Positions 1 through 64,000 of a stretch of 64,000 bases of DNA are shown piece after piece. Origin of the DNA: Aestuariivirga sp. (GTDB taxonomy: Bacteria > Pseudomonadota > Alphaproteobacteria > Rhizobiales > Aestuariivirgaceae); contig NZ_JADCDA010000008.1 of assembly GCF_020252405.1 (NCBI RefSeq), forward strand, positions 157,184 to 221,183, written 5' to 3'. Under the pieces are notes generated by a model. It searched no databases and was not told where the DNA came from. It saw only the letters and a program-made list of their open reading frames with translations. Position numbers and translations under genes: made by a program. Numbering within the stretch: the first letter of the stretch is position 1; every line of letters begins with the position of its first letter.

Positions 1-681
1 AAGGGCCAGACGCTGTCCTTCGATTTCCTCAAGAAGGGGGCGCGCGCCTATATCGCCATTTCGGGCGGCATCGATGTACCCGCCGTGCTGGGCTCGCGCT
101 CCACCTACACGCTGGGTGCGCTGGGCGGTTTCAAGGGCCGCAAGATCGAGGCCGGCGACAAGCTGCCGGTGGGCAAGGGCCGGGGTGCGAAGGAAGGCCG
201 CGCCATTCCGGAAAAGCTGCGCCGCGCGCCGGGGGCTCCGGCGGAGCTCCGCATGCTGCCGGGCCTCTACTGGCACCGCATCACCGCGGATGCCGGCAAG
301 CATTTCTTCGAGGATATTTGGAAGGTGGCGCCGGAGGCGGACCGCATCGGCTATCGCTTCCGCGGCGGCCGCCCGCTGGAATTCGTTCCGCGCGAGCAGC
401 CCTTCGGGGCGGGCTCGGACCCCTCCAACATCGTCGATGCCTGCTACCCTTACGGCTCGATCCAGGTGCCGGGCGGCACGGAGCCGATCGTGCTCCACCG
501 CGACGCGGTGTCGGGCGGCGGCTATTTCATGGTGGGCACCGTGATCTCCGCCGACATGGACCTGATCGGGCAGCTGCAGCCCCACACGGCGGCGCGCTTC
601 GTCGAGGTGACCATGGCGCAGGCGCTGAAAGCGAGGCGCGACCAGGCGAAGCTCTACGACAGGCTCAAGGCATCGCTCTGA
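1..681 (+). CDS. Biotin-dependent carboxyltransferase family protein (KipA/PxpC-like), 3' part
   Basis: The frame is open from base 1 and the gene begins before the window. The visible 226 residues include AYIAISGGIDVPAVLGSRSTYTLGALGG, a stretch typical of the KipA / 5-oxoprolinase subunit C (PxpC) / urea-amidolyase C-domain family. In this family the protein pairs with a KipI/PxpB partner, and together with PxpA it opens 5-oxoproline to glutamate. The partner would lie upstream and is not visible. The next gene starts 61 bp downstream on the same strand and belongs to the other known oxoprolinase type (HyuA/HyuB), so both probably act on cyclic amides. Family assignment is firm; the substrate is inferred. 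Confidence 0.85.
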   Translation, partial: KGQTLSFDFLKKGARAYIAISGGIDVPAVLGSRSTYTLGALGGFKGRKIEAGDKLPVGKGRGAKEGRAIPEKLRRAPGAPAELRMLPGLYWHRITADAGKHFFEDIWKVAPEADRIGYRFRGGRPLEFVPREQPFGAGSDPSNIVDACYPYGSIQVPGGTEPIVLHRDAVSGGGYFMVGTVISADMDLIGQLQPHTAARFVEVTMAQALKARRDQAKLYDRLKASL

Positions 682-742
682 TGCAGTCAGCCGCCGGCAG
701 GATAGCGCCCCGTCCCGCACGCCCCGCAGAAGAGAGGACCGC

Positions 743-2563
743 ATGATGGCCAAACCGGCACGAAAACCGGCAGTGAGGAAACCGGCCGCGAAACAGCCCG
801 CCGCGGCCAAACCCAGAAAGCCGAAGGTGGACCCCATCACCCTCTCGGTGGTGCGCGGCGTGCTGGAAACCACCCAGCGCGAGATGACGCTGGCGCTGGA
901 AAAGACGGCGCGCTCCTCCGTGTTCAACCTCGCGCATGACTATTCCACCGCGCTGTTCAACGCCAAGCCGGAGATGATCCTGCAGGGCCAGGACATTCCG
1001 ATCCATCTCGGCTCGCTCATCCCCGCCATGAAGTCGGTCGCCAGGTTTTTCGAGGGCGACATTCACGAGGGCGACCTCATCCTCCACAACGACCCGGCCT
1101 TCGGCGGCAGCCACGCCATCGACACCTGCATGTATAAGCCGGTCTTCTACAAGGGCCGCCTCGTCTACTGGACGGTCTGCAAGGGCCATTTGACCGACAT
1201 CGGCGGCCCGGTGCCCGCGGGCTACAACCCGAACGCCAGGGAGATCTATGCCGAGTGCCTGCGCATTCCGCCGGTGAAGATCTGGGATCGCGGCAAACCG
1301 CGCCATGACGTGCTCAACATGATCCTCACCAACATGCGCGCGCGGCGCGACCAGGAGGGCGACTTCAACGCCTTGATCGGCGCCTGCCAGGTGGGCGAGC
1401 GCAATCTCATCGCCATGCTCGACAAGTATGGCGAGGAGACGGTGGATGCCTGCATCAACGAACTCCTCGACATGGCCGAACGCCACATGCGCGGCCTCAT
1501 CAGGACAGTGCCGGACGGCGCTTACGAGGGTGTCGCCATCCTCGAGGACGCGGGCCACGGCTTTGGAGATTTCGAGATCAAGGCAACGGTGACGATCAAG
1601 GGCGACAGCTGCCGCATCGCCATCTCGTCGCCGCCGCAGATTCCCTATTTCATCAACTCCTATGAGGGCAACTCGCATTCGGGCGTTTATTTGGGCCTCA
1701 TGATGTTTGCGGCCCTGCCGCCGCCCTACAACGAGGGCCTCTACCGCTGCGTCTCCGTCGATTTCGGGCCCAAGGGCACGATCTGCAATGCGCGGGAACC
1801 AGCGCCTCACATGAACTGCACCACCACGCCGATGGAAACTTTGACCGACGCCGTGCGGCTTGCCTTCGAGAAGGCCATGCCGTCCAGGGTGGCGGCCAGC
1901 TGGGGCCATGCCAATGGCCTCAACATTGCCGGCTGGGATTCGCGCACCAACGAGGAATTCGTGACCATGGTGCTCGCCACCATCATCTCGGGCGGCGGCG
2001 CCACGCCGCAGCAGGACGGCTGGCACGCGGTGGGGCCTGAATGCTGCTTCGGCGCGCTCACCAGCGGCGATGTGGAGCTGCTTGAATATTCCTATCCGAT
2101 CATCATCCACAGATATTCCCTGATGACCGACAGCGGCGGCGCGGGGAAATTCCGGGGCGGCTCCGGCACGGCCTGGGAGGTCGAGCCGCTCGACAGGGAA
2201 ATGCTGTGCATCGGCTTCGGCGAAGGCCGCCGCATCCCCGCCATGGGTGCCGCGGGGGCGGCCTCGAAGGATATCGACTCCAAGGTCGGCCGCGTGATGC
2301 TGACGCGCGGCGGCACGCGCGAGGTCAAGCGCACCAACATCATGGAGACGATCAAGCCCGGCGAGACCGTGACCAACATGAACCCGGGAGGCGGCGGTTA
2401 CGGCAACCCCCATGAACGCCCCATCGAAAAGGTGGTGTGGGACGTCAAGAACGGCCTTGTCTCGATCAGGGGCGCAAGGGAGGATTATGGCGTGGTGATC
2501 TCGAACCCGGAAACCCTCGATGTCGACATGGCCGCCACGCGGCGGCTGAGGTCGGCGGCGTAA
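743..2563 (+). CDS. Hydantoinase B / oxoprolinase family protein (HyuB-type subunit)
   Basis: This is the HyuB-type subunit of ATP-dependent hydantoinase/5-oxoprolinase enzymes, which work as HyuA-HyuB complexes. Family features seen are FNLAHDYSTALFN, the metal/active-site-like LILHNDPAFGGSHAIDTC, WTVCKGHLTDIGG, and a glycine-rich end (NPGGGGYGNP). At 606 residues it is a little longer than many relatives because of a Lys/Ala/Pro-rich N-terminal tail of about 30 residues (KPARKPAVRKPAAKQPAAAK) before the conserved domain. ATG 743 and ATG 746 are adjacent; an AGAGAGGA ribosome site precedes them. HyuA follows after 20 bp. The exact substrate (hydantoin, 5-oxoproline or related) cannot be told. 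Confidence 0.9.
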   Translation: MMAKPARKPAVRKPAAKQPAAAKPRKPKVDPITLSVVRGVLETTQREMTLALEKTARSSVFNLAHDYSTALFNAKPEMILQGQDIPIHLGSLIPAMKSVARFFEGDIHEGDLILHNDPAFGGSHAIDTCMYKPVFYKGRLVYWTVCKGHLTDIGGPVPAGYNPNAREIYAECLRIPPVKIWDRGKPRHDVLNMILTNMRARRDQEGDFNALIGACQVGERNLIAMLDKYGEETVDACINELLDMAERHMRGLIRTVPDGAYEGVAILEDAGHGFGDFEIKATVTIKGDSCRIAISSPPQIPYFINSYEGNSHSGVYLGLMMFAALPPPYNEGLYRCVSVDFGPKGTICNAREPAPHMNCTTTPMETLTDAVRLAFEKAMPSRVAASWGHANGLNIAGWDSRTNEEFVTMVLATIISGGGATPQQDGWHAVGPECCFGALTSGDVELLEYSYPIIIHRYSLMTDSGGAGKFRGGSGTAWEVEPLDREMLCIGFGEGRRIPAMGAAGAASKDIDSKVGRVMLTRGGTREVKRTNIMETIKPGETVTNMNPGGGGYGNPHERPIEKVVWDVKNGLVSIRGAREDYGVVISNPETLDVDMAATRRLRSAA

Positions 2564-2583
2564 TCGGGAAGGGGGAACGGACC

Positions 2584-4668
2584 ATGCGCACCACCTATCG
2601 TCTGGGCATCGATGCAGGCGGCACCTTCACGGACTTCGTCGTCGCCAACCGCAACACCGGCGACGTCAAGCTGTTCAAGACGCTTTCGACCCCATCGGAC
2701 CCCACCAAGGCCATCGAGAACGGGCTGAAGCTGATCGCCGACGATTTCGGCATCGCGCCGCCGGATCTTGTCTCGGACTGCGATCTGTGCATCAACGGCA
2801 CCACCGTGGGCCTCAATGCGCTGATCACCCACCGCGGCGGCAAGACCGGCCTCATCTGCACGGCGGGCCATGAGGACTCGATCGAAATCCGCAATGGCCA
2901 CAAGGAAGACGGCTTCCGCTACGATCCGGAATATCCCGCCGCCACCATGCTGGCGCCGCGTTACCTGAGAAAGGGCGTGCGCGAGCGCGTGCTCTCCGAT
3001 GGCTCGGTGCGCGTCAGGATGGAAGACGGCGATGTGCGCGCGGCCTGCGAGGTCTTCGCCAGGGAAGGTGTCGAAACCGTCGCCATCTCCTTCGTCTGGT
3101 CGGTGCTGAACCCGGAGCATGAGCGCCGCGCCGCCGAAATCGTCCGCAAGATGTTGCCGGACGTCATTCTCACGGTCGGCTCCGAGCTCTATCCGCAGGT
3201 GCGCGAATACACCCGCACCTCGACGGCGGTGGTGAATGCCTATCTCGCTCCCGTCATGCGCAAATATGTCAAGGCGGTGGATGGCTATTTCCGCTCGCTG
3301 GGGGCGAAGCAGCCGGTGCGCTACTTCCAGTCCAACGGCGGCCTTGCCATCGGCCAGGCGATGACGGACCGTTCCGTCTATGCCATCAACTCAGGCCCCG
3401 CGTCAGCACCGCAGGCGGGCCTTTACGTTTCGGCACCCTTCAGGAAGAAGAACGTGATCACGGTCGACATGGGCGGCACCTCCTTCGACATCACGCTGAC
3501 CAAGGACGGCCAGACCAACCTCAACAAGAATATCGACTTCCTGCGCTACCGGATCGGCGTGCCGATCATCCAGGTTGAAACGCTTGGCGCCGGCGGTGGT
3601 TCGGTCGGCTGGATCGATTCGCTGGGCCTCATCCAGGTCGGGCCGCAGTCGGCGGGCTCCGAGCCAGGCCCCGCCTGCTACGGCCGGGGCGGCAGGGAGC
3701 CCACGACGTCGGACGCCAATCTCGTGCTGGGCTATCTCAACCCTGACGGCCTCCTGGGCGGCAAGCTGCCGCTTGATCTCGGGAAGGCGAAGGAGGCGAT
3801 CAGGATCAAGGTGGCGGACAAGCTCGGCATCACGGTCGAGCGCGCGGCCTATGGCATGTACACCATCGTCAACAACAACATGGTGAACGGCATCCGCCGC
3901 GTTTCGGTGGAGCGCGGCTATGACCCGCGCGACTTCGTGCTGGTGGGAGCGGGCGGCGCCACCGCCGCGCACATCACCGCACTCGCCCGCGAGATGGGGA
4001 TCGACACCATCATCCTGCCGAAGCTCGCCTCCGGCCTCTGCGCCTTCGGCCAGATCATCTCGGACGTGAAGTATAATTACATGGCCACGGCGCCCTTGAG
4101 GCTCGACAATGCCGCCGCCTGCAAGCGCATCGACACGCTGTTCGGCGAGATCGAGAAGCAGGGCGTGGCGCATCTGAAGGCTGACGGCTTCAAGGCCGGC
4201 CAGATCGGCGTGAAGCGCAGCCTCGACATGCGCTATGTCGGCCAGGTGCATGAATGCACGGTGGACATCGGCACATTCCCGATCAACGAAAAGACCATCG
4301 GGAAGGTGAAGGACGCCTTCCACCGCCGCCACGAGGAGCTCTATACCTATTCCGAGCGCCACAATGCGGTGGAGGTGGTGAATATCGAATCCACGCTTTA
4401 TGGCCGCATCGACAAGCCCAAGGCGCCGAAGCTGAAGACGGGAACGCCTGTTTCCAAGGCGCTGAAGGGCCACCGCAAGGCGATCTTCGAGGCGTCGGGA
4501 AAATCAACCAGGACGCCGATCTATGATGGCGCCAGGCTGGGCGCGGGCGCGCGCCTCCCGGGTCCCGCCATCATCGAGGAGGTGACGACCACCATCGTCA
4601 TCGAGCCGGGCTGGACCGCGACGCTCGATGCCAGCGGCTCCTACGTCATCACGCGCAAGAAGAAGTAA
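2584..4668 (+). CDS. Hydantoinase/oxoprolinase family protein (HyuA-type ATPase subunit)
   Basis: HyuA-type subunit with an actin-like ATPase fold that powers ring opening in partnership with HyuB. The N-terminus YRLGIDAGGTFTDFV is the classic phosphate-1 motif of hydantoinase A/acetone carboxylase beta, and VDMGGTSFDITL near residue 295 is the second one. The C-terminal part has GAGGATAAHITALAREMGI. The ORF track starts upstream at 2437, but the family N-terminus begins at ATG 2584, just after GGGAACGG. Length from that start is 694 residues, normal for the family. It lies between hyuB and the ABC importer genes, so uptake and hydrolysis are probably co-expressed. Confidence 0.92.
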   Translation: MRTTYRLGIDAGGTFTDFVVANRNTGDVKLFKTLSTPSDPTKAIENGLKLIADDFGIAPPDLVSDCDLCINGTTVGLNALITHRGGKTGLICTAGHEDSIEIRNGHKEDGFRYDPEYPAATMLAPRYLRKGVRERVLSDGSVRVRMEDGDVRAACEVFAREGVETVAISFVWSVLNPEHERRAAEIVRKMLPDVILTVGSELYPQVREYTRTSTAVVNAYLAPVMRKYVKAVDGYFRSLGAKQPVRYFQSNGGLAIGQAMTDRSVYAINSGPASAPQAGLYVSAPFRKKNVITVDMGGTSFDITLTKDGQTNLNKNIDFLRYRIGVPIIQVETLGAGGGSVGWIDSLGLIQVGPQSAGSEPGPACYGRGGREPTTSDANLVLGYLNPDGLLGGKLPLDLGKAKEAIRIKVADKLGITVERAAYGMYTIVNNNMVNGIRRVSVERGYDPRDFVLVGAGGATAAHITALAREMGIDTIILPKLASGLCAFGQIISDVKYNYMATAPLRLDNAAACKRIDTLFGEIEKQGVAHLKADGFKAGQIGVKRSLDMRYVGQVHECTVDIGTFPINEKTIGKVKDAFHRRHEELYTYSERHNAVEVVNIESTLYGRIDKPKAPKLKTGTPVSKALKGHRKAIFEASGKSTRTPIYDGARLGAGARLPGPAIIEEVTTTIVIEPGWTATLDASGSYVITRKKK

Positions 4669-4677
4669 CCGGGGGTC

Positions 4678-5421
4678 ATGGTCCAGTCGCTGTCCGCATC
4701 GGACGTTTCCGTTTCCTTCGAGGGGCTCCGCGCCCTCTCGAACGTGACGCTGGACGTGCCGCGCGGGCAGGTGACGGGCCTGATCGGGCCCAATGGCGCG
4801 GGCAAGACCACGCTCGTCAACGTGCTCACCGGCTTCCAGAAGCCGGCCGGCGGAACGGTGAGCCTCGATGGCGAGAGCATCGGCGGCGTTCCGCCCCACC
4901 AGGTGCGGCGGAAGGGCATTGCCCGGACCTTCCAGTCGGGCCGGCTCTTTGCCGATCTCTCGGTGCTCGACAATCTGGAGGTGACGGGGGTTGGCCTCGG
5001 CCTCTCCCGCCGCGAGGCCGCGAGGAAGGCGGACCGGATGCTGGAGTGGATCGGCATCCCGCACCTGGCCGAGCGCGCCGCGGGCGGGCTTCCCTATACG
5101 GATGAACGCCGCGCCGCCATCGGCCGCGCGCTGATGCTGGGGCCGAAATACCTGCTCCTCGACGAGCCCGCCGCCGGAATGTCGGCGGACGAGGCCAATG
5201 ATCTCGCAGCGCTGATCCGCCGTGTTGTCGCCGAGGTCAAGTGCGGCGTTCTTCTCATCGAACACAATATCGGCCTGGTGCTCACCGTCTGCGACCATAT
5301 CCATGTTCTGGACTCCGGCGAGGTGATCGAGGCCGGGCCGCCCGCCTCGATCAAGGCGTCCGAGCGCGTGCGCCATGCCTATATGGGCACCCAGGCCGAA
5401 GCGGAAGGAGCGGTGCTGTGA
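4678..5421 (+). CDS. ABC transporter ATP-binding protein, LivG type
   Basis: One of two ATPases of a branched-chain-amino-acid-type (HAAT) importer. Walker A GPNGAGKT lies near residues 38-45 and Walker B YLLLDEPAAGMS near 158. The family-specific long tail (GVLLIEHNIGLVLTVCDHIHVLDSGEVIEAGPP) is present. The ABC signature is odd: where LivG proteins usually read LxYGxQRR, this one reads LPYTDERRAAIGRAL, so the usual Gly and Gln are missing. The gene starts 9 bp after HyuA and overlaps the next ATPase gene by 4 bp, which suggests translational coupling. It is 247 residues, a normal size. Confidence 0.93.
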   Translation: MVQSLSASDVSVSFEGLRALSNVTLDVPRGQVTGLIGPNGAGKTTLVNVLTGFQKPAGGTVSLDGESIGGVPPHQVRRKGIARTFQSGRLFADLSVLDNLEVTGVGLGLSRREAARKADRMLEWIGIPHLAERAAGGLPYTDERRAAIGRALMLGPKYLLLDEPAAGMSADEANDLAALIRRVVAEVKCGVLLIEHNIGLVLTVCDHIHVLDSGEVIEAGPPASIKASERVRHAYMGTQAEAEGAVL

Positions 5422-6140
5422 GCCTTCTCTCCGTCGAGAATATCTCCGTCCGCTATGGCCAGCTCACCGCGCTGCGCAAGGCCTCGATCAAGGTCGACGA
5501 GGGCGAGACGTTGTTCGTGACCGGCCCCAATGGCGCGGGCAAGTCGACGCTGCTCAAGGCCATCGCCGGCGCCGTTGCCCCGCGCGAGGGCTTCATCCGG
5601 TTCGCCGGGCGGCAGATTGCCGGCAGGGCGCCGGAGGATATCGCGCGGCTCGGCTTCTCCATGGTGCCGGAAGGCCGCGACGTGTTCGGCGGCCTCACCA
5701 TCGAGGAGAATCTGCGGCTTGGCGCCGGCATGCGCGCCGACAAGGACCAGGCGGCGAAGGATTTGGAGCAGGTCTATTCCGTCTTTCCCATCCTCAGGGA
5801 CCGCAAGGACCGGCAGGCGGGCGTGCTTTCGGGCGGCCAGCAGCAGATGCTGGCGATCGGCCGCGCCCTGATGGCGGGCCCCCGCCTCATCGCCATCGAC
5901 GAGCCGTCGCTGGGCCTCGCCCCCAAGGTTATCGACGATGTCTATGCAACCCTCGTCCGCCTGCGCGACAGCCGCGGCCTCACGCTGCTCATCGTCGAGC
6001 AGAGCGCCACGCGGGCAAGCCTCACCGGCGGCCGCATGGTGCTGATGCGCTCCGGCGGGGTGGCGCTCGAAGGCGACGCGCGCGAACTCGTCAGGGGCGA
6101 TGCGCTGCGCCAGGCCTATTTCGGCTATGGGGAGCATTGA
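5418..6140 (+). CDS. ABC transporter ATP-binding protein, LivF type
   Basis: Second ATPase of the importer. It has Walker A GPNGAGKSTLL, the canonical signature LSGGQQQMLAIGRALM and Walker B LIAIDEPSLGLAPK, plus the LivF hallmark MVPEGRDVFGGLTIEENL. The track begins at 5241, but the real start is the GTG at 5418, which overlaps the stop of the previous gene (GTGA), giving MSLLSVENISVRYG and 240 residues. LivF-LivG heterodimers drive transport with the two permeases that follow. Unlike its partner, this subunit has a fully standard signature, so one composite ATP site may be degenerate. Confidence 0.94.
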   Translation: MSLLSVENISVRYGQLTALRKASIKVDEGETLFVTGPNGAGKSTLLKAIAGAVAPREGFIRFAGRQIAGRAPEDIARLGFSMVPEGRDVFGGLTIEENLRLGAGMRADKDQAAKDLEQVYSVFPILRDRKDRQAGVLSGGQQQMLAIGRALMAGPRLIAIDEPSLGLAPKVIDDVYATLVRLRDSRGLTLLIVEQSATRASLTGGRMVLMRSGGVALEGDARELVRGDALRQAYFGYGEH

Positions 6141-6141
6141 G

Positions 6142-7056
6142 ATGACGGCGCTGCTCCAGATCCTCTTCGATGCGCTGAGCCTCGGCAGCCTCTATGCGCT
6201 GGGTGCGCTCGGCATCGCGCTGATCTTCGGCGTCATGCGGCTCGTCAACTTCGCCCATGGCGACTACATCGCCTTCTGCGTCTTCGCCATGCTGTGGCCG
6301 TCGATCGACGCCGCCGCCATCGTTTTCGCCGGCAACCTGCCGACCGTCATTCTCGTGCCCTTCATCCTCGCGGTGGGGGCGGGGCTGTCGGTCCTCTCCG
6401 AGATCGTGGTGTTCCGCCGCTTCCGCAACGCCAATCCCGCCACCATGATGATCGCCTCCTTCGCGCTGGGCTTCGTCATCAAATATTTCCTGCTGATGCT
6501 CTATTCGAGCCGCCCGAAGTCGATCGACCTGTGGTCCAACCTCACCCGGCAGATCGAGATCGCCGGCGCGCGCATCCCGCCCCTGCAGGTCATCACCATC
6601 GGCGTCACCATCGTCATCCTCATCGCCCTCACCGCCTTCCTGAAGCGCACCCGCTTCGGCCTCGAGATGCGCGCCGCGGCGGAGAACTTCACCATGGCGC
6701 GCATGCTGGGCGTCAGGGCGAACCGCGTCATCATGCTGGCCTTCGCGGTCAGCGGCATGCTGGCCGCCGCGGTCGGCCTCATCCTCGTCACCCAGACGGG
6801 CACCGTCGATATCCAGATGGGCGCCAACTTGATGCTGGTCGCTTTTGTCGCCACCGTCATCGGCGGGCTGGGCAGCCTGCCCGGCGCGGTGCTGGCGGGC
6901 TATCTCATCGGCGCGGCCACCGTCATCATGCAGGTTGTCCTGCCGCCGGACGCGCGGCCCTTCCGCGATGCCTTCGTCTATGGCGCGGTCATCGTCATGC
7001 TCATCTGGCGGCCGAACGGTTTGTTCGCCTCCAGGGCCGCAAAGCAGAGAGTGTGA
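6142..7056 (+). CDS. Branched-chain-amino-acid-type ABC permease, LivH type
   Basis: Integral membrane subunit with the LivH N-terminus SLGSLYALGALGIALIFGVMRLVNFAHGDY. Several hydrophobic helices follow, as does a cytoplasmic loop FGLEMRAAAENFTMARMLGV that matches the EAA-like coupling loop of this family. Start chosen at ATG 6142, one base after the previous stop, giving 304 residues. The track start at 6100 lies inside the preceding gene. Together with the LivM-type gene it forms the membrane channel of the importer. The solute cannot be read from the sequence; co-operonic HyuA/HyuB suggest a cyclic amide or amino acid derivative. Confidence 0.93.
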   Translation: MTALLQILFDALSLGSLYALGALGIALIFGVMRLVNFAHGDYIAFCVFAMLWPSIDAAAIVFAGNLPTVILVPFILAVGAGLSVLSEIVVFRRFRNANPATMMIASFALGFVIKYFLLMLYSSRPKSIDLWSNLTRQIEIAGARIPPLQVITIGVTIVILIALTAFLKRTRFGLEMRAAAENFTMARMLGVRANRVIMLAFAVSGMLAAAVGLILVTQTGTVDIQMGANLMLVAFVATVIGGLGSLPGAVLAGYLIGAATVIMQVVLPPDARPFRDAFVYGAVIVMLIWRPNGLFASRAAKQRV

Positions 7057-7058
7057 GC

Positions 7059-8129
7059 ATGGCCGGCCGCCCCTCGATCCTCGCCCGCACCTGGACCACG
7101 CCGGTCATCCTCATCATCATCCTCGCCGCGCTGCAGCTTGCGGCGTTGGCGGTGGGTTCGGGGCCGTTCAACCAGACCATCATCGAAATCTTCATCCGCG
7201 TGGTGCTGGTGGTGGGGCTCTATGTCTTCATCGGCAATTCCGGCGTCATCAGCTTTGGCCACATCGGCTTCACCTGCCTCGGCGCCTATATGACGGCCTG
7301 GCTCACCATGCTGCCAGCCATCAAGAAGTCGAAGCTCAAGGGCCTGCCCGACATCATCCTCGACAACAAGCTGGCCTATGGCTGGGGCCTGCTGGCCGCG
7401 GTGATCTTCGCGGGCCTTGCCGCCTTTGTCGCCGGCAAGGTGCTGATGCGGCTTTCTGGCATCGCCGCCTCGATCGCCACCTTCGCGGTGCTGGCCGTGA
7501 TCATCCAGGTCTATTCCAACTGGGACAGCGTCACGGGGGCGCAAAGCTCCGTCGTCGGCATCCCCATCGTGCGCGTGGTCTGGCCCTATTTCCTCTGCGC
7601 CGGCGCGGCGGTGCTGGTGGCCTATGCCCACCAGATCTCGCGTTCGGGCCTGGCGCTCCGCGCGGCGCGCGACGAGGCCACGGCGGCGGCCGCCTCGGGC
7701 GTCGACATCCCGCGCGAGCGGCTCGTCGCCTTCACCATTTCGGGCGGCATCATGGGCCTCGGCGGCGCGCTGTTTGCCCATTCGGTGGGCGTCGTGACGC
7801 CCGACACCTTCTATCTCGGCCTCACCTTCATCACGCTCTCGATGCTCGTGGTCGGCGGCATGAATTCGCTGTCGGGCGCGGTGCTGGGCGTCGTCATCCT
7901 CTCCATCATCATCCAGCTCCTGCGCTGGATGGAGAAGGGAGTGGATATCGGCGGCGCCAGCTTCGCCCTGCCGCTGGGCGTGCAGGAAATCGCCATCGGC
8001 GCCGTCATGATCGTGATACTGATGTACCGGCCCGCCGGCCTCACGCGGAACCGTGAGCTGGTCTGGCCGCCGCGCAAGCTTTCGCCGGAGGGCAGGCCAG
8101 CTGCCCCGGCGGATGGGAAGACTGCATAA
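7059..8129 (+). CDS. Branched-chain-amino-acid-type ABC permease, LivM type
   Basis: Second permease, 356 residues from ATG 7059, which is 2 bp after the LivH stop. It shows the LivM motif NSGVISFGHIGFTCLGAYMTAWL and the coupling-loop segment GLALRAARDEATAAAASGVDIPRERL. The final membrane part resembles the family (VVGGMNSLSGAVLGVVILSII). The track ORF starts at 6294 inside livH because the frame is open there by chance; the conserved protein begins at MAGRPSILARTWT. A polar proline-rich tail ends the protein. The binding-protein gene starts 19 bp downstream. Confidence 0.92.
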   Translation: MAGRPSILARTWTTPVILIIILAALQLAALAVGSGPFNQTIIEIFIRVVLVVGLYVFIGNSGVISFGHIGFTCLGAYMTAWLTMLPAIKKSKLKGLPDIILDNKLAYGWGLLAAVIFAGLAAFVAGKVLMRLSGIAASIATFAVLAVIIQVYSNWDSVTGAQSSVVGIPIVRVVWPYFLCAGAAVLVAYAHQISRSGLALRAARDEATAAAASGVDIPRERLVAFTISGGIMGLGGALFAHSVGVVTPDTFYLGLTFITLSMLVVGGMNSLSGAVLGVVILSIIIQLLRWMEKGVDIGGASFALPLGVQEIAIGAVMIVILMYRPAGLTRNRELVWPPRKLSPEGRPAAPADGKTA

Positions 8130-8148
8130 ACTCAAAAGGAGGACGTCA

Positions 8149-9345
8149 ATGAAGAGCTTTCTGCAACTGGGACTGGGCGCCGCGCTTGGCGCGCTGATGC
8201 TCGCGGCGCCGGCGGCCATGGCCGCCGGCGACAAGATCGTCGTGGGCTTCGCCACGGCGCAATCGGGCTTCATGCAGGCTTATGACAAGCCCGCGGAAGA
8301 TGCCGCCCGCATCCGCATCGATGAGATCAACAAGGCCGGCGGCCTGCTCGGCAAGCAGATCGAGATCGTCGCCGCCGACACCAAGACCGACCGCGCCGAG
8401 GGCGCCAAGGCCGGCCTCGAGGTGATCGACAAGGGCGCCGACCTGGTGGTCGTCTCCTGCGACTATGACTTCGGCGCGCCGGCGGCGCTCGCCGCGGAAG
8501 CCGCGGGCAAGGTCTCCTTCTTCCTCTGCGCCGAATCGGTCAAGGCCGGCATTCAGGGCGTGGGCCCGCATTCCTTCTCGGCCTCGGTGCTCGCGGCAGT
8601 GCAGGGCGCCACCATGGCGGAATGGGCCTATAACAAGAAGAACGCCCGCACCTTCTACCGCCTGCTCGACACGTGGACCGAGTATAACAAGGGCATCTGC
8701 GACGGCTTCGACTGGCAATTGCCGAAGCTGAAGGATGCCAGGCTCGTTGGCGAGGACACCTTCAAGAACGATGACGCCTCGATCGCGGCGCAGATCACCC
8801 GCATCAAGAGCCTGCCGCAGGAGCCGGACGCCATCATGCTCTGCACCATGATGCCGGGCGGCGTTTCGGCCGTGAAGCAGATCCGCGCCGCCGGCATCAA
8901 GTCGATGATCCTCAACGGCTCCGGCATGTCCGGCAGCTACTGGCTCTCGGCCACGCCGGATCTCTCGAACTTCTTCGTGCCCGACCAGGGCTCGGTCCAT
9001 GGCGATGACCCGAACCCCAAGGTCAACGAGTTCAACGCCATGTACAAGGCGGCAACGGGCTCCGATCCGTCCAGCCAGTATGTTTATCCGGGCTATGTGA
9101 TGATCGACGTCTGGGCCAAGGCCGTCGAGCGCGCCAAGTCGACCGACGCCGATGCGGTCGTGGCCGAACTCGAGAAGATGAAGGACGAGCCGACCCTCTT
9201 TGGTCCGCGCACCTTCACGGCCGAACTGCATCACCAGAACAAGGGCCGCTACCTGATCACCGCCGTCGAAAACGGCAAGGCCCGTGTGGTGGACGAGTGG
9301 ACGATCTCGGAGCCGATCCCGGTCGACTATCTCGCCAGCAAGTAA
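8149..9345 (+). CDS. ABC transporter substrate-binding protein (periplasmic-binding type I)
   Basis: Periplasmic receptor of the importer. A Sec signal peptide MKSFLQLGLGAALGALMLAAPAAMAAG is followed by the type I periplasmic-binding fold (KIVVGFATAQSGFMQAYDKPAEDAARIRIDEINKAGGLLGKQIEIVAADTKTDRAEG). Start ATG 8149 is preceded by an excellent Shine-Dalgarno (AAAAGGAGG), stronger than those of the upstream genes, as expected for an abundant binding protein. It is 398 residues, normal for the family, and the last gene of the operon; a GC-rich palindrome follows at 9362. The ligand is unknown. Confidence 0.94.
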   Translation: MKSFLQLGLGAALGALMLAAPAAMAAGDKIVVGFATAQSGFMQAYDKPAEDAARIRIDEINKAGGLLGKQIEIVAADTKTDRAEGAKAGLEVIDKGADLVVVSCDYDFGAPAALAAEAAGKVSFFLCAESVKAGIQGVGPHSFSASVLAAVQGATMAEWAYNKKNARTFYRLLDTWTEYNKGICDGFDWQLPKLKDARLVGEDTFKNDDASIAAQITRIKSLPQEPDAIMLCTMMPGGVSAVKQIRAAGIKSMILNGSGMSGSYWLSATPDLSNFFVPDQGSVHGDDPNPKVNEFNAMYKAATGSDPSSQYVYPGYVMIDVWAKAVERAKSTDADAVVAELEKMKDEPTLFGPRTFTAELHHQNKGRYLITAVENGKARVVDEWTISEPIPVDYLASK

Positions 9346-9361
9346 GCCCGCACAATCAAGC

Positions 9362-9392
9362 GAGGCGGCCGCCCGGGCGGCCGTCTTGCCTT
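9362..9392 (+). terminator. Possible terminator after the ABC operon
   Basis: A 16-bp GC palindrome (GGCCGCCCGGGCGGCC, 9367-9382) lies 21 bp after the binding-protein stop and is followed by GTCTTGCCTT. The T-tract is weak, so it could be a poor intrinsic terminator or an mRNA 3' end stabiliser. Confidence 0.45.
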
Positions 9393-9393
9393 C

Positions 9394-9500
9394 GGCGCAT
9401 GTTCCGTTCAGGCGGAACCGCCTGGACGGAACACGCGCCAGATCAAAAGCCTGAGCATGATCTTATCGGAAAACCGGTTCCACTTTTGCGGATCATACTC
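9394..9500 (-). repeat. Dispersed intergenic palindromic repeat, family A (copy 1, inverted)
   Basis: Two linked palindromic modules: GGCGCATGTTCCGTTCAGGCGGAACCGCCTGGACGGAACACGCGCC-like, then AGCATGATCTTATCGGAAAACCGGTTCCACTTTTGCGGATCAT-like. The same pair occurs in the opposite orientation at 11494 and 51637. It is not protein coding. Such elements are typical of intergenic regions in Hyphomicrobiales. Confidence 0.75.
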
Positions 9501-9738
9501 TAACATAAGCCCATGCGGGCACGTCGAAAACTTTCGCCATGCTGACCGGCATCGGAGCCGCCCTGCCGAGCCAGAGCCTGACGCCGGAGCGCATCATGCT
9601 GAACCTGCCGCGCTTTTCGGCGCGCGAGGGAGTGGCCCATGAGATGCCGTCCTGTCTTGACGGATCAACAGCCATACGCATCCGCCGGTGCGGGGGCCTG
9701 GGCCCGGAGACCATGGTGACCGTCAGGAAGGAAAGCAC
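9501..9738. other. Unexplained intergenic stretch upstream of cax
   Basis: These 238 bp lie between a dispersed repeat and the cax start. A short + frame (9539-9754) reads MLTGIGAALPSQSLTPERIMLNLPRF with coding-like codon choice at first and then degrades; it overlaps the cax start in another frame. The region could be a gene remnant or a long 5' leader. No riboswitch consensus was recognised. Confidence 0.4.
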
Positions 9739-10818
9739 ATGGGCACTCTGCTGAAGGCCGTTCGCGGCAACCGGGTGCTGTGGCTTCTGCCGGCGGTTCC
9801 AGCCCCGCTCATCGCGGAAGCCACGGCACCCTCTGCCCATACGCTGACCTTTCTTCTCGCCATTCTCGCCATCGTGCCGCTGGCCGCACTGCTGAGCCTT
9901 GCCACCGAACAGGTGGCGGCGCGCACCGGCGACGCCATCGGAGGGCTGCTCAACGCCACGCTGGGCAACCTCACCGAACTGCTGATCGCGCTCGCCGCTT
10001 TGCGGGCGGGCGAATATCTGCTGGTGAAGGCGACGATCGCCGGCGCCATCGTCGCCAACGCGCTGTTCATGACCGGCATGTGCTTTCTGCTCGGCGGGCT
10101 GCGCCACCATGTGCAGGATTTCAACAGCGCGAGCACGCGGCTGCAGGTGGGGCTGCTGTTTCTCGCCGCTTTCGGCATGATGGCGCCCTCCGCGCTCGCC
10201 GGCATGGACCAGCAGACGCTGCCGCCCGCGCTCAGCCCCGCCATCGCGGTCATCCTGCTGGCGACCTATGGCTTCAGCCTGGTGTTCACGCTCGGCACGC
10301 ACCGCGCCTATTTTTCCGCCGCCGCGCATGAGGCGGAAGAGGGCGGGGCGTGGCCGCTGGGGCCCGCCATCGGCGTGCTGCTCGGGGCCACGGTCGCGGT
10401 GGCGCTGGTGAGCGAGGTGTTCGTCGCCTCGCTGACCGGCGCGTCGGCGGAACTTGGCCTGTCGCCGGCCTTCGTGGGTTTCGTGGTGGTGGCGATTGTC
10501 GGCGCGGCGGCCGAGATGACGGCCGCCTTCAGCGCGGCGCGCAAGAACCGGCTCGACCTCAGCCTCGGCATTTCCTTCGGCAGCGCCGCGCAGATCGCGC
10601 TGTTCGTGGCCCCGGTGCTGGTGCTGCTCAGCCATGTGCTTGGCCCCTCTCCCATGTCGTTGCAGTTCTGGCCCGGCGCGGTGGTGATGATCCTCGTCGC
10701 CACGCTCACCGCGGCGCTGACCACGGCGGGCGGCCATGCCGCGTGGTTTCTCGGCCTGCTGATGCTGATGATCTATGCGATCTTCGCGGTGACGCTCTAT
10801 GTCATGCCGCCCGTGTGA
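9739..10818 (+). CDS. cax: Calcium/proton exchanger (CAX family)
   Basis: Membrane antiporter that exports Ca2+ (or a similar divalent cation) in exchange for protons. The two CAX alpha repeats are visible: GGLLNATLGNLTELLIALAALRAGE near residues 69-93, and VVAIVGAAAEMTAAFSAARKNRLDLSLGISFGSAAQIALFVAPVLVL in the second half. Alternating hydrophobic segments cover the length. Start chosen at ATG 9739 (MGTLLKAVRGNRVLWLL) after GGAAGGAAAG, giving 359 residues, a usual size for bacterial CAX; the track begins 51 bp earlier. A small VIT-like membrane protein follows 11 bp later. Confidence 0.92.
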   Translation: MGTLLKAVRGNRVLWLLPAVPAPLIAEATAPSAHTLTFLLAILAIVPLAALLSLATEQVAARTGDAIGGLLNATLGNLTELLIALAALRAGEYLLVKATIAGAIVANALFMTGMCFLLGGLRHHVQDFNSASTRLQVGLLFLAAFGMMAPSALAGMDQQTLPPALSPAIAVILLATYGFSLVFTLGTHRAYFSAAAHEAEEGGAWPLGPAIGVLLGATVAVALVSEVFVASLTGASAELGLSPAFVGFVVVAIVGAAAEMTAAFSAARKNRLDLSLGISFGSAAQIALFVAPVLVLLSHVLGPSPMSLQFWPGAVVMILVATLTAALTTAGGHAAWFLGLLMLMIYAIFAVTLYVMPPV

Positions 10819-10829
10819 GGCTCCCGGCG

Positions 10830-11492
10830 ATGCCTGAAGCCGCCCCGCCGCCCCGCAACCCCGTGCTCGAACCCGGCGAGCGGCTGGCCGAAATCCTGTT
10901 CGGCCTGATCATGGTGATGAGCTTCACCGGATCGCTGAGCGTTGCCACGGCGGACCGCGGCGAGGTGCGGGTGATGCTGATCGCGGCGTTCGGCTGCAAC
11001 ATCGCCTGGGGACTGATCGACGCCATCATGTTCGTGATGGCGCGGCTGAACGGCCGCGGCGGCGACCGCAAAACGGTGCTGGCGGTGAAGCGGGCGCGCA
11101 GCCATGCCGAGGCGCGCGCCCTGATCCGCGACAACCTGCCGCCGCTGGTGAGCGGCGAGCTGACGGACGAGATGACGGACCGCATCCGCCAGCGCATCGC
11201 GGAGCTGCCGCTCGAATCGACAGCGCCGCCGGTGGCGCGCGACGACCTGCGCGGCGCTTTCAGCGTGTTCCTGATCGTGGTCGCCTCCACCTTTCCGGTG
11301 ATCCTGCCGTTCGTGTTCATGTCCGACCTCGCGTCGGCGATGCGGGTGTCGAACGCCATCGGCCTCGCCATGCTGGCGCTGATCGGCCATGCCTATGGGC
11401 GGGCCTCGGGCTTTTCCCCGTGGTGGACGGCGGGCGCCATGGTGATCCTCGGCGCGGCGCTGGTGGCGCTCACCATCGCGCTTGGCGGCTGA
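10830..11492 (+). CDS. VIT/CCC1-like small integral membrane protein
   Basis: 220 residues with an N-terminal segment GERLAEILFGLIMVMSFTGSLSVATAD and a second hydrophobic segment LIAAFGCNIAWGLIDAIMFVMARL. A soluble middle (about residues 75-140) follows, then three more hydrophobic stretches. The arrangement (ERxxEIxFGLIMxMSFTGS, then NxAWGxIDAxMY/F) resembles VIT1/CCC1-related proteins often annotated as VIT-family or hypothetical membrane proteins. Metal transport is inferred from the family and from the adjacent cax gene. The track start (10350) is a shadow inside cax; the true start is ATG 10830. Confidence 0.7.
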   Translation: MPEAAPPPRNPVLEPGERLAEILFGLIMVMSFTGSLSVATADRGEVRVMLIAAFGCNIAWGLIDAIMFVMARLNGRGGDRKTVLAVKRARSHAEARALIRDNLPPLVSGELTDEMTDRIRQRIAELPLESTAPPVARDDLRGAFSVFLIVVASTFPVILPFVFMSDLASAMRVSNAIGLAMLALIGHAYGRASGFSPWWTAGAMVILGAALVALTIALGG

Positions 11493-11493
11493 A

Positions 11494-11598
11494 GCACGAT
11501 CCGCAAAAGCGGACCCCACTTTTGCGATAAGATCATGCTCAGGCTTCTGATCTGGCGCATGTTCCGCCCAGGCGGTTCCGCCTGAACGGTACAGGCGC
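11494..11598 (+). repeat. Dispersed intergenic palindromic repeat, family A (copy 2)
   Basis: GCACGATCCGCAAAAGCGGACCCCACTTTTGCGATAAGATCATGC-like module followed by GGCGCATGTTCCGCCCAGGCGGTTCCGCCTGAACGG-like module. It has the same layout as 51637-51741 and is the inverse of 9394-9500. It starts immediately after the stop codon of the VIT-like gene. Confidence 0.75.
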
Positions 11599-11615
11599 TA
11601 TCTCTATGTTTGGTC

Positions 11616-11658
11616 GCATTTTCGACGGTCAACCGGTGTCCACTTGACCTGAAAATGC
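11616..11658 (-). repeat. Dispersed intergenic repeat, family B (copy 1, inverted)
   Basis: GCATTTTCGACGGTCAACCGGTGTCCACTTGACCTGAAAATGC: terminal inverted octamers GCATTTTC/GAAAATGC with an imperfect inner palindrome. It is the reverse complement of the two copies at 46145 and 46207 with one or two changes. It sits 17 bp after a family A element, making a composite. Confidence 0.75.
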
Positions 11659-11730
11659 TTTAGACGCTGTTCGTCGGGGGATGGTAAAGAACTCCGCAAC
11701 ACCGCCGCATGAAGGACCGAAGCCAACAAC

Positions 11731-13398
11731 GTGGCCGCGCCGAACGACATCTTCCGCAAGGCCCTGGCGCTGCATCAGGGCGGCGTGCTTGCCCCGGCAC
11801 AGGCGCTCTATGCGCAGGTGCTGGCGCTGGACCCGCGGCACTTCGACAGCCTGCACCTGATGGGCCTCGCCCTCGTCCAGTCGGGCGAGGCGGCGAAGGG
11901 CGTCGAGCTGATCCGCCGCGCCATCGCGCTGCGGCCGGGCTTCGCCGAGGCGCATTACAATCTCGGCAATGCGCTGCTGACGCTGGGGCGGCCCGCCGAG
12001 GCGCTGGAGAGCCTGCGCCAGGCGCTGGCCCTCAAGCCCGGTGACGCGCAGTGTCACCTTGAGGCCGGGAATGCGCTGAAGGACCTGAAGCGCGGCGAGG
12101 AGGCAATTGCCGCCTATGACGTTGCGCTGCGGCTGGACCCGCGGCTGGCGGAAGCGCACAACAACCGCGGCATCGCGCTCAGGGACGGGGGCCGGCCGGA
12201 TGAGGCGCTGGCGGACTACGATGCGGCGCTCAGGCTCCGCCCGCGCTATGCGGAGGCGCACAGCAACCGCGGCAATGCGCTGAAGGAGCTGGGCAGGCTG
12301 GAGGAGGCGCTGGCCTGCCATGACCGGGCCATCGCTTTGCGCCCGGCCTATGCGGAAGCGCATTACAACCGGGCCAATGCGCTGGCTGAGATGGGGCGTT
12401 CCGACGCGGCGCTGGAGAGCTTTGACGCGGCGCTGCGGCTGCGCCCCGATTATGCCGAGGCGCAGCACAACAAGGCCCAGCTGCTGCTTGGTCTGGGGCG
12501 CTTCGGCGAGGGTTTCGGCCTTTATCATTGGCGCTGGAAGAGCCCGGCCTTCTCCAGCGCCAGGCCGCCGCTTGCGCTGCCCGCGTGGGACGGCCGCGCG
12601 GACGGCCCCGTGTTGCTGTGGGGCGAACAGGGGATCGGCGACGAAATCCTCCATGCCTCGCTGCTGTCACTGCTGCCGGAGGGGCTCAGTGCCACGCTGG
12701 CGGTGGACCGGCGGCTCCTCGCCATTTTCCGGCGCTCGTTTCCGCAGGTGCGGGTCATCGATGGCGCGCTGCCGCCCGAAGGGCATTTCACCGCGCAGGC
12801 GGCGCTGGGCGACCTCGGCCACCTGCTGCACGCCGATGCGGCGCGGATTGCGGCGCGGCGCATGCCGTTCCTGAGGGCCGACGCGGCGCGGCGCGATGGG
12901 CTGCGGCTGGACAATCCGTTCCTCGCCAGGCGGCCGGTGTGCGGCCTGTCGTGGAAGAGCGCCAACAAGAAGTTCGGCGCCGAAAAGAGCCTGCGCCTGA
13001 TCGACCTCGCCCCGCTCATCGCCACCCCCGGCATGAGTTTCGTGAACCTGCAGTATGGCGAGGTGGAGGATGAGATCGCCGAGGTGCGCGCCGCACTGGG
13101 CGTGAGCGTGCATCAGGGCGAAGGGCTCGACGTGTTCAATGACATCGACGGGCTCCTCGCCCTCGTCGATCTCTGCGATGCGGTGCTGACCACCTCCAAC
13201 GTCACGGCGCATCTGGCGGGCGCGCTGGCGAAACGGGGCGTGGTGCTGGCGCCTTCCGGCAAGGGCTGCCTGTGGTATTGGCAGGGCGGACCCAACGACC
13301 TATGGTATCCCAGCCTGCGGCGCATCGCCCAGGACAGGGCCGGGCAATGGCAGGCCGCCATCCGCATGGCCGCCACGGCGATAAAGGACAGTCCATGA
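11731..13398 (+). CDS. TPR-repeat glycosyltransferase family protein (paralogue 1)
   Basis: 555 residues. About seven 34-residue tetratricopeptide repeats occupy residues 5-265 (units such as AEAHSNRGNALKELGRLEEALACHDRAIALRP). From about residue 290 comes a GT9/GT-B-like C-terminal domain that starts PVLLWGEQGIGDEILHASLL and ends with LTTSNVTAHLAGALAKRGVVLAP. Known proteins of this layout are annotated as TPR-containing glycosyltransferases; acceptor and donor are unknown. The GTG start follows two repeat elements. The next gene overlaps by 4 bp (ATGA). Its last third is almost identical in DNA to the paralogues at 14088 and 20142. Confidence 0.85.
   Translation: MAAPNDIFRKALALHQGGVLAPAQALYAQVLALDPRHFDSLHLMGLALVQSGEAAKGVELIRRAIALRPGFAEAHYNLGNALLTLGRPAEALESLRQALALKPGDAQCHLEAGNALKDLKRGEEAIAAYDVALRLDPRLAEAHNNRGIALRDGGRPDEALADYDAALRLRPRYAEAHSNRGNALKELGRLEEALACHDRAIALRPAYAEAHYNRANALAEMGRSDAALESFDAALRLRPDYAEAQHNKAQLLLGLGRFGEGFGLYHWRWKSPAFSSARPPLALPAWDGRADGPVLLWGEQGIGDEILHASLLSLLPEGLSATLAVDRRLLAIFRRSFPQVRVIDGALPPEGHFTAQAALGDLGHLLHADAARIAARRMPFLRADAARRDGLRLDNPFLARRPVCGLSWKSANKKFGAEKSLRLIDLAPLIATPGMSFVNLQYGEVEDEIAEVRAALGVSVHQGEGLDVFNDIDGLLALVDLCDAVLTTSNVTAHLAGALAKRGVVLAPSGKGCLWYWQGGPNDLWYPSLRRIAQDRAGQWQAAIRMAATAIKDSP
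12931..13253 (+). repeat. Near-identical 323-bp segment, copy 1 of 3
   Basis: This segment encodes VCGLSWKSANKK through TAHLAGALAKRGVVLA. It aligns without gaps to 15915-16237 and 21663-21985, including silent positions. Between copies 1 and 3 the similarity extends upstream by about 80 bp (RMPFLRADAARRDxLRLDNPFLA). This is best explained by recent duplication or gene conversion. Confidence 0.8.
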
Positions 13399-14075
13399 CA
13401 GAGCGCGTCAATCTCATCGTCGGCTTCGACCAGCGCGAGGCCATTGCCTATCACGTGTTCTGCCAGAGCGTGATCGAGAAGGCGAGCCTGCCGGTGCAGT
13501 TCATGCCGCTCAATCCGCAGGCCATCGCGGGCTACACCGAGCGCCACCGCGACGGCAGCAATGTGTTCATCTATACGCGTTTCCTGACGCCCTATCTGAT
13601 GGGCTATCAGGGCTGGGCGATCTTCGCCGACGGCGACATGGTGTGCAACGCCGACATCGCCGGGCTGTGGCGGCTGCGCGACCCTTCGAAAGCGGTGATG
13701 GTGGCCAAGCACGACTACAAGACCAAGGCCGCGACCAAGTATCTCGGCAACAGGAACGAGAATTATCCGCGCAAGAACTGGTCCAGCGTCATCCTGTGGA
13801 ACTGCGCGCATCCCGCCAACCGCCAGCTCGACCCCGGCTTCGTCGAGAGCAAGGACGGCGCTTATCTTCACCGCTTCACCTGGCTCGGCGACGGGCTGAT
13901 CGGCGAGATCCCGAAGGAATGGAACTGGCTCGCCATCGAGTATGACGCCAATCCGGCGGCCAAGCTGGTGCATTATACGCTCGGCACGCCATGCTTCGCC
14001 GGCTACCGCGACACGGACATGGCGGAGCTCTGGCACGGGGCGCTCGGCCGCGCCGAGGAAGGCCTGGGAAAATAG
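13395..14075 (+). CDS. Glycosyltransferase, GT-A-like
   Basis: 226 residues from ATG 13395, which overlaps the preceding stop (ATGA). The N-terminus VNLIVGFDQREAIAYHVFCQSVIEKASLPVQFMPL resembles the start of GT8-like enzymes, and IFADGDMVCNADIAGLW supplies an acidic DGD motif of the kind that binds metal-nucleotide-sugar in GT-A folds. Later motifs are WSSVILWNC and LVHYTLGTPCF, the latter placed where GT8 enzymes carry a conserved His. No signal peptide or membrane segment is seen, so it is probably cytoplasmic. Coupling with the TPR-glycosyltransferase suggests successive steps on the same acceptor; the sugar is unknown. Confidence 0.8.
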   Translation: MTERVNLIVGFDQREAIAYHVFCQSVIEKASLPVQFMPLNPQAIAGYTERHRDGSNVFIYTRFLTPYLMGYQGWAIFADGDMVCNADIAGLWRLRDPSKAVMVAKHDYKTKAATKYLGNRNENYPRKNWSSVILWNCAHPANRQLDPGFVESKDGAYLHRFTWLGDGLIGEIPKEWNWLAIEYDANPAAKLVHYTLGTPCFAGYRDTDMAELWHGALGRAEEGLGK

Positions 14076-14087
14076 GCTTATCCGCTG

Positions 14088-16400
14088 ATGTCCAACACGC
14101 TCATCAGGCTGCGCCGGGCGGTGGGGCTGCTCGAGGCGGGCGACTTTGCCGGCGCCATTGGCGTGGCGCGGACGGTCCTGCTGGCGGAGCCGCGCAATTT
14201 CGATGCCTTGCACATCGTGGCGCTGGCGGGCTTGCGCCGCGGCGAGCCCGACACCGCGCTGGCGCACATCGAAAAGGCGCTGAGCGTGCGGCGCGACATG
14301 GACGGGGCCTTCAACACCCATGGCATGATCCTGCGCGCGCTCGGCCGCCTGGACGAGGCGGCGGAGGCCCTCGGCAAGGCGGTGAAGCTCAATCCGAAAT
14401 CGCGCGAGGCGCATTACAACCTCGGCAACTGCCTCCAGGACCTCGGCAGGCCTGCCGCCGCCCTCGAACGCTATGACGCGGCGCTCAGGCTCGACCCGTC
14501 CATGCTCATGGCGTGGAACAACCGCGGCCTCGCGTTGCGCCGGCTGGGGCGCGGCGCGGAGGCGGTGGCAAGCTTCGGCGAGGCGATCCGCCGCGCCGCC
14601 TCCTTCGCGCCGGCCTATTCCAACCGCGGCGATGCGCTGGCGGCGCTGGGCCGGCGCGACGAGGCCATCGCCGATTATGACCGCGCCATCGCGCTCAAGC
14701 CCGATTTCGCCGAAGCCCATTGCAACCGCGCCAACGCGCTGATGGAACAGGGCGAGACGGCGGCGGCGATCGCCGGCTATGACCGCACGCTGGCGGTGGC
14801 GCCGCGCTTCTTTCAGGCGCAGATGGGCCGCGGCATCGCCCTGGCCGCCCTGGGGCGCCCCGCGGAGGCGGAGGAGTGGATCCGCCGCGCCGCCGCCCTC
14901 GAGCCAGGCTCCGCCGAGGCGCAGTACAATCTCGGCAAGCTGCTCCGCGAGCAGGGGCGGCCCGGGGAGGCGTTGGCGGCCTATGACCGGGCCATCGCCA
15001 GCAATCCCGGCCATGCCGAATCGCACGGCAACCGCGGCACCGCGCTGAAGGAGCTGGGCCGGATGGACGAGGCGCTGGACAGCCTTGACCGCGCCATCGC
15101 GCTCAACCCCGATTTCGCCGAGGCCCACAGCAACCGCGGCAATGTGCTGGCCGAGCTGATGCGCTTCGAGGCGGCGCTGGCCGCTCACGACAGGGCCGTG
15201 GCGCTGCAGCCGCAGGCCGCCGAATTCCATGTCAACCGCGGCGGCGCGCTGAAGGAGATGAACCGCCTGGAGGAGTCGCTGGCCTGTTTCGACCGGGCCA
15301 TCGCGCTCCGGCCGGACTATGCCGAGGCCTATTCCAACCGCGGCAACGTGCTGCGCGAGCTGGGCCGGCTCGACGAGGCGCATGCGAGTTTCGACCGCGC
15401 CATCGCGCTCAGCCCCGGCGCGGACGCGATGCGCTACAACAAATCGATTTTGGCCCTCGAGTCGCAGGACCTGGCGCTTGGCTTCGCGCTCTACCGCACC
15501 CGCTGGAACACGCCGGACTTGTTGGGGCAAAGGCCGCGCAGCGCAATACCCGGCTGGGACGGCAGCGCGCCCGGCGGGCCACTGCTGCTGTGGGGCGAGC
15601 AGGGGGTCGGCGACGAGGTCTTTTATGCCTCGCTGCTGTCGCTGCTCGATCCGGGCCTGTCCGCCATCACCGTGGCGGCGGACCGGAGGCTCCACCCGAT
15701 CTTCCGCCGGTCCTTCCCGGGCCTGTCGCTGTGCGACCGCGCGGAGATGCGCGAGGAGATTGCCGGCGATTTCGCCGCGCAGGCCCCGCTGGGCGATCTC
15801 GGGCACCTGCTCGGCGTGGATGCCGCGGCGCGCGCCCGGCGGCGCATGCCCTATCTCATCGCCTCGCCGGAGCGGCGGCGGCAGCTGCTCGCCGATAACC
15901 CGGTTCTCGTCAGGCGGCCGGTCTGCGGCCTGTCGTGGAAGAGCGCCAACAAGAAGATAGGCCCGAAAAAGAGCCTGCGCCTGATTGACCTCGCCCCGCT
16001 CATCGCCACCCCCGGCATGAGTTTCGTGAACCTGCAGTATGGCGAGGTGGAGGATGAGATTGCCGAGGTGCGCGCGGCACTGGGCGTGAGCGTGCATCGG
16101 GCCGAAGGACTCGACGTGTTCAATGACATCGACGGGCTCCTCGCCCTCATCGATCTCTGCGATACGGTGCTGACCACCTCCAACGTCACGGCGCATCTGG
16201 CGGGCGCGCTGGCGAAACAGGGCGTGGTGCTGGCCCCCGTTGGCAGTGGCCGCCTGTGGTACTGGGGCGGCGAGCGGCAGAGCCTGTGGTATCCGAGCCT
16301 CACCCTCGTCCACCAGCAGCGCATCGGCGGGTGGGACGCGGCGCTGGCCGAGGCCTGCCCCCTGATCCGCGGCCTCGACGCGGCGCGTCTTGTGCTCTAG
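14088..16400 (+). CDS. TPR-repeat glycosyltransferase family protein (paralogue 2, large)
   Basis: 770 residues, the largest of three paralogues. Roughly thirteen TPR units run from residue 5 to about 470, many with near-consensus wording such as AEAHSNRGNVLAELMRFEAALAAHDRAVALQP. The C-terminal GT9/GT-B-like domain begins near residue 495 (PLLLWGEQGVGDEVFYASLL). Its final 110 residues match those of the neighbours almost exactly, while the segment just before (RRMPYLIASPERRRQLLADNPVLV) has diverged. It starts 12 bp after the GT-A-like gene and probably belongs to the same operon. The extra TPRs imply a larger or different partner protein. Confidence 0.85.
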   Translation: MSNTLIRLRRAVGLLEAGDFAGAIGVARTVLLAEPRNFDALHIVALAGLRRGEPDTALAHIEKALSVRRDMDGAFNTHGMILRALGRLDEAAEALGKAVKLNPKSREAHYNLGNCLQDLGRPAAALERYDAALRLDPSMLMAWNNRGLALRRLGRGAEAVASFGEAIRRAASFAPAYSNRGDALAALGRRDEAIADYDRAIALKPDFAEAHCNRANALMEQGETAAAIAGYDRTLAVAPRFFQAQMGRGIALAALGRPAEAEEWIRRAAALEPGSAEAQYNLGKLLREQGRPGEALAAYDRAIASNPGHAESHGNRGTALKELGRMDEALDSLDRAIALNPDFAEAHSNRGNVLAELMRFEAALAAHDRAVALQPQAAEFHVNRGGALKEMNRLEESLACFDRAIALRPDYAEAYSNRGNVLRELGRLDEAHASFDRAIALSPGADAMRYNKSILALESQDLALGFALYRTRWNTPDLLGQRPRSAIPGWDGSAPGGPLLLWGEQGVGDEVFYASLLSLLDPGLSAITVAADRRLHPIFRRSFPGLSLCDRAEMREEIAGDFAAQAPLGDLGHLLGVDAAARARRRMPYLIASPERRRQLLADNPVLVRRPVCGLSWKSANKKIGPKKSLRLIDLAPLIATPGMSFVNLQYGEVEDEIAEVRAALGVSVHRAEGLDVFNDIDGLLALIDLCDTVLTTSNVTAHLAGALAKQGVVLAPVGSGRLWYWGGERQSLWYPSLTLVHQQRIGGWDAALAEACPLIRGLDAARLVL
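15915..16237 (+). repeat. Near-identical 323-bp segment, copy 2 of 3
   Basis: Counterpart of 12931-13253 inside the second TPR gene. Similarity drops sharply upstream of the segment, so the homologous tract here is shorter than that shared by copies 1 and 3. Confidence 0.8.
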
Positions 16401-16430
16401 ACGTGCCGGTGACACAACGGAAGCGCCGGA

Positions 16431-17090
16431 ATGCCGCTCTACCAGTACCGCAAGGACCCGTTCGAAAGGACCTTCCTGTTCATCCACGTGCCCAAGACGG
16501 GGGGCACGGCAATTGAGACTTTTTTCCGCGGCGTGGGCCTTGCCGGCTATTTCGATCCGCCCGCCTATGCGCCGGTGCGGCCCTACATCAAGGTGCCTCC
16601 GGCGCATTACGACTATGAGGTGCTGAGCCGCCTGTTCGAGCTCGATCGTCTTTACAGCTTCGCCATCGTGCGCGATCCGGTGAGGCGGATGGTGTCGCAG
16701 TATAAGTGGGCGGCCGAGAAATCCACCCAGGCGGAGACGATAGCGAAGATGGATTTCGGAAGCTTTCTGCGCCTCATGTTCGCCGAATACCGCCGCGACG
16801 AAAACGTCGCCGCCGGGCATTTCAAGCCGCAGGTGCGCTTCGTGGGCGCCAAGGTGACGAAGATTTTCAGGTACGAGGCCGGGCTCGAGACAATCATCCG
16901 CCAGGTGCTGGAGGATGTCGGCTTCAAGCCGCAGGGCGAACTGAGGCTGCCGATGGTGAACACATCATCGGCGCGCAAGGTGGAGCCGACCGCCGCCGAC
17001 ATCGCGCTGATCCGCGACGTCTATGCCGAGGACTGCAAGGCCTTCGGCTATGACGCGGGTCCGCCACCGAACGATGCGATGAAGGCGTAA
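16431..17090 (+). CDS. Sulfotransferase family protein (family 2-like)
   Basis: 219 residues. The PAPS-binding loop is clear near the N-terminus (TFLFIHVPKTGGTAIETFFRGVGL, residues about 11-34), and the second signature YSFAIVRDPVRRMVSQYKW lies near residues 77-95, where Arg and Ser bind the 3'-phosphate of PAPS. These are the hallmarks of carbohydrate sulfotransferases of the sulfotransferase family 2 type. No signal peptide or anchor is seen. The gene is 30 bp after the large TPR gene on the same strand. Its 3' end overlaps the convergent sulfotransferase gene by 43 bp. The acceptor is unknown, probably a glycan made by the adjacent glycosyltransferases. Confidence 0.87.
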   Translation: MPLYQYRKDPFERTFLFIHVPKTGGTAIETFFRGVGLAGYFDPPAYAPVRPYIKVPPAHYDYEVLSRLFELDRLYSFAIVRDPVRRMVSQYKWAAEKSTQAETIAKMDFGSFLRLMFAEYRRDENVAAGHFKPQVRFVGAKVTKIFRYEAGLETIIRQVLEDVGFKPQGELRLPMVNTSSARKVEPTAADIALIRDVYAEDCKAFGYDAGPPPNDAMKA

Positions 17091-17725
17091 TCTGCTGCAT
17101 AGACCTCACGGATGAAGTCGAGATGCCTCGGCGCGAGATCGTTGGGGGTGATGAGTTGCGCCGATTTGTTGCGGTGTTGGAGCGGGCTTTTCAAACTGGC
17201 CTTGGCCTGGATCTCCGGAAACCGGTTCTTGAGCCGTTCGAGCATGAACAGGTCCTTCACCATGACCCCGCCATCGGGTGCGGTCACGAAATCGACTTGC
17301 GGGCGGACGAAGTGGAAATGGTTGCTCGCCGCATTCTGCTGTTCGGGGCCAGCGTTGCCGCACGCCAACTGGCGCGCCAGCCACTTGAACAGGAATGTGT
17401 CGACATCGATGGGCCGCTGGTCAGGGCCGGCGATGCGGAGATAGTTGTAGAGCGACAAGGCGCGGGCGGCGGGATCGCGCAGCACGGCGAAGGAATAATA
17501 GGACGCGAAGAGTTCGGGGCTCAGATAACAGTAGCTGGCATAGTCCCGCGCCAGCAGATGGGCGAGCCGCGGCGGGCCGAGGCGCGGATCGTCATTGGGC
17601 CGCAACAGCAGGGGCGCGCGCAGCTCCCAGCTGAGGCCAAGATCGGTGAGGAAGGCCTGTTCGACGCTCTGGCCGCCGCATTTGGGAATGTGGACGAAGA
17701 CCGTGCGGTGAAAATGGGAAATCAC
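17048..17725 (-). CDS. Sulfotransferase family protein (opposite strand)
   Basis: 225 residues on the minus strand. The 5' PAPS-binding motif is FVHIPKCGGQSVEQAFLTDLGL at the very N-terminus and the 3'-phosphate motif is YSFAVLRDPAARALSLYNYLR. The track runs back to a TTG at 17782, but the GTG at 17725 (reading MISHFHRTVFVHIPKCGG) follows AAGAGAG and places the motif at the usual distance, so I chose it. The 3' end overlaps the convergent sulfotransferase by 43 bp. It is the only gene of this locus on the minus strand and is divergent from the next one. Confidence 0.83.
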   Translation of the reverse strand: MISHFHRTVFVHIPKCGGQSVEQAFLTDLGLSWELRAPLLLRPNDDPRLGPPRLAHLLARDYASYCYLSPELFASYYSFAVLRDPAARALSLYNYLRIAGPDQRPIDVDTFLFKWLARQLACGNAGPEQQNAASNHFHFVRPQVDFVTAPDGGVMVKDLFMLERLKNRFPEIQAKASLKSPLQHRNKSAQLITPNDLAPRHLDFIREVYAADYAFIASFGGGPAS

Positions 17726-17919
17726 GACAAAACTCTCTTGGCATGAAGGAAGGATGCTAGGTGAGGGACGCGGCGGACGCAATCGCGATTGCCGGTCGGG
17801 ACGCTGCCGACCCGGCTGAAATCGGGCTGGCGGTTTGCGGGCGGGTTCAGTAAAGAAATGCTGGCCTTTAGGACTTCGTGGCCAACGCCATACCGCGCGT
17901 GGCGCTGAGAGTGGGACCC

Positions 17920-18615
17920 ATGCACGACTTCGGCAAGATCGTCTATCTGGACCTTCAGAAGACCGGCAGCAACTTCGTCTCGCAGTTCCTGAGGGCGGCC
18001 TGCATCCATCCCGAGAGGGGCCTCCAAAAGCACAGCTGGGTCGACGCGGACTACCGGGAAGACAGCATCTATTTCATCACCGTCCGCCAGCCGGTGATGC
18101 TCTACTCCTCCCTCTACCGCTTCGGCCTGGACCAGCGTGGCGGCGTCTATGTCAATCTCAGGGTTGCCGGCATGCTGTCGGTCTATTCCTCCTTCGAGAC
18201 CTTCACCGACTTCCTGCTCGATCCGGCGAATGCCGTCTTTCTGCACCCGCACTATGACCGCAGGATTGCTGAGGAGATGGGGTTCATGTCGTTCCGCTTC
18301 CTGCTGCTCAACCTGCAGGCCCCTGTGGGCAGGATCGGGCGCTGCGTGGAACAGGGACAGCCGCTGTCCAGCCTGATGCAGCAGTCGATCATCAACCATG
18401 TGCTGAAGAACGAAAGCCTAAACTTCGATCTGCTGCGGCTGAGCACCGAAACGCTGCCTGAGCATTTCGACCGGGACAGGGCACGCGCCTTCCTTGCTGC
18501 CGCGCCACGCGCCAACCCGAGCAAGATGGCAGCGGACGCGCTGCGCATCGAGTCCCGCGAGCTGCTTGACCGCGTGGCGGCGCGCGAACAGCTGCTCATG
18601 ACCTGTTATCCATGA
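17920..18615 (+). CDS. Sulfotransferase-like P-loop protein, divergent
   Basis: 231 residues from ATG 17920 (preceded by GAGAGTGGGA); a GTG 42 bp upstream at 17878 is the alternative start in the ORF track. The N-terminus KIVYLDLQKTGSNFVSQFLRAA has the layout of a 5'-PSB loop (KTGSNF in place of KTGGTS), and YFITVRQPVMLYSSLYRFG matches the region of the 3'-phosphate motif, but with RQP in place of RDP. The remainder is unlike the other two sulfotransferases. It may be a true but divergent sulfotransferase or a relative that lost activity. No membrane segment seen. Confidence 0.68.
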   Translation: MHDFGKIVYLDLQKTGSNFVSQFLRAACIHPERGLQKHSWVDADYREDSIYFITVRQPVMLYSSLYRFGLDQRGGVYVNLRVAGMLSVYSSFETFTDFLLDPANAVFLHPHYDRRIAEEMGFMSFRFLLLNLQAPVGRIGRCVEQGQPLSSLMQQSIINHVLKNESLNFDLLRLSTETLPEHFDRDRARAFLAAAPRANPSKMAADALRIESRELLDRVAAREQLLMTCYP

Positions 18616-18662
18616 ACGCCGCCATGCGTACTGCAGTAGCGTGACTTTTGGAGAGGCCCTGA

Positions 18663-20102
18663 ATGGCGCAGCCCAACCCCGCCCGCACCTATGTGATGGC
18701 CTATTGGCCCATTCCGGGCAATGCCAAGCGCCCGCTCGATCATTATACCGAGCACCTGGCGCTGAGCCTTCAGATGCTGGCCGGGCAGAACCTCTATTTC
18801 ATCAGCGGCAACAACAAGGTTCTGTCCTCGGTGGAGAGCCTGTCCCAAACACACGGTATCCGGCTGCACCTGCAAAAGGTGCTGCTCGACGACTTGCCCA
18901 AGCGGCCGCAGATGGAGGCGCTGCTGCAGCGCGCCCGGAATTTCGGCGCGAAGTTTGCAGCACCGCCCGCCGACTTCCAACGCGACAAAGGCCTGATCCA
19001 CTATTGGAGGGACCTGCGGCAGTCGGGCGAGGACACGTTCAAGCGCGTGTTCTGCATCTGGCACAGCAAGATCGGCCTGCTGCACAATGCGGCGGTGGAG
19101 AACCCCTTTGGCAGCCTGCACTTCGCCTGGGCCGATGCCTCGATTTCGCGCTTCAACCGGCAGCGGGCGGGCTGGGACTTCCGGGAGATCGAGGCGATCC
19201 CCGGCGTCATCCGCCATTATCCGAATGTCATGCGCAAGAACGGACGCGAGCTGGCGCTCAACGCCAGCTTCCTGCTCGGCGACCGCGCCGCCATCGACGC
19301 ACTCCACGCCGCCTATGGCAAGGCCTTCGCGGCGAGCCTCGGGGAGGACTACCCCAATGACGAGGAGACAGTGCTCGACAGCGTGGTGGCCCGGCAGCCC
19401 CAGCTGTTCCGCGCCATTACCGGCGCGGCTGCGGCTCCCACTCCAGCGGCGGGCAGCCGACGGAAGGTTCTCGTGGTGGGCGCGTTCCGCTCCGGCACCA
19501 ATGCCATGCAGTCCTGCCTCGAGGCGCATTTCGACGTCGAGGTGACCTTCAACGAATGGTTCTGGAAGCATGGCGTTCCGCCCACCGGCATCCAGTGCCC
19601 GGTGCCGCCCGACGTGCCAGTGGTGGTGATGGCGAAGTCGCCCTATGCCTTTCATGAATCGCTTTACCCGTTCTGGCTTCACCGGCGGCCGAACCTCGAT
19701 TCGGGCCCCGATGTCTCGGCCTTCGCGCGCAGGGAACTGCAGGTCTTCGACGTGAGCGGCGGCGATCTGGCCCGCCCGAAATACTGGTTCCGCTGCCCCA
19801 CCGACTACTGGAACCATTTCTACTTCTCCTGGCTGAGCTGGACGGCGGTGCGGCCGCGCTGCCAGTTCGTGCGCTACGAGGACGTTGACCGATCCACCCA
19901 TGACGTGATCGCCCGCATTGCGGAGCGCTTCGGTCTGCGCCGCAAGACCTCGGGCCCTATCACGCTTCCGGCCGAACGGGTCGGCCCGCATGTGCCGACG
20001 GAGCGCAAGGGCGAGCGCTTCCTGCTGACGGAGGAGGACAGGGCATGGATCCGCGGCATGGTGCATCCGCTGGTCGCGAGATCGCTCGGCTATGAGCTCT
20101 GA
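18663..20102 (+). CDS. Two-domain protein: HtrL/WlaTC-like N-terminus plus sulfotransferase-like C-terminus
   Basis: 479 residues. The first half (YVMAYWPIPGNAKRPLDHYTEHL, LYFISGNNKV, VFCIWHSKIGLLHNAAVENPFGSLHFAWADASISRF) resembles the HtrL/WlaTC family found in polysaccharide gene clusters. After an Ala/Pro linker (about residues 255-265) comes a second domain beginning KVLVVGAFRSGTNAMQSCLEAHFDV, a P-loop of sulfotransferase type, followed by VVVMAKSPYAFHESLYPFWL and CQFVRYEDVD, the latter resembling the RYEDL motif of sulfotransferases. A fusion of these two activities would be unusual. Start ATG 18663 follows TTTTGGAGAGG. Function is inferred only from the domains. Confidence 0.65.
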   Translation: MAQPNPARTYVMAYWPIPGNAKRPLDHYTEHLALSLQMLAGQNLYFISGNNKVLSSVESLSQTHGIRLHLQKVLLDDLPKRPQMEALLQRARNFGAKFAAPPADFQRDKGLIHYWRDLRQSGEDTFKRVFCIWHSKIGLLHNAAVENPFGSLHFAWADASISRFNRQRAGWDFREIEAIPGVIRHYPNVMRKNGRELALNASFLLGDRAAIDALHAAYGKAFAASLGEDYPNDEETVLDSVVARQPQLFRAITGAAAAPTPAAGSRRKVLVVGAFRSGTNAMQSCLEAHFDVEVTFNEWFWKHGVPPTGIQCPVPPDVPVVVMAKSPYAFHESLYPFWLHRRPNLDSGPDVSAFARRELQVFDVSGGDLARPKYWFRCPTDYWNHFYFSWLSWTAVRPRCQFVRYEDVDRSTHDVIARIAERFGLRRKTSGPITLPAERVGPHVPTERKGERFLLTEEDRAWIRGMVHPLVARSLGYEL

Positions 20103-20141
20103 CATCTTCCGCAGCTTTATGCCGGATTGGTGACGGATGAG

Positions 20142-22145
20142 ATGACGTCTTCCGGCCACGACATGTTCCGCAAAGCGCTCGCGCTTCACCAGCGGGGTGA
20201 CCTCGCGGGTGCGCGGGGGCTTTATGCGCAGGTGCTGAGGAAGGACCCCCGGCACTTCGACAGTCTGCATCTGCTTGGCCTCGTCCTCGTCCAGTCCGGC
20301 GCGCTGGCGGAGGGGGCGGATCTCATCCGGGAGGCGATCGGTGTCCGGAGCGATTTTGCCGAGGCGCATTACAATCTCGGCCATGCGCTGCTGAGCCTCG
20401 GCCAGCCGGAGGAGGCGTTGGCGGCCTTCGACCGCGCCCTGGCGCTTGGCGCCGCCGACCCGCTTTATCACTTCGAGCGGGGCAACGCGCTGAAGGAGCT
20501 GGGCCGCGGGGCGGAGGCCATGGCCAGTTTCGATGAGGCGCTGCGCCTGGCGCCGCGCCTTGCCGAGGCCCACAACAACATGGGCATCCTGCTCAAGGAG
20601 GAGGGCCGCCTCGCGGAGGCGCTGGCGTGCTATGACCGGGCGATCGGCCTGAGGCCCGGCTATGCCGAGGCCCATGCCAACCGGGGCAATGTGCTGAAGG
20701 AACTGCGCCGCTATGGCGAGGCGCTGGCGAGCAACGACCGCGCCCTTCAGCTGAAACCCGATTATGCCGAAGCCCACAGCAACCGCGGCAATGTCCTGGC
20801 GAGGCTGGGCCGCCACGCCGAGGCGCTGGAAAGCCACGACCGGGCGCTGCGGCTCAGGCCTGACTATGCCGAGGGCCACAACAACCGCGGCAATGCGCTG
20901 AAGGAGCTGGGCCGCTTCGCGGAGGCGCTGGAGAGCTTCGACCGGGCCATCAGCCTGAAGCCCGGCTATGCCGAGGCCTGCTCCAACCGCGCCGGCGCGC
21001 TGGAGGAGATGGGCCGCATGGCGGAAGCGCTGGCGGACCACGAGAAGGCCGTGGCGCTGAAGCCCGGTTCCGCCGATGCCTGGTGCGCGCGCGGCAATAC
21101 GCTGGCCGATCTCGAAAGGCTGGACGAGGCGATGGCGAGCTATGAGCGGGCGATCAGCCTCAAGCCGGGCTTCGCCTCTGCGCATTACAATGCTTCGCTG
21201 CTGCTGCTGCGCAAGCGCGATTTCGCGCGGGGCTTTGCGGGCTACATGCAGCGCTGGGCCGCCGAGCAGGACAAGGCGACGAAGCCGCAGACGGCTATTC
21301 CCGCATGGGACGGAGGCACAGTCGCGGGCGGGCTTCTGCTCTGGGGCGAACAGGGCCTGGGGGATGAGGTGTTTTTCGCCACGCTGCTGCCGCTGATCGA
21401 CCCGTCCATCAGCCTCGCCCTGTCGGCGGACCGGCGGCTGCACCCGGCCTTGTCACGCGCCTTGCCGCAGCTGCGGCTGCTGGACCGGAAGGACATGTCC
21501 GAAACCATCGCAGGCCCCTTCGCGGCACAGGCGCCGATGGGCGACCTCGGCCACCTGCTGCAGCTGGATGCGGGCCGGATTGCCGCGCGGCGCATGCCGT
21601 TCCTGAGGGCCGATGCGGCGCGGCGCGATGCGCTGCGGCTGGACAATCCGTTCCTCGCAAGGCGGCCGGTGTGCGGCCTGTCGTGGAAGAGCGCCAACAA
21701 GAAACTGGGCGCGAAAAAGAGCCTGCGCCTGATCGACCTCGCCCCGCTGCTCGCCACCCCCGGCATGAGTTTCGTGAACCTGCAGTATGGCGAGGTGGAG
21801 GATGAAATCGCCGAGGTGCGCGCCGCACTGGGGGTGAGCGTGCATCAGGCCGAAGGGCTCGACGTGTTCAATGACATCGACGGGCTCCTCGCCCTCATCG
21901 ATCTCTGCGATGCGGTGCTGACCACCTCCACCGTCACGGCGCATCTGGCGGGCGCGCTGGGCAAGCCCGCCGTGGTGCTGGCGCCCGTTGGCGGTGGCCG
22001 CCACTGGTATTGGGGCGGGGAAAGCCCCAGCCTGTGGTACCCAAGCCTGCAACTCGTCTATCAGACGCAGGCCGGTGACTGGGCAGCCGCCATTGCGGAG
22101 GGCACGCGGCGGGCGGTCGGGCTGGTGAAAACCGGGGTCTTGTGA
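20142..22145 (+). CDS. TPR-repeat glycosyltransferase family protein (paralogue 3)
   Basis: About 667 residues from ATG 20142 (MTSSGHDMFRKALALHQRGDL); TTG 20127 and GTG 20130 are alternative starts. About ten TPR units cover residues 8-365 and the GT9/GT-B-like domain begins at about residue 395 (GLLLWGEQGLGDEVFFATLL). N-terminus (FRKALALHQ, YAQVL, DPRHFDSLHL) and C-terminus closely match paralogue 1, so these two are nearest relatives. The conserved end reads LTTSTVTAHLAGALGKPAVVLAPVGGG. It closes the accessory locus; a 119-bp gap without recognisable features separates it from the RND genes. Confidence 0.85.
   Translation: MTSSGHDMFRKALALHQRGDLAGARGLYAQVLRKDPRHFDSLHLLGLVLVQSGALAEGADLIREAIGVRSDFAEAHYNLGHALLSLGQPEEALAAFDRALALGAADPLYHFERGNALKELGRGAEAMASFDEALRLAPRLAEAHNNMGILLKEEGRLAEALACYDRAIGLRPGYAEAHANRGNVLKELRRYGEALASNDRALQLKPDYAEAHSNRGNVLARLGRHAEALESHDRALRLRPDYAEGHNNRGNALKELGRFAEALESFDRAISLKPGYAEACSNRAGALEEMGRMAEALADHEKAVALKPGSADAWCARGNTLADLERLDEAMASYERAISLKPGFASAHYNASLLLLRKRDFARGFAGYMQRWAAEQDKATKPQTAIPAWDGGTVAGGLLLWGEQGLGDEVFFATLLPLIDPSISLALSADRRLHPALSRALPQLRLLDRKDMSETIAGPFAAQAPMGDLGHLLQLDAGRIAARRMPFLRADAARRDALRLDNPFLARRPVCGLSWKSANKKLGAKKSLRLIDLAPLLATPGMSFVNLQYGEVEDEIAEVRAALGVSVHQAEGLDVFNDIDGLLALIDLCDAVLTTSTVTAHLAGALGKPAVVLAPVGGGRHWYWGGESPSLWYPSLQLVYQTQAGDWAAAIAEGTRRAVGLVKTGVL
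21663..21985 (+). repeat. Near-identical 323-bp segment, copy 3 of 3
   Basis: Counterpart of 12931-13253 inside the third TPR gene. The last 30 bp differ more (GGCAAGCCCGCC in place of GCGAAACGGGGC), which marks the probable end of the homologous tract. Confidence 0.8.
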
Positions 22146-22264
22146 ATTCCGCCCACTGGCGCGGAAGTGTCGTTGCAATGCCACAATTCGAAAGGCAGGA
22201 TTGATTGCAGCTTCAGATTGCTTCAAAAAGAGATCGAAGTTGGGTGTTTGCATCGGGGAAACAA

Positions 22265-23359
22265 ATGACGCGCAGAGGCTGTGTGAGCCTGCCGGGACTG
22301 ATGGCGATTGTTGTGTTGCTGCCGTTTCTGGCGGCGTGCACGCAGGAGGCCGAAGTGGCAGCGCCGGCGCCGCGCCAGGTGCGCACCACGGTGATCGCCA
22401 AGGAGCACGGCGCAACCACTGTCAACCTCACCGGGCGGATCGAGGCAGAGGACGAGGCGCCGCTGGCCTTCCGCATCGGGGGACGGCTGCTGGAGAACGA
22501 CAGCAAGCTGAGCCAGCGTCTGCAGCGGGGCGACCTTGTCGCAAGGCTCGAATCGCAGAACGAGGAGAACCAGCTGCGCGCCGCCACGGCGTCGCTTGCC
22601 GCAGCTCAGGCGCAATACAACCAGGCCGCCGGCCACTTCGACCGCCAGCGCACCCTGTTCCGCCAGGGCTGGGCCACGCGCGCCACCTATGAGGCGGCCG
22701 AGAAGGGCAAGAAGACGGCCGCCGCCCAGGTCGACGCCGCCGAGGCGCAACTCGCCGCCGCCGAAGACCTTTTGGGTTTCACCGAGCTGCGCGCCGACCA
22801 GGACGGCGTTGTCACCACCGTCGGCCCTGCCGCGGGCGAGGTGGTGACGCCCGGCCAGATGATCGTGCGGGTGGCCCGCCAGGACGGGCGCGACGCGGTG
22901 TTCAACGTGCCATCGCAGATGATCCGCCAGGCGCCCGCCAACCCGGACATCACGGTGTCGCTCGCCGATGACCCGGGCGTGACGGCGAGCGGCCGTGTGC
23001 GCGAGGTGTCGCCGCAGGCCGATCCCGTCACCCGCCTGTTCGAGGTGAAGGTGACGCTCGACAACCCGCCGGAGGCCATGCGGCTGGGCGCCACCGTCAA
23101 TGGCGTGATGACCACGGTGCAGGATGCGGTGATCGAGGTGCCGGCGAGCGCGCTCACCCGGACGGAGCAGCAGCCCGCCGTGTGGGTGGTCGACCCGTCG
23201 AACCAGACGGTGGCGCTGCGCCCGGTGACGGTGAAGCGCTTCGGCGAATATCTGGTGGCCATCGCCGGCGGGCTGAAGCCGGGTGACGTGGTGGTGACGG
23301 CGGGCGTGCAGGCGCTGCACCCCGGCCAGCAGGTCCGGCTGACCGGGGAGCAGCCATGA
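22265..23359 (+). CDS. RND efflux periplasmic adaptor subunit (membrane fusion lipoprotein)
   Basis: 364 residues from ATG 22265. The N-terminus is a lipoprotein signal with lipobox LAAC (MTRRGCVSLPGLMAIVVLLPFLAAC), so it is probably anchored in the inner membrane facing the periplasm. HlyD-type domains follow: a barrel-sandwich half (NLTGRIEAEDEAPLAFRIGGRL), an Ala/Gln-rich alpha hairpin (about residues 95-165) and a beta-barrel region with DGVVTTVGPAAGEVVTPGQMIVRVA. It couples the inner-membrane pump to an outer-membrane channel, which is not encoded here. It overlaps the pump gene by 4 bp (ATGA). The track start at 22205 is a TTG upstream of the lipoprotein signal. Confidence 0.92.
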   Translation: MTRRGCVSLPGLMAIVVLLPFLAACTQEAEVAAPAPRQVRTTVIAKEHGATTVNLTGRIEAEDEAPLAFRIGGRLLENDSKLSQRLQRGDLVARLESQNEENQLRAATASLAAAQAQYNQAAGHFDRQRTLFRQGWATRATYEAAEKGKKTAAAQVDAAEAQLAAAEDLLGFTELRADQDGVVTTVGPAAGEVVTPGQMIVRVARQDGRDAVFNVPSQMIRQAPANPDITVSLADDPGVTASGRVREVSPQADPVTRLFEVKVTLDNPPEAMRLGATVNGVMTTVQDAVIEVPASALTRTEQQPAVWVVDPSNQTVALRPVTVKRFGEYLVAIAGGLKPGDVVVTAGVQALHPGQQVRLTGEQP

Positions 23360-26300
23360 GCGGCTTCAACCTGTCGGAATGGGCCCTCAGGCACCGGTCC
23401 ATCACCATCTATCTGATGATCCTCGCGGTGCTCGCCGGGCTTGCCTCCTATTACCGCCTGGGGCGCAGCGAGGACCCGTCCTTCATCATCAAGACCATGG
23501 TGGTGCAGGCGCAGTGGCCCGGCGCCACCACCGAGGAAACTCTGAAGCAGGTGACGGAGCGGCTGGAGCGCACCCTGCAGGAAACCCCGCATCTCGACTT
23601 CCTCCGGAGCTTCACCCGCGCCGGCGTTTCCACCATCTTCGTCAACCTCGACGGCAAGACCAACGCGCAGGAGGTGGCGGACACCTGGTATCATGTGCGC
23701 AAGTCCGTGGGCGACATGCGCCACACCCTGCCCGCCGGCGTGCTCGGCCCCGGCTTCAACGACGATTTCGGCGACACCTTCGGCATCATCTATGGCGTGA
23801 CGGCCGACGGCTTCAACCAGCGCGAACTGCGCGACCATGTGGAGGCGCTCCGCGACAGGCTGCTCGGCGTGCCCGATGTCTCCAAGATCGAGCTGCTGGG
23901 CGTGCAGGACGAGCAGATCTACATCGAATTCTCGATGGAGGAGCTTGCCAAGCTCGGCATCGACCGCGGCCAGCTGCTCGCAGCGCTCCAGGCGCAGAAC
24001 GCCATCCGCCCGGCGGGCCGCATCGAGACCGGGGAGGAGTCGATAGCGCTCCGCGTTTCGGGCGCCTTCGAGTCCGAGCTGGATATCGCCAATGTCAATT
24101 TCGCGGTGGACGGGCGCATGCTGCGGCTCGCCGACATCGCCACCATCCGGCGCGGCTTCTCCGACCCGCCGCAGCCGCTGTTCCGGGTCAACGGCGAACC
24201 GGCCATCGGCCTGGCCATCGCCATGCGCGAGGGCGGCGACATTCTGGCGCTGGGCAAGAACATCACCGCCGTGATGAACGCCGCCAAGGCCGAACTGCCT
24301 CTGGGAATCGAGCCCATCCTCGTGGCCGACCAGGCGGTGACGGTGGAAAGCGCCATTTCGGAATTCATGGAGTCGCTGTGGCAGGCGGTGGCCATCATCC
24401 TCGTGGTCAGCTTCATCAGCCTCGGGGTCAGGCCCGGCCTCGTCATCGCCACCGCCATTCCGCTGACGCTGGCCATCGTCTTCGTGATGATGGATTTCGC
24501 CTCGATCGACATGCAGCGCATTTCGCTGGGCGCCCTCATCATCGCGCTGGCGCTGCTGGTCGATGACGCCATGACGACGACGGATGCGATGCTCACAAGG
24601 CTCGGCGAGGGCGACGACAGGATGACGGCCGCCACCTACGCTTACCGCACCTATGCCTATGCCATGCTGGCCGGCACCTTCGTCACCATGGCGGGCTTCG
24701 TTCCGGTGGGCTTCGCGGCGAGCTCGGCTGGCGAATACACCTTCTCGCTGTTCGCCGTCGTGTCGATCGCGCTGCTCGTCTCGTGGTTCGTTGCGGTGAT
24801 CTTCGCGCCGCTGCTCGGTGTCGTGATCCTCAAGCCGCCGAAGAAGCGGGAGGGCGGCCCCGGCATCGTGTTCCGCGCCTATCGCGCCTTCCTGTCCGGC
24901 GCCATCAGGGTCAAATACCTGACGATCGGGGTGACGGTCGCGATGTTCGCCGCCGCCATCATGGCCATGCCGCTCATCCCGCGGCAGTTCTTCCCGTCCT
25001 CCGACCGGCCGGAACTGCTGGTCGACCTCAGCCTGCCTCAGAACTCATCGATCTATGCCTCGGAAAGCGCGGTCGAACGCTTCGACGCGCTGCTGAAGGG
25101 CGATCCGGATGTCGATCGCTGGTCGAGCTACGTGGGCCGCGGCGCCATCCGCTTCTACCTGCCGCTCAACGTGCAGCTTCCCAACGATTTCTTCAGCCAG
25201 GCGGTGATCGTGGCCAAGGACGTCGCGGCGCGCGAGCGTCTGCAGAAGAAGCTGCAGGAGGCGCTCGCCGCGGAATTCCCCAACGCGGTCGCCCGGGTCT
25301 ATCCGCTGGAGCTGGGGCCGCCGGTGGGCTGGCCGATCCAGTACAGGGTGAGCGGGCCCAATCTCTCCAAGGTGCGCGAGATCGCGCTCCAGCTCGCATC
25401 CACCGTGTCGTCCAATCCCAATGTCGAGAATGTCAACTTCGACTGGCTGGAGCCTGCCCGGCAGCTCCGCATCCGCATCGACCAGGACGAGGCGCGGCAG
25501 CTGGGCTTGAGTTCGCAGGCGGTGGCGCGCATCCTCGACACGGTGGTCTCCGGCGTGCCGGTGACGCAGATCCGCGACGATATCTACCTCGTCAACGTGG
25601 TGGCGCGCGCCATGGGCGACCAGCGCGTGTCGATCGACGGCTTGCGCACCCTGCAGGTGCCGCTGCCCAATGGCCGCACCGTGCCGCTCGTCCAGTTCGC
25701 CACCTTCGACTATGAGCAGGAATATCCGCTGATCTGGCGGCGCGACCGCACGCCGAACCTTATCGTCCAGTCCGACCTCCGCCCCGGCGTGCTGCCGGAG
25801 GAGGTGGTCCAGGCCCTCGCCAGGCCCATCGCCCAATTCGCGCAAACGCTGCCCGCGGGCTATGCCATCACCACCGGCGGCACGGTGGAGGAGAGCGCCA
25901 AGTCGCAGGCCTCCGTCATCGCGGTCGTGCCGGTCATGCTGATCATCATGCTCACCGTGCTGATGTTCCAGCTGCAGGGCTTCCAGCGCCTGATCATGGT
26001 GCTGAGCGTCGGTCCGCTGGGGTTGATCGGCGTCGTCGGCGCCCTGCTGCTGTCGGGCAGGCCACTGGGCTTCGTCGCCATTCTCGGCATTCTGGCGCTG
26101 CTCGGCATGATCACCAAGAATGCGGTGATCCTCCTTGGCCAGATCGATGCCGAGCGCGCCGCGGGCAAGGACGTGTGGCATGCCGCGGTCGATGCCAGCG
26201 CTGCGCGCTTCCGGCCGATCATGCTCACCGCGGTGTCGACCGTGCTCGGCATGATCCCCATCGCCTGGACCGTGTTCTGGGGTCCCATGGCCTTCGCCAT

Positions 26301-26439
26301 CATGGGCGGGCTGATGGTGGCCACGGTGCTGACGCTGATCTTCCTGCCCACGCTTTATGTCACGTGGTTCGGCTGGCAGGAGAAGAGGCAGGGCGCGAAG
26401 CCGCAGGCGTCCGCCGGGGCTCCGGCGCCGCAGGCCTGA
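23356..26439 (+). CDS. RND efflux transporter permease (AcrB-type)
   Basis: 1027 residues, normal for AcrB-like pumps. The sequence has the typical first helix (WALRHRSITIYLMILAVLAGLASYYRLGRSEDPSF) and two large periplasmic loops. The proton-relay acids lie in TM4 (LIIALALLVDDAMTTTDAM) and the matching lysine in the second half (LGMITKNAVILLGQ). TGGTVEESAKSQASV and GFQRLIMVLSVGPLGLIGVVGALLLSGRPLGFVAILGILAL are also typical of the family. It pairs with the adaptor lipoprotein just upstream. The first gene of the Mrp-type operon begins only 13 bp downstream, so co-transcription is possible. Substrate unknown. Confidence 0.94.
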   Translation: MSGFNLSEWALRHRSITIYLMILAVLAGLASYYRLGRSEDPSFIIKTMVVQAQWPGATTEETLKQVTERLERTLQETPHLDFLRSFTRAGVSTIFVNLDGKTNAQEVADTWYHVRKSVGDMRHTLPAGVLGPGFNDDFGDTFGIIYGVTADGFNQRELRDHVEALRDRLLGVPDVSKIELLGVQDEQIYIEFSMEELAKLGIDRGQLLAALQAQNAIRPAGRIETGEESIALRVSGAFESELDIANVNFAVDGRMLRLADIATIRRGFSDPPQPLFRVNGEPAIGLAIAMREGGDILALGKNITAVMNAAKAELPLGIEPILVADQAVTVESAISEFMESLWQAVAIILVVSFISLGVRPGLVIATAIPLTLAIVFVMMDFASIDMQRISLGALIIALALLVDDAMTTTDAMLTRLGEGDDRMTAATYAYRTYAYAMLAGTFVTMAGFVPVGFAASSAGEYTFSLFAVVSIALLVSWFVAVIFAPLLGVVILKPPKKREGGPGIVFRAYRAFLSGAIRVKYLTIGVTVAMFAAAIMAMPLIPRQFFPSSDRPELLVDLSLPQNSSIYASESAVERFDALLKGDPDVDRWSSYVGRGAIRFYLPLNVQLPNDFFSQAVIVAKDVAARERLQKKLQEALAAEFPNAVARVYPLELGPPVGWPIQYRVSGPNLSKVREIALQLASTVSSNPNVENVNFDWLEPARQLRIRIDQDEARQLGLSSQAVARILDTVVSGVPVTQIRDDIYLVNVVARAMGDQRVSIDGLRTLQVPLPNGRTVPLVQFATFDYEQEYPLIWRRDRTPNLIVQSDLRPGVLPEEVVQALARPIAQFAQTLPAGYAITTGGTVEESAKSQASVIAVVPVMLIIMLTVLMFQLQGFQRLIMVLSVGPLGLIGVVGALLLSGRPLGFVAILGILALLGMITKNAVILLGQIDAERAAGKDVWHAAVDASAARFRPIMLTAVSTVLGMIPIAWTVFWGPMAFAIMGGLMVATVLTLIFLPTLYVTWFGWQEKRQGAKPQASAGAPAPQA

Positions 26440-26452
26440 GCGGGCAACCGGC

Positions 26453-26962
26453 ATGACGGGCGCCGTGACGCAGGAACGGGGGACGGCCACAGCGCTGCTG
26501 TTGCGGGCGGCCCTGTATTTCGTCTTCTGGGTCGTGCTGGCGGGCGCGGGCCTGAAGGACCTCGCGGCGGGCCTCGTCACGGCCGTCATCGCGGCGTGGA
26601 TCAGCCTGCGGCTTATGCCGGCCGGGGAGCTTGCAGCAAAGCCCGGCCCGGTGCTGGCGCTGTTCGTCCGCTTCCTGTGGCAGAGCGTGGTGGCGGGCGT
26701 CACCGTGGCGCGCATCGCGCTGACGCCCGGCATGCCGCTCAAACCCGGCATGGTCGAATATCGCTCCAGCCTGCCGCCCGGAAACCGGCGCTTTCTGTTC
26801 ATGACCTATGCCAGCCTGTTGCCGGGCACGCTGCCAACCGGAACGGACGGCACGGACCTCATCGAGGTGCATGTGCTTGACGTGGACCAGCCCGTGGCCG
26901 CACAGCTGGCGGTGGAGGAAGCGCGGATTGCCGGCGTGCTGGCGGACGGGGCGGCGCCATGA
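26453..26962 (+). CDS. mnhE: Na+/H+ antiporter subunit E (Mrp/Mnh)
   Basis: 169 residues from ATG 26453. The family layout is seen: hydrophobic N-terminus (LLLRAALYFVFWVVLAGAGLKDLAAGLVTAVIAAWISLRLMP), then FVRFLWQSVVAGVTVARIALTPGMPLKPGMVEYRSSLPPGNRRFLFMTYASLLPGTLPTG, the characteristic MrpE segment, and DLIEVHVLDVDQPVAAQLAVEEARI. It is a membrane component of the Mrp cation/proton antiporter. It overlaps mnhF by 4 bp and follows the RND permease by 13 bp. The upstream track start (26357) is within the RND gene. Confidence 0.9.
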   Translation: MTGAVTQERGTATALLLRAALYFVFWVVLAGAGLKDLAAGLVTAVIAAWISLRLMPAGELAAKPGPVLALFVRFLWQSVVAGVTVARIALTPGMPLKPGMVEYRSSLPPGNRRFLFMTYASLLPGTLPTGTDGTDLIEVHVLDVDQPVAAQLAVEEARIAGVLADGAAP

Positions 26963-27219
26963 CGCCATTCTATTTCGCCGCGGCACTGTTCATTCTGCTC
27001 AGCATCGCGGGCGGACTGGCGCGCGTTGTCCGCGGGCCGGGCGGCTCGGACCGGCTGATGGCGGCGCAGCTTGCCGGGTCCGGCGGCGTTGCGGCACTGC
27101 TGCTTCTGGCGGCGGCCATGGGGCAGACGGCCATTATCGACGTGGCGCTGATGCTGGGCATTCTTGCGGTCTTTGTCTCCGTCGGTTTCGTCACCTGGCG
27201 GAGCGACGGCAATGGCTGA
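26959..27219 (+). CDS. mnhF: Na+/H+ antiporter subunit F (Mrp/Mnh)
   Basis: 86 residues with three hydrophobic helices and the MrpF motif RVVRGPGGSDRLMAAQLAGSGGVAALLLLAA. ATG overlaps the stop of mnhE (ATGA), and the gene overlaps mnhG by 8 bp. Small membrane subunit needed for assembly of the Mrp complex in known systems. Confidence 0.9.
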   Translation: MTPFYFAAALFILLSIAGGLARVVRGPGGSDRLMAAQLAGSGGVAALLLLAAAMGQTAIIDVALMLGILAVFVSVGFVTWRSDGNG

Positions 27220-27490
27220 CCTCTTCACCATCCTTGCCGTGACGGCGGGCGCGGTGCTGTTCCTGGCGGGCACGGTGGGGCTGCTCCGCTTCCCCGGCAC
27301 GCTCGCCCGCCTCCATGCGCTGACCAAGGTCGACAATCTCGGCCTCGGCCTCGTGGTGCTGGGGCTGATGCCGCAGATGGGCTTCCTTGCCGCCGCCAAG
27401 ATGCTGGCGGTGTGGCTGCTGGTGCAGCTTTCCGGCGCCATCGTCACCCAGATCCTGGCGCGCAGCGTGCGCGGCGGGGGGGAACGGTGA
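27212..27490 (+). CDS. mnhG: Na+/H+ antiporter subunit G (Mrp/Mnh)
   Basis: 92 residues from ATG 27212 (MADLFTILAVTAGAVLFLAGTVGLLRFPGTLARLHALTKVDNLGLGLVVLGL). The LRFPGxLARLHALTKVDNLG motif is diagnostic for MrpG. It overlaps mnhF by 8 bp and its stop overlaps the next ATG by one base (TGATG), showing tight coupling. The track start at 27164 is too early. Confidence 0.92.
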   Translation: MADLFTILAVTAGAVLFLAGTVGLLRFPGTLARLHALTKVDNLGLGLVVLGLMPQMGFLAAAKMLAVWLLVQLSGAIVTQILARSVRGGGER

Positions 27491-28425
27491 TGGAGACGGG
27501 CTTTGACATCGCCCTCGCGCTGCTGCTCCTGTGCGTTGGCGGCTGGAGCGTCATCGCGCGCAACATGATGACGGCGGTGATCGTCTTCATCGCCTATGGC
27601 CTGCTGCTGTCGCTCGCCTGGGTGCGCCTCCATGCCATCGACGTGTCGCTGACCGAGGCCGCCATCGGCAGCGGCGCCACGGGCCTTCTGATGGTGATCG
27701 CCGCGCATAAGGTGGCTGGCGATACGAAACGCGTGGTGCAGCTGAGCCGCGGTTTCCATGTGCTCGCCGCCGTGTTTGCGGCGCTTGTTGCCGTCGGCAT
27801 CGCGGCGCTCGCCTTCGTGCTGCCGGGCGAACCCTCATCGCTTGCCGCCCCCGTGCTGGAGCGGCTGCCCGACAGCGGCCTCGGCAACCCGGTGGCCGGC
27901 GTGCTCTTCGTGTTCCGCTCTTTCGACACGCTGCTCGAAAAGGTGGTGCTGCTGCTGGCGCTGATCGGCGTCTGGGCTCTGGCGCGCGACGCGGACTGGG
28001 GCGGGGTTCCCGGCCTCCGCCTGTTCCGGGAGCGCCACAGCGTGCTCACCCTGCTCGCCCGCACACTGCCGCCCATCGGCTTCGTCTTCGCCATCTACAT
28101 GACATGGGCCGGAGCGGATGTGCCGGGCGGCGCATTCCAGGGCGGCACCGTGCTGGCGGCGATGTGGATCCTCGTGATGGTGGCGGGGGTGCGGAGGCCG
28201 CCGCGGATCTCCTCGCCGCCGCTGCGCCTCGCCATCGTGGCCGGGCCCGTCGTCTTCCTGGCGATCGGCTTCCTCGGCTTTCTCGCGCCGGGCGCCTTCC
28301 TTGCCTATCCGGAAGGCTTCGCCAAGCCGCTGATCGTGGCGATGGAGACCGCGCTCACCCTGTCCATCGCGGTGATCCTCGGGCTGCTTATCGCCGGGCC
28401 GCCCAAAGGGGAGGATGCCCCGTGA
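27490..28425 (+). CDS. mnhB: DUF4040/MnhB fusion subunit of an Mrp-type antiporter
   Basis: 311 residues from ATG 27490. The first part (ALALLLLCVGGWSVIARNMMTAVIVFIAYGLLLSLAWVRLHAIDVSLTEAAIGSGATGLLMVIA) is a DUF4040/MbhD-like domain that in classical Mrp sits at the C-terminus of MrpA. A middle hydrophobic segment (LLALIGVWALARD) is MbhE-like. From about residue 175 the protein becomes MnhB (RHSVLTLLARTLPPIGFVFAIYMTWAGADVPGGAFQGGTVLAAMWILVMVAG). Thus the piece usually carried by MrpA is fused to B. It overlaps mnhC by 4 bp. Confidence 0.85.
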   Translation: METGFDIALALLLLCVGGWSVIARNMMTAVIVFIAYGLLLSLAWVRLHAIDVSLTEAAIGSGATGLLMVIAAHKVAGDTKRVVQLSRGFHVLAAVFAALVAVGIAALAFVLPGEPSSLAAPVLERLPDSGLGNPVAGVLFVFRSFDTLLEKVVLLLALIGVWALARDADWGGVPGLRLFRERHSVLTLLARTLPPIGFVFAIYMTWAGADVPGGAFQGGTVLAAMWILVMVAGVRRPPRISSPPLRLAIVAGPVVFLAIGFLGFLAPGAFLAYPEGFAKPLIVAMETALTLSIAVILGLLIAGPPKGEDAP

Positions 28426-28739
28426 GCGCGGCGCTGCTGTTCTGGCTGGCGGGTTCCGGCCTCATCGGGCTTTCGGTTTACGGTCTGATCGTCAACCCGC
28501 ATCCGCTGTGCAAGCTCCTGGCGCTCAACCTGCTGGGGTCGGGCGTGTTCCTGCTGTTCGGCGTCATCGCGCGCCGGGGCGCTTCGGCGGGGCTGGGCGG
28601 CGACCCGGTTCCGCAGGCGCTCGTCATCACCGGCATTGTCGTCGCTTTCTCGGCCACGGCGATTGCGGTGGCGCTGCTCCTGCGGCTCCACACCGAGGCG
28701 GGCGAGGCCTCGATCGACGAGGAGGACGGCCAGCCGTGA
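28422..28739 (+). CDS. mnhC: Na+/H+ antiporter subunit C (Mrp/Mnh, NuoK-like)
   Basis: 105 residues from GTG 28422, overlapping the previous stop (GTGA). The NuoK-like fold is visible: SGLIGLSVYGLIVNPHPLCKLLALNLLGSGVFLLFGVIARRG and PVPQALVITGIVVAFSATAIAVALLLRLHTEAG, both typical of MrpC. Its stop overlaps the ATG of mnhD by one base. Confidence 0.9.
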   Translation: MSAALLFWLAGSGLIGLSVYGLIVNPHPLCKLLALNLLGSGVFLLFGVIARRGASAGLGGDPVPQALVITGIVVAFSATAIAVALLLRLHTEAGEASIDEEDGQP

Positions 28740-30244
28740 TGCCGCTTCAGGCCCTCGCCGTGACGGAGACGACGCCCGGCGGTTCCCTGCTGGTGCTGGG
28801 CATCGTCATGCCGGCCGTGGCGCTGGTGGCGCTCATCGGACTGGGCGGCCGCGGCGCGCGGGCGATTGTCATCGCGGCGCTGCTGTTCCAGCTTTATGTC
28901 GCGGTGCGCGTGGCGCTGCTGGTGGCGGGCACGCAGAGCCCCCTTGCCTATGTGGTGGGCGGCTTTCATCCGCCGCTTGGCATCACCCTCAGGGCTGACG
29001 GCATCTCGGCGCTGATGATGGTGGTGAGCGCGGCAATCTTCCTTGCCGCCGCGGGCTTCGCCTGGAAGGATTTCGCCCAGCCGGGGGGCAAGCCCGAGGC
29101 GCGGGCCCCGCTCATCTTCTGGTCGGCCATGCTGGCCATGGCGAGCGCGCTGAACCTGCTGTTCACCAGCAGCGACCTGTTCAACCTCTATGTCGGGATC
29201 GAGCTTCTCACCTTCGCGGCGATTCCCGTCACCGCCATCAAAGGGGGTGCGGACACGCTGCGCGCGGCGCTGCGCTATCTGCTGTTCGCGGTGTTCGGCT
29301 CCATGCTCTATCTATTCGGCATCGTGCTGCTCTATGGCGCCTATGGCACGCTGGATATCTCCGGCATTGCGGCACAGCTTCAGCCCAATGCCGCGACGCT
29401 GGCGGCGGCGGGCTTCGTCACCGTGGGGCTGCTCGCCAAGACGGCGCTGTTTCCCTTCCATCTCTGGCTGCCGCCGGCGCATGCGGGCGCGCCCGCGGCG
29501 GGCAGTGCGGTTCTCTCCGCGCTCGTGGTCAAGGGCAGCCTGTTCCTGCTGATGCGCCTGTGGTTCGACACGTTTCCCACGCTGCGCGAACCGGCTGACA
29601 TGCAGCTTCTCGCGCTGTCGGGCGCGCTGGCGGTGATCGTCGGCAGCGTCACGGCGCTGCGCCAGCAGCGCCTCAAGCTGCTGGTCGCCTATTCGACCGT
29701 GGCGCAGATCGGCTATATGTTCTTCGTCTTCAGCCTGGCCCCGAAGGGCACGGGCGAGGCCATTGCCGCCACCGCATGGACCGGCGCCTGGCTGCAGGTG
29801 GTGGCCCATGCCTTCGCCAAGGCCGGCATGTTCCTGGCTGCTGGCCTTGCAGCCGAAGTGCTGGGGCATGACCGCATCCGGGACCTGGGCGGGCTGAGCC
29901 GCCGGGCGCCTCTGGCCGTGCTGGCCTTCGCCCTGAGCGGGTTGTCGCTGATGGGCCTGCCGCCCAGCGGCGGCTTCAACGCCAAATTCATGCTGCTGGT
30001 GGCCGCGCTCGCCGGGGGGCAATGGGTGTGGGGCGCCGTCATCATCGCGGGCGGCGTGCTGGCGGGCGCTTATGTGTTCGGCGTGCTGGCGCGCATGATG
30101 GCCGAGCCCGCGGCGGGCGCCAGCCTGCAGGCGGTGGGCCGCGGGCGGCAGTGGATCGCGCTGGGGCTTTCCGCCGTGGCGGTGCTGATGGGCCTGCTGC
30201 CGCTTGAGCCCGTGGCCTTCCTCGCGATCGGGAGGGCTTTGTGA
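28739..30244 (+). CDS. mnhD: Na+/H+ antiporter subunit D (Mrp/Mnh, NuoN/M-like)
   Basis: 501 residues from ATG 28739. This is the proton-conducting membrane subunit, related to complex I NuoL/M/N. Seen are LLFTSSDLFNLYVGIELLTFAAIPVTAIKGG with the key glutamate in TM5, the lysine-containing LLAKTALFPFHLWLPPAHAGAPAAGSAVLSALVVKGSLFLLMRL, and LKLLVAYSTVAQIGYMFF. It overlaps the following second D-like subunit by 4 bp (GTGA). In known Mrp systems A and D subunits together move Na+ and H+. Confidence 0.92.
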   Translation: MPLQALAVTETTPGGSLLVLGIVMPAVALVALIGLGGRGARAIVIAALLFQLYVAVRVALLVAGTQSPLAYVVGGFHPPLGITLRADGISALMMVVSAAIFLAAAGFAWKDFAQPGGKPEARAPLIFWSAMLAMASALNLLFTSSDLFNLYVGIELLTFAAIPVTAIKGGADTLRAALRYLLFAVFGSMLYLFGIVLLYGAYGTLDISGIAAQLQPNAATLAAAGFVTVGLLAKTALFPFHLWLPPAHAGAPAAGSAVLSALVVKGSLFLLMRLWFDTFPTLREPADMQLLALSGALAVIVGSVTALRQQRLKLLVAYSTVAQIGYMFFVFSLAPKGTGEAIAATAWTGAWLQVVAHAFAKAGMFLAAGLAAEVLGHDRIRDLGGLSRRAPLAVLAFALSGLSLMGLPPSGGFNAKFMLLVAALAGGQWVWGAVIIAGGVLAGAYVFGVLARMMAEPAAGASLQAVGRGRQWIALGLSAVAVLMGLLPLEPVAFLAIGRAL

Positions 30245-31854
30245 TCTTCGCCATCATGGCCATGATCCTGCTGCCGCTGGCCATGGCGCTGCTGCTGCTG
30301 TCACCCGCGCTGCGGCCCATGGTGGTGCGCGGCCTTGGTCTGGCACCCCTGCCGGCGCTGCTGCTGCCGCCCGCGGCCTGGGAGGGGAGCATCAGCACGG
30401 TCAGCTTTTTCGGCACATGGCGCTATGTGCTGGACCAGGCGGGGGCGCTGCTGCTGGGGGCTTGCGCGCTGCTGTGGATCATTGCCGGTTCTGCGGCCAG
30501 CAGGTGGCTTGCAGGGCGCGGCGGCCAGGGGCGGTTTGCGCTGTGGTGGCTGCTGACACTCTCCGGCAGCCTCGGCGTTTTCGTGGCGGGCGACGTCGTC
30601 AGCTTCTATGCGCTTTATGCGCTGGCGAGCCTGCCGGCCTATGGCCTCATCGCCTTCGGCGGCGGCGGGGCGGAGCGGCGCGCCGGCCGCGTGACGATTG
30701 CCGCGGCGCTGATCGGCGAGGGGCTGATCCTCGCGGCCATGGTGCTGCTTGCCGTCAACGCGCCGGGGCAGGGCCTCGCCATCGCGCCGCTGGTGGCGGC
30801 GCTGCCATCCTCACCCCATTGTGGCGCTGTCATCGCCCTCCTGGTCATCGGCTTTGGGCTGAAGATCGGGCTCGTGCCGCTGCATGGCTGGATGCCGATG
30901 TCCTATGCGGCGGGTCCGCTCATTGCCACGGCGGTGCTGAGCGGGGCCACGTCCAAGGCGGGCCTCATCGGGCTCATCCGCTTCCTGCCGCTCAGCGAGG
31001 CGATGCCGGTGGCGGGCGGCATGATCCTTGCCGCGGGTCTGGTTTCGGCGCTTTACGGCGCGCTGCTTGGCCTCACGCAAGCAAACCCGCGCAGCGTGCT
31101 CGCCTATTCGAGCATCAGCCAGCTTGGCCAGATGGCGGCGGTGCTGGGCGCGGGGCTTGCCGCCGGAGCGCCGGGGGCAGGCGTCATCGCCGCCTATTAC
31201 GCGGTCTATCATGTTCTTGTGAAGGGCGGGCTGTTCCTGTGGCTTGGCGCGCAGGGGCGGAGGATTGCGGCGTGGCAACTGGGTCTCGTGGGCTTTGCGG
31301 CGCTGGGTTTCGCCGGTCTGCCCCTCACCGGCGGCGCCCTGGGCAAGCTCGCCTTCAAGGACCTCGCGGGAACCGGGGCAACCGGAATGCTGTTCTCGTT
31401 CGCCGCCGTTGGCAGCACGCTGCTGGTGCTGCATTTCCTCCGTCTGGCACGGGCGCCGGCGCAAGACCCGCAGCCGCAGCCGCTCTCCCCCGCGGCGTGG
31501 ATTGCCGCCGTGATTGCCGCGACACTCCTGCAGTGGACGCTTTTTGCCGCCGTAACCGGTGATTCCGCCCGTTCCGCGCTGCGGCCCGGGGCGCTGTTCG
31601 ATCTCGCCTGGCCCGTGGCGGCGGGCGCTGCGCTTGCGTGGGGACTCGCCGCCTTGGGAACGAGGCTGCCCGCATTCCCGCCGGGGGATATCGGAGAGCG
31701 GCTCATTGCCATCATCGAGCGGCAGGCAACGCGCATCGCAAGCGCCATTCTGCGCGCCGAGACCCAGGCCCACCAGTGGCAGGTGTCGACGCTCGCCCTC
31801 GCTGCGGCCCTCATCCTGTTCGTCGCGCTGCAAACTGTGTTCGGCCCGCGCTGA
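30241..31854 (+). CDS. Second MnhD/NuoM-like proton-conducting subunit
   Basis: 537 residues from GTG 30241, overlapping mnhD by 4 bp. It is a second antiporter-like subunit: LLTLSGSLGVFVAGDVVSFYALYALASLPAYGLIAF, VIGFGLKIGLVPLHGWMPMSYAAGPLIATAVLSGATSKAGLIGLIRF and RSVLAYSSISQLGQMAAVLG follow the NuoL/M/N pattern. In TM5 the motif reads FYALYALASLPAY, without the glutamate seen in its neighbour (FNLYVGIELLTF), so its ion path may differ. It may stand in for the missing full-length MrpA. It is the last gene of the operon, followed by a 142-bp gap. Confidence 0.82.
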   Translation: MIFAIMAMILLPLAMALLLLSPALRPMVVRGLGLAPLPALLLPPAAWEGSISTVSFFGTWRYVLDQAGALLLGACALLWIIAGSAASRWLAGRGGQGRFALWWLLTLSGSLGVFVAGDVVSFYALYALASLPAYGLIAFGGGGAERRAGRVTIAAALIGEGLILAAMVLLAVNAPGQGLAIAPLVAALPSSPHCGAVIALLVIGFGLKIGLVPLHGWMPMSYAAGPLIATAVLSGATSKAGLIGLIRFLPLSEAMPVAGGMILAAGLVSALYGALLGLTQANPRSVLAYSSISQLGQMAAVLGAGLAAGAPGAGVIAAYYAVYHVLVKGGLFLWLGAQGRRIAAWQLGLVGFAALGFAGLPLTGGALGKLAFKDLAGTGATGMLFSFAAVGSTLLVLHFLRLARAPAQDPQPQPLSPAAWIAAVIAATLLQWTLFAAVTGDSARSALRPGALFDLAWPVAAGAALAWGLAALGTRLPAFPPGDIGERLIAIIERQATRIASAILRAETQAHQWQVSTLALAAALILFVALQTVFGPR

Positions 31855-31996
31855 GGCCTGAGGGGATACAAAAATCTACCCCCCGGTGACAGCACTGCCA
31901 CTTGTATCCACGGTAAATCTAAAGTTAAACTATCCGCGTCGGGGCAGGATCAACCCGCACGACGGGGCGCAACCCGCGCTCGGGGGAGGTATTGAC

Positions 31997-33430
31997 GTGA
32001 GCCAAACGCCGCAAGCCGGAAAAATGTCTTTCGTCGCCCTCACCGGCATGGTGGTGGGCTCCATGGTGGGCGCGGGCATTTTCAACCTGCCGGGCAGATT
32101 CGGCGCCGCCACCGGGCCGTTCGGCGCGATCATCGCCTGGACCATCGCCGGCACCGGCATGTATATGCTGGCGCGCGTGTTTCAGGCGCTGGCCGAAAGA
32201 AAGCCCGATATCGACGCGGGCGTCTTCGCCTATGCCAAGGCAGGCTTCGGCGATTACACGGGCTTCCTTTCCGCCTTCGGCTATTGGCTCGGCTCCTGCC
32301 TCGGCAATGTGTTCTACTGGGTGCTCATCGGCTCCACGCTGGGCGCCTTCTTCCCCATTTTCGGCGGCGGCAACACGCTCACCGCTATCATCGTGTCGCT
32401 CGTCGGCATATGGACCTTCCATTTCATGATCTTGCGCGGCGTGGAGCAGGCGGCCTTCGTCAATTCCGTGGTGACGGTGGCCAAGATCGTGCCGATCCTC
32501 GTCACCATCATCGCGCTTGTCTTTGTATTCAACTATTCGCAGTTCGCCGATAATTTCTTCGGCGGGGCGGACATGCCGGTGAAGCCCCTGTGGGCGCAGG
32601 TGCGCGACACCATGCTGATCACCGTCTTCGTCTTCATCGGCATCGAGGGAGCGAGTGTTTATTCGCGTTTCGCCAAGACGCGTGCTGACGTGGGCCGCGC
32701 GACGATCCTCGGCTTCATCGGCGTCACCGGCCTCATGGTGGCGGTCACGCTTCTGCCCTATGCCTCGATGATGCAGTCGCAGATCGCCGGCCTGCGCCAG
32801 CCATCTCTGGCGGGCGTTCTCGAATCGGTCGTCGGCCACTGGGGCGCGATCTTCATCTCGGTCGGCGTGCTGGTCTCGGTGCTCGGCGCCTATCTCGCCT
32901 GGTCGCTGATCTGCGCGGAGGTGATGTTCGCAGCGGCGAAGTCCAAGGACATGCCGAAGTTGTTCTCGACGCAGAATGCCAACCGTGTGCCGGCCAATGC
33001 GCTGTGGATCACCAACATTGTTGTGTCGCTGTTCGTCATCTCCACCTACTGGTCGCAGGACGCCTTCAACTTCATGCTGGATATGACGAGCGTCACGACG
33101 CTTCTGCCCTATCTGCTGGTGGCGGGCTATGGCGTGCTGCTGGCGCGCAGCGGCGAGGGCTATGAGGGCGTTGAGGATGAGCGCGGGCGCGACCAGATTT
33201 TCGCCTGGATCGCGGTCATCTACGTGCTGTTCATGTTCCTTGCCGCGGGCCTCAAATACGTTCTGCTGGTGGCCGTGCTCTTTGTGCCGGGCACCATCCT
33301 CTATGTCTGGGCGCGCCGGGACTGGAAGATGCCGCTGTTCTCGCCCCGCGACCTCGCCATCTTTGGCGTCACGGCGGCAGCGGGCCTCATTGGGGTCTGG
33401 GGCCTTGTCTCCGGAACCATCACTCCCTGA
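31997..33430 (+). CDS. Amino acid permease, arginine/ornithine antiporter-like (APC superfamily)
   Basis: 477 residues from GTG 31997, chosen because GGGGGAGGT lies just upstream; the track start 111 bp earlier is unsupported. The first helix MSFVALTGMVVGSMVGAGIFNLPGRFG carries the APC GSxVGAGIF signature, and about a dozen hydrophobic segments follow. The APA (basic amino acid/polyamine antiporter) subgroup is suggested by the sequence and strongly by context: arginine deiminase is the next gene, 18 bp downstream. The likely role is exchange of arginine for citrulline or ornithine. Confidence 0.85.
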   Translation: MSQTPQAGKMSFVALTGMVVGSMVGAGIFNLPGRFGAATGPFGAIIAWTIAGTGMYMLARVFQALAERKPDIDAGVFAYAKAGFGDYTGFLSAFGYWLGSCLGNVFYWVLIGSTLGAFFPIFGGGNTLTAIIVSLVGIWTFHFMILRGVEQAAFVNSVVTVAKIVPILVTIIALVFVFNYSQFADNFFGGADMPVKPLWAQVRDTMLITVFVFIGIEGASVYSRFAKTRADVGRATILGFIGVTGLMVAVTLLPYASMMQSQIAGLRQPSLAGVLESVVGHWGAIFISVGVLVSVLGAYLAWSLICAEVMFAAAKSKDMPKLFSTQNANRVPANALWITNIVVSLFVISTYWSQDAFNFMLDMTSVTTLLPYLLVAGYGVLLARSGEGYEGVEDERGRDQIFAWIAVIYVLFMFLAAGLKYVLLVAVLFVPGTILYVWARRDWKMPLFSPRDLAIFGVTAAAGLIGVWGLVSGTITP

Positions 33431-33448
33431 TCGAAAGGTTGATTGACC

Positions 33449-34696
33449 ATGTCCAGCGAAACCAAATTCGGCGTTCATTCTGAAGTGGGCCAGCTCCGCA
33501 AGGTTCTGGTCTGCGCGCCGGGCCGCGCCCACCAGCGTCTGACCCCCAGCAACTGTGACCGGCTGCTGTTCGACGACGTGCTGTGGGTCGAAACCGCCAA
33601 GCGCGACCACTTCGACTTCATCACCAAGATGCGCGACCGCGGCATCGACGTCGCCGAAATGCACAATCTCCTCGCCGAAACCATGGCCATCCCCGAGGCG
33701 CGCGCCTGGATCTTCGACAACCAGATCGTGCCGGACCAGGTGGGCCTCGGCCTCATCGACGAGATCCGGAGCTATCTCGACGGCCTCTCCAACCGCGACC
33801 TGGCGGAGACGCTGATCGGCGGTCTTTCCACCGAGGAATTCCCCGAGGCGATCGGCGGCAAGGCGCTGGAGGTGATCAGGGAAGCCGCGGGCGAGGTTGA
33901 ATATCTGCTGCCGCCCTTGCCCAACACGCTCTACACGCGCGACACCACCTGCTGGATCTATGGCGGCTGCACGCTGAACCCGTTGTACTGGCCCGCCCGC
34001 CACGAGGAGCCGATCCTGACCACCGCCATCTACAAATTCCACCCGGACTTCGCCGGCAAGGTGAATGTGTGGTGGGGCGACCCGACCAGGGACCATGGCC
34101 TTGCGACGCTGGAAGGCGGCGACGTGATGCCCATCGGCAAGGGCAATGTGCTGATCGGCATGAGCGAGCGCACCTCGCGCCAGGCCATCAGCCAGCTTGC
34201 CGCGGCGCTGTTCGAGAAGGGCGCCGCCGAGCGCGTGATCGTGGCGGCCATGCCCAAGCTGCGCGCCGCCATGCACCTGGACACGGTCTTCACCTTCGCC
34301 GACCGCGACTGCGTGCTGCTCTACCCCGACATCGTCAACCACATCCAGGCCTATTCCTACCGCCCGAGCGGCCATTCCTCGGGCGTGGAGCTGCGCAAGG
34401 ACGAAGGCAGCTTCGTCGAGGTGGTGGCCGAAGCGCTGGGTATCAAGAAGATGCGCGTGGTCGAAACCGGCGGCACCGCCTATATGCGCGAGCGCACCCA
34501 GTGGGACAGCGGCGCCAATCTTGTCTGCGCCTCGCCCGGCGTGGTCTATGCCTATGACCGCAACACCTACACCAACACGCTGCTGCGCAAGGAAGGGATC
34601 GAAGTCATCACCATCGCGGGCGCCGAGCTGGGCCGCGGCCGCGGCGGCGGCCACTGCATGACCTGCCCGATCATCCGTGACGCCGTCGACTATTAA
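33449..34696 (+). CDS. arcA: Arginine deiminase
   Basis: 415 residues; hydrolyses arginine to citrulline and ammonia, the first step of the arginine deiminase pathway. The start of the fold ([29 protein letters not shown]), the substrate loop [20 protein letters not shown], the catalytic histidine region [16 protein letters not shown] followed by a Glu-rich turn, and the nucleophilic cysteine in [14 protein letters not shown] are all present. ATG 33449 follows GAAAGGTTG; TTG 33443 in the track is unlikely. Ornithine carbamoyltransferase and carbamate kinase are not next to it; an NhaC-type antiporter follows instead. Confidence 0.95.
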
Positions 34697-34708
34697 ATCG
34701 CACCCGCG

Positions 34709-36157
34709 ATGAGCGAAAAGGGCGGGGATCAGCCGCGGCCTCTTGGCCTCGTGGAGGCCATAGTCCCGGTGGCGAGCCTCATCGTGCTTGTCAGCCTGTC
34801 CTATGGTCTGTTCGGGGATGCCGGAATGTCGGGGCCCAGTCAGGTGGCGCTCACGGTGGCCACGCTGATCGCCGCCTTCGTCGCCTGGCGCAACGGCCAT
34901 TCCCTGGCCTCGGTGAATGCCGCGGCGGTTGAGAGTGTGAGCTCCGGCATCGGCGCGGTCTTCATCCTTTTCGCGGTGGGCGCCTTGATCGGCGCCTGGG
35001 CGATGAGCGGCACCCTGGTCGCCATGGTCTATTTCGGCATCCAGCTTCTCAGCCCCAATTATTTCTATCTCACCACGGCCATCGTCTGCGCGGTGATCTC
35101 GTCCTCGATCGGCAGTTCCTGGACGACGGCGGGCACCATCGGGGTGGGCTTCATGGGCATTGCCGCCAACATGGGGCTCGACCCCGCCATCACCGCCGCC
35201 GCCATCATTTCGGGCGCCTATTTCGGCGACACCACATCGCCCCTGTCGGACTCGACCAACCTCGCCTCCGGCACGGTGGGCGTCGGGCTCTATGAGCACA
35301 TCCGCGAAACGGCGCTGAGCTCGTCGATCGCACTTGCTTTGTCACTGGTGCTGTTCTGGTGGCTGGGCAGGCCCGGCGATTTCGACGCCAGCGACAAGAT
35401 CGCCGCCATCCGGGAATTCTTCCCGACCTCGCCGCTTCTGTTCATTCCGCTGGCGCTGGTGGCGGTGATGGCGCTGCTGAAATTTCCGCCTTTCGCGGCG
35501 ATCTTCGCCGGCGCGCTGGCGGGCGGCGTGGTGGCGGCGGTGGGCTCGCCCGACCGCGTCATCGCCTTTGCCGACGCCGAAGGCCTGCCGCGCATCCTCG
35601 GCCTCATCAAGGGCGTGTGGCTGGCGCTGGCCAACGGCTATGAGACGCACACCGGCAATGCCGCCATCGACCAGCTGGTGTCGCGCGGCGGCATGGACAG
35701 CATGCTCAACACCATCTGGCTGGTGATGACCGCGCTGGCCTTCGGCGGCGTGGTCGAAAAGGCCGGCGTTCTCGACCGGTTGATCGAGCCCGTCGTGGCG
35801 CGCACGAAATCGACGGGCGCGATGATTTCCGCCACCGTCGGCTCGGTTGTGTCCGCCAATCTGGTGACGGCCGACCAATACATCGCCATCGTGCTGCCGG
35901 CCCGCATGTTCAAGCCGGCCTTCGCAAGGCTCGGTTTCGCGCCCGTCGTGCTCTCCCGGGCGGTGGGCGCCACCGCAACCCCCACCTCGGCACTGGTGCC
36001 GTGGAACAGCTGTGGCGCCTATATGGCGGCAACCCTGGGCGTGGGCACGCTGCATTACGCGCCCTATGCGCTGTTCAGCATGCTGAGCCCGCTGGTCGTC
36101 GTGGCGCTGGCCTTCCTCAACATCCGCATGCCGCGCAGCGCGTCTGGTCAGGGATAG
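34709..36157 (+). CDS. Na+/H+ antiporter NhaC family protein
   Basis: 482 residues, strongly hydrophobic. NhaC-type features are the conserved AVISSSIGSSWTTAGTIGVGFMGIAANMGLDPAITAAAIISGAYFGDTTSPLSDSTNLA and the C-terminal NLVTADQYIAIVLPARMFKPAFARLGFAPVVLSRAVGATATPTSALVPWNSCGAYMAATLGV. The gene starts 12 bp after arcA and so is probably co-transcribed with it. Some NhaC relatives exchange other solutes, so an amino-acid antiport linked to arginine catabolism is a possible alternative. Its end overlaps the convergent marC-like gene by 10 bp. Confidence 0.88.
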   Translation: MSEKGGDQPRPLGLVEAIVPVASLIVLVSLSYGLFGDAGMSGPSQVALTVATLIAAFVAWRNGHSLASVNAAAVESVSSGIGAVFILFAVGALIGAWAMSGTLVAMVYFGIQLLSPNYFYLTTAIVCAVISSSIGSSWTTAGTIGVGFMGIAANMGLDPAITAAAIISGAYFGDTTSPLSDSTNLASGTVGVGLYEHIRETALSSSIALALSLVLFWWLGRPGDFDASDKIAAIREFFPTSPLLFIPLALVAVMALLKFPPFAAIFAGALAGGVVAAVGSPDRVIAFADAEGLPRILGLIKGVWLALANGYETHTGNAAIDQLVSRGGMDSMLNTIWLVMTALAFGGVVEKAGVLDRLIEPVVARTKSTGAMISATVGSVVSANLVTADQYIAIVLPARMFKPAFARLGFAPVVLSRAVGATATPTSALVPWNSCGAYMAATLGVGTLHYAPYALFSMLSPLVVVALAFLNIRMPRSASGQG

Positions 36158-36816
36158 ACGGCAGGTCCCAGCAGCGGGCCGAAGACGCTGAAGAAGGTCT
36201 CGGCCGCGAGCGCCGCCAGAACGAGGCCCATGATGCGGCTCATCACATTGGCGCCGGTGTCGCCGATGGCCTTTTGGATTTTCTCGGCGGAGCGCAGCAC
36301 GGCATAGATCACCGCCATCACGGCGATCAACACGAGGGCCGTCACGGCCTGATCGGCGATGCTGTTGACGGTGTGGTCGGTCATCGCCACGATGGCGGCA
36401 ATCGAACCGCCGCCGGCCAGCATCGGCATGGCCAGCGGAAACACCGCCACGTCGCCTGTCTGCGCATCGTCCGGCGAACCGCCCGGCGCCTCGCCGAACA
36501 CCATGCGAAGCCCCAGGATCAGCAGCACCAGCGCGCCGGCAATGCGCAGGGCGGGCAGGCTGACGCCGATCTTCTCAAGGAAGATCTGCCCGAAGGCGAG
36601 CAGGAGGAGCAGGATCACGCTGGCGATGACGCTGGCCCGCAGCGCCGTGCGGTTGCGCTCCGCCGCCGTCATGCGCGAGGTTGCCGAGAGGAACACCGGC
36701 ATGGCCGCAAAGGGATTGATGGTCACCAGCAGCAGAACGAATTCGCTCGAAATCGACGTCACAATGGCCTCGCGGTCTGTTGAGCCTGCCGCGCCAGCTT
36801 CGCACGGATGGCTCAT
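36148..36816 (-). CDS. MarC family integral membrane protein
   Basis: 222 residues with about six hydrophobic helices. Family-typical wording includes FVLLLVTINPFAAMPVFLSATSRMTAAERNRTALRASVIASVILLLLLAFGQ and LRIAGALVLLILGLRMVFG, then AMPMLAGGGSIAAIVAM and GANVMSRIMGLVLAALAAETFF. The function of MarC proteins is not settled. It lies on the minus strand, convergent with the NhaC gene with a 10-bp overlap. The N-terminal 18 residues before the conserved part suggest that a start a little further in is possible. Confidence 0.88.
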   Translation of the reverse strand: MSHPCEAGAAGSTDREAIVTSISSEFVLLLVTINPFAAMPVFLSATSRMTAAERNRTALRASVIASVILLLLLAFGQIFLEKIGVSLPALRIAGALVLLILGLRMVFGEAPGGSPDDAQTGDVAVFPLAMPMLAGGGSIAAIVAMTDHTVNSIADQAVTALVLIAVMAVIYAVLRSAEKIQKAIGDTGANVMSRIMGLVLAALAAETFFSVFGPLLGPAVYP

Positions 36817-37060
36817 GATTCAAGCCGATCCTTCGGCACACGGCAAAAGGCTTATGCCGGCCTGGTCTTTGACCGGAGGATCATGGCGGTTCATGTCCGG
36901 TCATTTGCAGTCCGAAATCGTGGCGGCCGGCTTGCGCGCTCCCAAGCGTTGGAAGGCACGGGAGAGCTGAGCCACGACCGGCGTCCTGCCAGCCTGCGGC
37001 GCCAAACCACCGGATACACCCTTCCGGCGCATGCGGTTCTGGACTGTTACTGTGGGAAAT
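36817..37060. other. Non-coding stretch before tRNA-Gly
   Basis: About 240 bp between the marC-like start and the tRNA 3' end. Open frames exist on both strands, but none has a ribosome site or family resemblance. It should hold the promoter of the marC-like gene; no clear consensus was seen. Confidence 0.4.
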
Positions 37061-37135
37061 TGGAGCGGGCGAGGCGAATCGAACGCCCGACCCTAACCTT
37101 GGCAAGGTTATGCTCTACCCCTGAGCTACGCCCGC
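37061..37135 (-). tRNA. tRNA-Gly (anticodon GCC)
   Basis: Reading the minus strand gives GCGGGCGTAGCTCAGGGGTAGAGC, then ATAACCTTGCCAAGGTTA with anticodon GCC, then a T-arm with TTCGATT and the acceptor end CGCCCGCTCCA. Acceptor stem GCGGGCG/CGCCCGC is perfect and the CCA end is encoded. It is a single tRNA. Confidence 0.97.
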
Positions 37136-37245
37136 TTCCATGGCCTGACCGGCACGCACCGGTGGGTGGCAGGCTTATTGCCTAACTCGTTGCCAAATGC
37201 AAGAACAAGATCACAGCAAGCCATCTCAAGGGAAATCCGGCCGCC

Positions 37246-37737
37246 ATGCCCGCGACGCGCGACGATCTTTTTGCCCGCTTCAAGGCCTTGGGCATCGAGA
37301 CCGCCACCCGGGACCATGCCCCCGTCCATACCGTGGAGGAGGCCCGGGCGCTGCGCGGCGAGATTCCCGGCGGGCACTGCAAGAACCTGTTCCTGAAGGA
37401 CGACAAGGGCAGTATCTGGCTGATCGTCTGCCTGGAGGAGGCCCAGGTGGACCTCAAGGCCGCCCCGGCCAGGATCGGCTCCCGCCGGCTGTCCTTCGGC
37501 AAGCCGGAGCTGCTGAAGGAGGTGCTGGGGGTGGAGCCGGGCTCGGTGACGCCCTTCGGGCTGATAAACGACACCGGAAAGCGCGTCACAATTGTGCTGG
37601 ATGCCGCGATGATGGCGCATGAACTGGTGAACTATCACCCGCTGGAGAACACGGCGACGACGACCATCCGCCCGGCCGACCTCGTCACCTTCATCCGCTC
37701 CTGCGGGCATGAGCCGAGGGTGACGGCCGTGGCCTGA
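37246..37737 (+). CDS. Prolyl-tRNA editing protein ProX/YbaK family
   Basis: 163 residues. The YbaK/ProRS-associated editing fold is seen (HAPVHTVEEARALRGEIPGGHCKNLFLKDDKGSIWLIVCL, then RRLSFGKPELLKEVLGVEPGSVTPFGLINDTGKRVTIVLD, and YHPLENTATTTIRPADLVTFI). Stand-alone members such as ProXp-ala hydrolyse mischarged Ala-tRNA(Pro) and so protect translation fidelity. The HPLENTATTTI motif fits the ProX/PrdX subgroup. The gene starts 110 bp from the tRNA on the other strand and ends 49 bp before the thioredoxin-like gene. Confidence 0.9.
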   Translation: MPATRDDLFARFKALGIETATRDHAPVHTVEEARALRGEIPGGHCKNLFLKDDKGSIWLIVCLEEAQVDLKAAPARIGSRRLSFGKPELLKEVLGVEPGSVTPFGLINDTGKRVTIVLDAAMMAHELVNYHPLENTATTTIRPADLVTFIRSCGHEPRVTAVA

Positions 37738-37786
37738 GCCGCACCGTCATTGAAAAGAAGAATGGTTTGCTCCACATAGGGGGCAT

Positions 37787-38737
37787 ATGACAGTTGCGAA
37801 GGGCATTTCCATGAGCATGACATTCGGCGGCCAGCCCACCGGCGGCCCCGCCCCGGCCGCGGCGGGCGAGCTGATCAAGGACTCCAGCACCCAGGCCTTC
37901 ATGAAGGATGTGATCGAGGCCTCGCGCCAGCAGCCGGTGATCGTCGATTTCTGGGCGCCGTGGTGCGGCCCCTGCAAGCAACTGGGCCCGGCGCTGGAGA
38001 AGGCGGTCAAGGCCGCCAATGGCAAGGTGCGCATGGTGAAGATCAATGTGGACGAGAACCAGCAGCTCGCCCAGCAGATGCGCATCCAGTCCATCCCCGC
38101 CGTTTATGCCTTTGTCAACGGCCAGCCGGTCGACGGCTTCATGGGGGCGTTGCCCGAGAGCCAGATCAAGCAGTTCATCGACCGCCTCGGCGGCCAGGGC
38201 AGCATGGCCGAGGAGATCGAGGCCGTGCTGGCCGAAGCGCGCGATCTTGCCGGGCAGATGGATTACCGGAACGCCGCCCAGCTCTTCGCGCAGATCCTGC
38301 AGGCCGACCGCGGGAACGTGGGCGCCATCGCCGGGCTCGCGCGCTGCGAGATGGCGCTGGGCGATCTGGACACCGCGCAGAAGACGCTGGCGCTCGTGCC
38401 GCCGGGCAAGGCGAATGACTCCGAGGTGCTGAGCGTCAGGGCGCAGCTCGAACTGGCGCTGAACCCGGTGGACACCTCCGAAATCGGCACGCTGAAGTCC
38501 ATGGTCGAGGCGAACCCCGACGATTTCCAGGCCAGGCTCGACCTCGCCGTCCTGCTCAACGGGGCGAACGAGCGCGGGGCGGCGACCGACCAGCTCATCT
38601 ACATCATCAGGAAGATGCGGGCGTGGAACGACGAGGCGGCGCGCAAGCAGCTGGTCAAGTTCTTCGAGGCCTGGGGCCCGAAGGACGAGTTCACCATCGC
38701 CGGCCGCCGCAAGCTCTCTTCCGTGTTGTTCGCCTGA
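37787..38737 (+). CDS. Thioredoxin-TPR protein, CnoX/YbbN-like co-chaperone
   Basis: 316 residues. A thioredoxin domain at about residues 25-135 has an intact WCGPC site (VIVDFWAPWCGPCKQLGP), and a TPR-like helical C-terminus follows (YRNAAQLFAQILQADRGNVGAIAGLARCEMALGDLDTAQKTLALVP). This layout is that of CnoX (YbbN), which protects proteins under oxidative stress and hands them to GroEL. E. coli CnoX has SXXC and lacks thioredoxin activity, whereas alphaproteobacterial CnoX keeps CXXC, as here. ATG 37787 follows AGGGGG; ATG 37811 is an alternative. The stop overlaps the next ATG by 1 bp. Confidence 0.9.
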   Translation: MTVAKGISMSMTFGGQPTGGPAPAAAGELIKDSSTQAFMKDVIEASRQQPVIVDFWAPWCGPCKQLGPALEKAVKAANGKVRMVKINVDENQQLAQQMRIQSIPAVYAFVNGQPVDGFMGALPESQIKQFIDRLGGQGSMAEEIEAVLAEARDLAGQMDYRNAAQLFAQILQADRGNVGAIAGLARCEMALGDLDTAQKTLALVPPGKANDSEVLSVRAQLELALNPVDTSEIGTLKSMVEANPDDFQARLDLAVLLNGANERGAATDQLIYIIRKMRAWNDEAARKQLVKFFEAWGPKDEFTIAGRRKLSSVLFA

Positions 38738-39405
38738 TGAGTATCTTCGGGCGCTATCGCGGGCCCCAGGATTTGCCGCAGCGCATTCCGGTGTTTCCTC
38801 TCGCGGGCGCGCTGCTGCTGCCGCGCGCCGACCTGCCGCTCAATATCTTCGAGCCGCGCTATCTCGCGATGATCGAGCATGCGCTCGCCAACGACAGGCT
38901 GATCGGCATCATTCAGCCGGCGGCCGGCGAAGAGGTGGGCAATGCCCCCTCCTTGATGAAGGTTGGCTGCGTGGGGCGCATCACCTCATGGGCGGAAACG
39001 CCCGATGACCGCATGCTGATCACGCTCACGGGTGTTGCACGCTTCCAGATCGTCGACGAGCTCGACGCCGGAACGCCGTTCCGCCAGGTGATCGCCAACT
39101 ACCATCCTTTCGCGGCGGACCTCGCCATGGGAGCTGGCGCCGCCGAGGTGAACCGGCCGGCGCTGCTCAAGGTGTTCCGCGACTATCTCGACGCCAACAA
39201 CATGAGCGCCGACTGGCAGGAAGTGGACCAGGCCCCGACGGAGGTGCTGGTCAACACGCTTTCGCTCCTCGCGCCCTATCCGCCGCAGGAGAAGCAGGCA
39301 TTGCTCGAGGCGCCGGATTTGAAGACGCGCGCCGACGTGCTGGTGGCCCTGACCGAGGTGGCGCTGAGCAAGATGGGCAGGGGCGCCAAGCCGCGCCTGC
39401 AGTGA
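38737..39405 (+). CDS. LON peptidase substrate-binding domain protein
   Basis: 222 residues from ATG 38737 (TGATG overlap with the previous stop). It consists of only the Lon N-terminal (substrate-binding) domain: RIPVFPLAGALLLPRADLPLNIFEPRYLAMIEHALANDRLIGIIQP, GCVGRITSWAETPDDRMLITLTGVARFQI, and a helical end LVNTLSLLAPYPPQEKQALLEAPDLKTRADVLVALTEVAL. No ATPase or protease domain is present. The molecular role of these proteins is unknown; its coupling to a CnoX-like chaperone is consistent with a role in protein quality control. Confidence 0.92.
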   Translation: MSIFGRYRGPQDLPQRIPVFPLAGALLLPRADLPLNIFEPRYLAMIEHALANDRLIGIIQPAAGEEVGNAPSLMKVGCVGRITSWAETPDDRMLITLTGVARFQIVDELDAGTPFRQVIANYHPFAADLAMGAGAAEVNRPALLKVFRDYLDANNMSADWQEVDQAPTEVLVNTLSLLAPYPPQEKQALLEAPDLKTRADVLVALTEVALSKMGRGAKPRLQ

Positions 39406-39414
39406 GGGTTGATC

Positions 39415-39600
39415 ATGGCCGACATCCGCACCGACCCGCGGCTTCTCGAACTGCTGGTCTGCCCCGTCACCAAGACGAGGCTGCAATATGACGCCGAGCA
39501 GCAGGAGCTGATCTCGCGCGCCGCGGGCCTCGCCTACCCGATCCGCGACGGCATTCCCATCATGCTCCCCGACGAGGCGCGCGAGATCAACCGTGAGTGA
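39415..39600 (+). CDS. Trm112/UPF0434 family protein
   Basis: 61 residues from ATG 39415 (TTG 39409 in the track is not needed). The sequence [52 protein letters not shown] is the standard Trm112-like fold, although the usual second zinc-ligand pair is incomplete (only one Cys is visible). Trm112 proteins activate methyltransferases; the bacterial role is less clear. It overlaps the next gene by 8 bp. Confidence 0.92.
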
Positions 39601-39946
39601 GCCTTGGCCGGAGGAGCTGCGGCTTGCTTCGGGCGGCGGCGAACTGCACGTGCGCTTCGATACGGGCGAGCAGGCGGCGCTGGCGGCGGAATATCTGCGC
39701 GTCGAGAGCCCCAGCGCCGAGGTGAAGGGTCATGGGCCCGGCCAGGAGCAGCTGGTGTGGGGCAAGCGCAAGGTGAAGATCGCGCGGCTCGAACCGGTGG
39801 GGGCTTACGCGGTGCGCATCGTGTTCGATGACGGGCATGCGACGGGGCTCTATACTTGGCCCTATCTCCTCAAGCTCGGGCGCGAGCACTGCAAGCTGTG
39901 GCCCGCCTATCTCGAAAAGCTCAGGGCGGCGGGCTTCAGCCGTTAA
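39593..39946 (+). CDS. DUF971 domain protein
   Basis: 117 residues from GTG 39593. It is a stand-alone DUF971 / gamma-butyrobetaine-hydroxylase N-terminal-like domain: [74 protein letters not shown]. In related proteins this domain is linked to Fe-S cluster or iron handling, but no function can be assigned here. It overlaps the Trm112-like gene by 8 bp and is convergent with the UbiH-type gene (4-bp overlap). Confidence 0.9.
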
Positions 39947-41196
39947 ACCCTCTCACCGCGCAACAGCCGCGGCAGGTCGCCCGCAATGCCTGCGGCTTCG
40001 GAGACGAACATCGACTTCATCCCGCCCATGCGATTGACGGCCAGCAGCCCGGCGCGGCGCAGCAGCGTCAGCACCGGGTTGGTGTTGGCGAAGAGCCGGT
40101 TCATGCCGTCCATCATGGCGCCCGTCGCCACCGTGTCGAAGCGGCGCCACTGGGTGTAGCGGTCAAGCACCGCCTCGCCGCCGATGTCGAGCCCCAGGCC
40201 TGCCGCATCATGGATGCAGTCGGCCAGCGCCGCGACATCGCGGAGGCCGAGGTTGAAACCCAGCCCTGCGAGCGGGTGCAGGACGTGGGCGGCATCGCCG
40301 ACAAGCGCCAGACGCGGTGCGGTGAAGGTCTCCGCGAGATACATGGCGAGCGGATAGCCGTGGCGGCCCGAGATCAGCCTCACCGCGCCCAGGTGGGCGC
40401 CGAAGCGCAGCTTCAGTTCCGCCTCGAAGTCTTCCATCGGCAGCGCCAGCATGCGCCGGGCACTCTCGGTGCGCTCCGACCAGACGAGCGAGGAGCGGTT
40501 GCCGGGCAGCGGCAGAATGGCGAAGGGGCCGGATGGCGTGAAGTGTTCCTCCGCACGGCCATGGTGGGGGAGTTCGTGTTCCACGGTGGCGACGAGGCCC
40601 ATCTGGTCATAGGGCCAGCCGACAAGCTTGATGCCCGCCGCCTCGCGCGCCGGCGAGTTGCGGCCATCGGCGGCGACGATGAGCGGGGCCTTGAGTATCG
40701 CGCCATCGGCCAGCGTCACGGCGGCAAGGCCGGGCCTGAAGTGACAGTGCTCCACCGCCTGGCCCACGCAGAAGCGGATGTGCGGGGACTTCCGCGTTTC
40801 CTCCAGCATGGCGCCATGGAGGAAGCGGTTCTCGATCATATGGGCGGAGGGGCCGCCCTTCATGTCGGCCTCGCCGAAGTGCAGCAGCACCGGGCGCGCG
40901 CCGCCGGGAATGGCGCTGTCGGTGACGATGATGTCCGCCATGGGCTGGGCGTGGTGCGCCACCTTGTCCCAGATGCCGAGCGACTGGAACATGCGGCGCG
41001 CGGCGGCCGTGATGGCGGATGCGCGGCCATCGAAGGCATTGGTGGAAAAGACGCGCGGGTCCTTCACATCGACGACCACCACGTCCAGCGGGCGCCTCAC
41101 ATGGGCGCCGCCGAGGGCGAGGGCGGCGGCCAGACCGTTCAGCGCGGCGCCGATGACGATGATGTCGGAAGGCTTGCTCATCTGGGGCGCGCTCAT
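39943..41196 (-). CDS. UbiH/UbiF/VisC/COQ6 family FAD-dependent hydroxylase
   Basis: 417 residues on the minus strand. The FAD-binding N-terminus is DIIVIGAALNGLAAALALGGAHVRRPLDVVVVD (GxGxxG-like; here GAALNG). FDGRASAITAAARRMFQSLGIWDKV is the family motif, and LALVGDAAHVLHPLAGLGFNLGLRDVAALADCI is the second FAD site with the UbiH signature. Such enzymes hydroxylate the ubiquinone ring. The final part (LFANTNPVLTLLRRAGLLAVNRM) also fits. Which ring carbon is oxidised cannot be told from one member. Confidence 0.9.
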   Translation of the reverse strand: MSAPQMSKPSDIIVIGAALNGLAAALALGGAHVRRPLDVVVVDVKDPRVFSTNAFDGRASAITAAARRMFQSLGIWDKVAHHAQPMADIIVTDSAIPGGARPVLLHFGEADMKGGPSAHMIENRFLHGAMLEETRKSPHIRFCVGQAVEHCHFRPGLAAVTLADGAILKAPLIVAADGRNSPAREAAGIKLVGWPYDQMGLVATVEHELPHHGRAEEHFTPSGPFAILPLPGNRSSLVWSERTESARRMLALPMEDFEAELKLRFGAHLGAVRLISGRHGYPLAMYLAETFTAPRLALVGDAAHVLHPLAGLGFNLGLRDVAALADCIHDAAGLGLDIGGEAVLDRYTQWRRFDTVATGAMMDGMNRLFANTNPVLTLLRRAGLLAVNRMGGMKSMFVSEAAGIAGDLPRLLRGERV

Positions 41197-41373
41197 GGTG
41201 CCTGTTTCGCCGGTTTGCGGAGGGCATTACAGGTGGTGCAGCGTCGCGGATCAATGCCTATTATTTGTGCGGCTTCGCTCTGCATCGCATGAACTGCTGA
41301 AAAATTAATCATTGATCCGATTGGTGACTCTATTTTCATCATGAGATTCAACGGTTTAGCTGGAACGTGCAAG

Positions 41374-41389
41374 TGGCATGAAACTTGTG
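41374..41389 (+). promoter_or_regulatory. Probable sigma-54 promoter of glnK-amtB
   Basis: TGGCATGAAACTTGTG lies 33 bp before the glnK start and matches the -24/-12 consensus TGGCACGrNNNTTGCW at 13 of 16 positions, with the GG and the TTG correctly spaced; the -12 C is T. glnK-amtB is usually transcribed from a sigma-54 promoter under NtrC. Confidence 0.65.
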
Positions 41390-41422
41390 ATGGGACTGTC
41401 ACACCAATCACGGGGAGCAGGC

Positions 41423-41761
41423 ATGAAATTCATCATTGCAGTGATCAAGCCCTTCAAGCTTGAGGAAGTGCGCGAGGCGCTGGGGGCGCTGGGCATCCAG
41501 GGCATCACGGTGACCGAGGTGCGCGGACATGGCCGGCAGCGCGGCCACACCGAATTCTACCGCGGCGCGGAATACACCGTGAGCTTCGTGCCCAAGGTGA
41601 AGCTCGAACTCGCGGTCGACGAGCACATGGCCGACAAGGTCATCGAGGCGATCCAGACCACCGGCCAGACCGGCCAGATCGGCGACGGCAAGATCTTCGT
41701 GCTGCCGCTCGAACAGGCTGTCCGCATCCGCACCGGCGAGTCCGGCACGGCGGCCCTCTAA
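41423..41761 (+). CDS. glnK: Nitrogen regulatory protein P-II (GlnK)
   Basis: 112 residues from ATG 41423 after GGGGAGCAGGC; the track start (41378) lies within the promoter. MKFIIAVIKPFKLEEVREALGALGIQGITVTEVRGHGRQRGHTEFYRGAEYTVSFVPK is the textbook PII sequence, with Tyr51 in the T-loop (RGAEYTV) as the uridylylation site. IGDGKIFVLPLEQAVRIRTGESG closes the trimer. It senses 2-oxoglutarate and ATP/ADP and blocks the ammonium channel encoded 25 bp downstream. Confidence 0.97.
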   Translation: MKFIIAVIKPFKLEEVREALGALGIQGITVTEVRGHGRQRGHTEFYRGAEYTVSFVPKVKLELAVDEHMADKVIEAIQTTGQTGQIGDGKIFVLPLEQAVRIRTGESGTAAL

Positions 41762-41786
41762 TCACAGCATCAAGGAGCAGTTTCCG

Positions 41787-43322
41787 ATGATTTCTCCGAC
41801 CTTCACCAAAAGGCTGGCGCCCGCCGCGGCGGGACTGGGCCTCACTCCGCTTTTCGTCACCGCGGCGGAGGCCGCCGCCACCGTCAACAAGGGCGACACC
41901 ACCTGGATGTTGATCGCCACCTGCATGGTGGTGCTGATGACCGTGCCGGGTCTCGCGCTGTTCTATGGCGGCCTGGTGCGCGCCAAGAACATCCTTTCCG
42001 TGTTGATGCAGGTGCTGACGATTTTTTCGATCATCTCGATTCTCTGGGTGATCTACGGCTATTCGCTGGCCTTCACCTCCAATGCCAGCGCGGCGCTCAA
42101 CCCGTTCTTTGGCGGCTTCGGCAAGCTGATGCTGGGGGGCGTCACGACAGCCTCCGAGGTCGGCACCTTCTCGAAGGAAACCAATATCCCGGAACTGGCC
42201 TTCGTCATCTTCCAGATGACCTTTGCCTGCATCACGCCGGCCCTCATCATCGGGGCCTTTGCCGAGCGCATGAAGTTCTCCGCCGTGCTGCTGTTCATGG
42301 TGTTGTGGTTCACCTTCGCCTATCTGCCCATGGCGCACATGGTGTGGTTCTGGGCCGGCCCTGACGCCTATACGCTGTCAGCCGAAAATCTGGCGCTGGT
42401 CAGCTCGCTGGTGGGCGAGGAGAAGGCGAAGCAATTGCTCGACGCGCTGGCCGCCGCAACGACGGAGGAGGCAAGGGCCGCGGTGCTCGGCGAATATGGC
42501 GCACTGGTCAATGCCGGAAATGGCTATCTGTTCAACCTTGGCGCACTCGACTTCGCGGGCGGCACGGTTGTTCACATCAATGCCGGCGTGGCGGGTCTCG
42601 TCTGCGCCTTGTTTCTCGGCAAGCGCGTGGGCTATGGCCGCGACCCGATCACGCCGCACAACCTGACCTTTGTGCTCACCGGCGTCGGCCTGCTGCTGTT
42701 CGGCTGGTACGGCTTCAACGCCGGATCGAGCCTCGAGGCCAACGGTCTCACGGCGCTGATCATCCTCAACTCGACGGTCGCGGCGGCCGCGGCGGCCCTT
42801 GCCTGGACCGGTGGCGAGTGGATCTTCCGAGGTCACCCGAGCCTGCTCGGCGCCGCCTCCGGCGCGGTGGCGGGGCTCGTCGCCATCACGCCTGCCTGCG
42901 GCTTCGTGGGCCCCGGCGGCGCCATCCTCATCGGCATTGCGGCGGGCTTCCTCTGCCTGTGGGCGGTGGTCGCGCTGAAGGCGAGGCTCGGCTATGACGA
43001 CTCGCTCGACGTGTTTGGCGTCCATGGCGTGGGCGGCATCCTGGGCGCGCTGCTGACCGGCGTTTTCGTCAACCCGGCGCTGGGCGGCACGGGCGTCACC
43101 GATTATCTGGCGGCGGGTCCGACCGTGGCGGTCGCCGCCTATTCCTTCGGGGGTCAGATGTTTGCGCAGGTGATGGCGGTGATCGTCGCCGTTGTCTGGA
43201 CCGCGGTGGTCTCCGCCGCGGCGCTGTTCATCTGCAAGGCGGTCACGGGGCTGCGCGTCAAGGAACAGGAGGAGCGCGAGGGCCTCGACCTCGTCGACCA
43301 CGGCGAGCGCGCCTACAATTGA
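41787..43322 (+). CDS. amtB: Ammonium transporter
   Basis: 511 residues. A signal-like N-terminus (LAPAAAGLGLTPLFVTAAEAAA) precedes KGDTTWMLIATCMVVLMTVPGLALFYGGLVRAKN, the first Amt helix. The pore histidines are in LPMAHMVWFWAGP and VFGVHGVGGILGALLTGVF, and GAFAERMKFSAVLLFMVLW and DFAGGTVVHINAGVAGL are typical. About 75 residues between helices 5 and 6 (AENLALVSSLVGEEKAKQLLDALAAATTEEARAAVLGEYGALVNAGNGYLFN) form a longer loop than in the E. coli protein. It forms a conserved pair with glnK. Confidence 0.96.
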   Translation: MISPTFTKRLAPAAAGLGLTPLFVTAAEAAATVNKGDTTWMLIATCMVVLMTVPGLALFYGGLVRAKNILSVLMQVLTIFSIISILWVIYGYSLAFTSNASAALNPFFGGFGKLMLGGVTTASEVGTFSKETNIPELAFVIFQMTFACITPALIIGAFAERMKFSAVLLFMVLWFTFAYLPMAHMVWFWAGPDAYTLSAENLALVSSLVGEEKAKQLLDALAAATTEEARAAVLGEYGALVNAGNGYLFNLGALDFAGGTVVHINAGVAGLVCALFLGKRVGYGRDPITPHNLTFVLTGVGLLLFGWYGFNAGSSLEANGLTALIILNSTVAAAAAALAWTGGEWIFRGHPSLLGAASGAVAGLVAITPACGFVGPGGAILIGIAAGFLCLWAVVALKARLGYDDSLDVFGVHGVGGILGALLTGVFVNPALGGTGVTDYLAAGPTVAVAAYSFGGQMFAQVMAVIVAVVWTAVVSAAALFICKAVTGLRVKEQEEREGLDLVDHGERAYN

Positions 43323-43347
43323 CCTGATCCCACCTGTGACGGCATAG

Positions 43348-43381
43348 AACCCGGCGGGGGCGCCTCCGCCGGGTTTCCTCT
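43348..43381 (+). terminator. Rho-independent terminator after amtB
   Basis: AACCCGGCGG / CCGCCGGGTT form a perfect 10-bp stem around GGGCGCCT, followed by TCCTCTT. It lies 25 bp after the amtB stop and separates glnK-amtB from ftsK. Confidence 0.88.
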
Positions 43382-43476
43382 TGCCCGCTTAAACCCAGCC
43401 TTAACCACGGCCCGGCGAAAATGGGCTTAACCATGTGTCAGGGTCGGCGGAGTGTCTCCCCGGCGGAGGCTTTGTG

Positions 43477-46074
43477 ATGGCGTATCAACCGTCCTACGAC
43501 ACCGATGACAGTGCGGTTCCCGCCGCCGTCCGGATCTTCCTCATGCGCCGTCTGTTCGAGGCGGCGGGCGGCGTGCTGTTCCTGGGCCTCATCGCCGCCA
43601 GCCTGTCGCTGGCCTCGTGGTCGGTGGATGACCCTTCCCTCAACCATGCGCTTGACCGAACGGCGCGCAACTGGCTGGGCTATCCGGGTGCGGTGGCCGC
43701 CGACGAGCTGATGCAGTTTTTCGGCCTCGGCGTGCTGGTGCTGCTGGCGATCCCGATGCGCTGGGCCGCGGGCTTCCTCGCCCATGACGGCCTGCCGCGC
43801 CCGCTGCGCCAGTCTTTCTCGTGGATCCTGTGCACCCTCGCGGCCTGCGCCATGCTTGCGGCCGTGCCTGCTCCGTCCGGCTGGCCGCTCACCTCCGGGC
43901 TGGGCGGCAATGCGGGGGACGTCATTCATAATCTCATGATGATGGTGCTGTCGATCGCCATCTCCGGCTGGGTCCCGACGCTCGCCACCGGCCTCCTCAT
44001 GCTGGCTGTGGCGGTGGTCTTCGGGCGGCGTGCGCTGGGTGTCAGCCGGGCCGCCGCCGTCGGGCAGGCCGCGGCCGCGCCAAGCCGAAGCCGCAAGGCC
44101 TGGCGCGCCGCAGGCTGGGCGATTGGCGTGGCCTTCCGCGCGCCCGGCAAGCTCCGGTCGCGCTGGCGCGACCTGCGCCGGACGGAAGCCCAGTTCGAGC
44201 ACCAGCAGGGCGATGCCGACGATATCATCCGCCGCCTTGCCCCGCAGACCGAAATGCCGCGTCGCGGCAGGGGCCAGACGGCGGCGCGCATCGAGCCCAC
44301 CTTCTCCGCCCGCCGCCCAGCCCCACCCCTCGATGACCGGGCGGAGGAGGAGCCTGCGGCGGAGGACCGTGCCGGGGAGGAAGAGGCCTGCGCCGGGGAA
44401 GACGGCTATGAAGCCGAACCGGAGCATGCCGGGGAAGAGGAGGCCGCTGAAGACGAAGCCGCCGCGCCCAAGGTGACGCGCTCCCACAAGCCGCTGAAGC
44501 AGGGCAAGCGCCTGAGGAAGGACATGCAGCCACGCCTGGGCTTCGGGGCCGCGCCGGAATACGAGCTGCCGCCGCTGACGCTGCTCGCCGAGCCGAAGCG
44601 CGCCGGCAAGCCAGCCGAGCTTTCCGACGAGGCGCTGGAGCAGAACGCCCGCATGCTTGAAGGCGTGCTCGACGACTTCGGCGTGAAGGGTCAGATCATG
44701 AAGGTGCGGCCCGGCCCCGTGGTGACGCTCTACGAGCTCGAGCCCGCGCCGGGCATCAAATCGTCCCGGGTCATTTCGCTGGCCGACGACATTGCCCGTT
44801 CGATGAGCGCCCTCTCGGCGCGCGTCGCCGTCGTTCAGGGCCGCAACGCCATCGGCATCGAGCTGCCCAATGCCAGGCGGGAAACCGTGTTCCTGCGGGA
44901 GATGCTGGGCTCCGAGGCCTTCGAGAAGACCAACCTCAACCTCGCCATAGCGCTCGGCAAGAACATCGGCGGCGAACCGGTCTTCGCCGATCTCGCGCGC
45001 ATGCCGCATCTGCTGATCGCCGGCACAACGGGCTCCGGCAAGTCGGTGGGCATCAACACCATGATCCTTTCGCTGCTTTACAGGCTGCCGCCGGAACGCT
45101 GCAAGCTGATCATGATCGACCCCAAAATGCTGGAATTGTCTGTATACGAAGGAATTCCGCATCTGCTCGCTCCCGTCGTCACCGATCCGCGCAAGGCCGT
45201 GGTCGCCCTGAAATGGGCGGTCCGCGAGATGGAAGAGCGCTATCGCAAGATGTCCAAGGTCGGCGTGCGCAACATCGACGGCTACAACGCGCGCCTGAAG
45301 CAGGCGGCGCAGAAGGGCGAGGAGCTGCATCGCACCGTCCAGACCGGCTTCGACCCCGAGACGGGCGAGCCCGTCTTCGAGAAGGAGGCGATGGACCTCT
45401 CGCCCATGCCCTATATCGTGGTCATCATCGACGAGATGGCCGACCTGATGATGGTGGCGGGCAAGGACATCGAAGGGGCCGTGCAGCGCCTGGCGCAGAT
45501 GGCGCGCGCCGCCGGCATCCATGTGGCGATGGCCACCCAGCGCCCCTCGGTCGACGTGATCACCGGCACCATCAAGGCCAATTTCCCCACCCGCATTTCC
45601 TTCCAGGTGACCTCCAAGATCGACAGCCGCACAATCCTGGGCGAGCAGGGCGCGGAGCAGCTGCTGGGCCAGGGCGACATGCTCTACATGGCGGGCGGCG
45701 GGCGCATCTCACGCCTCCACGGTCCCTTCGTGTCGGATGACGAGGTGGAAAAGATCGTCAGCCACATCAAGGCGCAGGGCTCTCCGCAATATGTCGAGGC
45801 CGTTACCGAGGAGCCGGAGGACGGCGTCTTCGGCGAGGGCGGCGGCACGGGCGGCGAGGGCGGCGCCTCTGGCGATGACCTCTATGATCAGGCGGTGCAG
45901 GTCGTGCTGCGCGACAAGAAGGTCTCGACCTCCTATGTGCAGCGCCGCCTGCAGGTGGGCTACAACAAGGCCGCAAGCCTTATCGAGCGGATGGAGCGGG
46001 AAGGGCTGATATCCGCCGCCAATGCCACGGGAAAACGCGAAATCCTGGCGCCGGGGGACAGCGCCCGGGACTGA
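43477..46074 (+). CDS. ftsK: DNA translocase FtsK
   Basis: 865 residues from ATG 43477 (GGCGGAGG upstream); the track start is 42 bp earlier. An N-terminal membrane domain (hydrophobic segments up to about residue 185) is followed by an acidic Glu/Ala-rich linker (about 285-330), then alpha/beta motor domains with Walker [13 protein letters not shown], Walker [15 protein letters not shown] and [28 protein letters not shown] segment. The C-terminal gamma winged-helix ([44 protein letters not shown]) reads KOPS-type DNA. It pumps chromosome ends through the septum and activates XerCD recombination at dif. Confidence 0.96.
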
Positions 46075-46144
46075 CATTTCCGTTATCTCCGGGCCTTGCC
46101 TCAAAATCGGCCCGTTCTTGCGGGTAAGCCTGCGTTTGCCTAAA

Positions 46145-46187
46145 GCATTTTCAGGTCAGGTGGACACCGGTTGACCGTCGAAAATGC
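46145..46187 (+). repeat. Dispersed intergenic repeat, family B (copy 2)
   Basis: GCATTTTCAGGTCAGGTGGACACCGGTTGACCGTCGAAAATGC, first of two direct copies 62 bp apart after ftsK. It is identical in this core to the next copy and inverted relative to 11616-11658. Confidence 0.8.
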
Positions 46188-46206
46188 GACAAAACAAAGA
46201 GATGAA

Positions 46207-46249
46207 GCATTTTCAGGTCAGGTGGACACCGGTTGACCGTCGAAAATGC
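46207..46249 (+). repeat. Dispersed intergenic repeat, family B (copy 3)
   Basis: Second direct copy of the 43-bp element, with nearly the same 19-bp tail (GACAAAACAAAGAGATGAA / GACCAGACAAAGAGATGGA) as copy 2, so the duplicated unit is about 62 bp. Confidence 0.8.
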
Positions 46250-46266
46250 GACCAGACAAAGAGATG

Positions 46267-46302
46267 GAGCAGGTTTCGATTCCACTGAACCGAAACCTGC
46301 TC
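46267..46302. repeat. Long hairpin repeat, family C
   Basis: GAGCAGGTTTCGATTC CACT GAACCGAAACCTGCTC: 16-bp inverted arms with one mismatch around a 4-base loop. It could act as a bidirectional transcription stop or mRNA end between ftsK and lolA; it lacks a T-tract. Confidence 0.75.
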
Positions 46303-46348
46303 TAGAAACCCTGGCGATTTGCACCGCCCCCAATCCGGAAGGAACAGG

Positions 46349-46996
46349 ATGACCAGTCACTTTCAGCTCTCGCGCCGCGCCTTCCTGGGAGTGGCCCTCG
46401 CCACAGCCGCCGCCCTTCCGGCCATGGCCGCGGAGCCGATCGCGCTCAGCGCGGAGCAGAAGACGGCGGTTGACGCCATTTCCGGTTATCTCAACAGCTT
46501 CAGGACCTTGCAGGGCGAATTCACGCAGATCAGCCCGAAGGGCAACATGTCGCAAGGGATTTTCTACATCTCGAAGCCGGGCAAGATGCGCTTCGAATAT
46601 GCGCCGCCCAATCCATTCCTGATCGTGGCGGACGGCACCTGGCTCACCATCAAGAACGTCAAGAAGGAGAAGGGCGACCAGTTCCCGCTCTCCCAGACGC
46701 CGCTGCGGCTCGTGCTGGGCGACAAGGTGGACATTCTGGGCGATACAAAAATCATCGACTTCCAGGACCAGGACGGCATCATCACCGTCACCGTGGAGGA
46801 CAAGAAGAACACGCTGGGCAACGGCCAGCTGACGCTGGTCTATGACCAGGTCCGCAACGCGCTGCAGCAGTGGATCGTCACCGACAGCAAAGGCCGCAAG
46901 ACCAGCGTTTCGCTCGAGAACCTGCAGGCCGGCATCAATCCGGATCCCAAGCTCTTCGTGGTCAAGATCAAGCGCGAGAGCAAGAGCGGGCCTTAG
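46349..46996 (+). CDS. lolA: Outer-membrane lipoprotein carrier LolA family protein
   Basis: 215 residues from ATG 46349 after GGAAGGAACAGG. The mature protein (ALSAEQKTAVDAISGYLNSFRTLQGEFTQISPKGNMSQGIFYISKPGKMRFEYAPPNPFLIVADGTWLTIKN) is a good LolA: it ferries lipoproteins through the periplasm from LolCDE to the outer membrane. The signal peptide is odd: LSRRAFLGVALATAAALPAMAAE has an SRRxFL twin-arginine motif, whereas LolA is normally Sec-exported. xthA follows 3 bp later. Confidence 0.9.
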   Translation: MTSHFQLSRRAFLGVALATAAALPAMAAEPIALSAEQKTAVDAISGYLNSFRTLQGEFTQISPKGNMSQGIFYISKPGKMRFEYAPPNPFLIVADGTWLTIKNVKKEKGDQFPLSQTPLRLVLGDKVDILGDTKIIDFQDQDGIITVTVEDKKNTLGNGQLTLVYDQVRNALQQWIVTDSKGRKTSVSLENLQAGINPDPKLFVVKIKRESKSGP

Positions 46997-46999
46997 GGC

Positions 47000-47809
47000 A
47001 TGAGCCTCAAGGTCGCCACCTGGAACATCAATTCGGTCCGTCTCCGCATCGGGCTGGTCGGCAAGCTTCTCGAGCGCTGGCAGCCGGACGTGCTGTGCCT
47101 GCAGGAAACCAAGTGTCCGCAGGGCCAGTTTCCGTCGGGTCCCATCCGCGGCGCGGGCTACGAGCACATCGCCGAGTTCGGCCAGAAGGGCTATCACGGG
47201 GTAGCCATCGTCTCGAAGCGGCCGTTCCTGGCGCAGTCCACGAAGCCGTTCTGCGGCAAGGAGGATTGCCGCCACATCCAGGTGACGGTCGCCGGCAGGA
47301 AGCCGGTGACGATCCATAATCTCTATGTGCCCGCGGGCGGCGACGAGCCGGACCCCAGGATCAACGGGAAATTCGCCCACAAGCTTCAGTTCATCGACGA
47401 GCTTGAAGCCTGGTTCGGCAAAGGCTGCGTGCCGAAAGGCCATGAGGGCATTCTCGTCGGCGACCTCAACATCGCGCCGCTGGAGCATGACGTGTGGTCC
47501 CACAAGGACCTCCTGAAAGTCGTCAGCCACACGCCGGTCGAGACCGAGGGCCTGCTGCGCATCCAGAAGAAGGGCAAGTGGGTGGACCTCTTGCGCCAGC
47601 ACGTGCCGCCGGACCAGAAGCTCTATACTTGGTGGAGCTACCGCGCCAGGGACTGGGAAACGAGCGACCGCGGCCGCCGGCTGGACCATATCTGGTCGAC
47701 GGCGGGGCTGGCGCCCGGCTGCAAGAAGATCGACATTCTCAAGGAAGCGCGCGGCTGGGACCAGCCCTCGGACCACGTGCCGGTGATGGCGAGCTTCGCC
47801 GCCGCCTGA
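47000..47809 (+). CDS. xthA: Exodeoxyribonuclease III
   Basis: 269 residues. AP endonuclease/3'-5' exonuclease of base-excision repair. Seen in order are VATWNINSVRLR (catalytic Asn), DVLCLQETKCPQ (metal-binding Glu), YHGVAIVSKR, ILVGDLNIAPLEHDVW (Asp/Asn), and the terminal SDHVPV with catalytic Asp-His. Length is normal. It starts 3 bp after lolA and ends directly against the stop of the convergent cyclic-nucleotide-binding gene (TGATCA). Confidence 0.95.
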   Translation: MSLKVATWNINSVRLRIGLVGKLLERWQPDVLCLQETKCPQGQFPSGPIRGAGYEHIAEFGQKGYHGVAIVSKRPFLAQSTKPFCGKEDCRHIQVTVAGRKPVTIHNLYVPAGGDEPDPRINGKFAHKLQFIDELEAWFGKGCVPKGHEGILVGDLNIAPLEHDVWSHKDLLKVVSHTPVETEGLLRIQKKGKWVDLLRQHVPPDQKLYTWWSYRARDWETSDRGRRLDHIWSTAGLAPGCKKIDILKEARGWDQPSDHVPVMASFAAA

Positions 47810-48277
47810 TCAGATCGACTTGAAGGAACGCGCCTTCTCGAACTGCCTGCGGGCGGCGTCAAGATCGCCCATCACCAGGTCGAGGCGGCGCGACAGCACG
47901 CCGAACACGGCGGCGCCGAATTCGGGAAATTCGCGGGCGAGGCGCATGAACAATTCGCGGTCGATGCGGACGGCGGAAATGCCGTTGACGGCCGTGGCCG
48001 TGACCGAATAGGGCCGGTCGCCGATCATCGCGATCTCGCCCAGGAGCGAGCCTTCGCCAACGGAGCCGAGTGGCCCCGCATCGGTGGATGAAAGACGGGC
48101 CTCGCCGCTGAGAATGAGGAAGGCAGCCGTGCCCTTGTTGCCCTGACGGATCAGGAACTCGCCTACGGAGAAGTTCTGCCGCGCGGCGGAAAAGGCCAGC
48201 AGCTGCAGGTGAACGGCATCGCAGTCCGAGAAAATCGGGATGCCGCGCAATGTCTCAACGTCCGCCCTAACGCTCAT
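47810..48277 (-). CDS. Cyclic nucleotide-binding domain protein
   Basis: 155 residues from ATG 48277 (MSVRADVETLRGIPIFSDCDAVHLQLLAFSAARQ); the 84 extra residues in the track are not family-like. The CRP/cNMP-binding beta-barrel is seen (FSVGEFLIRQGNKGTAAFLILSGEARLSS, GSLLGEIAMIGDRPYSVTATAVNGISAVRIDRELFMRLAREFPEFG), with GEIAMIGDRPYSVTA as the phosphate-binding cassette. There is no DNA-binding domain, so it is probably a sensory or regulatory subunit. In Brucella a similar gene is co-transcribed with the response regulator otpR, which matches the neighbour here. Confidence 0.85.
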   Translation of the reverse strand: MSVRADVETLRGIPIFSDCDAVHLQLLAFSAARQNFSVGEFLIRQGNKGTAAFLILSGEARLSSTDAGPLGSVGEGSLLGEIAMIGDRPYSVTATAVNGISAVRIDRELFMRLAREFPEFGAAVFGVLSRRLDLVMGDLDAARRQFEKARSFKSI

Positions 48278-48312
48278 TAAACCCCAGCCCGGCCCCGGTT
48301 GTTTTCGTCCCC

Positions 48313-48360
48313 GGCGCATGATCCGTTCAGGCGGAATCGCCTGATCTACAAGAACATGAG
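48313..48360 (-). repeat. Partial family A repeat
   Basis: GGCGCATGATCCGTTCAGGCGGAATCGCCTGATCTACAAGAACATG resembles the second module of family A with decay in its right half. It lies between the response regulator and the cNMP-binding gene, which are 146 bp apart. Confidence 0.55.
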
Positions 48361-48423
48361 CCACAGACTTTGAGGGTCGTTTACATGAGGCGGGGCGGGC
48401 CGCCAAGCTCAAGGGAGCGAAGC

Positions 48424-49110
48424 TCAGGGGACGAGCCTGTAGCCACCGCCTTCGGTGATCAGGATCTCGGCACGAGACGGGTCGCGCTCCATTTTCTGGC
48501 GGAGCCGGTAGACATGGGTTTCGAGCGTGTGGGTGGTGACCCCGCCATTGTAGCCCCACACCTCCTGCAGCAGCACGTCGCGGCCGACGGTCTGCTCGCT
48601 CGAACGGAGCAGGAACTTGATGATGGCGGTTTCCTTCTCGGTCAGCCTGATCTTGCGGTCGCTGCCGTCCATCAGCAGCTTGGCCGAGGGCTTGAAGATG
48701 TAGGGGCCGACCTTGAAGGTGGCGTCCTCGCTGTGCGCGTGCTGGCGGAGATGGGCGCGGATGCGCGCCAGCAGCACGGCGAAGCGGAAAGGCTTGGTCA
48801 CATAGTCATTGGCGCCGGAATCCAGCCCGAGGATGGTGCCGGCCTCGGAGGCCTCGGCGGTCAGCAGGATCACCGGGCTCCTGTAACCGTTCTTGCGGAT
48901 GATCTTGCAGGCCTCGCGGCCGTCCATGTCGGGCAGGTTCACGTCGAGGATGACGAGGTCGGGCGCGTCCGCCTTGATGGCCTTGACGCCGGCGGTGGCG
49001 GTGGCGGCCTCGGTGACGGCGAATTCGTCATGCAGGGAGAATTGTTCGGTCAGCGTCTCGCGCAGCATGTCGTCGTCATCGACGATGATGATCTTCTTCG
49101 TACTGCCCAT
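48424..49110 (-). CDS. OmpR-family response regulator, CenR/OtpR-like
   Basis: 228 residues. Receiver domain with the acidic pocket (IIIVDDDDMLRETL), phospho-acceptor Asp in LVILDVNLPDMDG, Thr/Ala in LLTAEA and Lys in DYVTKPFRF. The C-terminal winged helix (ITEKETAIIKFLLRSSEQTVGRDVLLQEVWGY, THTLETHVYRLRQKME, ILITEGGGYRLVP region) is OmpR-type. No histidine kinase lies nearby. The pairing with a cNMP-binding protein matches the otpR locus of Brucella, and CenR-type regulators control envelope integrity in alphaproteobacteria; orthology is inferred from synteny. Confidence 0.88.
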   Translation of the reverse strand: MGSTKKIIIVDDDDMLRETLTEQFSLHDEFAVTEAATATAGVKAIKADAPDLVILDVNLPDMDGREACKIIRKNGYRSPVILLTAEASEAGTILGLDSGANDYVTKPFRFAVLLARIRAHLRQHAHSEDATFKVGPYIFKPSAKLLMDGSDRKIRLTEKETAIIKFLLRSSEQTVGRDVLLQEVWGYNGGVTTHTLETHVYRLRQKMERDPSRAEILITEGGGYRLVP

Positions 49111-49176
49111 CGCTACCCCTTGCCCTGAAGTCTTTGAAATCGCTTGCTCCAGCCATGGCGGATGTTAAGGTGTCAC

Positions 49177-49740
49177 ATGGCCTTTTCAAGGCCGAAGTGC
49201 CGGAAATTCCGCCCTGTGAAAAGAACTGTCCAGACCATCCGCGTCCTCACCCGCAACGCGACGGTGGCGACGGGCCTGCTGAAGGTGGGCGGGATGACAT
49301 TCCCCTGCTCCATCGGCAGATCCGGCAAACGCTTCCTGAAGCGCGAGGGTGACGGGGCGAGCCCCAGGGGCGGCTGGCAGGTTCGCCGCCTGTTCTACCG
49401 CGCCGACAGGGGCCTGCCGCCGCGCACCGGCCTCAAAGCGCAGGCGATGCGGGATTTCGACGGCTGGTGCGAGACGGTGGGCGACCGCAACTACAACCGC
49501 CTCGTCCGTATTCCCTATGCCACAGCACACGAGACGATGAAGCGGGCGGACCACCTCTATGACGTGGTGGTGGAGCTGTCCCACAACGGGCGGCCGCGGG
49601 TGCAGGGGCATGGCAGTGCGGTGTTCTTCCACCTGCGCCAGCCGGACGGCGGGCCGACGGCGGGCTGCGTCGCGGTGTCGATGCGCGACATGCGCATCAT
49701 CCTGGGCCTGATCGGTCGCCACGCGAGGATTGTCATCTGA
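49177..49740 (+). CDS. L,D-transpeptidase (YkuD) family protein
   Basis: 187 residues from ATG 49177 (AAGGTG upstream). The catalytic signature is HGSAVFFHLRQPDGGPTAGCVAVS, with His and Cys as in YkuD L,D-transpeptidases, which make 3-3 peptidoglycan cross-links or attach proteins to peptidoglycan. No clear signal peptide is visible; the N-terminus (MAFSRPKCRKFRPVKRTVQTIRVL) is basic. It is the short, stand-alone type common in this order. It starts 66 bp from the divergent response regulator gene, so the two share a promoter region. Confidence 0.85.
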   Translation: MAFSRPKCRKFRPVKRTVQTIRVLTRNATVATGLLKVGGMTFPCSIGRSGKRFLKREGDGASPRGGWQVRRLFYRADRGLPPRTGLKAQAMRDFDGWCETVGDRNYNRLVRIPYATAHETMKRADHLYDVVVELSHNGRPRVQGHGSAVFFHLRQPDGGPTAGCVAVSMRDMRIILGLIGRHARIVI

Positions 49741-49826
49741 CCGGATGTCGTGAGTGCCGAGTTGACAGACAGCGTCACGCCAACTACGTCTTACCCCAGC
49801 AACTTCATTTGGTAGAGGATTTTCCG

Positions 49827-50948
49827 GTGCTTCACATTGATCTGCCGGCCACCCAGGACATCGCTGAACTCAGCCGCGAACGTGCTGACGCCTGCGTGTC
49901 GATCTACCTGCCCACCACGCCGGTGACCCAGAACATCCGCGCTGCCCGGATTGAATATGGCAATCTGGTCAAGCAGGCGCTGGCGCAGCTCGACGAGGTG
50001 GGCTTCGACAAGCGCCGCCGCGCCCTCCTGGAAGAGAACCTCACCACCTTCGCCGAGGACGACGCCTTCTGGGCGCTGCAGGCGCACAGCCTTGCCGTCC
50101 TGGCCACGCCGGACAGGCTGCGCACCTACCGCCTCGCCAACAATCTATCGCAGGCGCTGGATGTGTCGGATCGCTTCTATCTCAAGCCCCTGCTCCGGGC
50201 GCTCGCCTTCCCGCATGAGGCCTATGTGCTGGCTCTCTCGGAGAATGGCGTGCGGCTGATCGAGGTGCTGCCCGGCGGCGTTGCGCAGCCCGTGAAGGTG
50301 CCGGGACTGCCGAAGGACGCGGCAAGCCATTCCGGCAAGTCCTCGCTCAACGACCGTTCGCACAGCGGCCGCATCCATGGTGACGAGGGACAGCGCATCC
50401 GCCATCTGCAGTATCTCCACGCCATTGACGGGGCCCTGCGTCCGCTGCTCGTCGGGCACAGCGCGCCTCTGATCGTGGCGGGTGTCAACCCGCTCGCTGT
50501 CCTGTTCCATTCGGTCAATCGCTATCATCACCTTGTAAGCCAGATAATCAGTGTCAACCCGGACGAGACCACCGACCAGGAACTCGCGGCGCGCACCGCG
50601 CCGCTGCTGGACGAGGTCTATGCCGAAGAGCTTGCCAAGCTGAAGGCGGTCTATGGCAACCGCAGCGGCGTGGGCCGCACCTCAGCCGACCTGAGCGACG
50701 TGGCGCGCGCCGCGGTGCGCGGCGCTGTCGAGCTGCTGATGGTGGACATCGACCAGAACGTCCAGGGCTGGATGGACGAGGACGGCGGCATCCGCTTTGC
50801 CGCGGCGGACACCGCCAAGAGCTATGACATCGTCGATGAGATCGCCGCTCATGTACTGGCAACCGGCGGCCGGGTTCTGGCGGTCCGCAAGGACGATCTG
50901 CCTGTTCCCGGCGCCGCGCTCTGCGCCATCCTGCGCTACGCCGGCTGA
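49827..50948 (+). CDS. baeRF (aeRF1-like) family protein, possible ribosome hibernation factor
   Basis: 373 residues from GTG 49827 (GAGG upstream); TTG 49809 in the track is the alternative. The protein reads ERADACVSIYLPTTPVTQNIRAARIEYGNLVKQALAQL, then HSLAVLATPDRLRTYRL, FYLKPLLRALAFPHEAYVLALSENGVRLIEV, and ends with VDIDQNVQGWMDEDGGIRFAAADTAKSYDIVDEIAAHVLATGGRVLAVRKDDLPVPGAALCAILRY. This layout is that of the bacterial archaeo-eukaryotic release factor (baeRF) family, to which the hibernation factor Balon is related. I infer ribosome binding by homology only. Confidence 0.65.
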   Translation: MLHIDLPATQDIAELSRERADACVSIYLPTTPVTQNIRAARIEYGNLVKQALAQLDEVGFDKRRRALLEENLTTFAEDDAFWALQAHSLAVLATPDRLRTYRLANNLSQALDVSDRFYLKPLLRALAFPHEAYVLALSENGVRLIEVLPGGVAQPVKVPGLPKDAASHSGKSSLNDRSHSGRIHGDEGQRIRHLQYLHAIDGALRPLLVGHSAPLIVAGVNPLAVLFHSVNRYHHLVSQIISVNPDETTDQELAARTAPLLDEVYAEELAKLKAVYGNRSGVGRTSADLSDVARAAVRGAVELLMVDIDQNVQGWMDEDGGIRFAAADTAKSYDIVDEIAAHVLATGGRVLAVRKDDLPVPGAALCAILRYAG

Positions 50949-51604
50949 GGCCGCGTTCCGAAGATGGCGGAGCCAACCCTCACATGGGTGGCCCCGCAGG
51001 CGATTGCCGTGGCGTAGTCGCCGCTCATGCCCATGGAGAGCTGGCTGAGGCCGTTGCGGGCGGCGATCCCGGCCAGCAGGGTGAAATGGGGATTCGGGTC
51101 CTCCCCGTCGGGCGGGATGCACATCAGGCCTGAGATCTCGAGACCGTGAACGTCGCGGCACTCCTTCAGAAAAGCATCGGCCTGATCGGGGTCGATCCCC
51201 GCCTTCTGCGGCTCGCGGCCGGTGTTGACCTGGACGAAGAGCTTGACCCGCTTTGCCTGCCGGCGCATTTCGCTGGCGATCCCGGCTGCGATTTTCGGGC
51301 GGTCCACGGTGTGGATGGCGTCGAAGATTTGCACGGCCTCCGCCGCCTTGTTGGACTGGAGCGGGCCGATCAGGTGCAGTTCAATGTCCGGCCAGGCCAT
51401 CCTGAGGGCCGGCCACTTGGACTTCGCCTCCTGCACCCGGTTTTCGCCGAACACCCGCTGGCCGGCCTCGATGACCGGGACGATCTCCGGCCCGCCGAAG
51501 GTTTTGGACACGGCGATGAGGGTGACGCTTTCCGGCGCCCGGTGGGCCTGCCTGGTGGCCGCCGCCACCCCGTTCAGCAGCTTTTTCAGACCCTCGTGGA
51601 CCAT
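50936..51604 (-). CDS. YggS family pyridoxal phosphate-dependent homeostasis protein
   Basis: 222 residues from ATG 51604; the track begins seven codons earlier. VTLIAVSKTFGGPEIVPVIEAGQRVFGENRVQEAKSKW holds the PLP lysine (SK) and the YggS signature; IELHLIGPLQSNKAAEAVQIFDAIHTVD and SMGMSGDYATAIACGATHVRVGSAIFG complete the family pattern. It keeps PLP levels balanced and has no known catalytic reaction. It is convergent with the baeRF gene (13-bp overlap) and divergent from leuS, an arrangement also known in other Hyphomicrobiales. Confidence 0.95.
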   Translation of the reverse strand: MVHEGLKKLLNGVAAATRQAHRAPESVTLIAVSKTFGGPEIVPVIEAGQRVFGENRVQEAKSKWPALRMAWPDIELHLIGPLQSNKAAEAVQIFDAIHTVDRPKIAAGIASEMRRQAKRVKLFVQVNTGREPQKAGIDPDQADAFLKECRDVHGLEISGLMCIPPDGEDPNPHFTLLAGIAARNGLSQLSMGMSGDYATAIACGATHVRVGSAIFGTRPQPA

Positions 51605-51636
51605 GCCGGAAACTCCTGTCAGCACGCTGCTTTAGG

Positions 51637-51741
51637 GCATGATCCGCAAAAGTGGAACCGGTTTTGCGATAAGATCATGCGCAAGTTTTTGATCTGGCGC
51701 GTGTTCCGTCCGGGCGGTTCCGCCTGAACGGAACATGCGCC
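51637..51741 (+). repeat. Dispersed intergenic palindromic repeat, family A (copy 3)
   Basis: GCATGATCCGCAAAAGTGGAACCGGTTTTGCGATAAGATCATGC followed by GGCGCGTGTTCCGTCCGGGCGGTTCCGCCTGAACGGAACATGCGCC. This is the best-preserved copy; both modules are palindromic. It sits between the divergent yggS and leuS genes, within the promoter region. Confidence 0.8.
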
Positions 51742-51821
51742 AGGCCAGGCTTGCGGGGCATTTCAAGGACTGGTACCAGCTTCCGCCAGGCCGCCCCCCC
51801 CGTTTCGACAGGATAACTGCC

Positions 51822-54395
51822 GTGAGCATGGAACGTTACAACCCGCGCGACGCCGAGCCGCGCTGGCAGAGGCACTGGAGCGAAAACAAGAGCTTCGAAG
51901 CCAGGGAAGACGCCTCGCGCCCGAAATATTATGTGCTCGAGATGTTCCCCTATCCGTCGGGCCGCATCCACATGGGGCATGTGCGCAACTACACGATGGG
52001 CGACGTGATTGCGCGCTTCCGCCGGGCGCTGGGCTACAATGTGCTTCACCCCATGGGCTGGGACGCCTTCGGCATGCCGGCGGAGAATGCCGCCATCGAC
52101 CGCGGCGTCCATCCCAGGTCCTGGACCTACGACAACATCGCCACCATGAAGCGCCAGCTCCAGTCGATGGGGCTGGCGCTGGACTGGAGCCGCGAGATCG
52201 CCACCTGCGATCCCTCCTACTACGTGCATGAACAGGCGATGTTCATCGACTTCATGAAGGCCGGTCTCGTCGAGCGCAAGGTTTCGATGGTGAACTGGGA
52301 CCCGGTGGACCACACGGTGCTCGCCAATGAGCAGGTCATCGACGGGCGCGGCTGGCGCTCGGGTGCGCTGGTCGAGAAGCGCGAGCTCGCGCAGTGGTTC
52401 CTGAAGATCACCGCTTACTCGGACGAGCTGCTCTCGGCGCTCGACGGCCTCACCAAATGGCCGGAAAAAGTGCGGCTGATGCAGAAGAACTGGATCGGCC
52501 GGTCGGAGGGCATGCGCTTCTCCTTCGCGCTCGAGGACGAGACCGGCAAGGCGCTGGACGAGCGCCTGACCGTCTACACGACGCGCCACGACACGATCTT
52601 CGGCGCCAGCTTCTGCGCCATCTCGGCCGATCATGATCTGGCCAAACGCCTTTCCGGGAAGGATGCGGGCCTTGCCGCGTTCCGCCGCGATGTGGCGGCG
52701 CTGGGCACGTCCGAGGAAACGATCGAGCGCGCCGAGAAGAAGGGCTATCCGCTGGGCCTTTATGCCCGCCATCCCTTCCGCCTCGGCGTCAGGCTTCCGG
52801 TCTATGCCGCGAACTTCGTGCTGATGGGCTATGGCGAAGGCGCCATCTTCGGCTGCCCGGCGCATGACCAGCGCGACCTTGACTTCGCCCGCAAATATGG
52901 CCTGCCGGTGATCCCCGTTGTCGCGCCGAAGGGCGCCGCCCCCAGGACTTTCGAGGTGGGCAGCGAGGCCGTCCTCGAGAAGGAAGGCGACAACGCCGTT
53001 CTCATCAACTCCGGCTTCCTCGATGGCATGAGCGTGCCGGAGGCGAAGGAGGAGATTGCGAAGCGCATGGAAGAGATGGGCATCGGCGGGCGCAAGGTGA
53101 ATTTCCGCCTGCGTGACTGGGGCGTCTCGCGCCAGCGCTATTGGGGCTGCCCCATTCCGGTGATCCATTGCCCGTCCTGCGGCATCGTTCCGGTGCCGAA
53201 GGAACAGCTGCCGGTGACGCTGCCGGAGGACGTGAGTTTCGACAAGCCGGGCAATCCGCTGGAGCATCACCCGTCCTGGAAGCACGTCAGCTGCCCCTCC
53301 TGCGGCGGCAAGGCGAAGCGCGAGACCGACACCTTCGACACCTTCATCGACTCGTCGTGGTATTACGCCCGCTTCTGTTCGCCGCACGCGGCGGACCCGG
53401 TCAGCATGCCCGCGGCGGAATACTGGATGAGTGTGGACCAGTATATCGGCGGCGTCGAGCACGCGATCCTGCACCTGCTCTACTCGCGCTTCTATGCGCG
53501 CGCCATGACGGCGACGGGCCACCTGGCCGTCAAGGAACCCTTCGAGAGCCTGTTCACGCAAGGCATGGTCATCCACGAGACCTTCCGTACACGGAGTGGC
53601 GAGTGGGTGCTGCCGGCCGACGCCGTGAACCGGGACGGCCGGTGGGTGCATGCCGGGACCGGCGAACCGCTCGACGTGGGCGGCGTCGAGAAGATGTCGA
53701 AATCGAAGAAGAACGTGGTCGACCCCGATGACATCATCGCCCGCTTCGGCGCCGACACGGCGCGCTGGTTCATGCTGTCCGACACGCCGCCCGAGCGCGA
53801 CATCGAGTGGACCGAGGCCGGCGCCGAGGGCGCCTGGCGCTTCACCCAGCGCGTCTGGCGTCTCGTCAACGACGCGGCGGATTATCCGGGTGGCGGGGAT
53901 GCCGGGGCCTCCCTTGACCTGCGCCGCGCCGCCCACAAGGCGCTCGCCGCGGTGACGGACGATCTCTCCTCGCTGCGGTTCAACCGCGCCATCGCCCGCA
54001 TCTACGAACTGGCCAATGCGCTGGCTGCCGCCCTCGCCGTGGCCAGGGCCGATGCGGCCTCCGTCAAGGAAGCGGCGGAGTTTCTTGTTCTCGCCTCCGC
54101 CCCCATGATGCCGCACCTTGCGGAAGAGTGCTGGCAGGCCATGAAAAAACCGGGCTTCGTCGTCGACACCGCCTGGCCCAAGCCGGATCCGGCTCTGCTG
54201 GCGGATGACCAGGTGACAATCGCCGTGCAAGTCAATGGCAAGCGCCGGGACGAGATTACGGTGGCGAGGGATCTGGCGCCCAGGGCGGTGGAGGAACTGG
54301 TGCTGAAGCTCGCTTCGGTGGCGCGCGCGCTGGAAGGCCGCCCGGCGAAGAAAGTGATTGTGGTGCCCGGCCGTATCGCCAATATTGTCGGCTGA
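51822..54395 (+). CDS. leuS: Leucyl-tRNA synthetase
   Basis: 857 residues from GTG 51822 (AGGA upstream; ATG 51828 also possible). Class I synthetase with the HIGH-type motif [15 protein letters not shown], the leucyl CP1 editing domain ([41 protein letters not shown]), [14 protein letters not shown]-type motif and [12 protein letters not shown]. The C-terminal anticodon-binding and tail regions ([15 protein letters not shown]) are complete. The track start lies in the repeat upstream. It forms an operon with lptE and holA, which follow with overlaps of 1 and 4 bp. Confidence 0.97.
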
Positions 54396-54904
54396 TGCCG
54401 AGGCTTTCCGCCACCCTGCTGACGGTTGCCGCGCTGGTGCTGGCCGGCTGCGGCTACCGTCCCATGTACGGTTCATCCGCCACCAATCCGGGCGTTGCCG
54501 GAAGCCTTGCCTCGATCTCGATCCCGGAGGCGTCCGACCGGCCCGGCCAGATCATCCGCAACGAGCTCATCTCCTCCATGCAGACCGGCAAGGGGCAGGA
54601 GGAACGTTATCTGCTGAATCTCACCACCACGGTTGCCGACAATGACGTGATCGAGAACACGCAGCCGGCGGTCACGCGGCAGGCCATCCTGATCACCACC
54701 GGCTACGAACTGGTGGACCGCACCACCGGCAAGGTGGTGACCAGGGGCACAACCTTCTCCCGCGTGCCTTATGACGTGGTCCGCCAGCCCTTCGCCGACC
54801 TGCAGGCCCAGAAGGACGCCACCGAGCGCGCCGCGCAGGAAGTTGGGGCCGACATCCGCACCAGGCTCGCGGCCTTTTTCGCCAAGCAACAGCAGAGCTC
54901 ATGA
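54395..54904 (+). CDS. lptE: LPS assembly lipoprotein LptE
   Basis: 169 residues; the ATG overlaps the leuS stop by 1 bp (TGATG). The lipoprotein signal ends in the lipobox LAGC (LTVAALVLAGCGYRPMYG), and GYRPMYG after the Cys is the alphaproteobacterial LptE mark. It plugs LptD in the outer membrane and helps LPS reach the surface. The position between leuS and holA is the usual one for LptE. It overlaps holA by 4 bp. Confidence 0.92.
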   Translation: MPRLSATLLTVAALVLAGCGYRPMYGSSATNPGVAGSLASISIPEASDRPGQIIRNELISSMQTGKGQEERYLLNLTTTVADNDVIENTQPAVTRQAILITTGYELVDRTTGKVVTRGTTFSRVPYDVVRQPFADLQAQKDATERAAQEVGADIRTRLAAFFAKQQQSS

Positions 54905-55938
54905 CGGCCATCAAGCCCGCGGGGCTCGATGCCTTTCTCCGCAGCCCCGATCCGGCCATCGCCGCCATCCTGATCCATGGCGAGGAGGGCGATGCGGTGC
55001 GCGAACTCGCGCGGCGTGCCGTGAAGAAGATTGTCGGCCCGCCCGACGATCCCTTCGCCGTGACGTCGCTGACCGATCAGGACGTCGTTTCGGATCCGGC
55101 GCGCCTCATCGACGAGGTGCAGTCGATCTCGATGTTCGGCGGCTCCAGGGCCATCTGGGTGAAGGGGGTGGGCGAGGGCTTCCTTAAGGCCGCGCTGCCG
55201 CTGCTCGAAGGCAAGGCGCGGGGCAATCTCGTGGTGGCGGAAGCCGCCGCGCTGCCGAAGAACTCGCAGCTCCGCGCCCAGTTCGAAAAGAGCCCACATG
55301 CGCTGATCGTTCCGCTCTACGAGGCGGAGGCGGGCGAGATCGCCGGCATGGTGGAGCAGTTGCTCCGGCAGGATAATCTGAAGATCGGGCAGGATGCGCT
55401 GGCGCGCTTCATCGAGCTTGCCGGAACGGCGCGTGGCCTCGCGACGCGCGAGGCGGAGAAGCTGGCGCTCTATTGCCTCGGCCGCGCTCGGGTGAGCGTG
55501 GAGGACGTGGAGGCGATCTGCGGCAATGACACAGGCTCGACGCCTGATGCGCTGGCGGATGCGGTGTTCGGCGGCGAGGTGGCGGAGGCGGACCGGCTGT
55601 TCCACGATCTGGTGCGCGGCGGGCAGGACGCCGGGCGGCTGCTCGGCGTTGTCCACGGTCAGGCGCTGAGGCTTGCCGAATTCCGCCTCGCCGTCGACCG
55701 CGGCGCGACGGCCGACCAGGTGGTCAAGCAGGCGCGCCCGCCGGTGTTCTTCCGCCGCCAGCGGCTGGTCATCGCGCAGGTGCGGGCCTGGGGCCTTTCC
55801 GACCTTGTCACGGCCGGCGGCACATTGTCCGCCAACGTGCTGGCGGCGCGCCAAAACAGCGAACTGGCGCAGGCCATTGCCGGGCGCTGCCTTCTGTCTC
55901 TGGCGCGCAAGGGCCTGGCGCTGCGGCTTGACCGCTGA
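54901..55938 (+). CDS. holA: DNA polymerase III subunit delta
   Basis: 345 residues. Clamp-loader delta subunit: AAILIHGEEGDAVRELARRAVKKIVG at the N-terminus, SISMFGGSRAIWVKGVGEG, then FIELAGTARGLATREAEKLALYCL and GQDAGRLLGVVHGQALRLAEFRLAVDRG, as in HolA. Its ATG overlaps the lptE stop (ATGA). It opens the sliding clamp in the replicative polymerase. A 64-bp gap follows. Confidence 0.93.
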   Translation: MTAIKPAGLDAFLRSPDPAIAAILIHGEEGDAVRELARRAVKKIVGPPDDPFAVTSLTDQDVVSDPARLIDEVQSISMFGGSRAIWVKGVGEGFLKAALPLLEGKARGNLVVAEAAALPKNSQLRAQFEKSPHALIVPLYEAEAGEIAGMVEQLLRQDNLKIGQDALARFIELAGTARGLATREAEKLALYCLGRARVSVEDVEAICGNDTGSTPDALADAVFGGEVAEADRLFHDLVRGGQDAGRLLGVVHGQALRLAEFRLAVDRGATADQVVKQARPPVFFRRQRLVIAQVRAWGLSDLVTAGGTLSANVLAARQNSELAQAIAGRCLLSLARKGLALRLDR

Positions 55939-56002
55939 AGCGTCCCGCAACGCTGGCGCAAGCTCTCTGGCGCACAGTGCGCCAAGGGGACGGCAGCACG
56001 CA

Positions 56003-56455
56003 ATGGCGGAGAAATTCACCGACATCCTCACCTATGTCCTGTCCCTGGCGCTGGCGGCCGGGGTCATCGCCTTTGCCGCCTACAAGGTGGTTGCGCTCAA
56101 CGGCATGGAAGATCCGCCGCCCAATCTCGGCCTCAATTTTCCGGCGCCCAAGCGCAAGGTGATCATGGATGGCCCGGCAGGCGCCGACCCGCTCACCACG
56201 CAGTCGCTCGGCGCGGTTCCCCGCGCTGGCGCCGACGATGCGCCCGGCGCCGTTCTCGCCTATGAGCTTCTCACTGTGTTGGATGGCGTGGCCTTCGTGG
56301 CGGTCGATGACGCGGCGGGAAAGACGCTGGTGCCGGTGACCATCGGCAGCAGGCTGCCCGGCGGCCTCACCGTGTCCGGCATGGGCCGCCGCGGCGGGCG
56401 CTGGTGGCTGGCCGCCGGCCCGCTGCGGATCGAGCAGGGCCTGCCCGCTCAGTAA
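56003..56455 (+). CDS. Small membrane-anchored protein of unknown function
   Basis: 150 residues from ATG 56003. One transmembrane helix near the N-terminus (ILTYVLSLALAAGVIAFAAYKVVAL) is followed by a Pro/Ala-rich linker and a compact soluble part (AVLAYELLTVLDGVAFVAVDDAAGKTLVPVTIGSRLPGGLTVSGMGRRGGRWWLAAGPLRIEQ). I recognise no family. Topology suggests a periplasmic domain, but this is an inference. It is convergent with the TIGR02302-type gene and overlaps it by 7 bp. It may belong to the leuS operon (64-bp gap). Confidence 0.75.
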   Translation: MAEKFTDILTYVLSLALAAGVIAFAAYKVVALNGMEDPPPNLGLNFPAPKRKVIMDGPAGADPLTTQSLGAVPRAGADDAPGAVLAYELLTVLDGVAFVAVDDAAGKTLVPVTIGSRLPGGLTVSGMGRRGGRWWLAAGPLRIEQGLPAQ

Positions 56456-58983
56456 AGGCCGTTCAGCAGCCGGTCGATATAGTCGCGCTCGATTTTCGGC
56501 AGGTTCGATTCTCCCGCGCGGGAGCGCAGCATTTCAAGGATCTGGCGGGCGCGCTCCATGGCGAGTTCGGAGGGCAGCATGTTCTTGTCCGGGCCCTGGT
56601 TCTCGACGCTGCCCGGCAGCGGGCGGCCCAGCGGATCAACGTCATCGCCGCGGGCCTCGCCGTTCTGGCCTTGCGAATCCTGCTGGCCGCGCGACTGCTG
56701 CATCAGCTGCTCGGCCATGCCCCTGGCGCCTTCCCTCAGCTTCTGCATTGCCTCGCCCTGTTCGCCCAGCGCCTGCTCGCGGTCGCCCTGGCGCAGCGAG
56801 TCTTCGGCGCGGTTCATGTTCTTGCCCGCCTGGCCGAAGGCGCGCGGCGCCTCCATGCCGTTCCGGCCGAACTGCTTCATCATGTCCTCCAGCATCCTGC
56901 CCAGCTCCTGCTGGCGGTCGCCGAGGCTTCCCGTGCCGGACTGTTTGCCCTCGCCCGGCTGCTGGCCGTCGTTGGGCTGGTCTTCCCCGCCCATGCCCTG
57001 CTGCGGCATGCGCTGGGTCTCGTCCATCAGATTCTGCTGCTGGCGCATCAGGCCGGTGAGCTTGTCGAGCATCTGGCCCAGCGGGCTCTCCTGGCCCTGG
57101 CCCTGGCCCTGGCCCTGCTGCGGCATGCCCGGCCTCAGGTTGCGGAGAATGTCCTCGAGCTGCGAGAGCAGCTGCTGGGCGGCTTCATTGTTGCCGCTCT
57201 TCGACAGCTTGTCGATCATGTCCAGCATCTTTTGCAGGTCCTGCGGCGTCACCGTCTGGCCCGGCGGCTGGCTGGCCTCCTTCTGCTGCTGGCCTTCGGC
57301 GAGGCGCTTCTGCGCCTCCTTCATCTTCGAGTCCATGTAGCGGTCAAGCGCCTGGCGCAGCTTCTTCGTCAGCTCGGCGATGCGCTCCGGCGGCGCGCCC
57401 TGCCTCAGCGCCTTGTCGAGTTCCTTGCGCAGCGCCTCAAGCTCCGCCCTGGCATCGGCAGAGGCGCCGTCCTCGATGTTGACGGCGATCTGCCAGAGGT
57501 CGCCGATGACGGCGCCGATGTCGGCGCGGTCTTCCGCGGCGCGCAGGCGCGAGCGCACGGCGGCAATGGCGATCTGGGTTCCGGAGCGGTCGATCAGGCC
57601 CTTGGGATAGGTGAGGATGGCGTCAAGCATCTCGGCCACGCCGCCCGCCTCCTGCGGATTGAGAATGAGGCGACGGCGCTGCTCGATGAGGGCGCGGGCC
57701 AGGGGCTTGGTGAACAGGCGCTCGGGCAGGCGGAAACTGTGCTTGGCGCTCTCGGTGGCGTGGCCCGCGGCATCGCGCGCGGTCAAAGTCATCTCCACCA
57801 TGAAGCCGGCCCAGGGATGTTCCGCCACATCGGCCTTGGATTCGCCGGTCTCCTCCTTGGGCGAGGCCTTGCGCAGGCCGATCTTGAGCTGCGGAGGATC
57901 GAACTCGAAGATGCCGGGGCCGGAGAAGCCCACGCCCCCGTCCTGGTCATCGGCCAGATAGATATCGGCGGTGACGCCGGTGACGCCATAGTCGTCCGAC
58001 ACCTTCCATTTCGCCGTCAGCGTGCCGGAGGAATCGCCCGCGGGGACGGCGGCGATCTCCACCCTGGGCGCGGCATCGGGGATGAGCGCGATGCGCCAGA
58101 CGCCAAGCTCGCGGCCGCCATCCGACACCCTCACGGTGGCGGGGCGGGTGAGGGTCACGCCGGCCTGGAACAGGCCATCGGCCGATTTCACCTGCGGCTT
58201 CAAATCGGCGATCTCGGGCGTTGCCGCATCGCCGTCCACGAGTTCGTGGAAGGTGAGCTTGGGCGCCGCCGCCCCGGCAACGCGCAGCGAAAGCACGGTA
58301 TTCTCCGGCACAAGCAGTTCCGGGTCCTGCTTCAGGCGTTCCGCCATGGCGGCCCCGGTAAGCAGCAGAGGCGGCTTGCCGGTGTAGGCGGGAGGCTTCA
58401 GCCAGGCATCCAGCGCCAGCTCCGGCTGCGCGCCGGGCGGCGCAAAGCTGAAACTGCCGGACAGGCTGCCGCGGATGTCGCCCGGTCCCAGCAGGACCGC
58501 AACGGCCAGGGCCAGCGCGACGGGCAGGCGAAGCGCCCGCGGGTCGATGTCGCGCCAGCGGGAGCGCGGAACGCCGGCCTTGAGATCGACCAGGCCCCTG
58601 AGCTGGCGCAGGCGGTGCTCCTCCCACAGCGCCTTCTGGAGGGGGTCGTCGATATCGCTGGGGAGCCGGTCGTCGCGCGCCGAGACGGGGCGGTGGAAAA
58701 GGCCGGATGTCTGCTCGACGCGGCGCATGGCCTCCTGGCGGCTGGGCCAGCGGAGGCCGAAACTGGGGCGGAGCGACCAGAGGAAGGCCAGCGCCCAGGC
58801 CACCATCAGCGTGGCCCGTGCCCAGGCGGGCAGCATCGGCAGCAGGCCGGCGATCACCAGAGCGGCTGCGGCGGCCAGCAGCACCAGCGGCCAGTGCAGG
58901 GCCGCCCATACGCGCTCGAACCCCAGGGCCAGGCGGGCCTGGGCAATCTTGTGGTCGATGTGGGTCGCGCGCGGATTTGCCAT
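56449..58983 (-). CDS. TIGR02302/DUF4175 family large membrane protein
   Basis: 844 residues from ATG 58983 (MANPRATHIDHKIAQARLALGFERVW); the track adds 11 codons. Two membrane helices occur near residues 27-70 (WPLVLLAAAAALVIAGLLPMLPAWARATLMVAWALAFLW). A long soluble region follows with RRVEQTSGLFHRPVSARDDRLP, a third helix near 155, and a Gln/Met/Gly-rich low-complexity tail (GMPQQGQGQGQGQESPLGQMLDKL). The layout is typical of this alphaproteobacterial family, whose function is unknown. lysA lies 79 bp upstream on the same strand. Confidence 0.88.
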   Translation of the reverse strand: MANPRATHIDHKIAQARLALGFERVWAALHWPLVLLAAAAALVIAGLLPMLPAWARATLMVAWALAFLWSLRPSFGLRWPSRQEAMRRVEQTSGLFHRPVSARDDRLPSDIDDPLQKALWEEHRLRQLRGLVDLKAGVPRSRWRDIDPRALRLPVALALAVAVLLGPGDIRGSLSGSFSFAPPGAQPELALDAWLKPPAYTGKPPLLLTGAAMAERLKQDPELLVPENTVLSLRVAGAAAPKLTFHELVDGDAATPEIADLKPQVKSADGLFQAGVTLTRPATVRVSDGGRELGVWRIALIPDAAPRVEIAAVPAGDSSGTLTAKWKVSDDYGVTGVTADIYLADDQDGGVGFSGPGIFEFDPPQLKIGLRKASPKEETGESKADVAEHPWAGFMVEMTLTARDAAGHATESAKHSFRLPERLFTKPLARALIEQRRRLILNPQEAGGVAEMLDAILTYPKGLIDRSGTQIAIAAVRSRLRAAEDRADIGAVIGDLWQIAVNIEDGASADARAELEALRKELDKALRQGAPPERIAELTKKLRQALDRYMDSKMKEAQKRLAEGQQQKEASQPPGQTVTPQDLQKMLDMIDKLSKSGNNEAAQQLLSQLEDILRNLRPGMPQQGQGQGQGQESPLGQMLDKLTGLMRQQQNLMDETQRMPQQGMGGEDQPNDGQQPGEGKQSGTGSLGDRQQELGRMLEDMMKQFGRNGMEAPRAFGQAGKNMNRAEDSLRQGDREQALGEQGEAMQKLREGARGMAEQLMQQSRGQQDSQGQNGEARGDDVDPLGRPLPGSVENQGPDKNMLPSELAMERARQILEMLRSRAGESNLPKIERDYIDRLLNGLY

Positions 58984-59062
58984 GATCAGTGTCAGCATAG
59001 CACGGATGACGGCCAAAATGCGCCGCGGCGGCGATCACAATCGCGGCAATCCCCCGGACGCG

Positions 59063-60334
59063 TCACTTTCTGTCCTGCCAGGCGGCAAGGCGGTCCAGTC
59101 CGATCAGCTCCTCATAGGTCTGGCGGGGGCGGACCAGGGCCCATTTGCCGCCCTTCACAAGGACTTCCGGCACCAGCGGCCGGGTGTTGTAGGTGCCGGC
59201 CTGCACCGCGCCATAGGCCCCGGCCGTCATGGTGGCGAGAAGGTCTCCCGGCGCGACCTTGGGCAGTTTCCGCCCCCTAGCGAGATAGTCACCCGACTCG
59301 CAGACGGGGCCGACGACGTCCGTCATCATGGTTTCGTCCGTGGCAGGCGCCGCCACCGGGATGATCTCGTGATGGGCGTCATAGAGGGTGGGGCGGATCA
59401 GGTCGTTCATCGCCGCGTCCTGGATGACGAAGTGCTTCCCGGCGCCGTCCTTCACGTAGATCACGCGCGACACCAGCACGCCCGCATTGCCGGCGATCAT
59501 GCGGCCGGGCTCGAGCACGAACTTGAGGTTCAGATGGCCCAGCGTCTTCCGGACCATGGCCGCATATTCATCCGGGTGCGGAGGAATGTCGTTGTCGCCG
59601 CGATAGGGCGCTCCCAGGCCTCCGCCGAGGTCGAGGTGGCGGATTTTGTGGCCGTCCCCGCGCAGCTCCCCGGTCAGCCCGCCCATCAGCCGGAAGGCTT
59701 TCTCGAAGGGGGCGAGCTCGGTGATCTGGCTGCCGATATGCATGTCGATGCCGGCCACGTCGATGCCGGGAAGGGCCGCGGCGCGGGCATAGACCTCGCG
59801 CGCGCGGCCGTAGGAGATGCCGAACTTGTCTTCGGCCTTGCCGGTGGAAATCTTGTGATGCGTCCTCGCATCGACGTCCGGGTTGACGCGGATCGACACC
59901 GGGGCGCGCTGGCCGGAGCGTTTGGCCACGTCCGACAGGAGTTCAAGTTCGGGTTCCGACTCGACGTTGAAGCAGGCAATGCCCTCGCGCAGCGCCAGCG
60001 CCATTTCGCGCGCCGTTTTGCCGACGCCGGAGAACACGATCTTGCGGGCGGGCACGCCGGCGGCGAGCGCCCGGCGCAATTCGCCTTCCGAGACCACGTC
60101 CATGCCCGCGCCCAGCTCCGCCATGGTGCGGATGACGGCCTGGTTGGAGTTCGCCTTCATGGCATAGCAGATCATGTGGTCGGCGCCGGCGAAGGCGTCG
60201 TCCATGACCCTGTAGTGGCGCTCCAGCGTGGCGCTGGAATAGCAGTAGAAAGGCGTGCCGACGTCCTCGGCCAGCGCCTTGAGGCTCACGTCCTCGGCAT
60301 GGAGCACGCCGTCGCGATAGGCGAAATGATGCAT
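59063..60334 (-). CDS. lysA: Diaminopimelate decarboxylase
   Basis: 423 residues. Last step of lysine synthesis: meso-diaminopimelate to lysine. The PLP lysine lies in ICYAMKANSNQAVIRTMAELGAGMDVVSEGEL, and MHIGSQITELAPFEKAF, HLDLGGGLGAPY, FVLEPGRMIAGNAG and VGPVCESGDYLARGR (catalytic Cys) are seen. It reads from the minus strand directly after the small lipoprotein gene (2-bp gap) and argH. Confidence 0.96.
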   Translation of the reverse strand: MHHFAYRDGVLHAEDVSLKALAEDVGTPFYCYSSATLERHYRVMDDAFAGADHMICYAMKANSNQAVIRTMAELGAGMDVVSEGELRRALAAGVPARKIVFSGVGKTAREMALALREGIACFNVESEPELELLSDVAKRSGQRAPVSIRVNPDVDARTHHKISTGKAEDKFGISYGRAREVYARAAALPGIDVAGIDMHIGSQITELAPFEKAFRLMGGLTGELRGDGHKIRHLDLGGGLGAPYRGDNDIPPHPDEYAAMVRKTLGHLNLKFVLEPGRMIAGNAGVLVSRVIYVKDGAGKHFVIQDAAMNDLIRPTLYDAHHEIIPVAAPATDETMMTDVVGPVCESGDYLARGRKLPKVAPGDLLATMTAGAYGAVQAGTYNTRPLVPEVLVKGGKWALVRPRQTYEELIGLDRLAAWQDRK

Positions 60335-60336
60335 GG

Positions 60337-60465
60337 CTATTGGGCCTGTTGGGTCTCGGCGGGCGTCTCGGTTGGCTTGGGCGGCTGCGGGTCGCCCTTG
60401 ATGCCGCAGGCGGCGAGCGCGACAGCGATCGCGGCGAGCAGGAAAATGGTTCTCATCCCGGTCAT
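60337..60465 (-). CDS. 42-residue lipoprotein, LptM-like
   Basis: Not in the ORF track (too short). The minus strand reads [42 protein letters not shown]. It has a basic start, one hydrophobic stretch and a perfect lipobox (LAAC), followed by GIKGDP and a Pro/Thr/Glu/Gln-rich tail. Such a lipoprotein between argH and lysA is common in alphaproteobacteria and resembles LptM/YifL, which aids LptD maturation in E. coli. The ATG overlaps the argH stop (ATGA), and a second ATG lies three codons on. The lysA ATG is 2 bp from its stop. Confidence 0.88.
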
Positions 60466-61844
60466 CCTTTCAGCAGCTTGAGCCAGCGCTTCGCCTCGCG
60501 CGCCACGTTCCTGGGCGACGTGCCGCCGAAGCTCGTGCGCGAGGCGGCGGAGGCTTCTACGGTGAGCACCTTATACACGTCCCTCGTGATGCGCTTCTCG
60601 ACCGACTGCATGGCGGCAATCGGAAGTTCCGGCAAATCGCAGCCCGTCTTCTCGGCCAGCGCCACCAGGCTGCCCGTCACATGGTGCGCCTCGCGGAAGG
60701 GAATTTTCAGCGTACGGACCAGCCAGTCGGCGAGATCCGTGGCCGTCGAGAAGCCGGCGGCCGCGGCCTTGCGCATCTCGTCCTTGTTGGGGACCATGTC
60801 CCGCACCATGCCGGTGGTGGCGGCAATCGCCAGCGACATGTTGTCGAAGGCGTCGAAGGCGGGCTCCTTGTCCTCCTGCATGTCCTTCGAATAGGCGAGC
60901 GGCAGGCCCTTCATCACGGTCAAAAGCGACAGGAGCGCGCCGATGATGCGGCCGGGCTTGGCGCGCACCAGTTCGGCGGCATCGGGGTTCCGCTTCTGCG
61001 GCATGATGGAGGAGCCGGTGGTGAACCTGTCCGACAGCTTGACGAAGCGGAACTGGCTCGTCGACCAGATGACGATCTCCTCGGCGAGCCGCGAGAGATG
61101 CATCGAACAGATGGCGCAGGCCGACAGTGTCTCGAGCACGAAGTCGCGGTCGGCCACCGTGTCGAGCGAGTTGCGCGTCGGGCGGTCGAAGCCCAGGGCG
61201 GCGGCCGTCATGTGGCGGTCGATGGGGAAGCTCGTTCCGGCCAGCGCCGCCGCACCCAGCGGGTTCTCGTTCATGCGCCGCCGCGCATCCGCCAGCCGCG
61301 AGCGGTCACGCGCCAGCATCTCGACATAGGCCAGCATGTGGTGGCCGAAGGTGACGGGCTGGGCGACCTGCAAATGGGTGAAGCCCGGCATGACGGTTGC
61401 CGCATGGGCCTCCGCCTTCTCCGCCAGCGCCAGCTGCAGCGCCTTCAGCTGCTGGTCGAGGCGGTCAACCGTGTCGCGCACATAGAGCCGGAAATCGAGC
61501 GCCACCTGGTCATTGCGCGAGCGCGCGGTGTGCAGGCGCCCGGCGGCGGGTCCGATCAGCTCCTTCAGGCGGGATTCGACGTTGAGGTGGACGTCCTCCA
61601 GCGCGCGCGAGAAGGTGAAGGCGCCGGCCTCGATCTCGGCTTGCACCTGGTCGAGGCCCTTCCTGATGAGGGCGGCATCGGGTTTCGAGATGATCCCCTG
61701 CTTCGCCAGCATCGCGGCATGCGCTTTCGAGCCTGCAATGTCCTGGGCGAACAGGCGCTTGTCGAAGCCGATCGAGGCGTTGATCTCCTCCATGATCGCG
61801 TCCGGCCCCGACTGGAAGCGCCCGCCCCACATCTTGTTGGTCAT
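60462..61844 (-). CDS. argH: Argininosuccinate lyase
   Basis: 460 residues. Fumarase/aspartase superfamily enzyme that releases arginine and fumarate. [28 protein letters not shown] at the start, [37 protein letters not shown] and the signature [12 protein letters not shown] are all present. It heads a minus-strand operon with the small lipoprotein and lysA. The tlpA-like gene starts in the other direction only 35 bp away. Confidence 0.97.
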
Positions 61845-61879
61845 CGAAAATCCTTCATTCCGTCCGAAACACTCTGCGC

Positions 61880-62533
61880 ATGAGCACCGAAAAGAAAAAA
61901 TCCAGCCCCCTGGCGCAGATCGCGGCGGGCCTCGTCATTCTCGCAGCGATTACGGGCTATTATCTGTATGAAGCCGCCGGGCGCAAGGCCGGACCTGCGG
62001 AAACGGCGGTGGAAACGCCTGCGACCGCGGCTCCGGCGGCCCAGGGCGGCCTCAGCAAAACGCTGTCCACCGGCACGCTTGCCGCCTTCCTGATCCATCC
62101 GGAACCCAAGCCGCTCCCTGACATCGCCTTCGCCGATGGGCAGGGAAAGCCTCTGAAACTCAGTGACTGGAAGGGCCGGGTGGTGCTGGTCAACCTCTGG
62201 GCCACCTGGTGCGCGCCGTGCCGGAAAGAGATGCCGGATCTGGCGAAGCTCCAGCAGGAACTTGGCTCGGACCAGTTCGAGGTGGTGGCGGTCAGCGTGG
62301 ACCGGAAGGGGGCTGAAGCCTCCTCCAGCTTCCTGAAGGAAACCGGGGCGGACGCACTCAGTCTCTATGTGGAACCATCGACCAAGATCGTCACGGACCT
62401 GCAGTCGGCGGGGCTGCCCGCCACCATCCTGGTGGACCGCCAGGGCCGCGAACTGGGCAGGCTCCTGGGCCCTGCGCATTGGGCCAGCCCCGAGGCCCAG
62501 GCGCTCATCAAAGCGGCACTGGCAGAGAAGTAA
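61880..62533 (+). CDS. TlpA-like membrane-anchored thioredoxin
   Basis: 217 residues. A single N-terminal anchor ([24 protein letters not shown]) leads to an Ala/Pro-rich linker and a TlpA/ResA-type domain with [48 protein letters not shown]; the active site is WCAPC. The domain probably faces the periplasm and reduces disulfides, for example in cytochrome maturation. Divergent with argH; a similar tlpA-argH pairing is known in Bradyrhizobium and other rhizobia. Confidence 0.92.
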
Positions 62534-62770
62534 CCTGCAGGCAACGGTTTCCGCTGCTCGCTATGGCGGAACGGCCTGCCCGTTGGGCCGAAAGGCAAAC
62601 CTTACGAATCAATAGAATCTTCTCTCGCTCAGGCGCAGGTGGGCCTTCCCGCCACCCTACCTGATCGTCTCGCGTGCCGCGAGTTGGGCGATATCCTGCG
62701 TGACGCCAGCTCGCGTTTCAGCAAGTTTCATTGACTCAACCTGAGGATTATCTTCAATTCCCAATCTGAA
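62534..62770. other. Lower-GC intergenic region with one arm of a diverged direct repeat
   Basis: No convincing gene. Bases 62572-62616 (CGGCCTGCCCGTTGGGCCGA...) resemble 63758-63802 downstream of the next gene. GC content drops visibly from here to the window end compared with the rest of the window. Confidence 0.5.
62572..62616 (+). repeat. Imperfect direct repeat, left arm
   Basis: CGGCCT-GCCCGTTGGGCCGAAAGGCAAACCTTACGAATCAATAG is alignable with 63758-63802 with roughly one mismatch in five, including the exact blocks GCCCG, CCGAA and TTACGAAT. The two arms flank the hypothetical gene 62771-63712. Confidence 0.5.
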
Positions 62771-63712
62771 ATGCTCGGAGGTCCCATGCTTTTGTGTGTC
62801 GAGGATCAAGTCGATTGCTTGCTCCTGATAGATCGTGACTACGAGATGTTTGGGGCCGCAATGATCGCTGACGAGCTAAATCAAGCCCGACCTGAGCTCT
62901 CTCTAGATGTACTGGAGGAAAGCGAAGGGGAATATATGGTGCTGAGCGATAGTCTGCGAGAATTCTACGTGCTCATCAGTTTCGTCCAAGAAAAAGTGGA
63001 CTCTGAGATTTTGGCGCGAGCGCTGTCATCATCTTATGCAACTGCATTATCGGCCGGCATTGAAGAAGCTGCTGAAGAGCATCGAAGCTACATTCATATC
63101 ACAGCTAGCAACAACCACCCCAGCGAGCATGTCATTGCCGGGGTCCTTGACGAGATCGCACCTGACCTACGCCAGTCGATGCAATCTGTTCGGACTGAAT
63201 TTGAAGCAGATCAGATCGAAGGCAAGATCGTGGTCTGCCAGCATATTGCAAGGCTGCTCTCAGAAATGCTGCCAGTGGTTGCAGTTCACTGGGGGCAGTC
63301 AGACTTGCTCTTAAGTGGGGATTGTTTCGTTGAACAAGATCCAGAGGATTTTCCATCGCTCATACATGTCCACCCGTTTCTCTATCCCGATAAGACCGCC
63401 GATGACGGGAGCGCCCTGGGCTTGACGACACGGGGCGCCAGATATGTCATCGGACGGGAAATCGATTTTAGGCCTTGCCGCGCCGAGTTCGCGTGGATGT
63501 TTGACCGAACTCTTAGTTTCTTGCGCATGGCCCGGATGAACAATCACAATACTGTCCCTGATGGTCACAGTTTTGGAGAAGACGAGGATGAAGTTATCCG
63601 CGTGCGCTATTTGCCGCCCGTGCCCGGGCAGATTCCACTTATTGCTCTTGAAGTGGAAAGAAGCATCGAACACGGCATCGGCGCAAGAGCCAGGAAGCGG
63701 AAACCAAACTGA
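62771..63712 (+). CDS. Hypothetical protein, possibly DUF4261-like
   Basis: 313 residues from ATG 62771, or 308 from ATG 62786, which has GGAGG four bases before it. The protein is soluble with no signal peptide: MLLCVEDQVDCLLLIDRDYEMFGAAMIADELNQARPEL, a middle part GKIVVCQHIARLLSEMLPVVAVHWGQSDLLLSGDCFVEQ, then LGLTTRGARYVIGREIDFRPCRAEFAWMFDRTLSFL. The VHWGQSDLL stretch and the following layout recall DUF4261, but this is a weak impression. Codon use has many A/T third positions, unlike its neighbours, which points to horizontal origin. Confidence 0.75.
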   Translation: MLGGPMLLCVEDQVDCLLLIDRDYEMFGAAMIADELNQARPELSLDVLEESEGEYMVLSDSLREFYVLISFVQEKVDSEILARALSSSYATALSAGIEEAAEEHRSYIHITASNNHPSEHVIAGVLDEIAPDLRQSMQSVRTEFEADQIEGKIVVCQHIARLLSEMLPVVAVHWGQSDLLLSGDCFVEQDPEDFPSLIHVHPFLYPDKTADDGSALGLTTRGARYVIGREIDFRPCRAEFAWMFDRTLSFLRMARMNNHNTVPDGHSFGEDEDEVIRVRYLPPVPGQIPLIALEVERSIEHGIGARARKRKPN

Positions 63713-63971
63713 TCAATGGATCGGGACGGGCTTTCTGGCGATTGTGAAGGAAAGTAGCGGCCTCGCCCGACTGGCCGAAAAGCAATCATTACGAATTGTA
63801 GCTCCGACGTGGCAGAGAGAGGATTTCTGCCTCTAGAGCGGCGGGCGGTCATGCAGAACCGGGGTCTTTTCCCTCCCCCTTGTGGGCAGGCGAATCGCAT
63901 ATTGAAAAAGTCCTTGCGGATCAGGGCCATTGGGACTCGATAGGCAGGCAGCTTCTGTTGGGAGGTTTGCC
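63713..63971. other. Intergenic region with right arm of the direct repeat
   Basis: 259 bp without a supported gene. It holds the repeat arm 63758-63802; after it no clear promoter or terminator was seen. A − frame (63607-63930) lacks any family resemblance. Confidence 0.4.
63758..63802 (+). repeat. Imperfect direct repeat, right arm
   Basis: CGGCCTCGCCCGACTGGCCGAAAAGCAATCATTACGAATTGTAG; see left arm at 62572. The arms lie 1186 bp apart. Confidence 0.5.
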
Positions 63972-64000
63972 ATGTCTGGTTTGCTGGACTATTTTTCTGA
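63972..64000 (+). CDS. Start of a gene cut by the window end
   Basis: ATG 63972 is preceded by a strong GGGAGGTTTGCC ribosome site. The frame reads MSGLLDYFS and stays open to the last base. Ten codons are too few to name a family. Confidence 0.5.

Follow-up and report, generated by a model that had tools for sequence, protein, structure and literature searches.

A predicted fusion of a GT-A-like, HtrL-like domain and a sulfotransferase domain in Aestuariivirga sp.

HtrL/YibB-like proteins, such as HtrL/YibB of E. coli and WlaTC of Campylobacter jejuni, are encoded in the LPS and lipooligosaccharide gene clusters of much-studied bacteria; their Pfam family, HtrL_YibB (PF09612), is annotated as 'of unknown function'. 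PAPS sulfotransferases, described by the Pfam families Sulfotransfer_3 (PF13469) and Sulfotransfer_1 (PF00685), include SULT1A3 and heparan sulfate 3-O-sulfotransferase. Both domain types are thus already known, and what is new here is their union in one chain, so far in one genome. The gene lies in a 64,000-nucleotide stretch of the Aestuariivirga sp. genome, which was analysed as a whole and is called the window below (Table 1).

The original prediction for this gene was of a single chain carrying a sugar-transferase-like domain and a sulfotransferase domain. The two-domain reading is supported by the analysis presented here, with both activities predicted from the domains.

A single open reading frame

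The gene forms one unbroken frame on the forward strand, with an ATG start and zero internal stops. Its predicted coordinates and its length of 479 residues proved exact, and all of the motifs quoted for it were found. In the full-length AlphaFold model (pTM 0.57), the Ala/Pro linker is a low-confidence hinge and the relative orientation of the two domains is not predicted. GC content by codon position stays in phase through the fusion junction. Codons 242–271 contain no in-frame ATG, GTG or TTG, which makes a separate start for the sulfotransferase unlikely; most likely, it is produced solely as part of the fusion protein.

It is very improbable that the cell has two distinct genes here and that an assembly or base-calling error joined them. 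The genome is a draft of 107 contigs and relatives carry two genes, but the coding phase is continuous over the junction, if a single indel were responsible, the sulfotransferase would have no start codon close by in its own frame, and the linker lacks the N-gene tail and C-gene leader that are present in Tropicimonas and in genome G823. By codon phase and the start-codon scan, a frameshift or misassembly is thus unlikely. The opposite strand of 18663–20102 is also open, as merely the mirror of a GC-rich gene, and was rejected as a candidate. NCBIfam and PHROGs gave nothing useful.

Table 1. Features of the fusion gene and of the surrounding locus (window coordinates).
Feature	Position	Strand	Basis
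Fusion gene: GT-A-like domain, Ala/Pro linker, sulfotransferase domain; 479 aa	18663..20102	+	ORF, Pfam, model, codon phase
Shine-Dalgarno-like GGAGAGG, 6 bases 5' of ATG	18650..18656	+	Sequence
N domain, residues 1-252; predicted GT-A fold, weak HtrL_YibB match	18663..19418	+	Pfam, model, alignment
W156-A-D158-A-S160, end of predicted strand, place of GT-A DXD	19128..19142	+	Alignment, model
D233-E-E-T236, invariant in five N-family members	19359..19370	+	Alignment
Ala/Pro-rich linker, residues 253-265 (about); no in-frame start codon	19419..19457	+	Full-length model, start-codon scan
C domain, residues 266-479; putative sulfotransferase	19458..20099	+	Pfam, fold, alignment
G273-AFRSG-T279-N280 loop	19479..19502	+	Alignment of nine relatives
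K302-H303, invariant in nine C-family members	19566..19571	+	Alignment
TPR protein, same locus in congeners	11731..13398	+	Pfam, congener comparison
GT8-like glycosyltransferase (ORF 13272-14075; likely start 13395)	13395..14075	+	Pfam, congener comparison
TPR protein	14088..16400	+	Pfam
Sulfotransfer_2 protein, 74-87% identical at same place in three congeners	16431..17090	+	Pfam, congener comparison
Sulfotransfer_2 protein	17051..17782	-	Pfam
245-aa ORF, P-loop-like KTGSN near start	17878..18615	+	ORF list
TPR protein, end of locus	20127..22145	+	Pfam, congener comparison

Fold and conserved residues of the two domains

The AlphaFold model of the N-terminal half, calculated from seven aligned sequences, is confident (pLDDT 86.5, pTM 0.88). 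With the exception of GlmU, a nucleotidyltransferase whose fold is similar, its 45 PDB hits at E ≤ 1e-3 are GT-A-fold glycosyltransferases, headed by XXYLT1 (xyloside xylosyltransferase 1; 1.2e-6). TM scores were moderate against PDB glycosyltransferases (about 0.4–0.5) and about 0.7 against structures predicted for viral proteins, among them a glycosyltransferase of Bodo saltans virus and uncharacterised proteins of pithoviruses. The confident model and the PDB matches argue for a GT-A fold in this half, as opposed to an unrelated one.

By Pfam profile, the proposed likeness of the N-terminal half to HtrL/WlaTC proteins was marginal for the window protein itself and did not extend to its relatives. 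When cut out, residues 1–256 scored 26.7 bits against PF09612 (E 5e-6; curated cut-off 24.1 bits), the match being confined to residues 123–254 and to profile positions 112–256 of 267; the uncut fusion protein, at 24.0, fell just under the cut-off. The window protein is the only one of the five N-family members to pass, and the four relatives, which are 33–36% identical to its N-terminal half, gave no match. Profile-profile comparison of the N family with true HtrL_YibB proteins, represented by only two members, was weak (hhalign probability 9.6, E 0.0033). In the joint alignment, W115, K136, W156 and D158 are common to both groups, W156 and D158 being invariant. Because the four relatives are unmatched by PF09612 and the profile comparison is weak, the N family is best described as HtrL-like rather than as a clear member, its membership appearing marginal. 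A PF09612 search of 385 genomes of the class and 399 of the phylum returned almost nothing, and HtrL_YibB genes are therefore rare there.

D158-A-S160 is invariant in the N family in place of the classic D-x-D and, from its position, may be DXD-like. The KGxxHYWRD, WxDAS, NAS and DEET blocks are invariant in the five N-family members. These residues bear on an explanation in which the sulfotransferase alone is catalytic and the HtrL-like domain, having lost glycosyltransferase activity, would bind or position a glycan. The presence of D-A-S rather than DXD is consistent with such a loss, as are the unproven activity of HtrL_YibB and the greater divergence of the N-terminal half from its Tropicimonas homologue (36% identity) than of the C-terminal half (53%). 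However, the invariant blocks could form an active site, and one of the five members, from genome G633, has no sulfotransferase neighbour; we regard this explanation as unlikely.

The C-terminal half, cut out as residues 257–479, scored above the cut-offs of both PF13469 (29.5; cut-off 27) and PF00685 (23.9; cut-off 22), while the uncut protein fell just under both (26.6 and 21.1). Both Pfam families are matched by four of the five members of the C family. Residues G273, G278-T279-N280, K302-H303, P307, P327 and S333 are invariant across nine C-family relatives. The loop beginning at G273 we take to be the 5'-phosphosulfate-binding loop of PAPS sulfotransferases; by comparison with SULT enzymes, K302-H303 is presumably the catalytic Lys-His pair, and we take S333 to be the serine of the 3'-phosphate site. 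Structural agreement is weaker than for the N-terminal half: the full-length model matched human SULT1A3 with E 2e-3, prob 1.00 and TMt 0.50, and the best PDB sequence match to the C-half profile was heparan sulfate 3-O-sulfotransferase 3A1 (E 0.012). The Pfam scores and putative PAPS-site residues point to a PAPS sulfotransferase, in agreement with the sulfotransferase-like P-loop noted originally. An APS kinase is encoded within a 659-aa ORF of the same genome, so the cell can make PAPS.

Separate homologues and a variable sulfotransferase slot

Homologues of the two halves are separate genes, often neighbours, and the halves do not make up one known single family. In Tropicimonas marinistellae, the N gene (L004, 7974–8810) and the C gene (from an ATG at 8807) share a 4-bp ATGA overlap; in genome G823, the N gene is followed in tandem by the C gene; and on a plasmid of Aliiroseovarius sp. 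M344 the two are convergent neighbours. Counting the fusion, four of the six N-family loci include a C-family partner. The N-family genes of the other two, in G633 and G1282, lack a C-family neighbour within the stretch that was retrieved, so the pairing is not a strict one. In a tree of nine rows with long branches, the C halves that have an N partner group in a single supported clade (98/96); lone C-family loci were also found.

In other genomes, wider C relatives lie directly 5' of a Glycos_transf_2-like gene. Such a pair adjoins an apparent sdhA in three Tropicimonas-family genomes (L022, 7722–8477; L023, 8249–9732; L026, 7139–8622), preceding sdhB in L022 and L023. In L023 the two genes overlap by 4 bp, and the glycosyltransferase shares 33.5% identity with KfiA, the GlcNAc transferase for the K5 polysaccharide of E. 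coli. An E. coli 'plasmid' record with kfiA (NZ_CP051613.1) has 1,808 bases, a small size that suggests an assembly fragment. On a plasmid of Aureimonas sp. AU20 (L009:6004–7586), a lone C-family sulfotransferase lies directly 5' of cysC (adenylyl-sulfate kinase).

The fusion gene is part of a block (11731–22145) of genes for TPR proteins, a GT8-like glycosyltransferase and sulfotransferases. Congeners G018 and G029 keep the block order: TPR, GT8-like (90–93%), TPR, Sulfotransfer_2 (74–87%), a variable stretch and TPR. This variable slot (window 17090–20127, compared with L049, L050 and L029) holds other sulfotransferase-like genes in both. In the window, the 245-aa ORF upstream of the fusion gene had no Pfam or PHROGs match and is possibly another, diverged sulfotransferase. 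In congener G011, one sulfotransferase-like gene is followed by a short remnant (L029:1650–1829, about 22–60 codons) just 5' of the TPR gene. The remnant aligns with the end of the window C half at a score of 95, whereas 2,000 shuffles reached at most 56, which indicates that a related sulfotransferase gene, fused or unfused, once stood at the same place. In a separate genome, G813 (L024:7543–9029), a Sulfotransfer_2 gene 46% identical to that at window 17051–17782 lies directly upstream of a C-family sulfotransferase, overlapping it by 4 bp, among glycosyltransferase genes.

Of 37 congeners, a single one has the one-chain arrangement, which was originally put forward as an unfamiliar combination. 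No second fusion was detected in about 1,990 genomes (repeats counted; searched with the whole protein for part and with the N profile or PF09612 for the rest), in a genome-contig scan, or in viral contigs, plasmids and phages, and viral and phage searches gave no relative of the whole protein. Among open-licence papers, no description of an HtrL- or glycosyltransferase-sulfotransferase fusion was found. The same two domains in one chain, and hence a conserved fusion family, were thus seen nowhere else searched. A chance fusion of neighbours in a recombining sulfotransferase slot, with no common substrate, tolerated and functionally meaningless, would account for this single occurrence, for the varying slot content among congeners and for the existence of N-only and C-only loci. 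Yet the N and C genes lie side by side in three further genomes, each time arranged differently, and we consider pure chance improbable.

Possible function and relation to known systems

The reading that we favour, and think probable, is a Rosetta-stone fusion in which two adjacent genes that already worked together became one, giving a bifunctional cytoplasmic enzyme that would carry out sugar transfer and sulfation on the same glycan. The N domain would use a nucleotide-sugar donor to add a sugar to a growing cell-surface glycan, and the flexible linker would let the C domain add a PAPS sulfate to that sugar or to an adjacent one. That the halves are separate and often neighbouring in related bacteria suggests joint action toward a sulfated sugar decoration. 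The bifunctional reading is supported by the single frame encoding both domains, the GT-A fold modelled for the N half, the PAPS-site residues, the neighbouring homologues, the PAPS-synthesis gene, and the glycosyltransferases and sulfotransferases that adjoin the gene; the D-A-S motif, the HtrL_YibB annotation, the rarity of the fusion, the N-family genes that lack a C partner and the low-confidence domain orientation weigh against it. The shared substrate, cytoplasmic location and surface-glycan product are, like the two activities, what we infer from this evidence.

A stronger form, in which a true glycosyltransferase-sulfotransferase adds and sulfates a sugar in one binding event and offers the first functional handle on an HtrL/YibB-type domain as a glycosyltransferase with a sulfated product, is conceivable, though we consider it less likely than not. 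The GT-A model together with a fused or neighbouring sulfotransferase nevertheless suggests a testable function for HtrL/YibB-like proteins, namely making a sugar that becomes sulfated, and a single-chain enzyme would be a handy tool for producing sulfated glycans.

Among known systems, GT-A enzymes of the GT6/GT8 type (XXYLT1, blood-group GTA/GTB, alpha-1,3-galactosyltransferase) share the predicted fold of the N half, which differs from them in its low identity (about 10%), its TM of 0.4–0.5 and its D-A-S in place of DXD. The HtrL_YibB proteins resemble it in the weak profile match, the invariant W-x-D and an association with surface-glycan genes; unlike the fusion, the members seen here are unfused and adjoin LPS-type glycosyltransferase genes. 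With PAPS sulfotransferases the C half has in common the Pfam match, PAPS-loop, Lys-His pair and SULT-like fold, and it departs from them in being a short bacterial version that follows a glycosyltransferase-like domain in the same chain. Further counterparts are the two-gene pairs of Tropicimonas marinistellae, the Aliiroseovarius plasmid and G823, in which the same two protein families are adjacent, as overlapping, convergent or tandem genes rather than as one chain.
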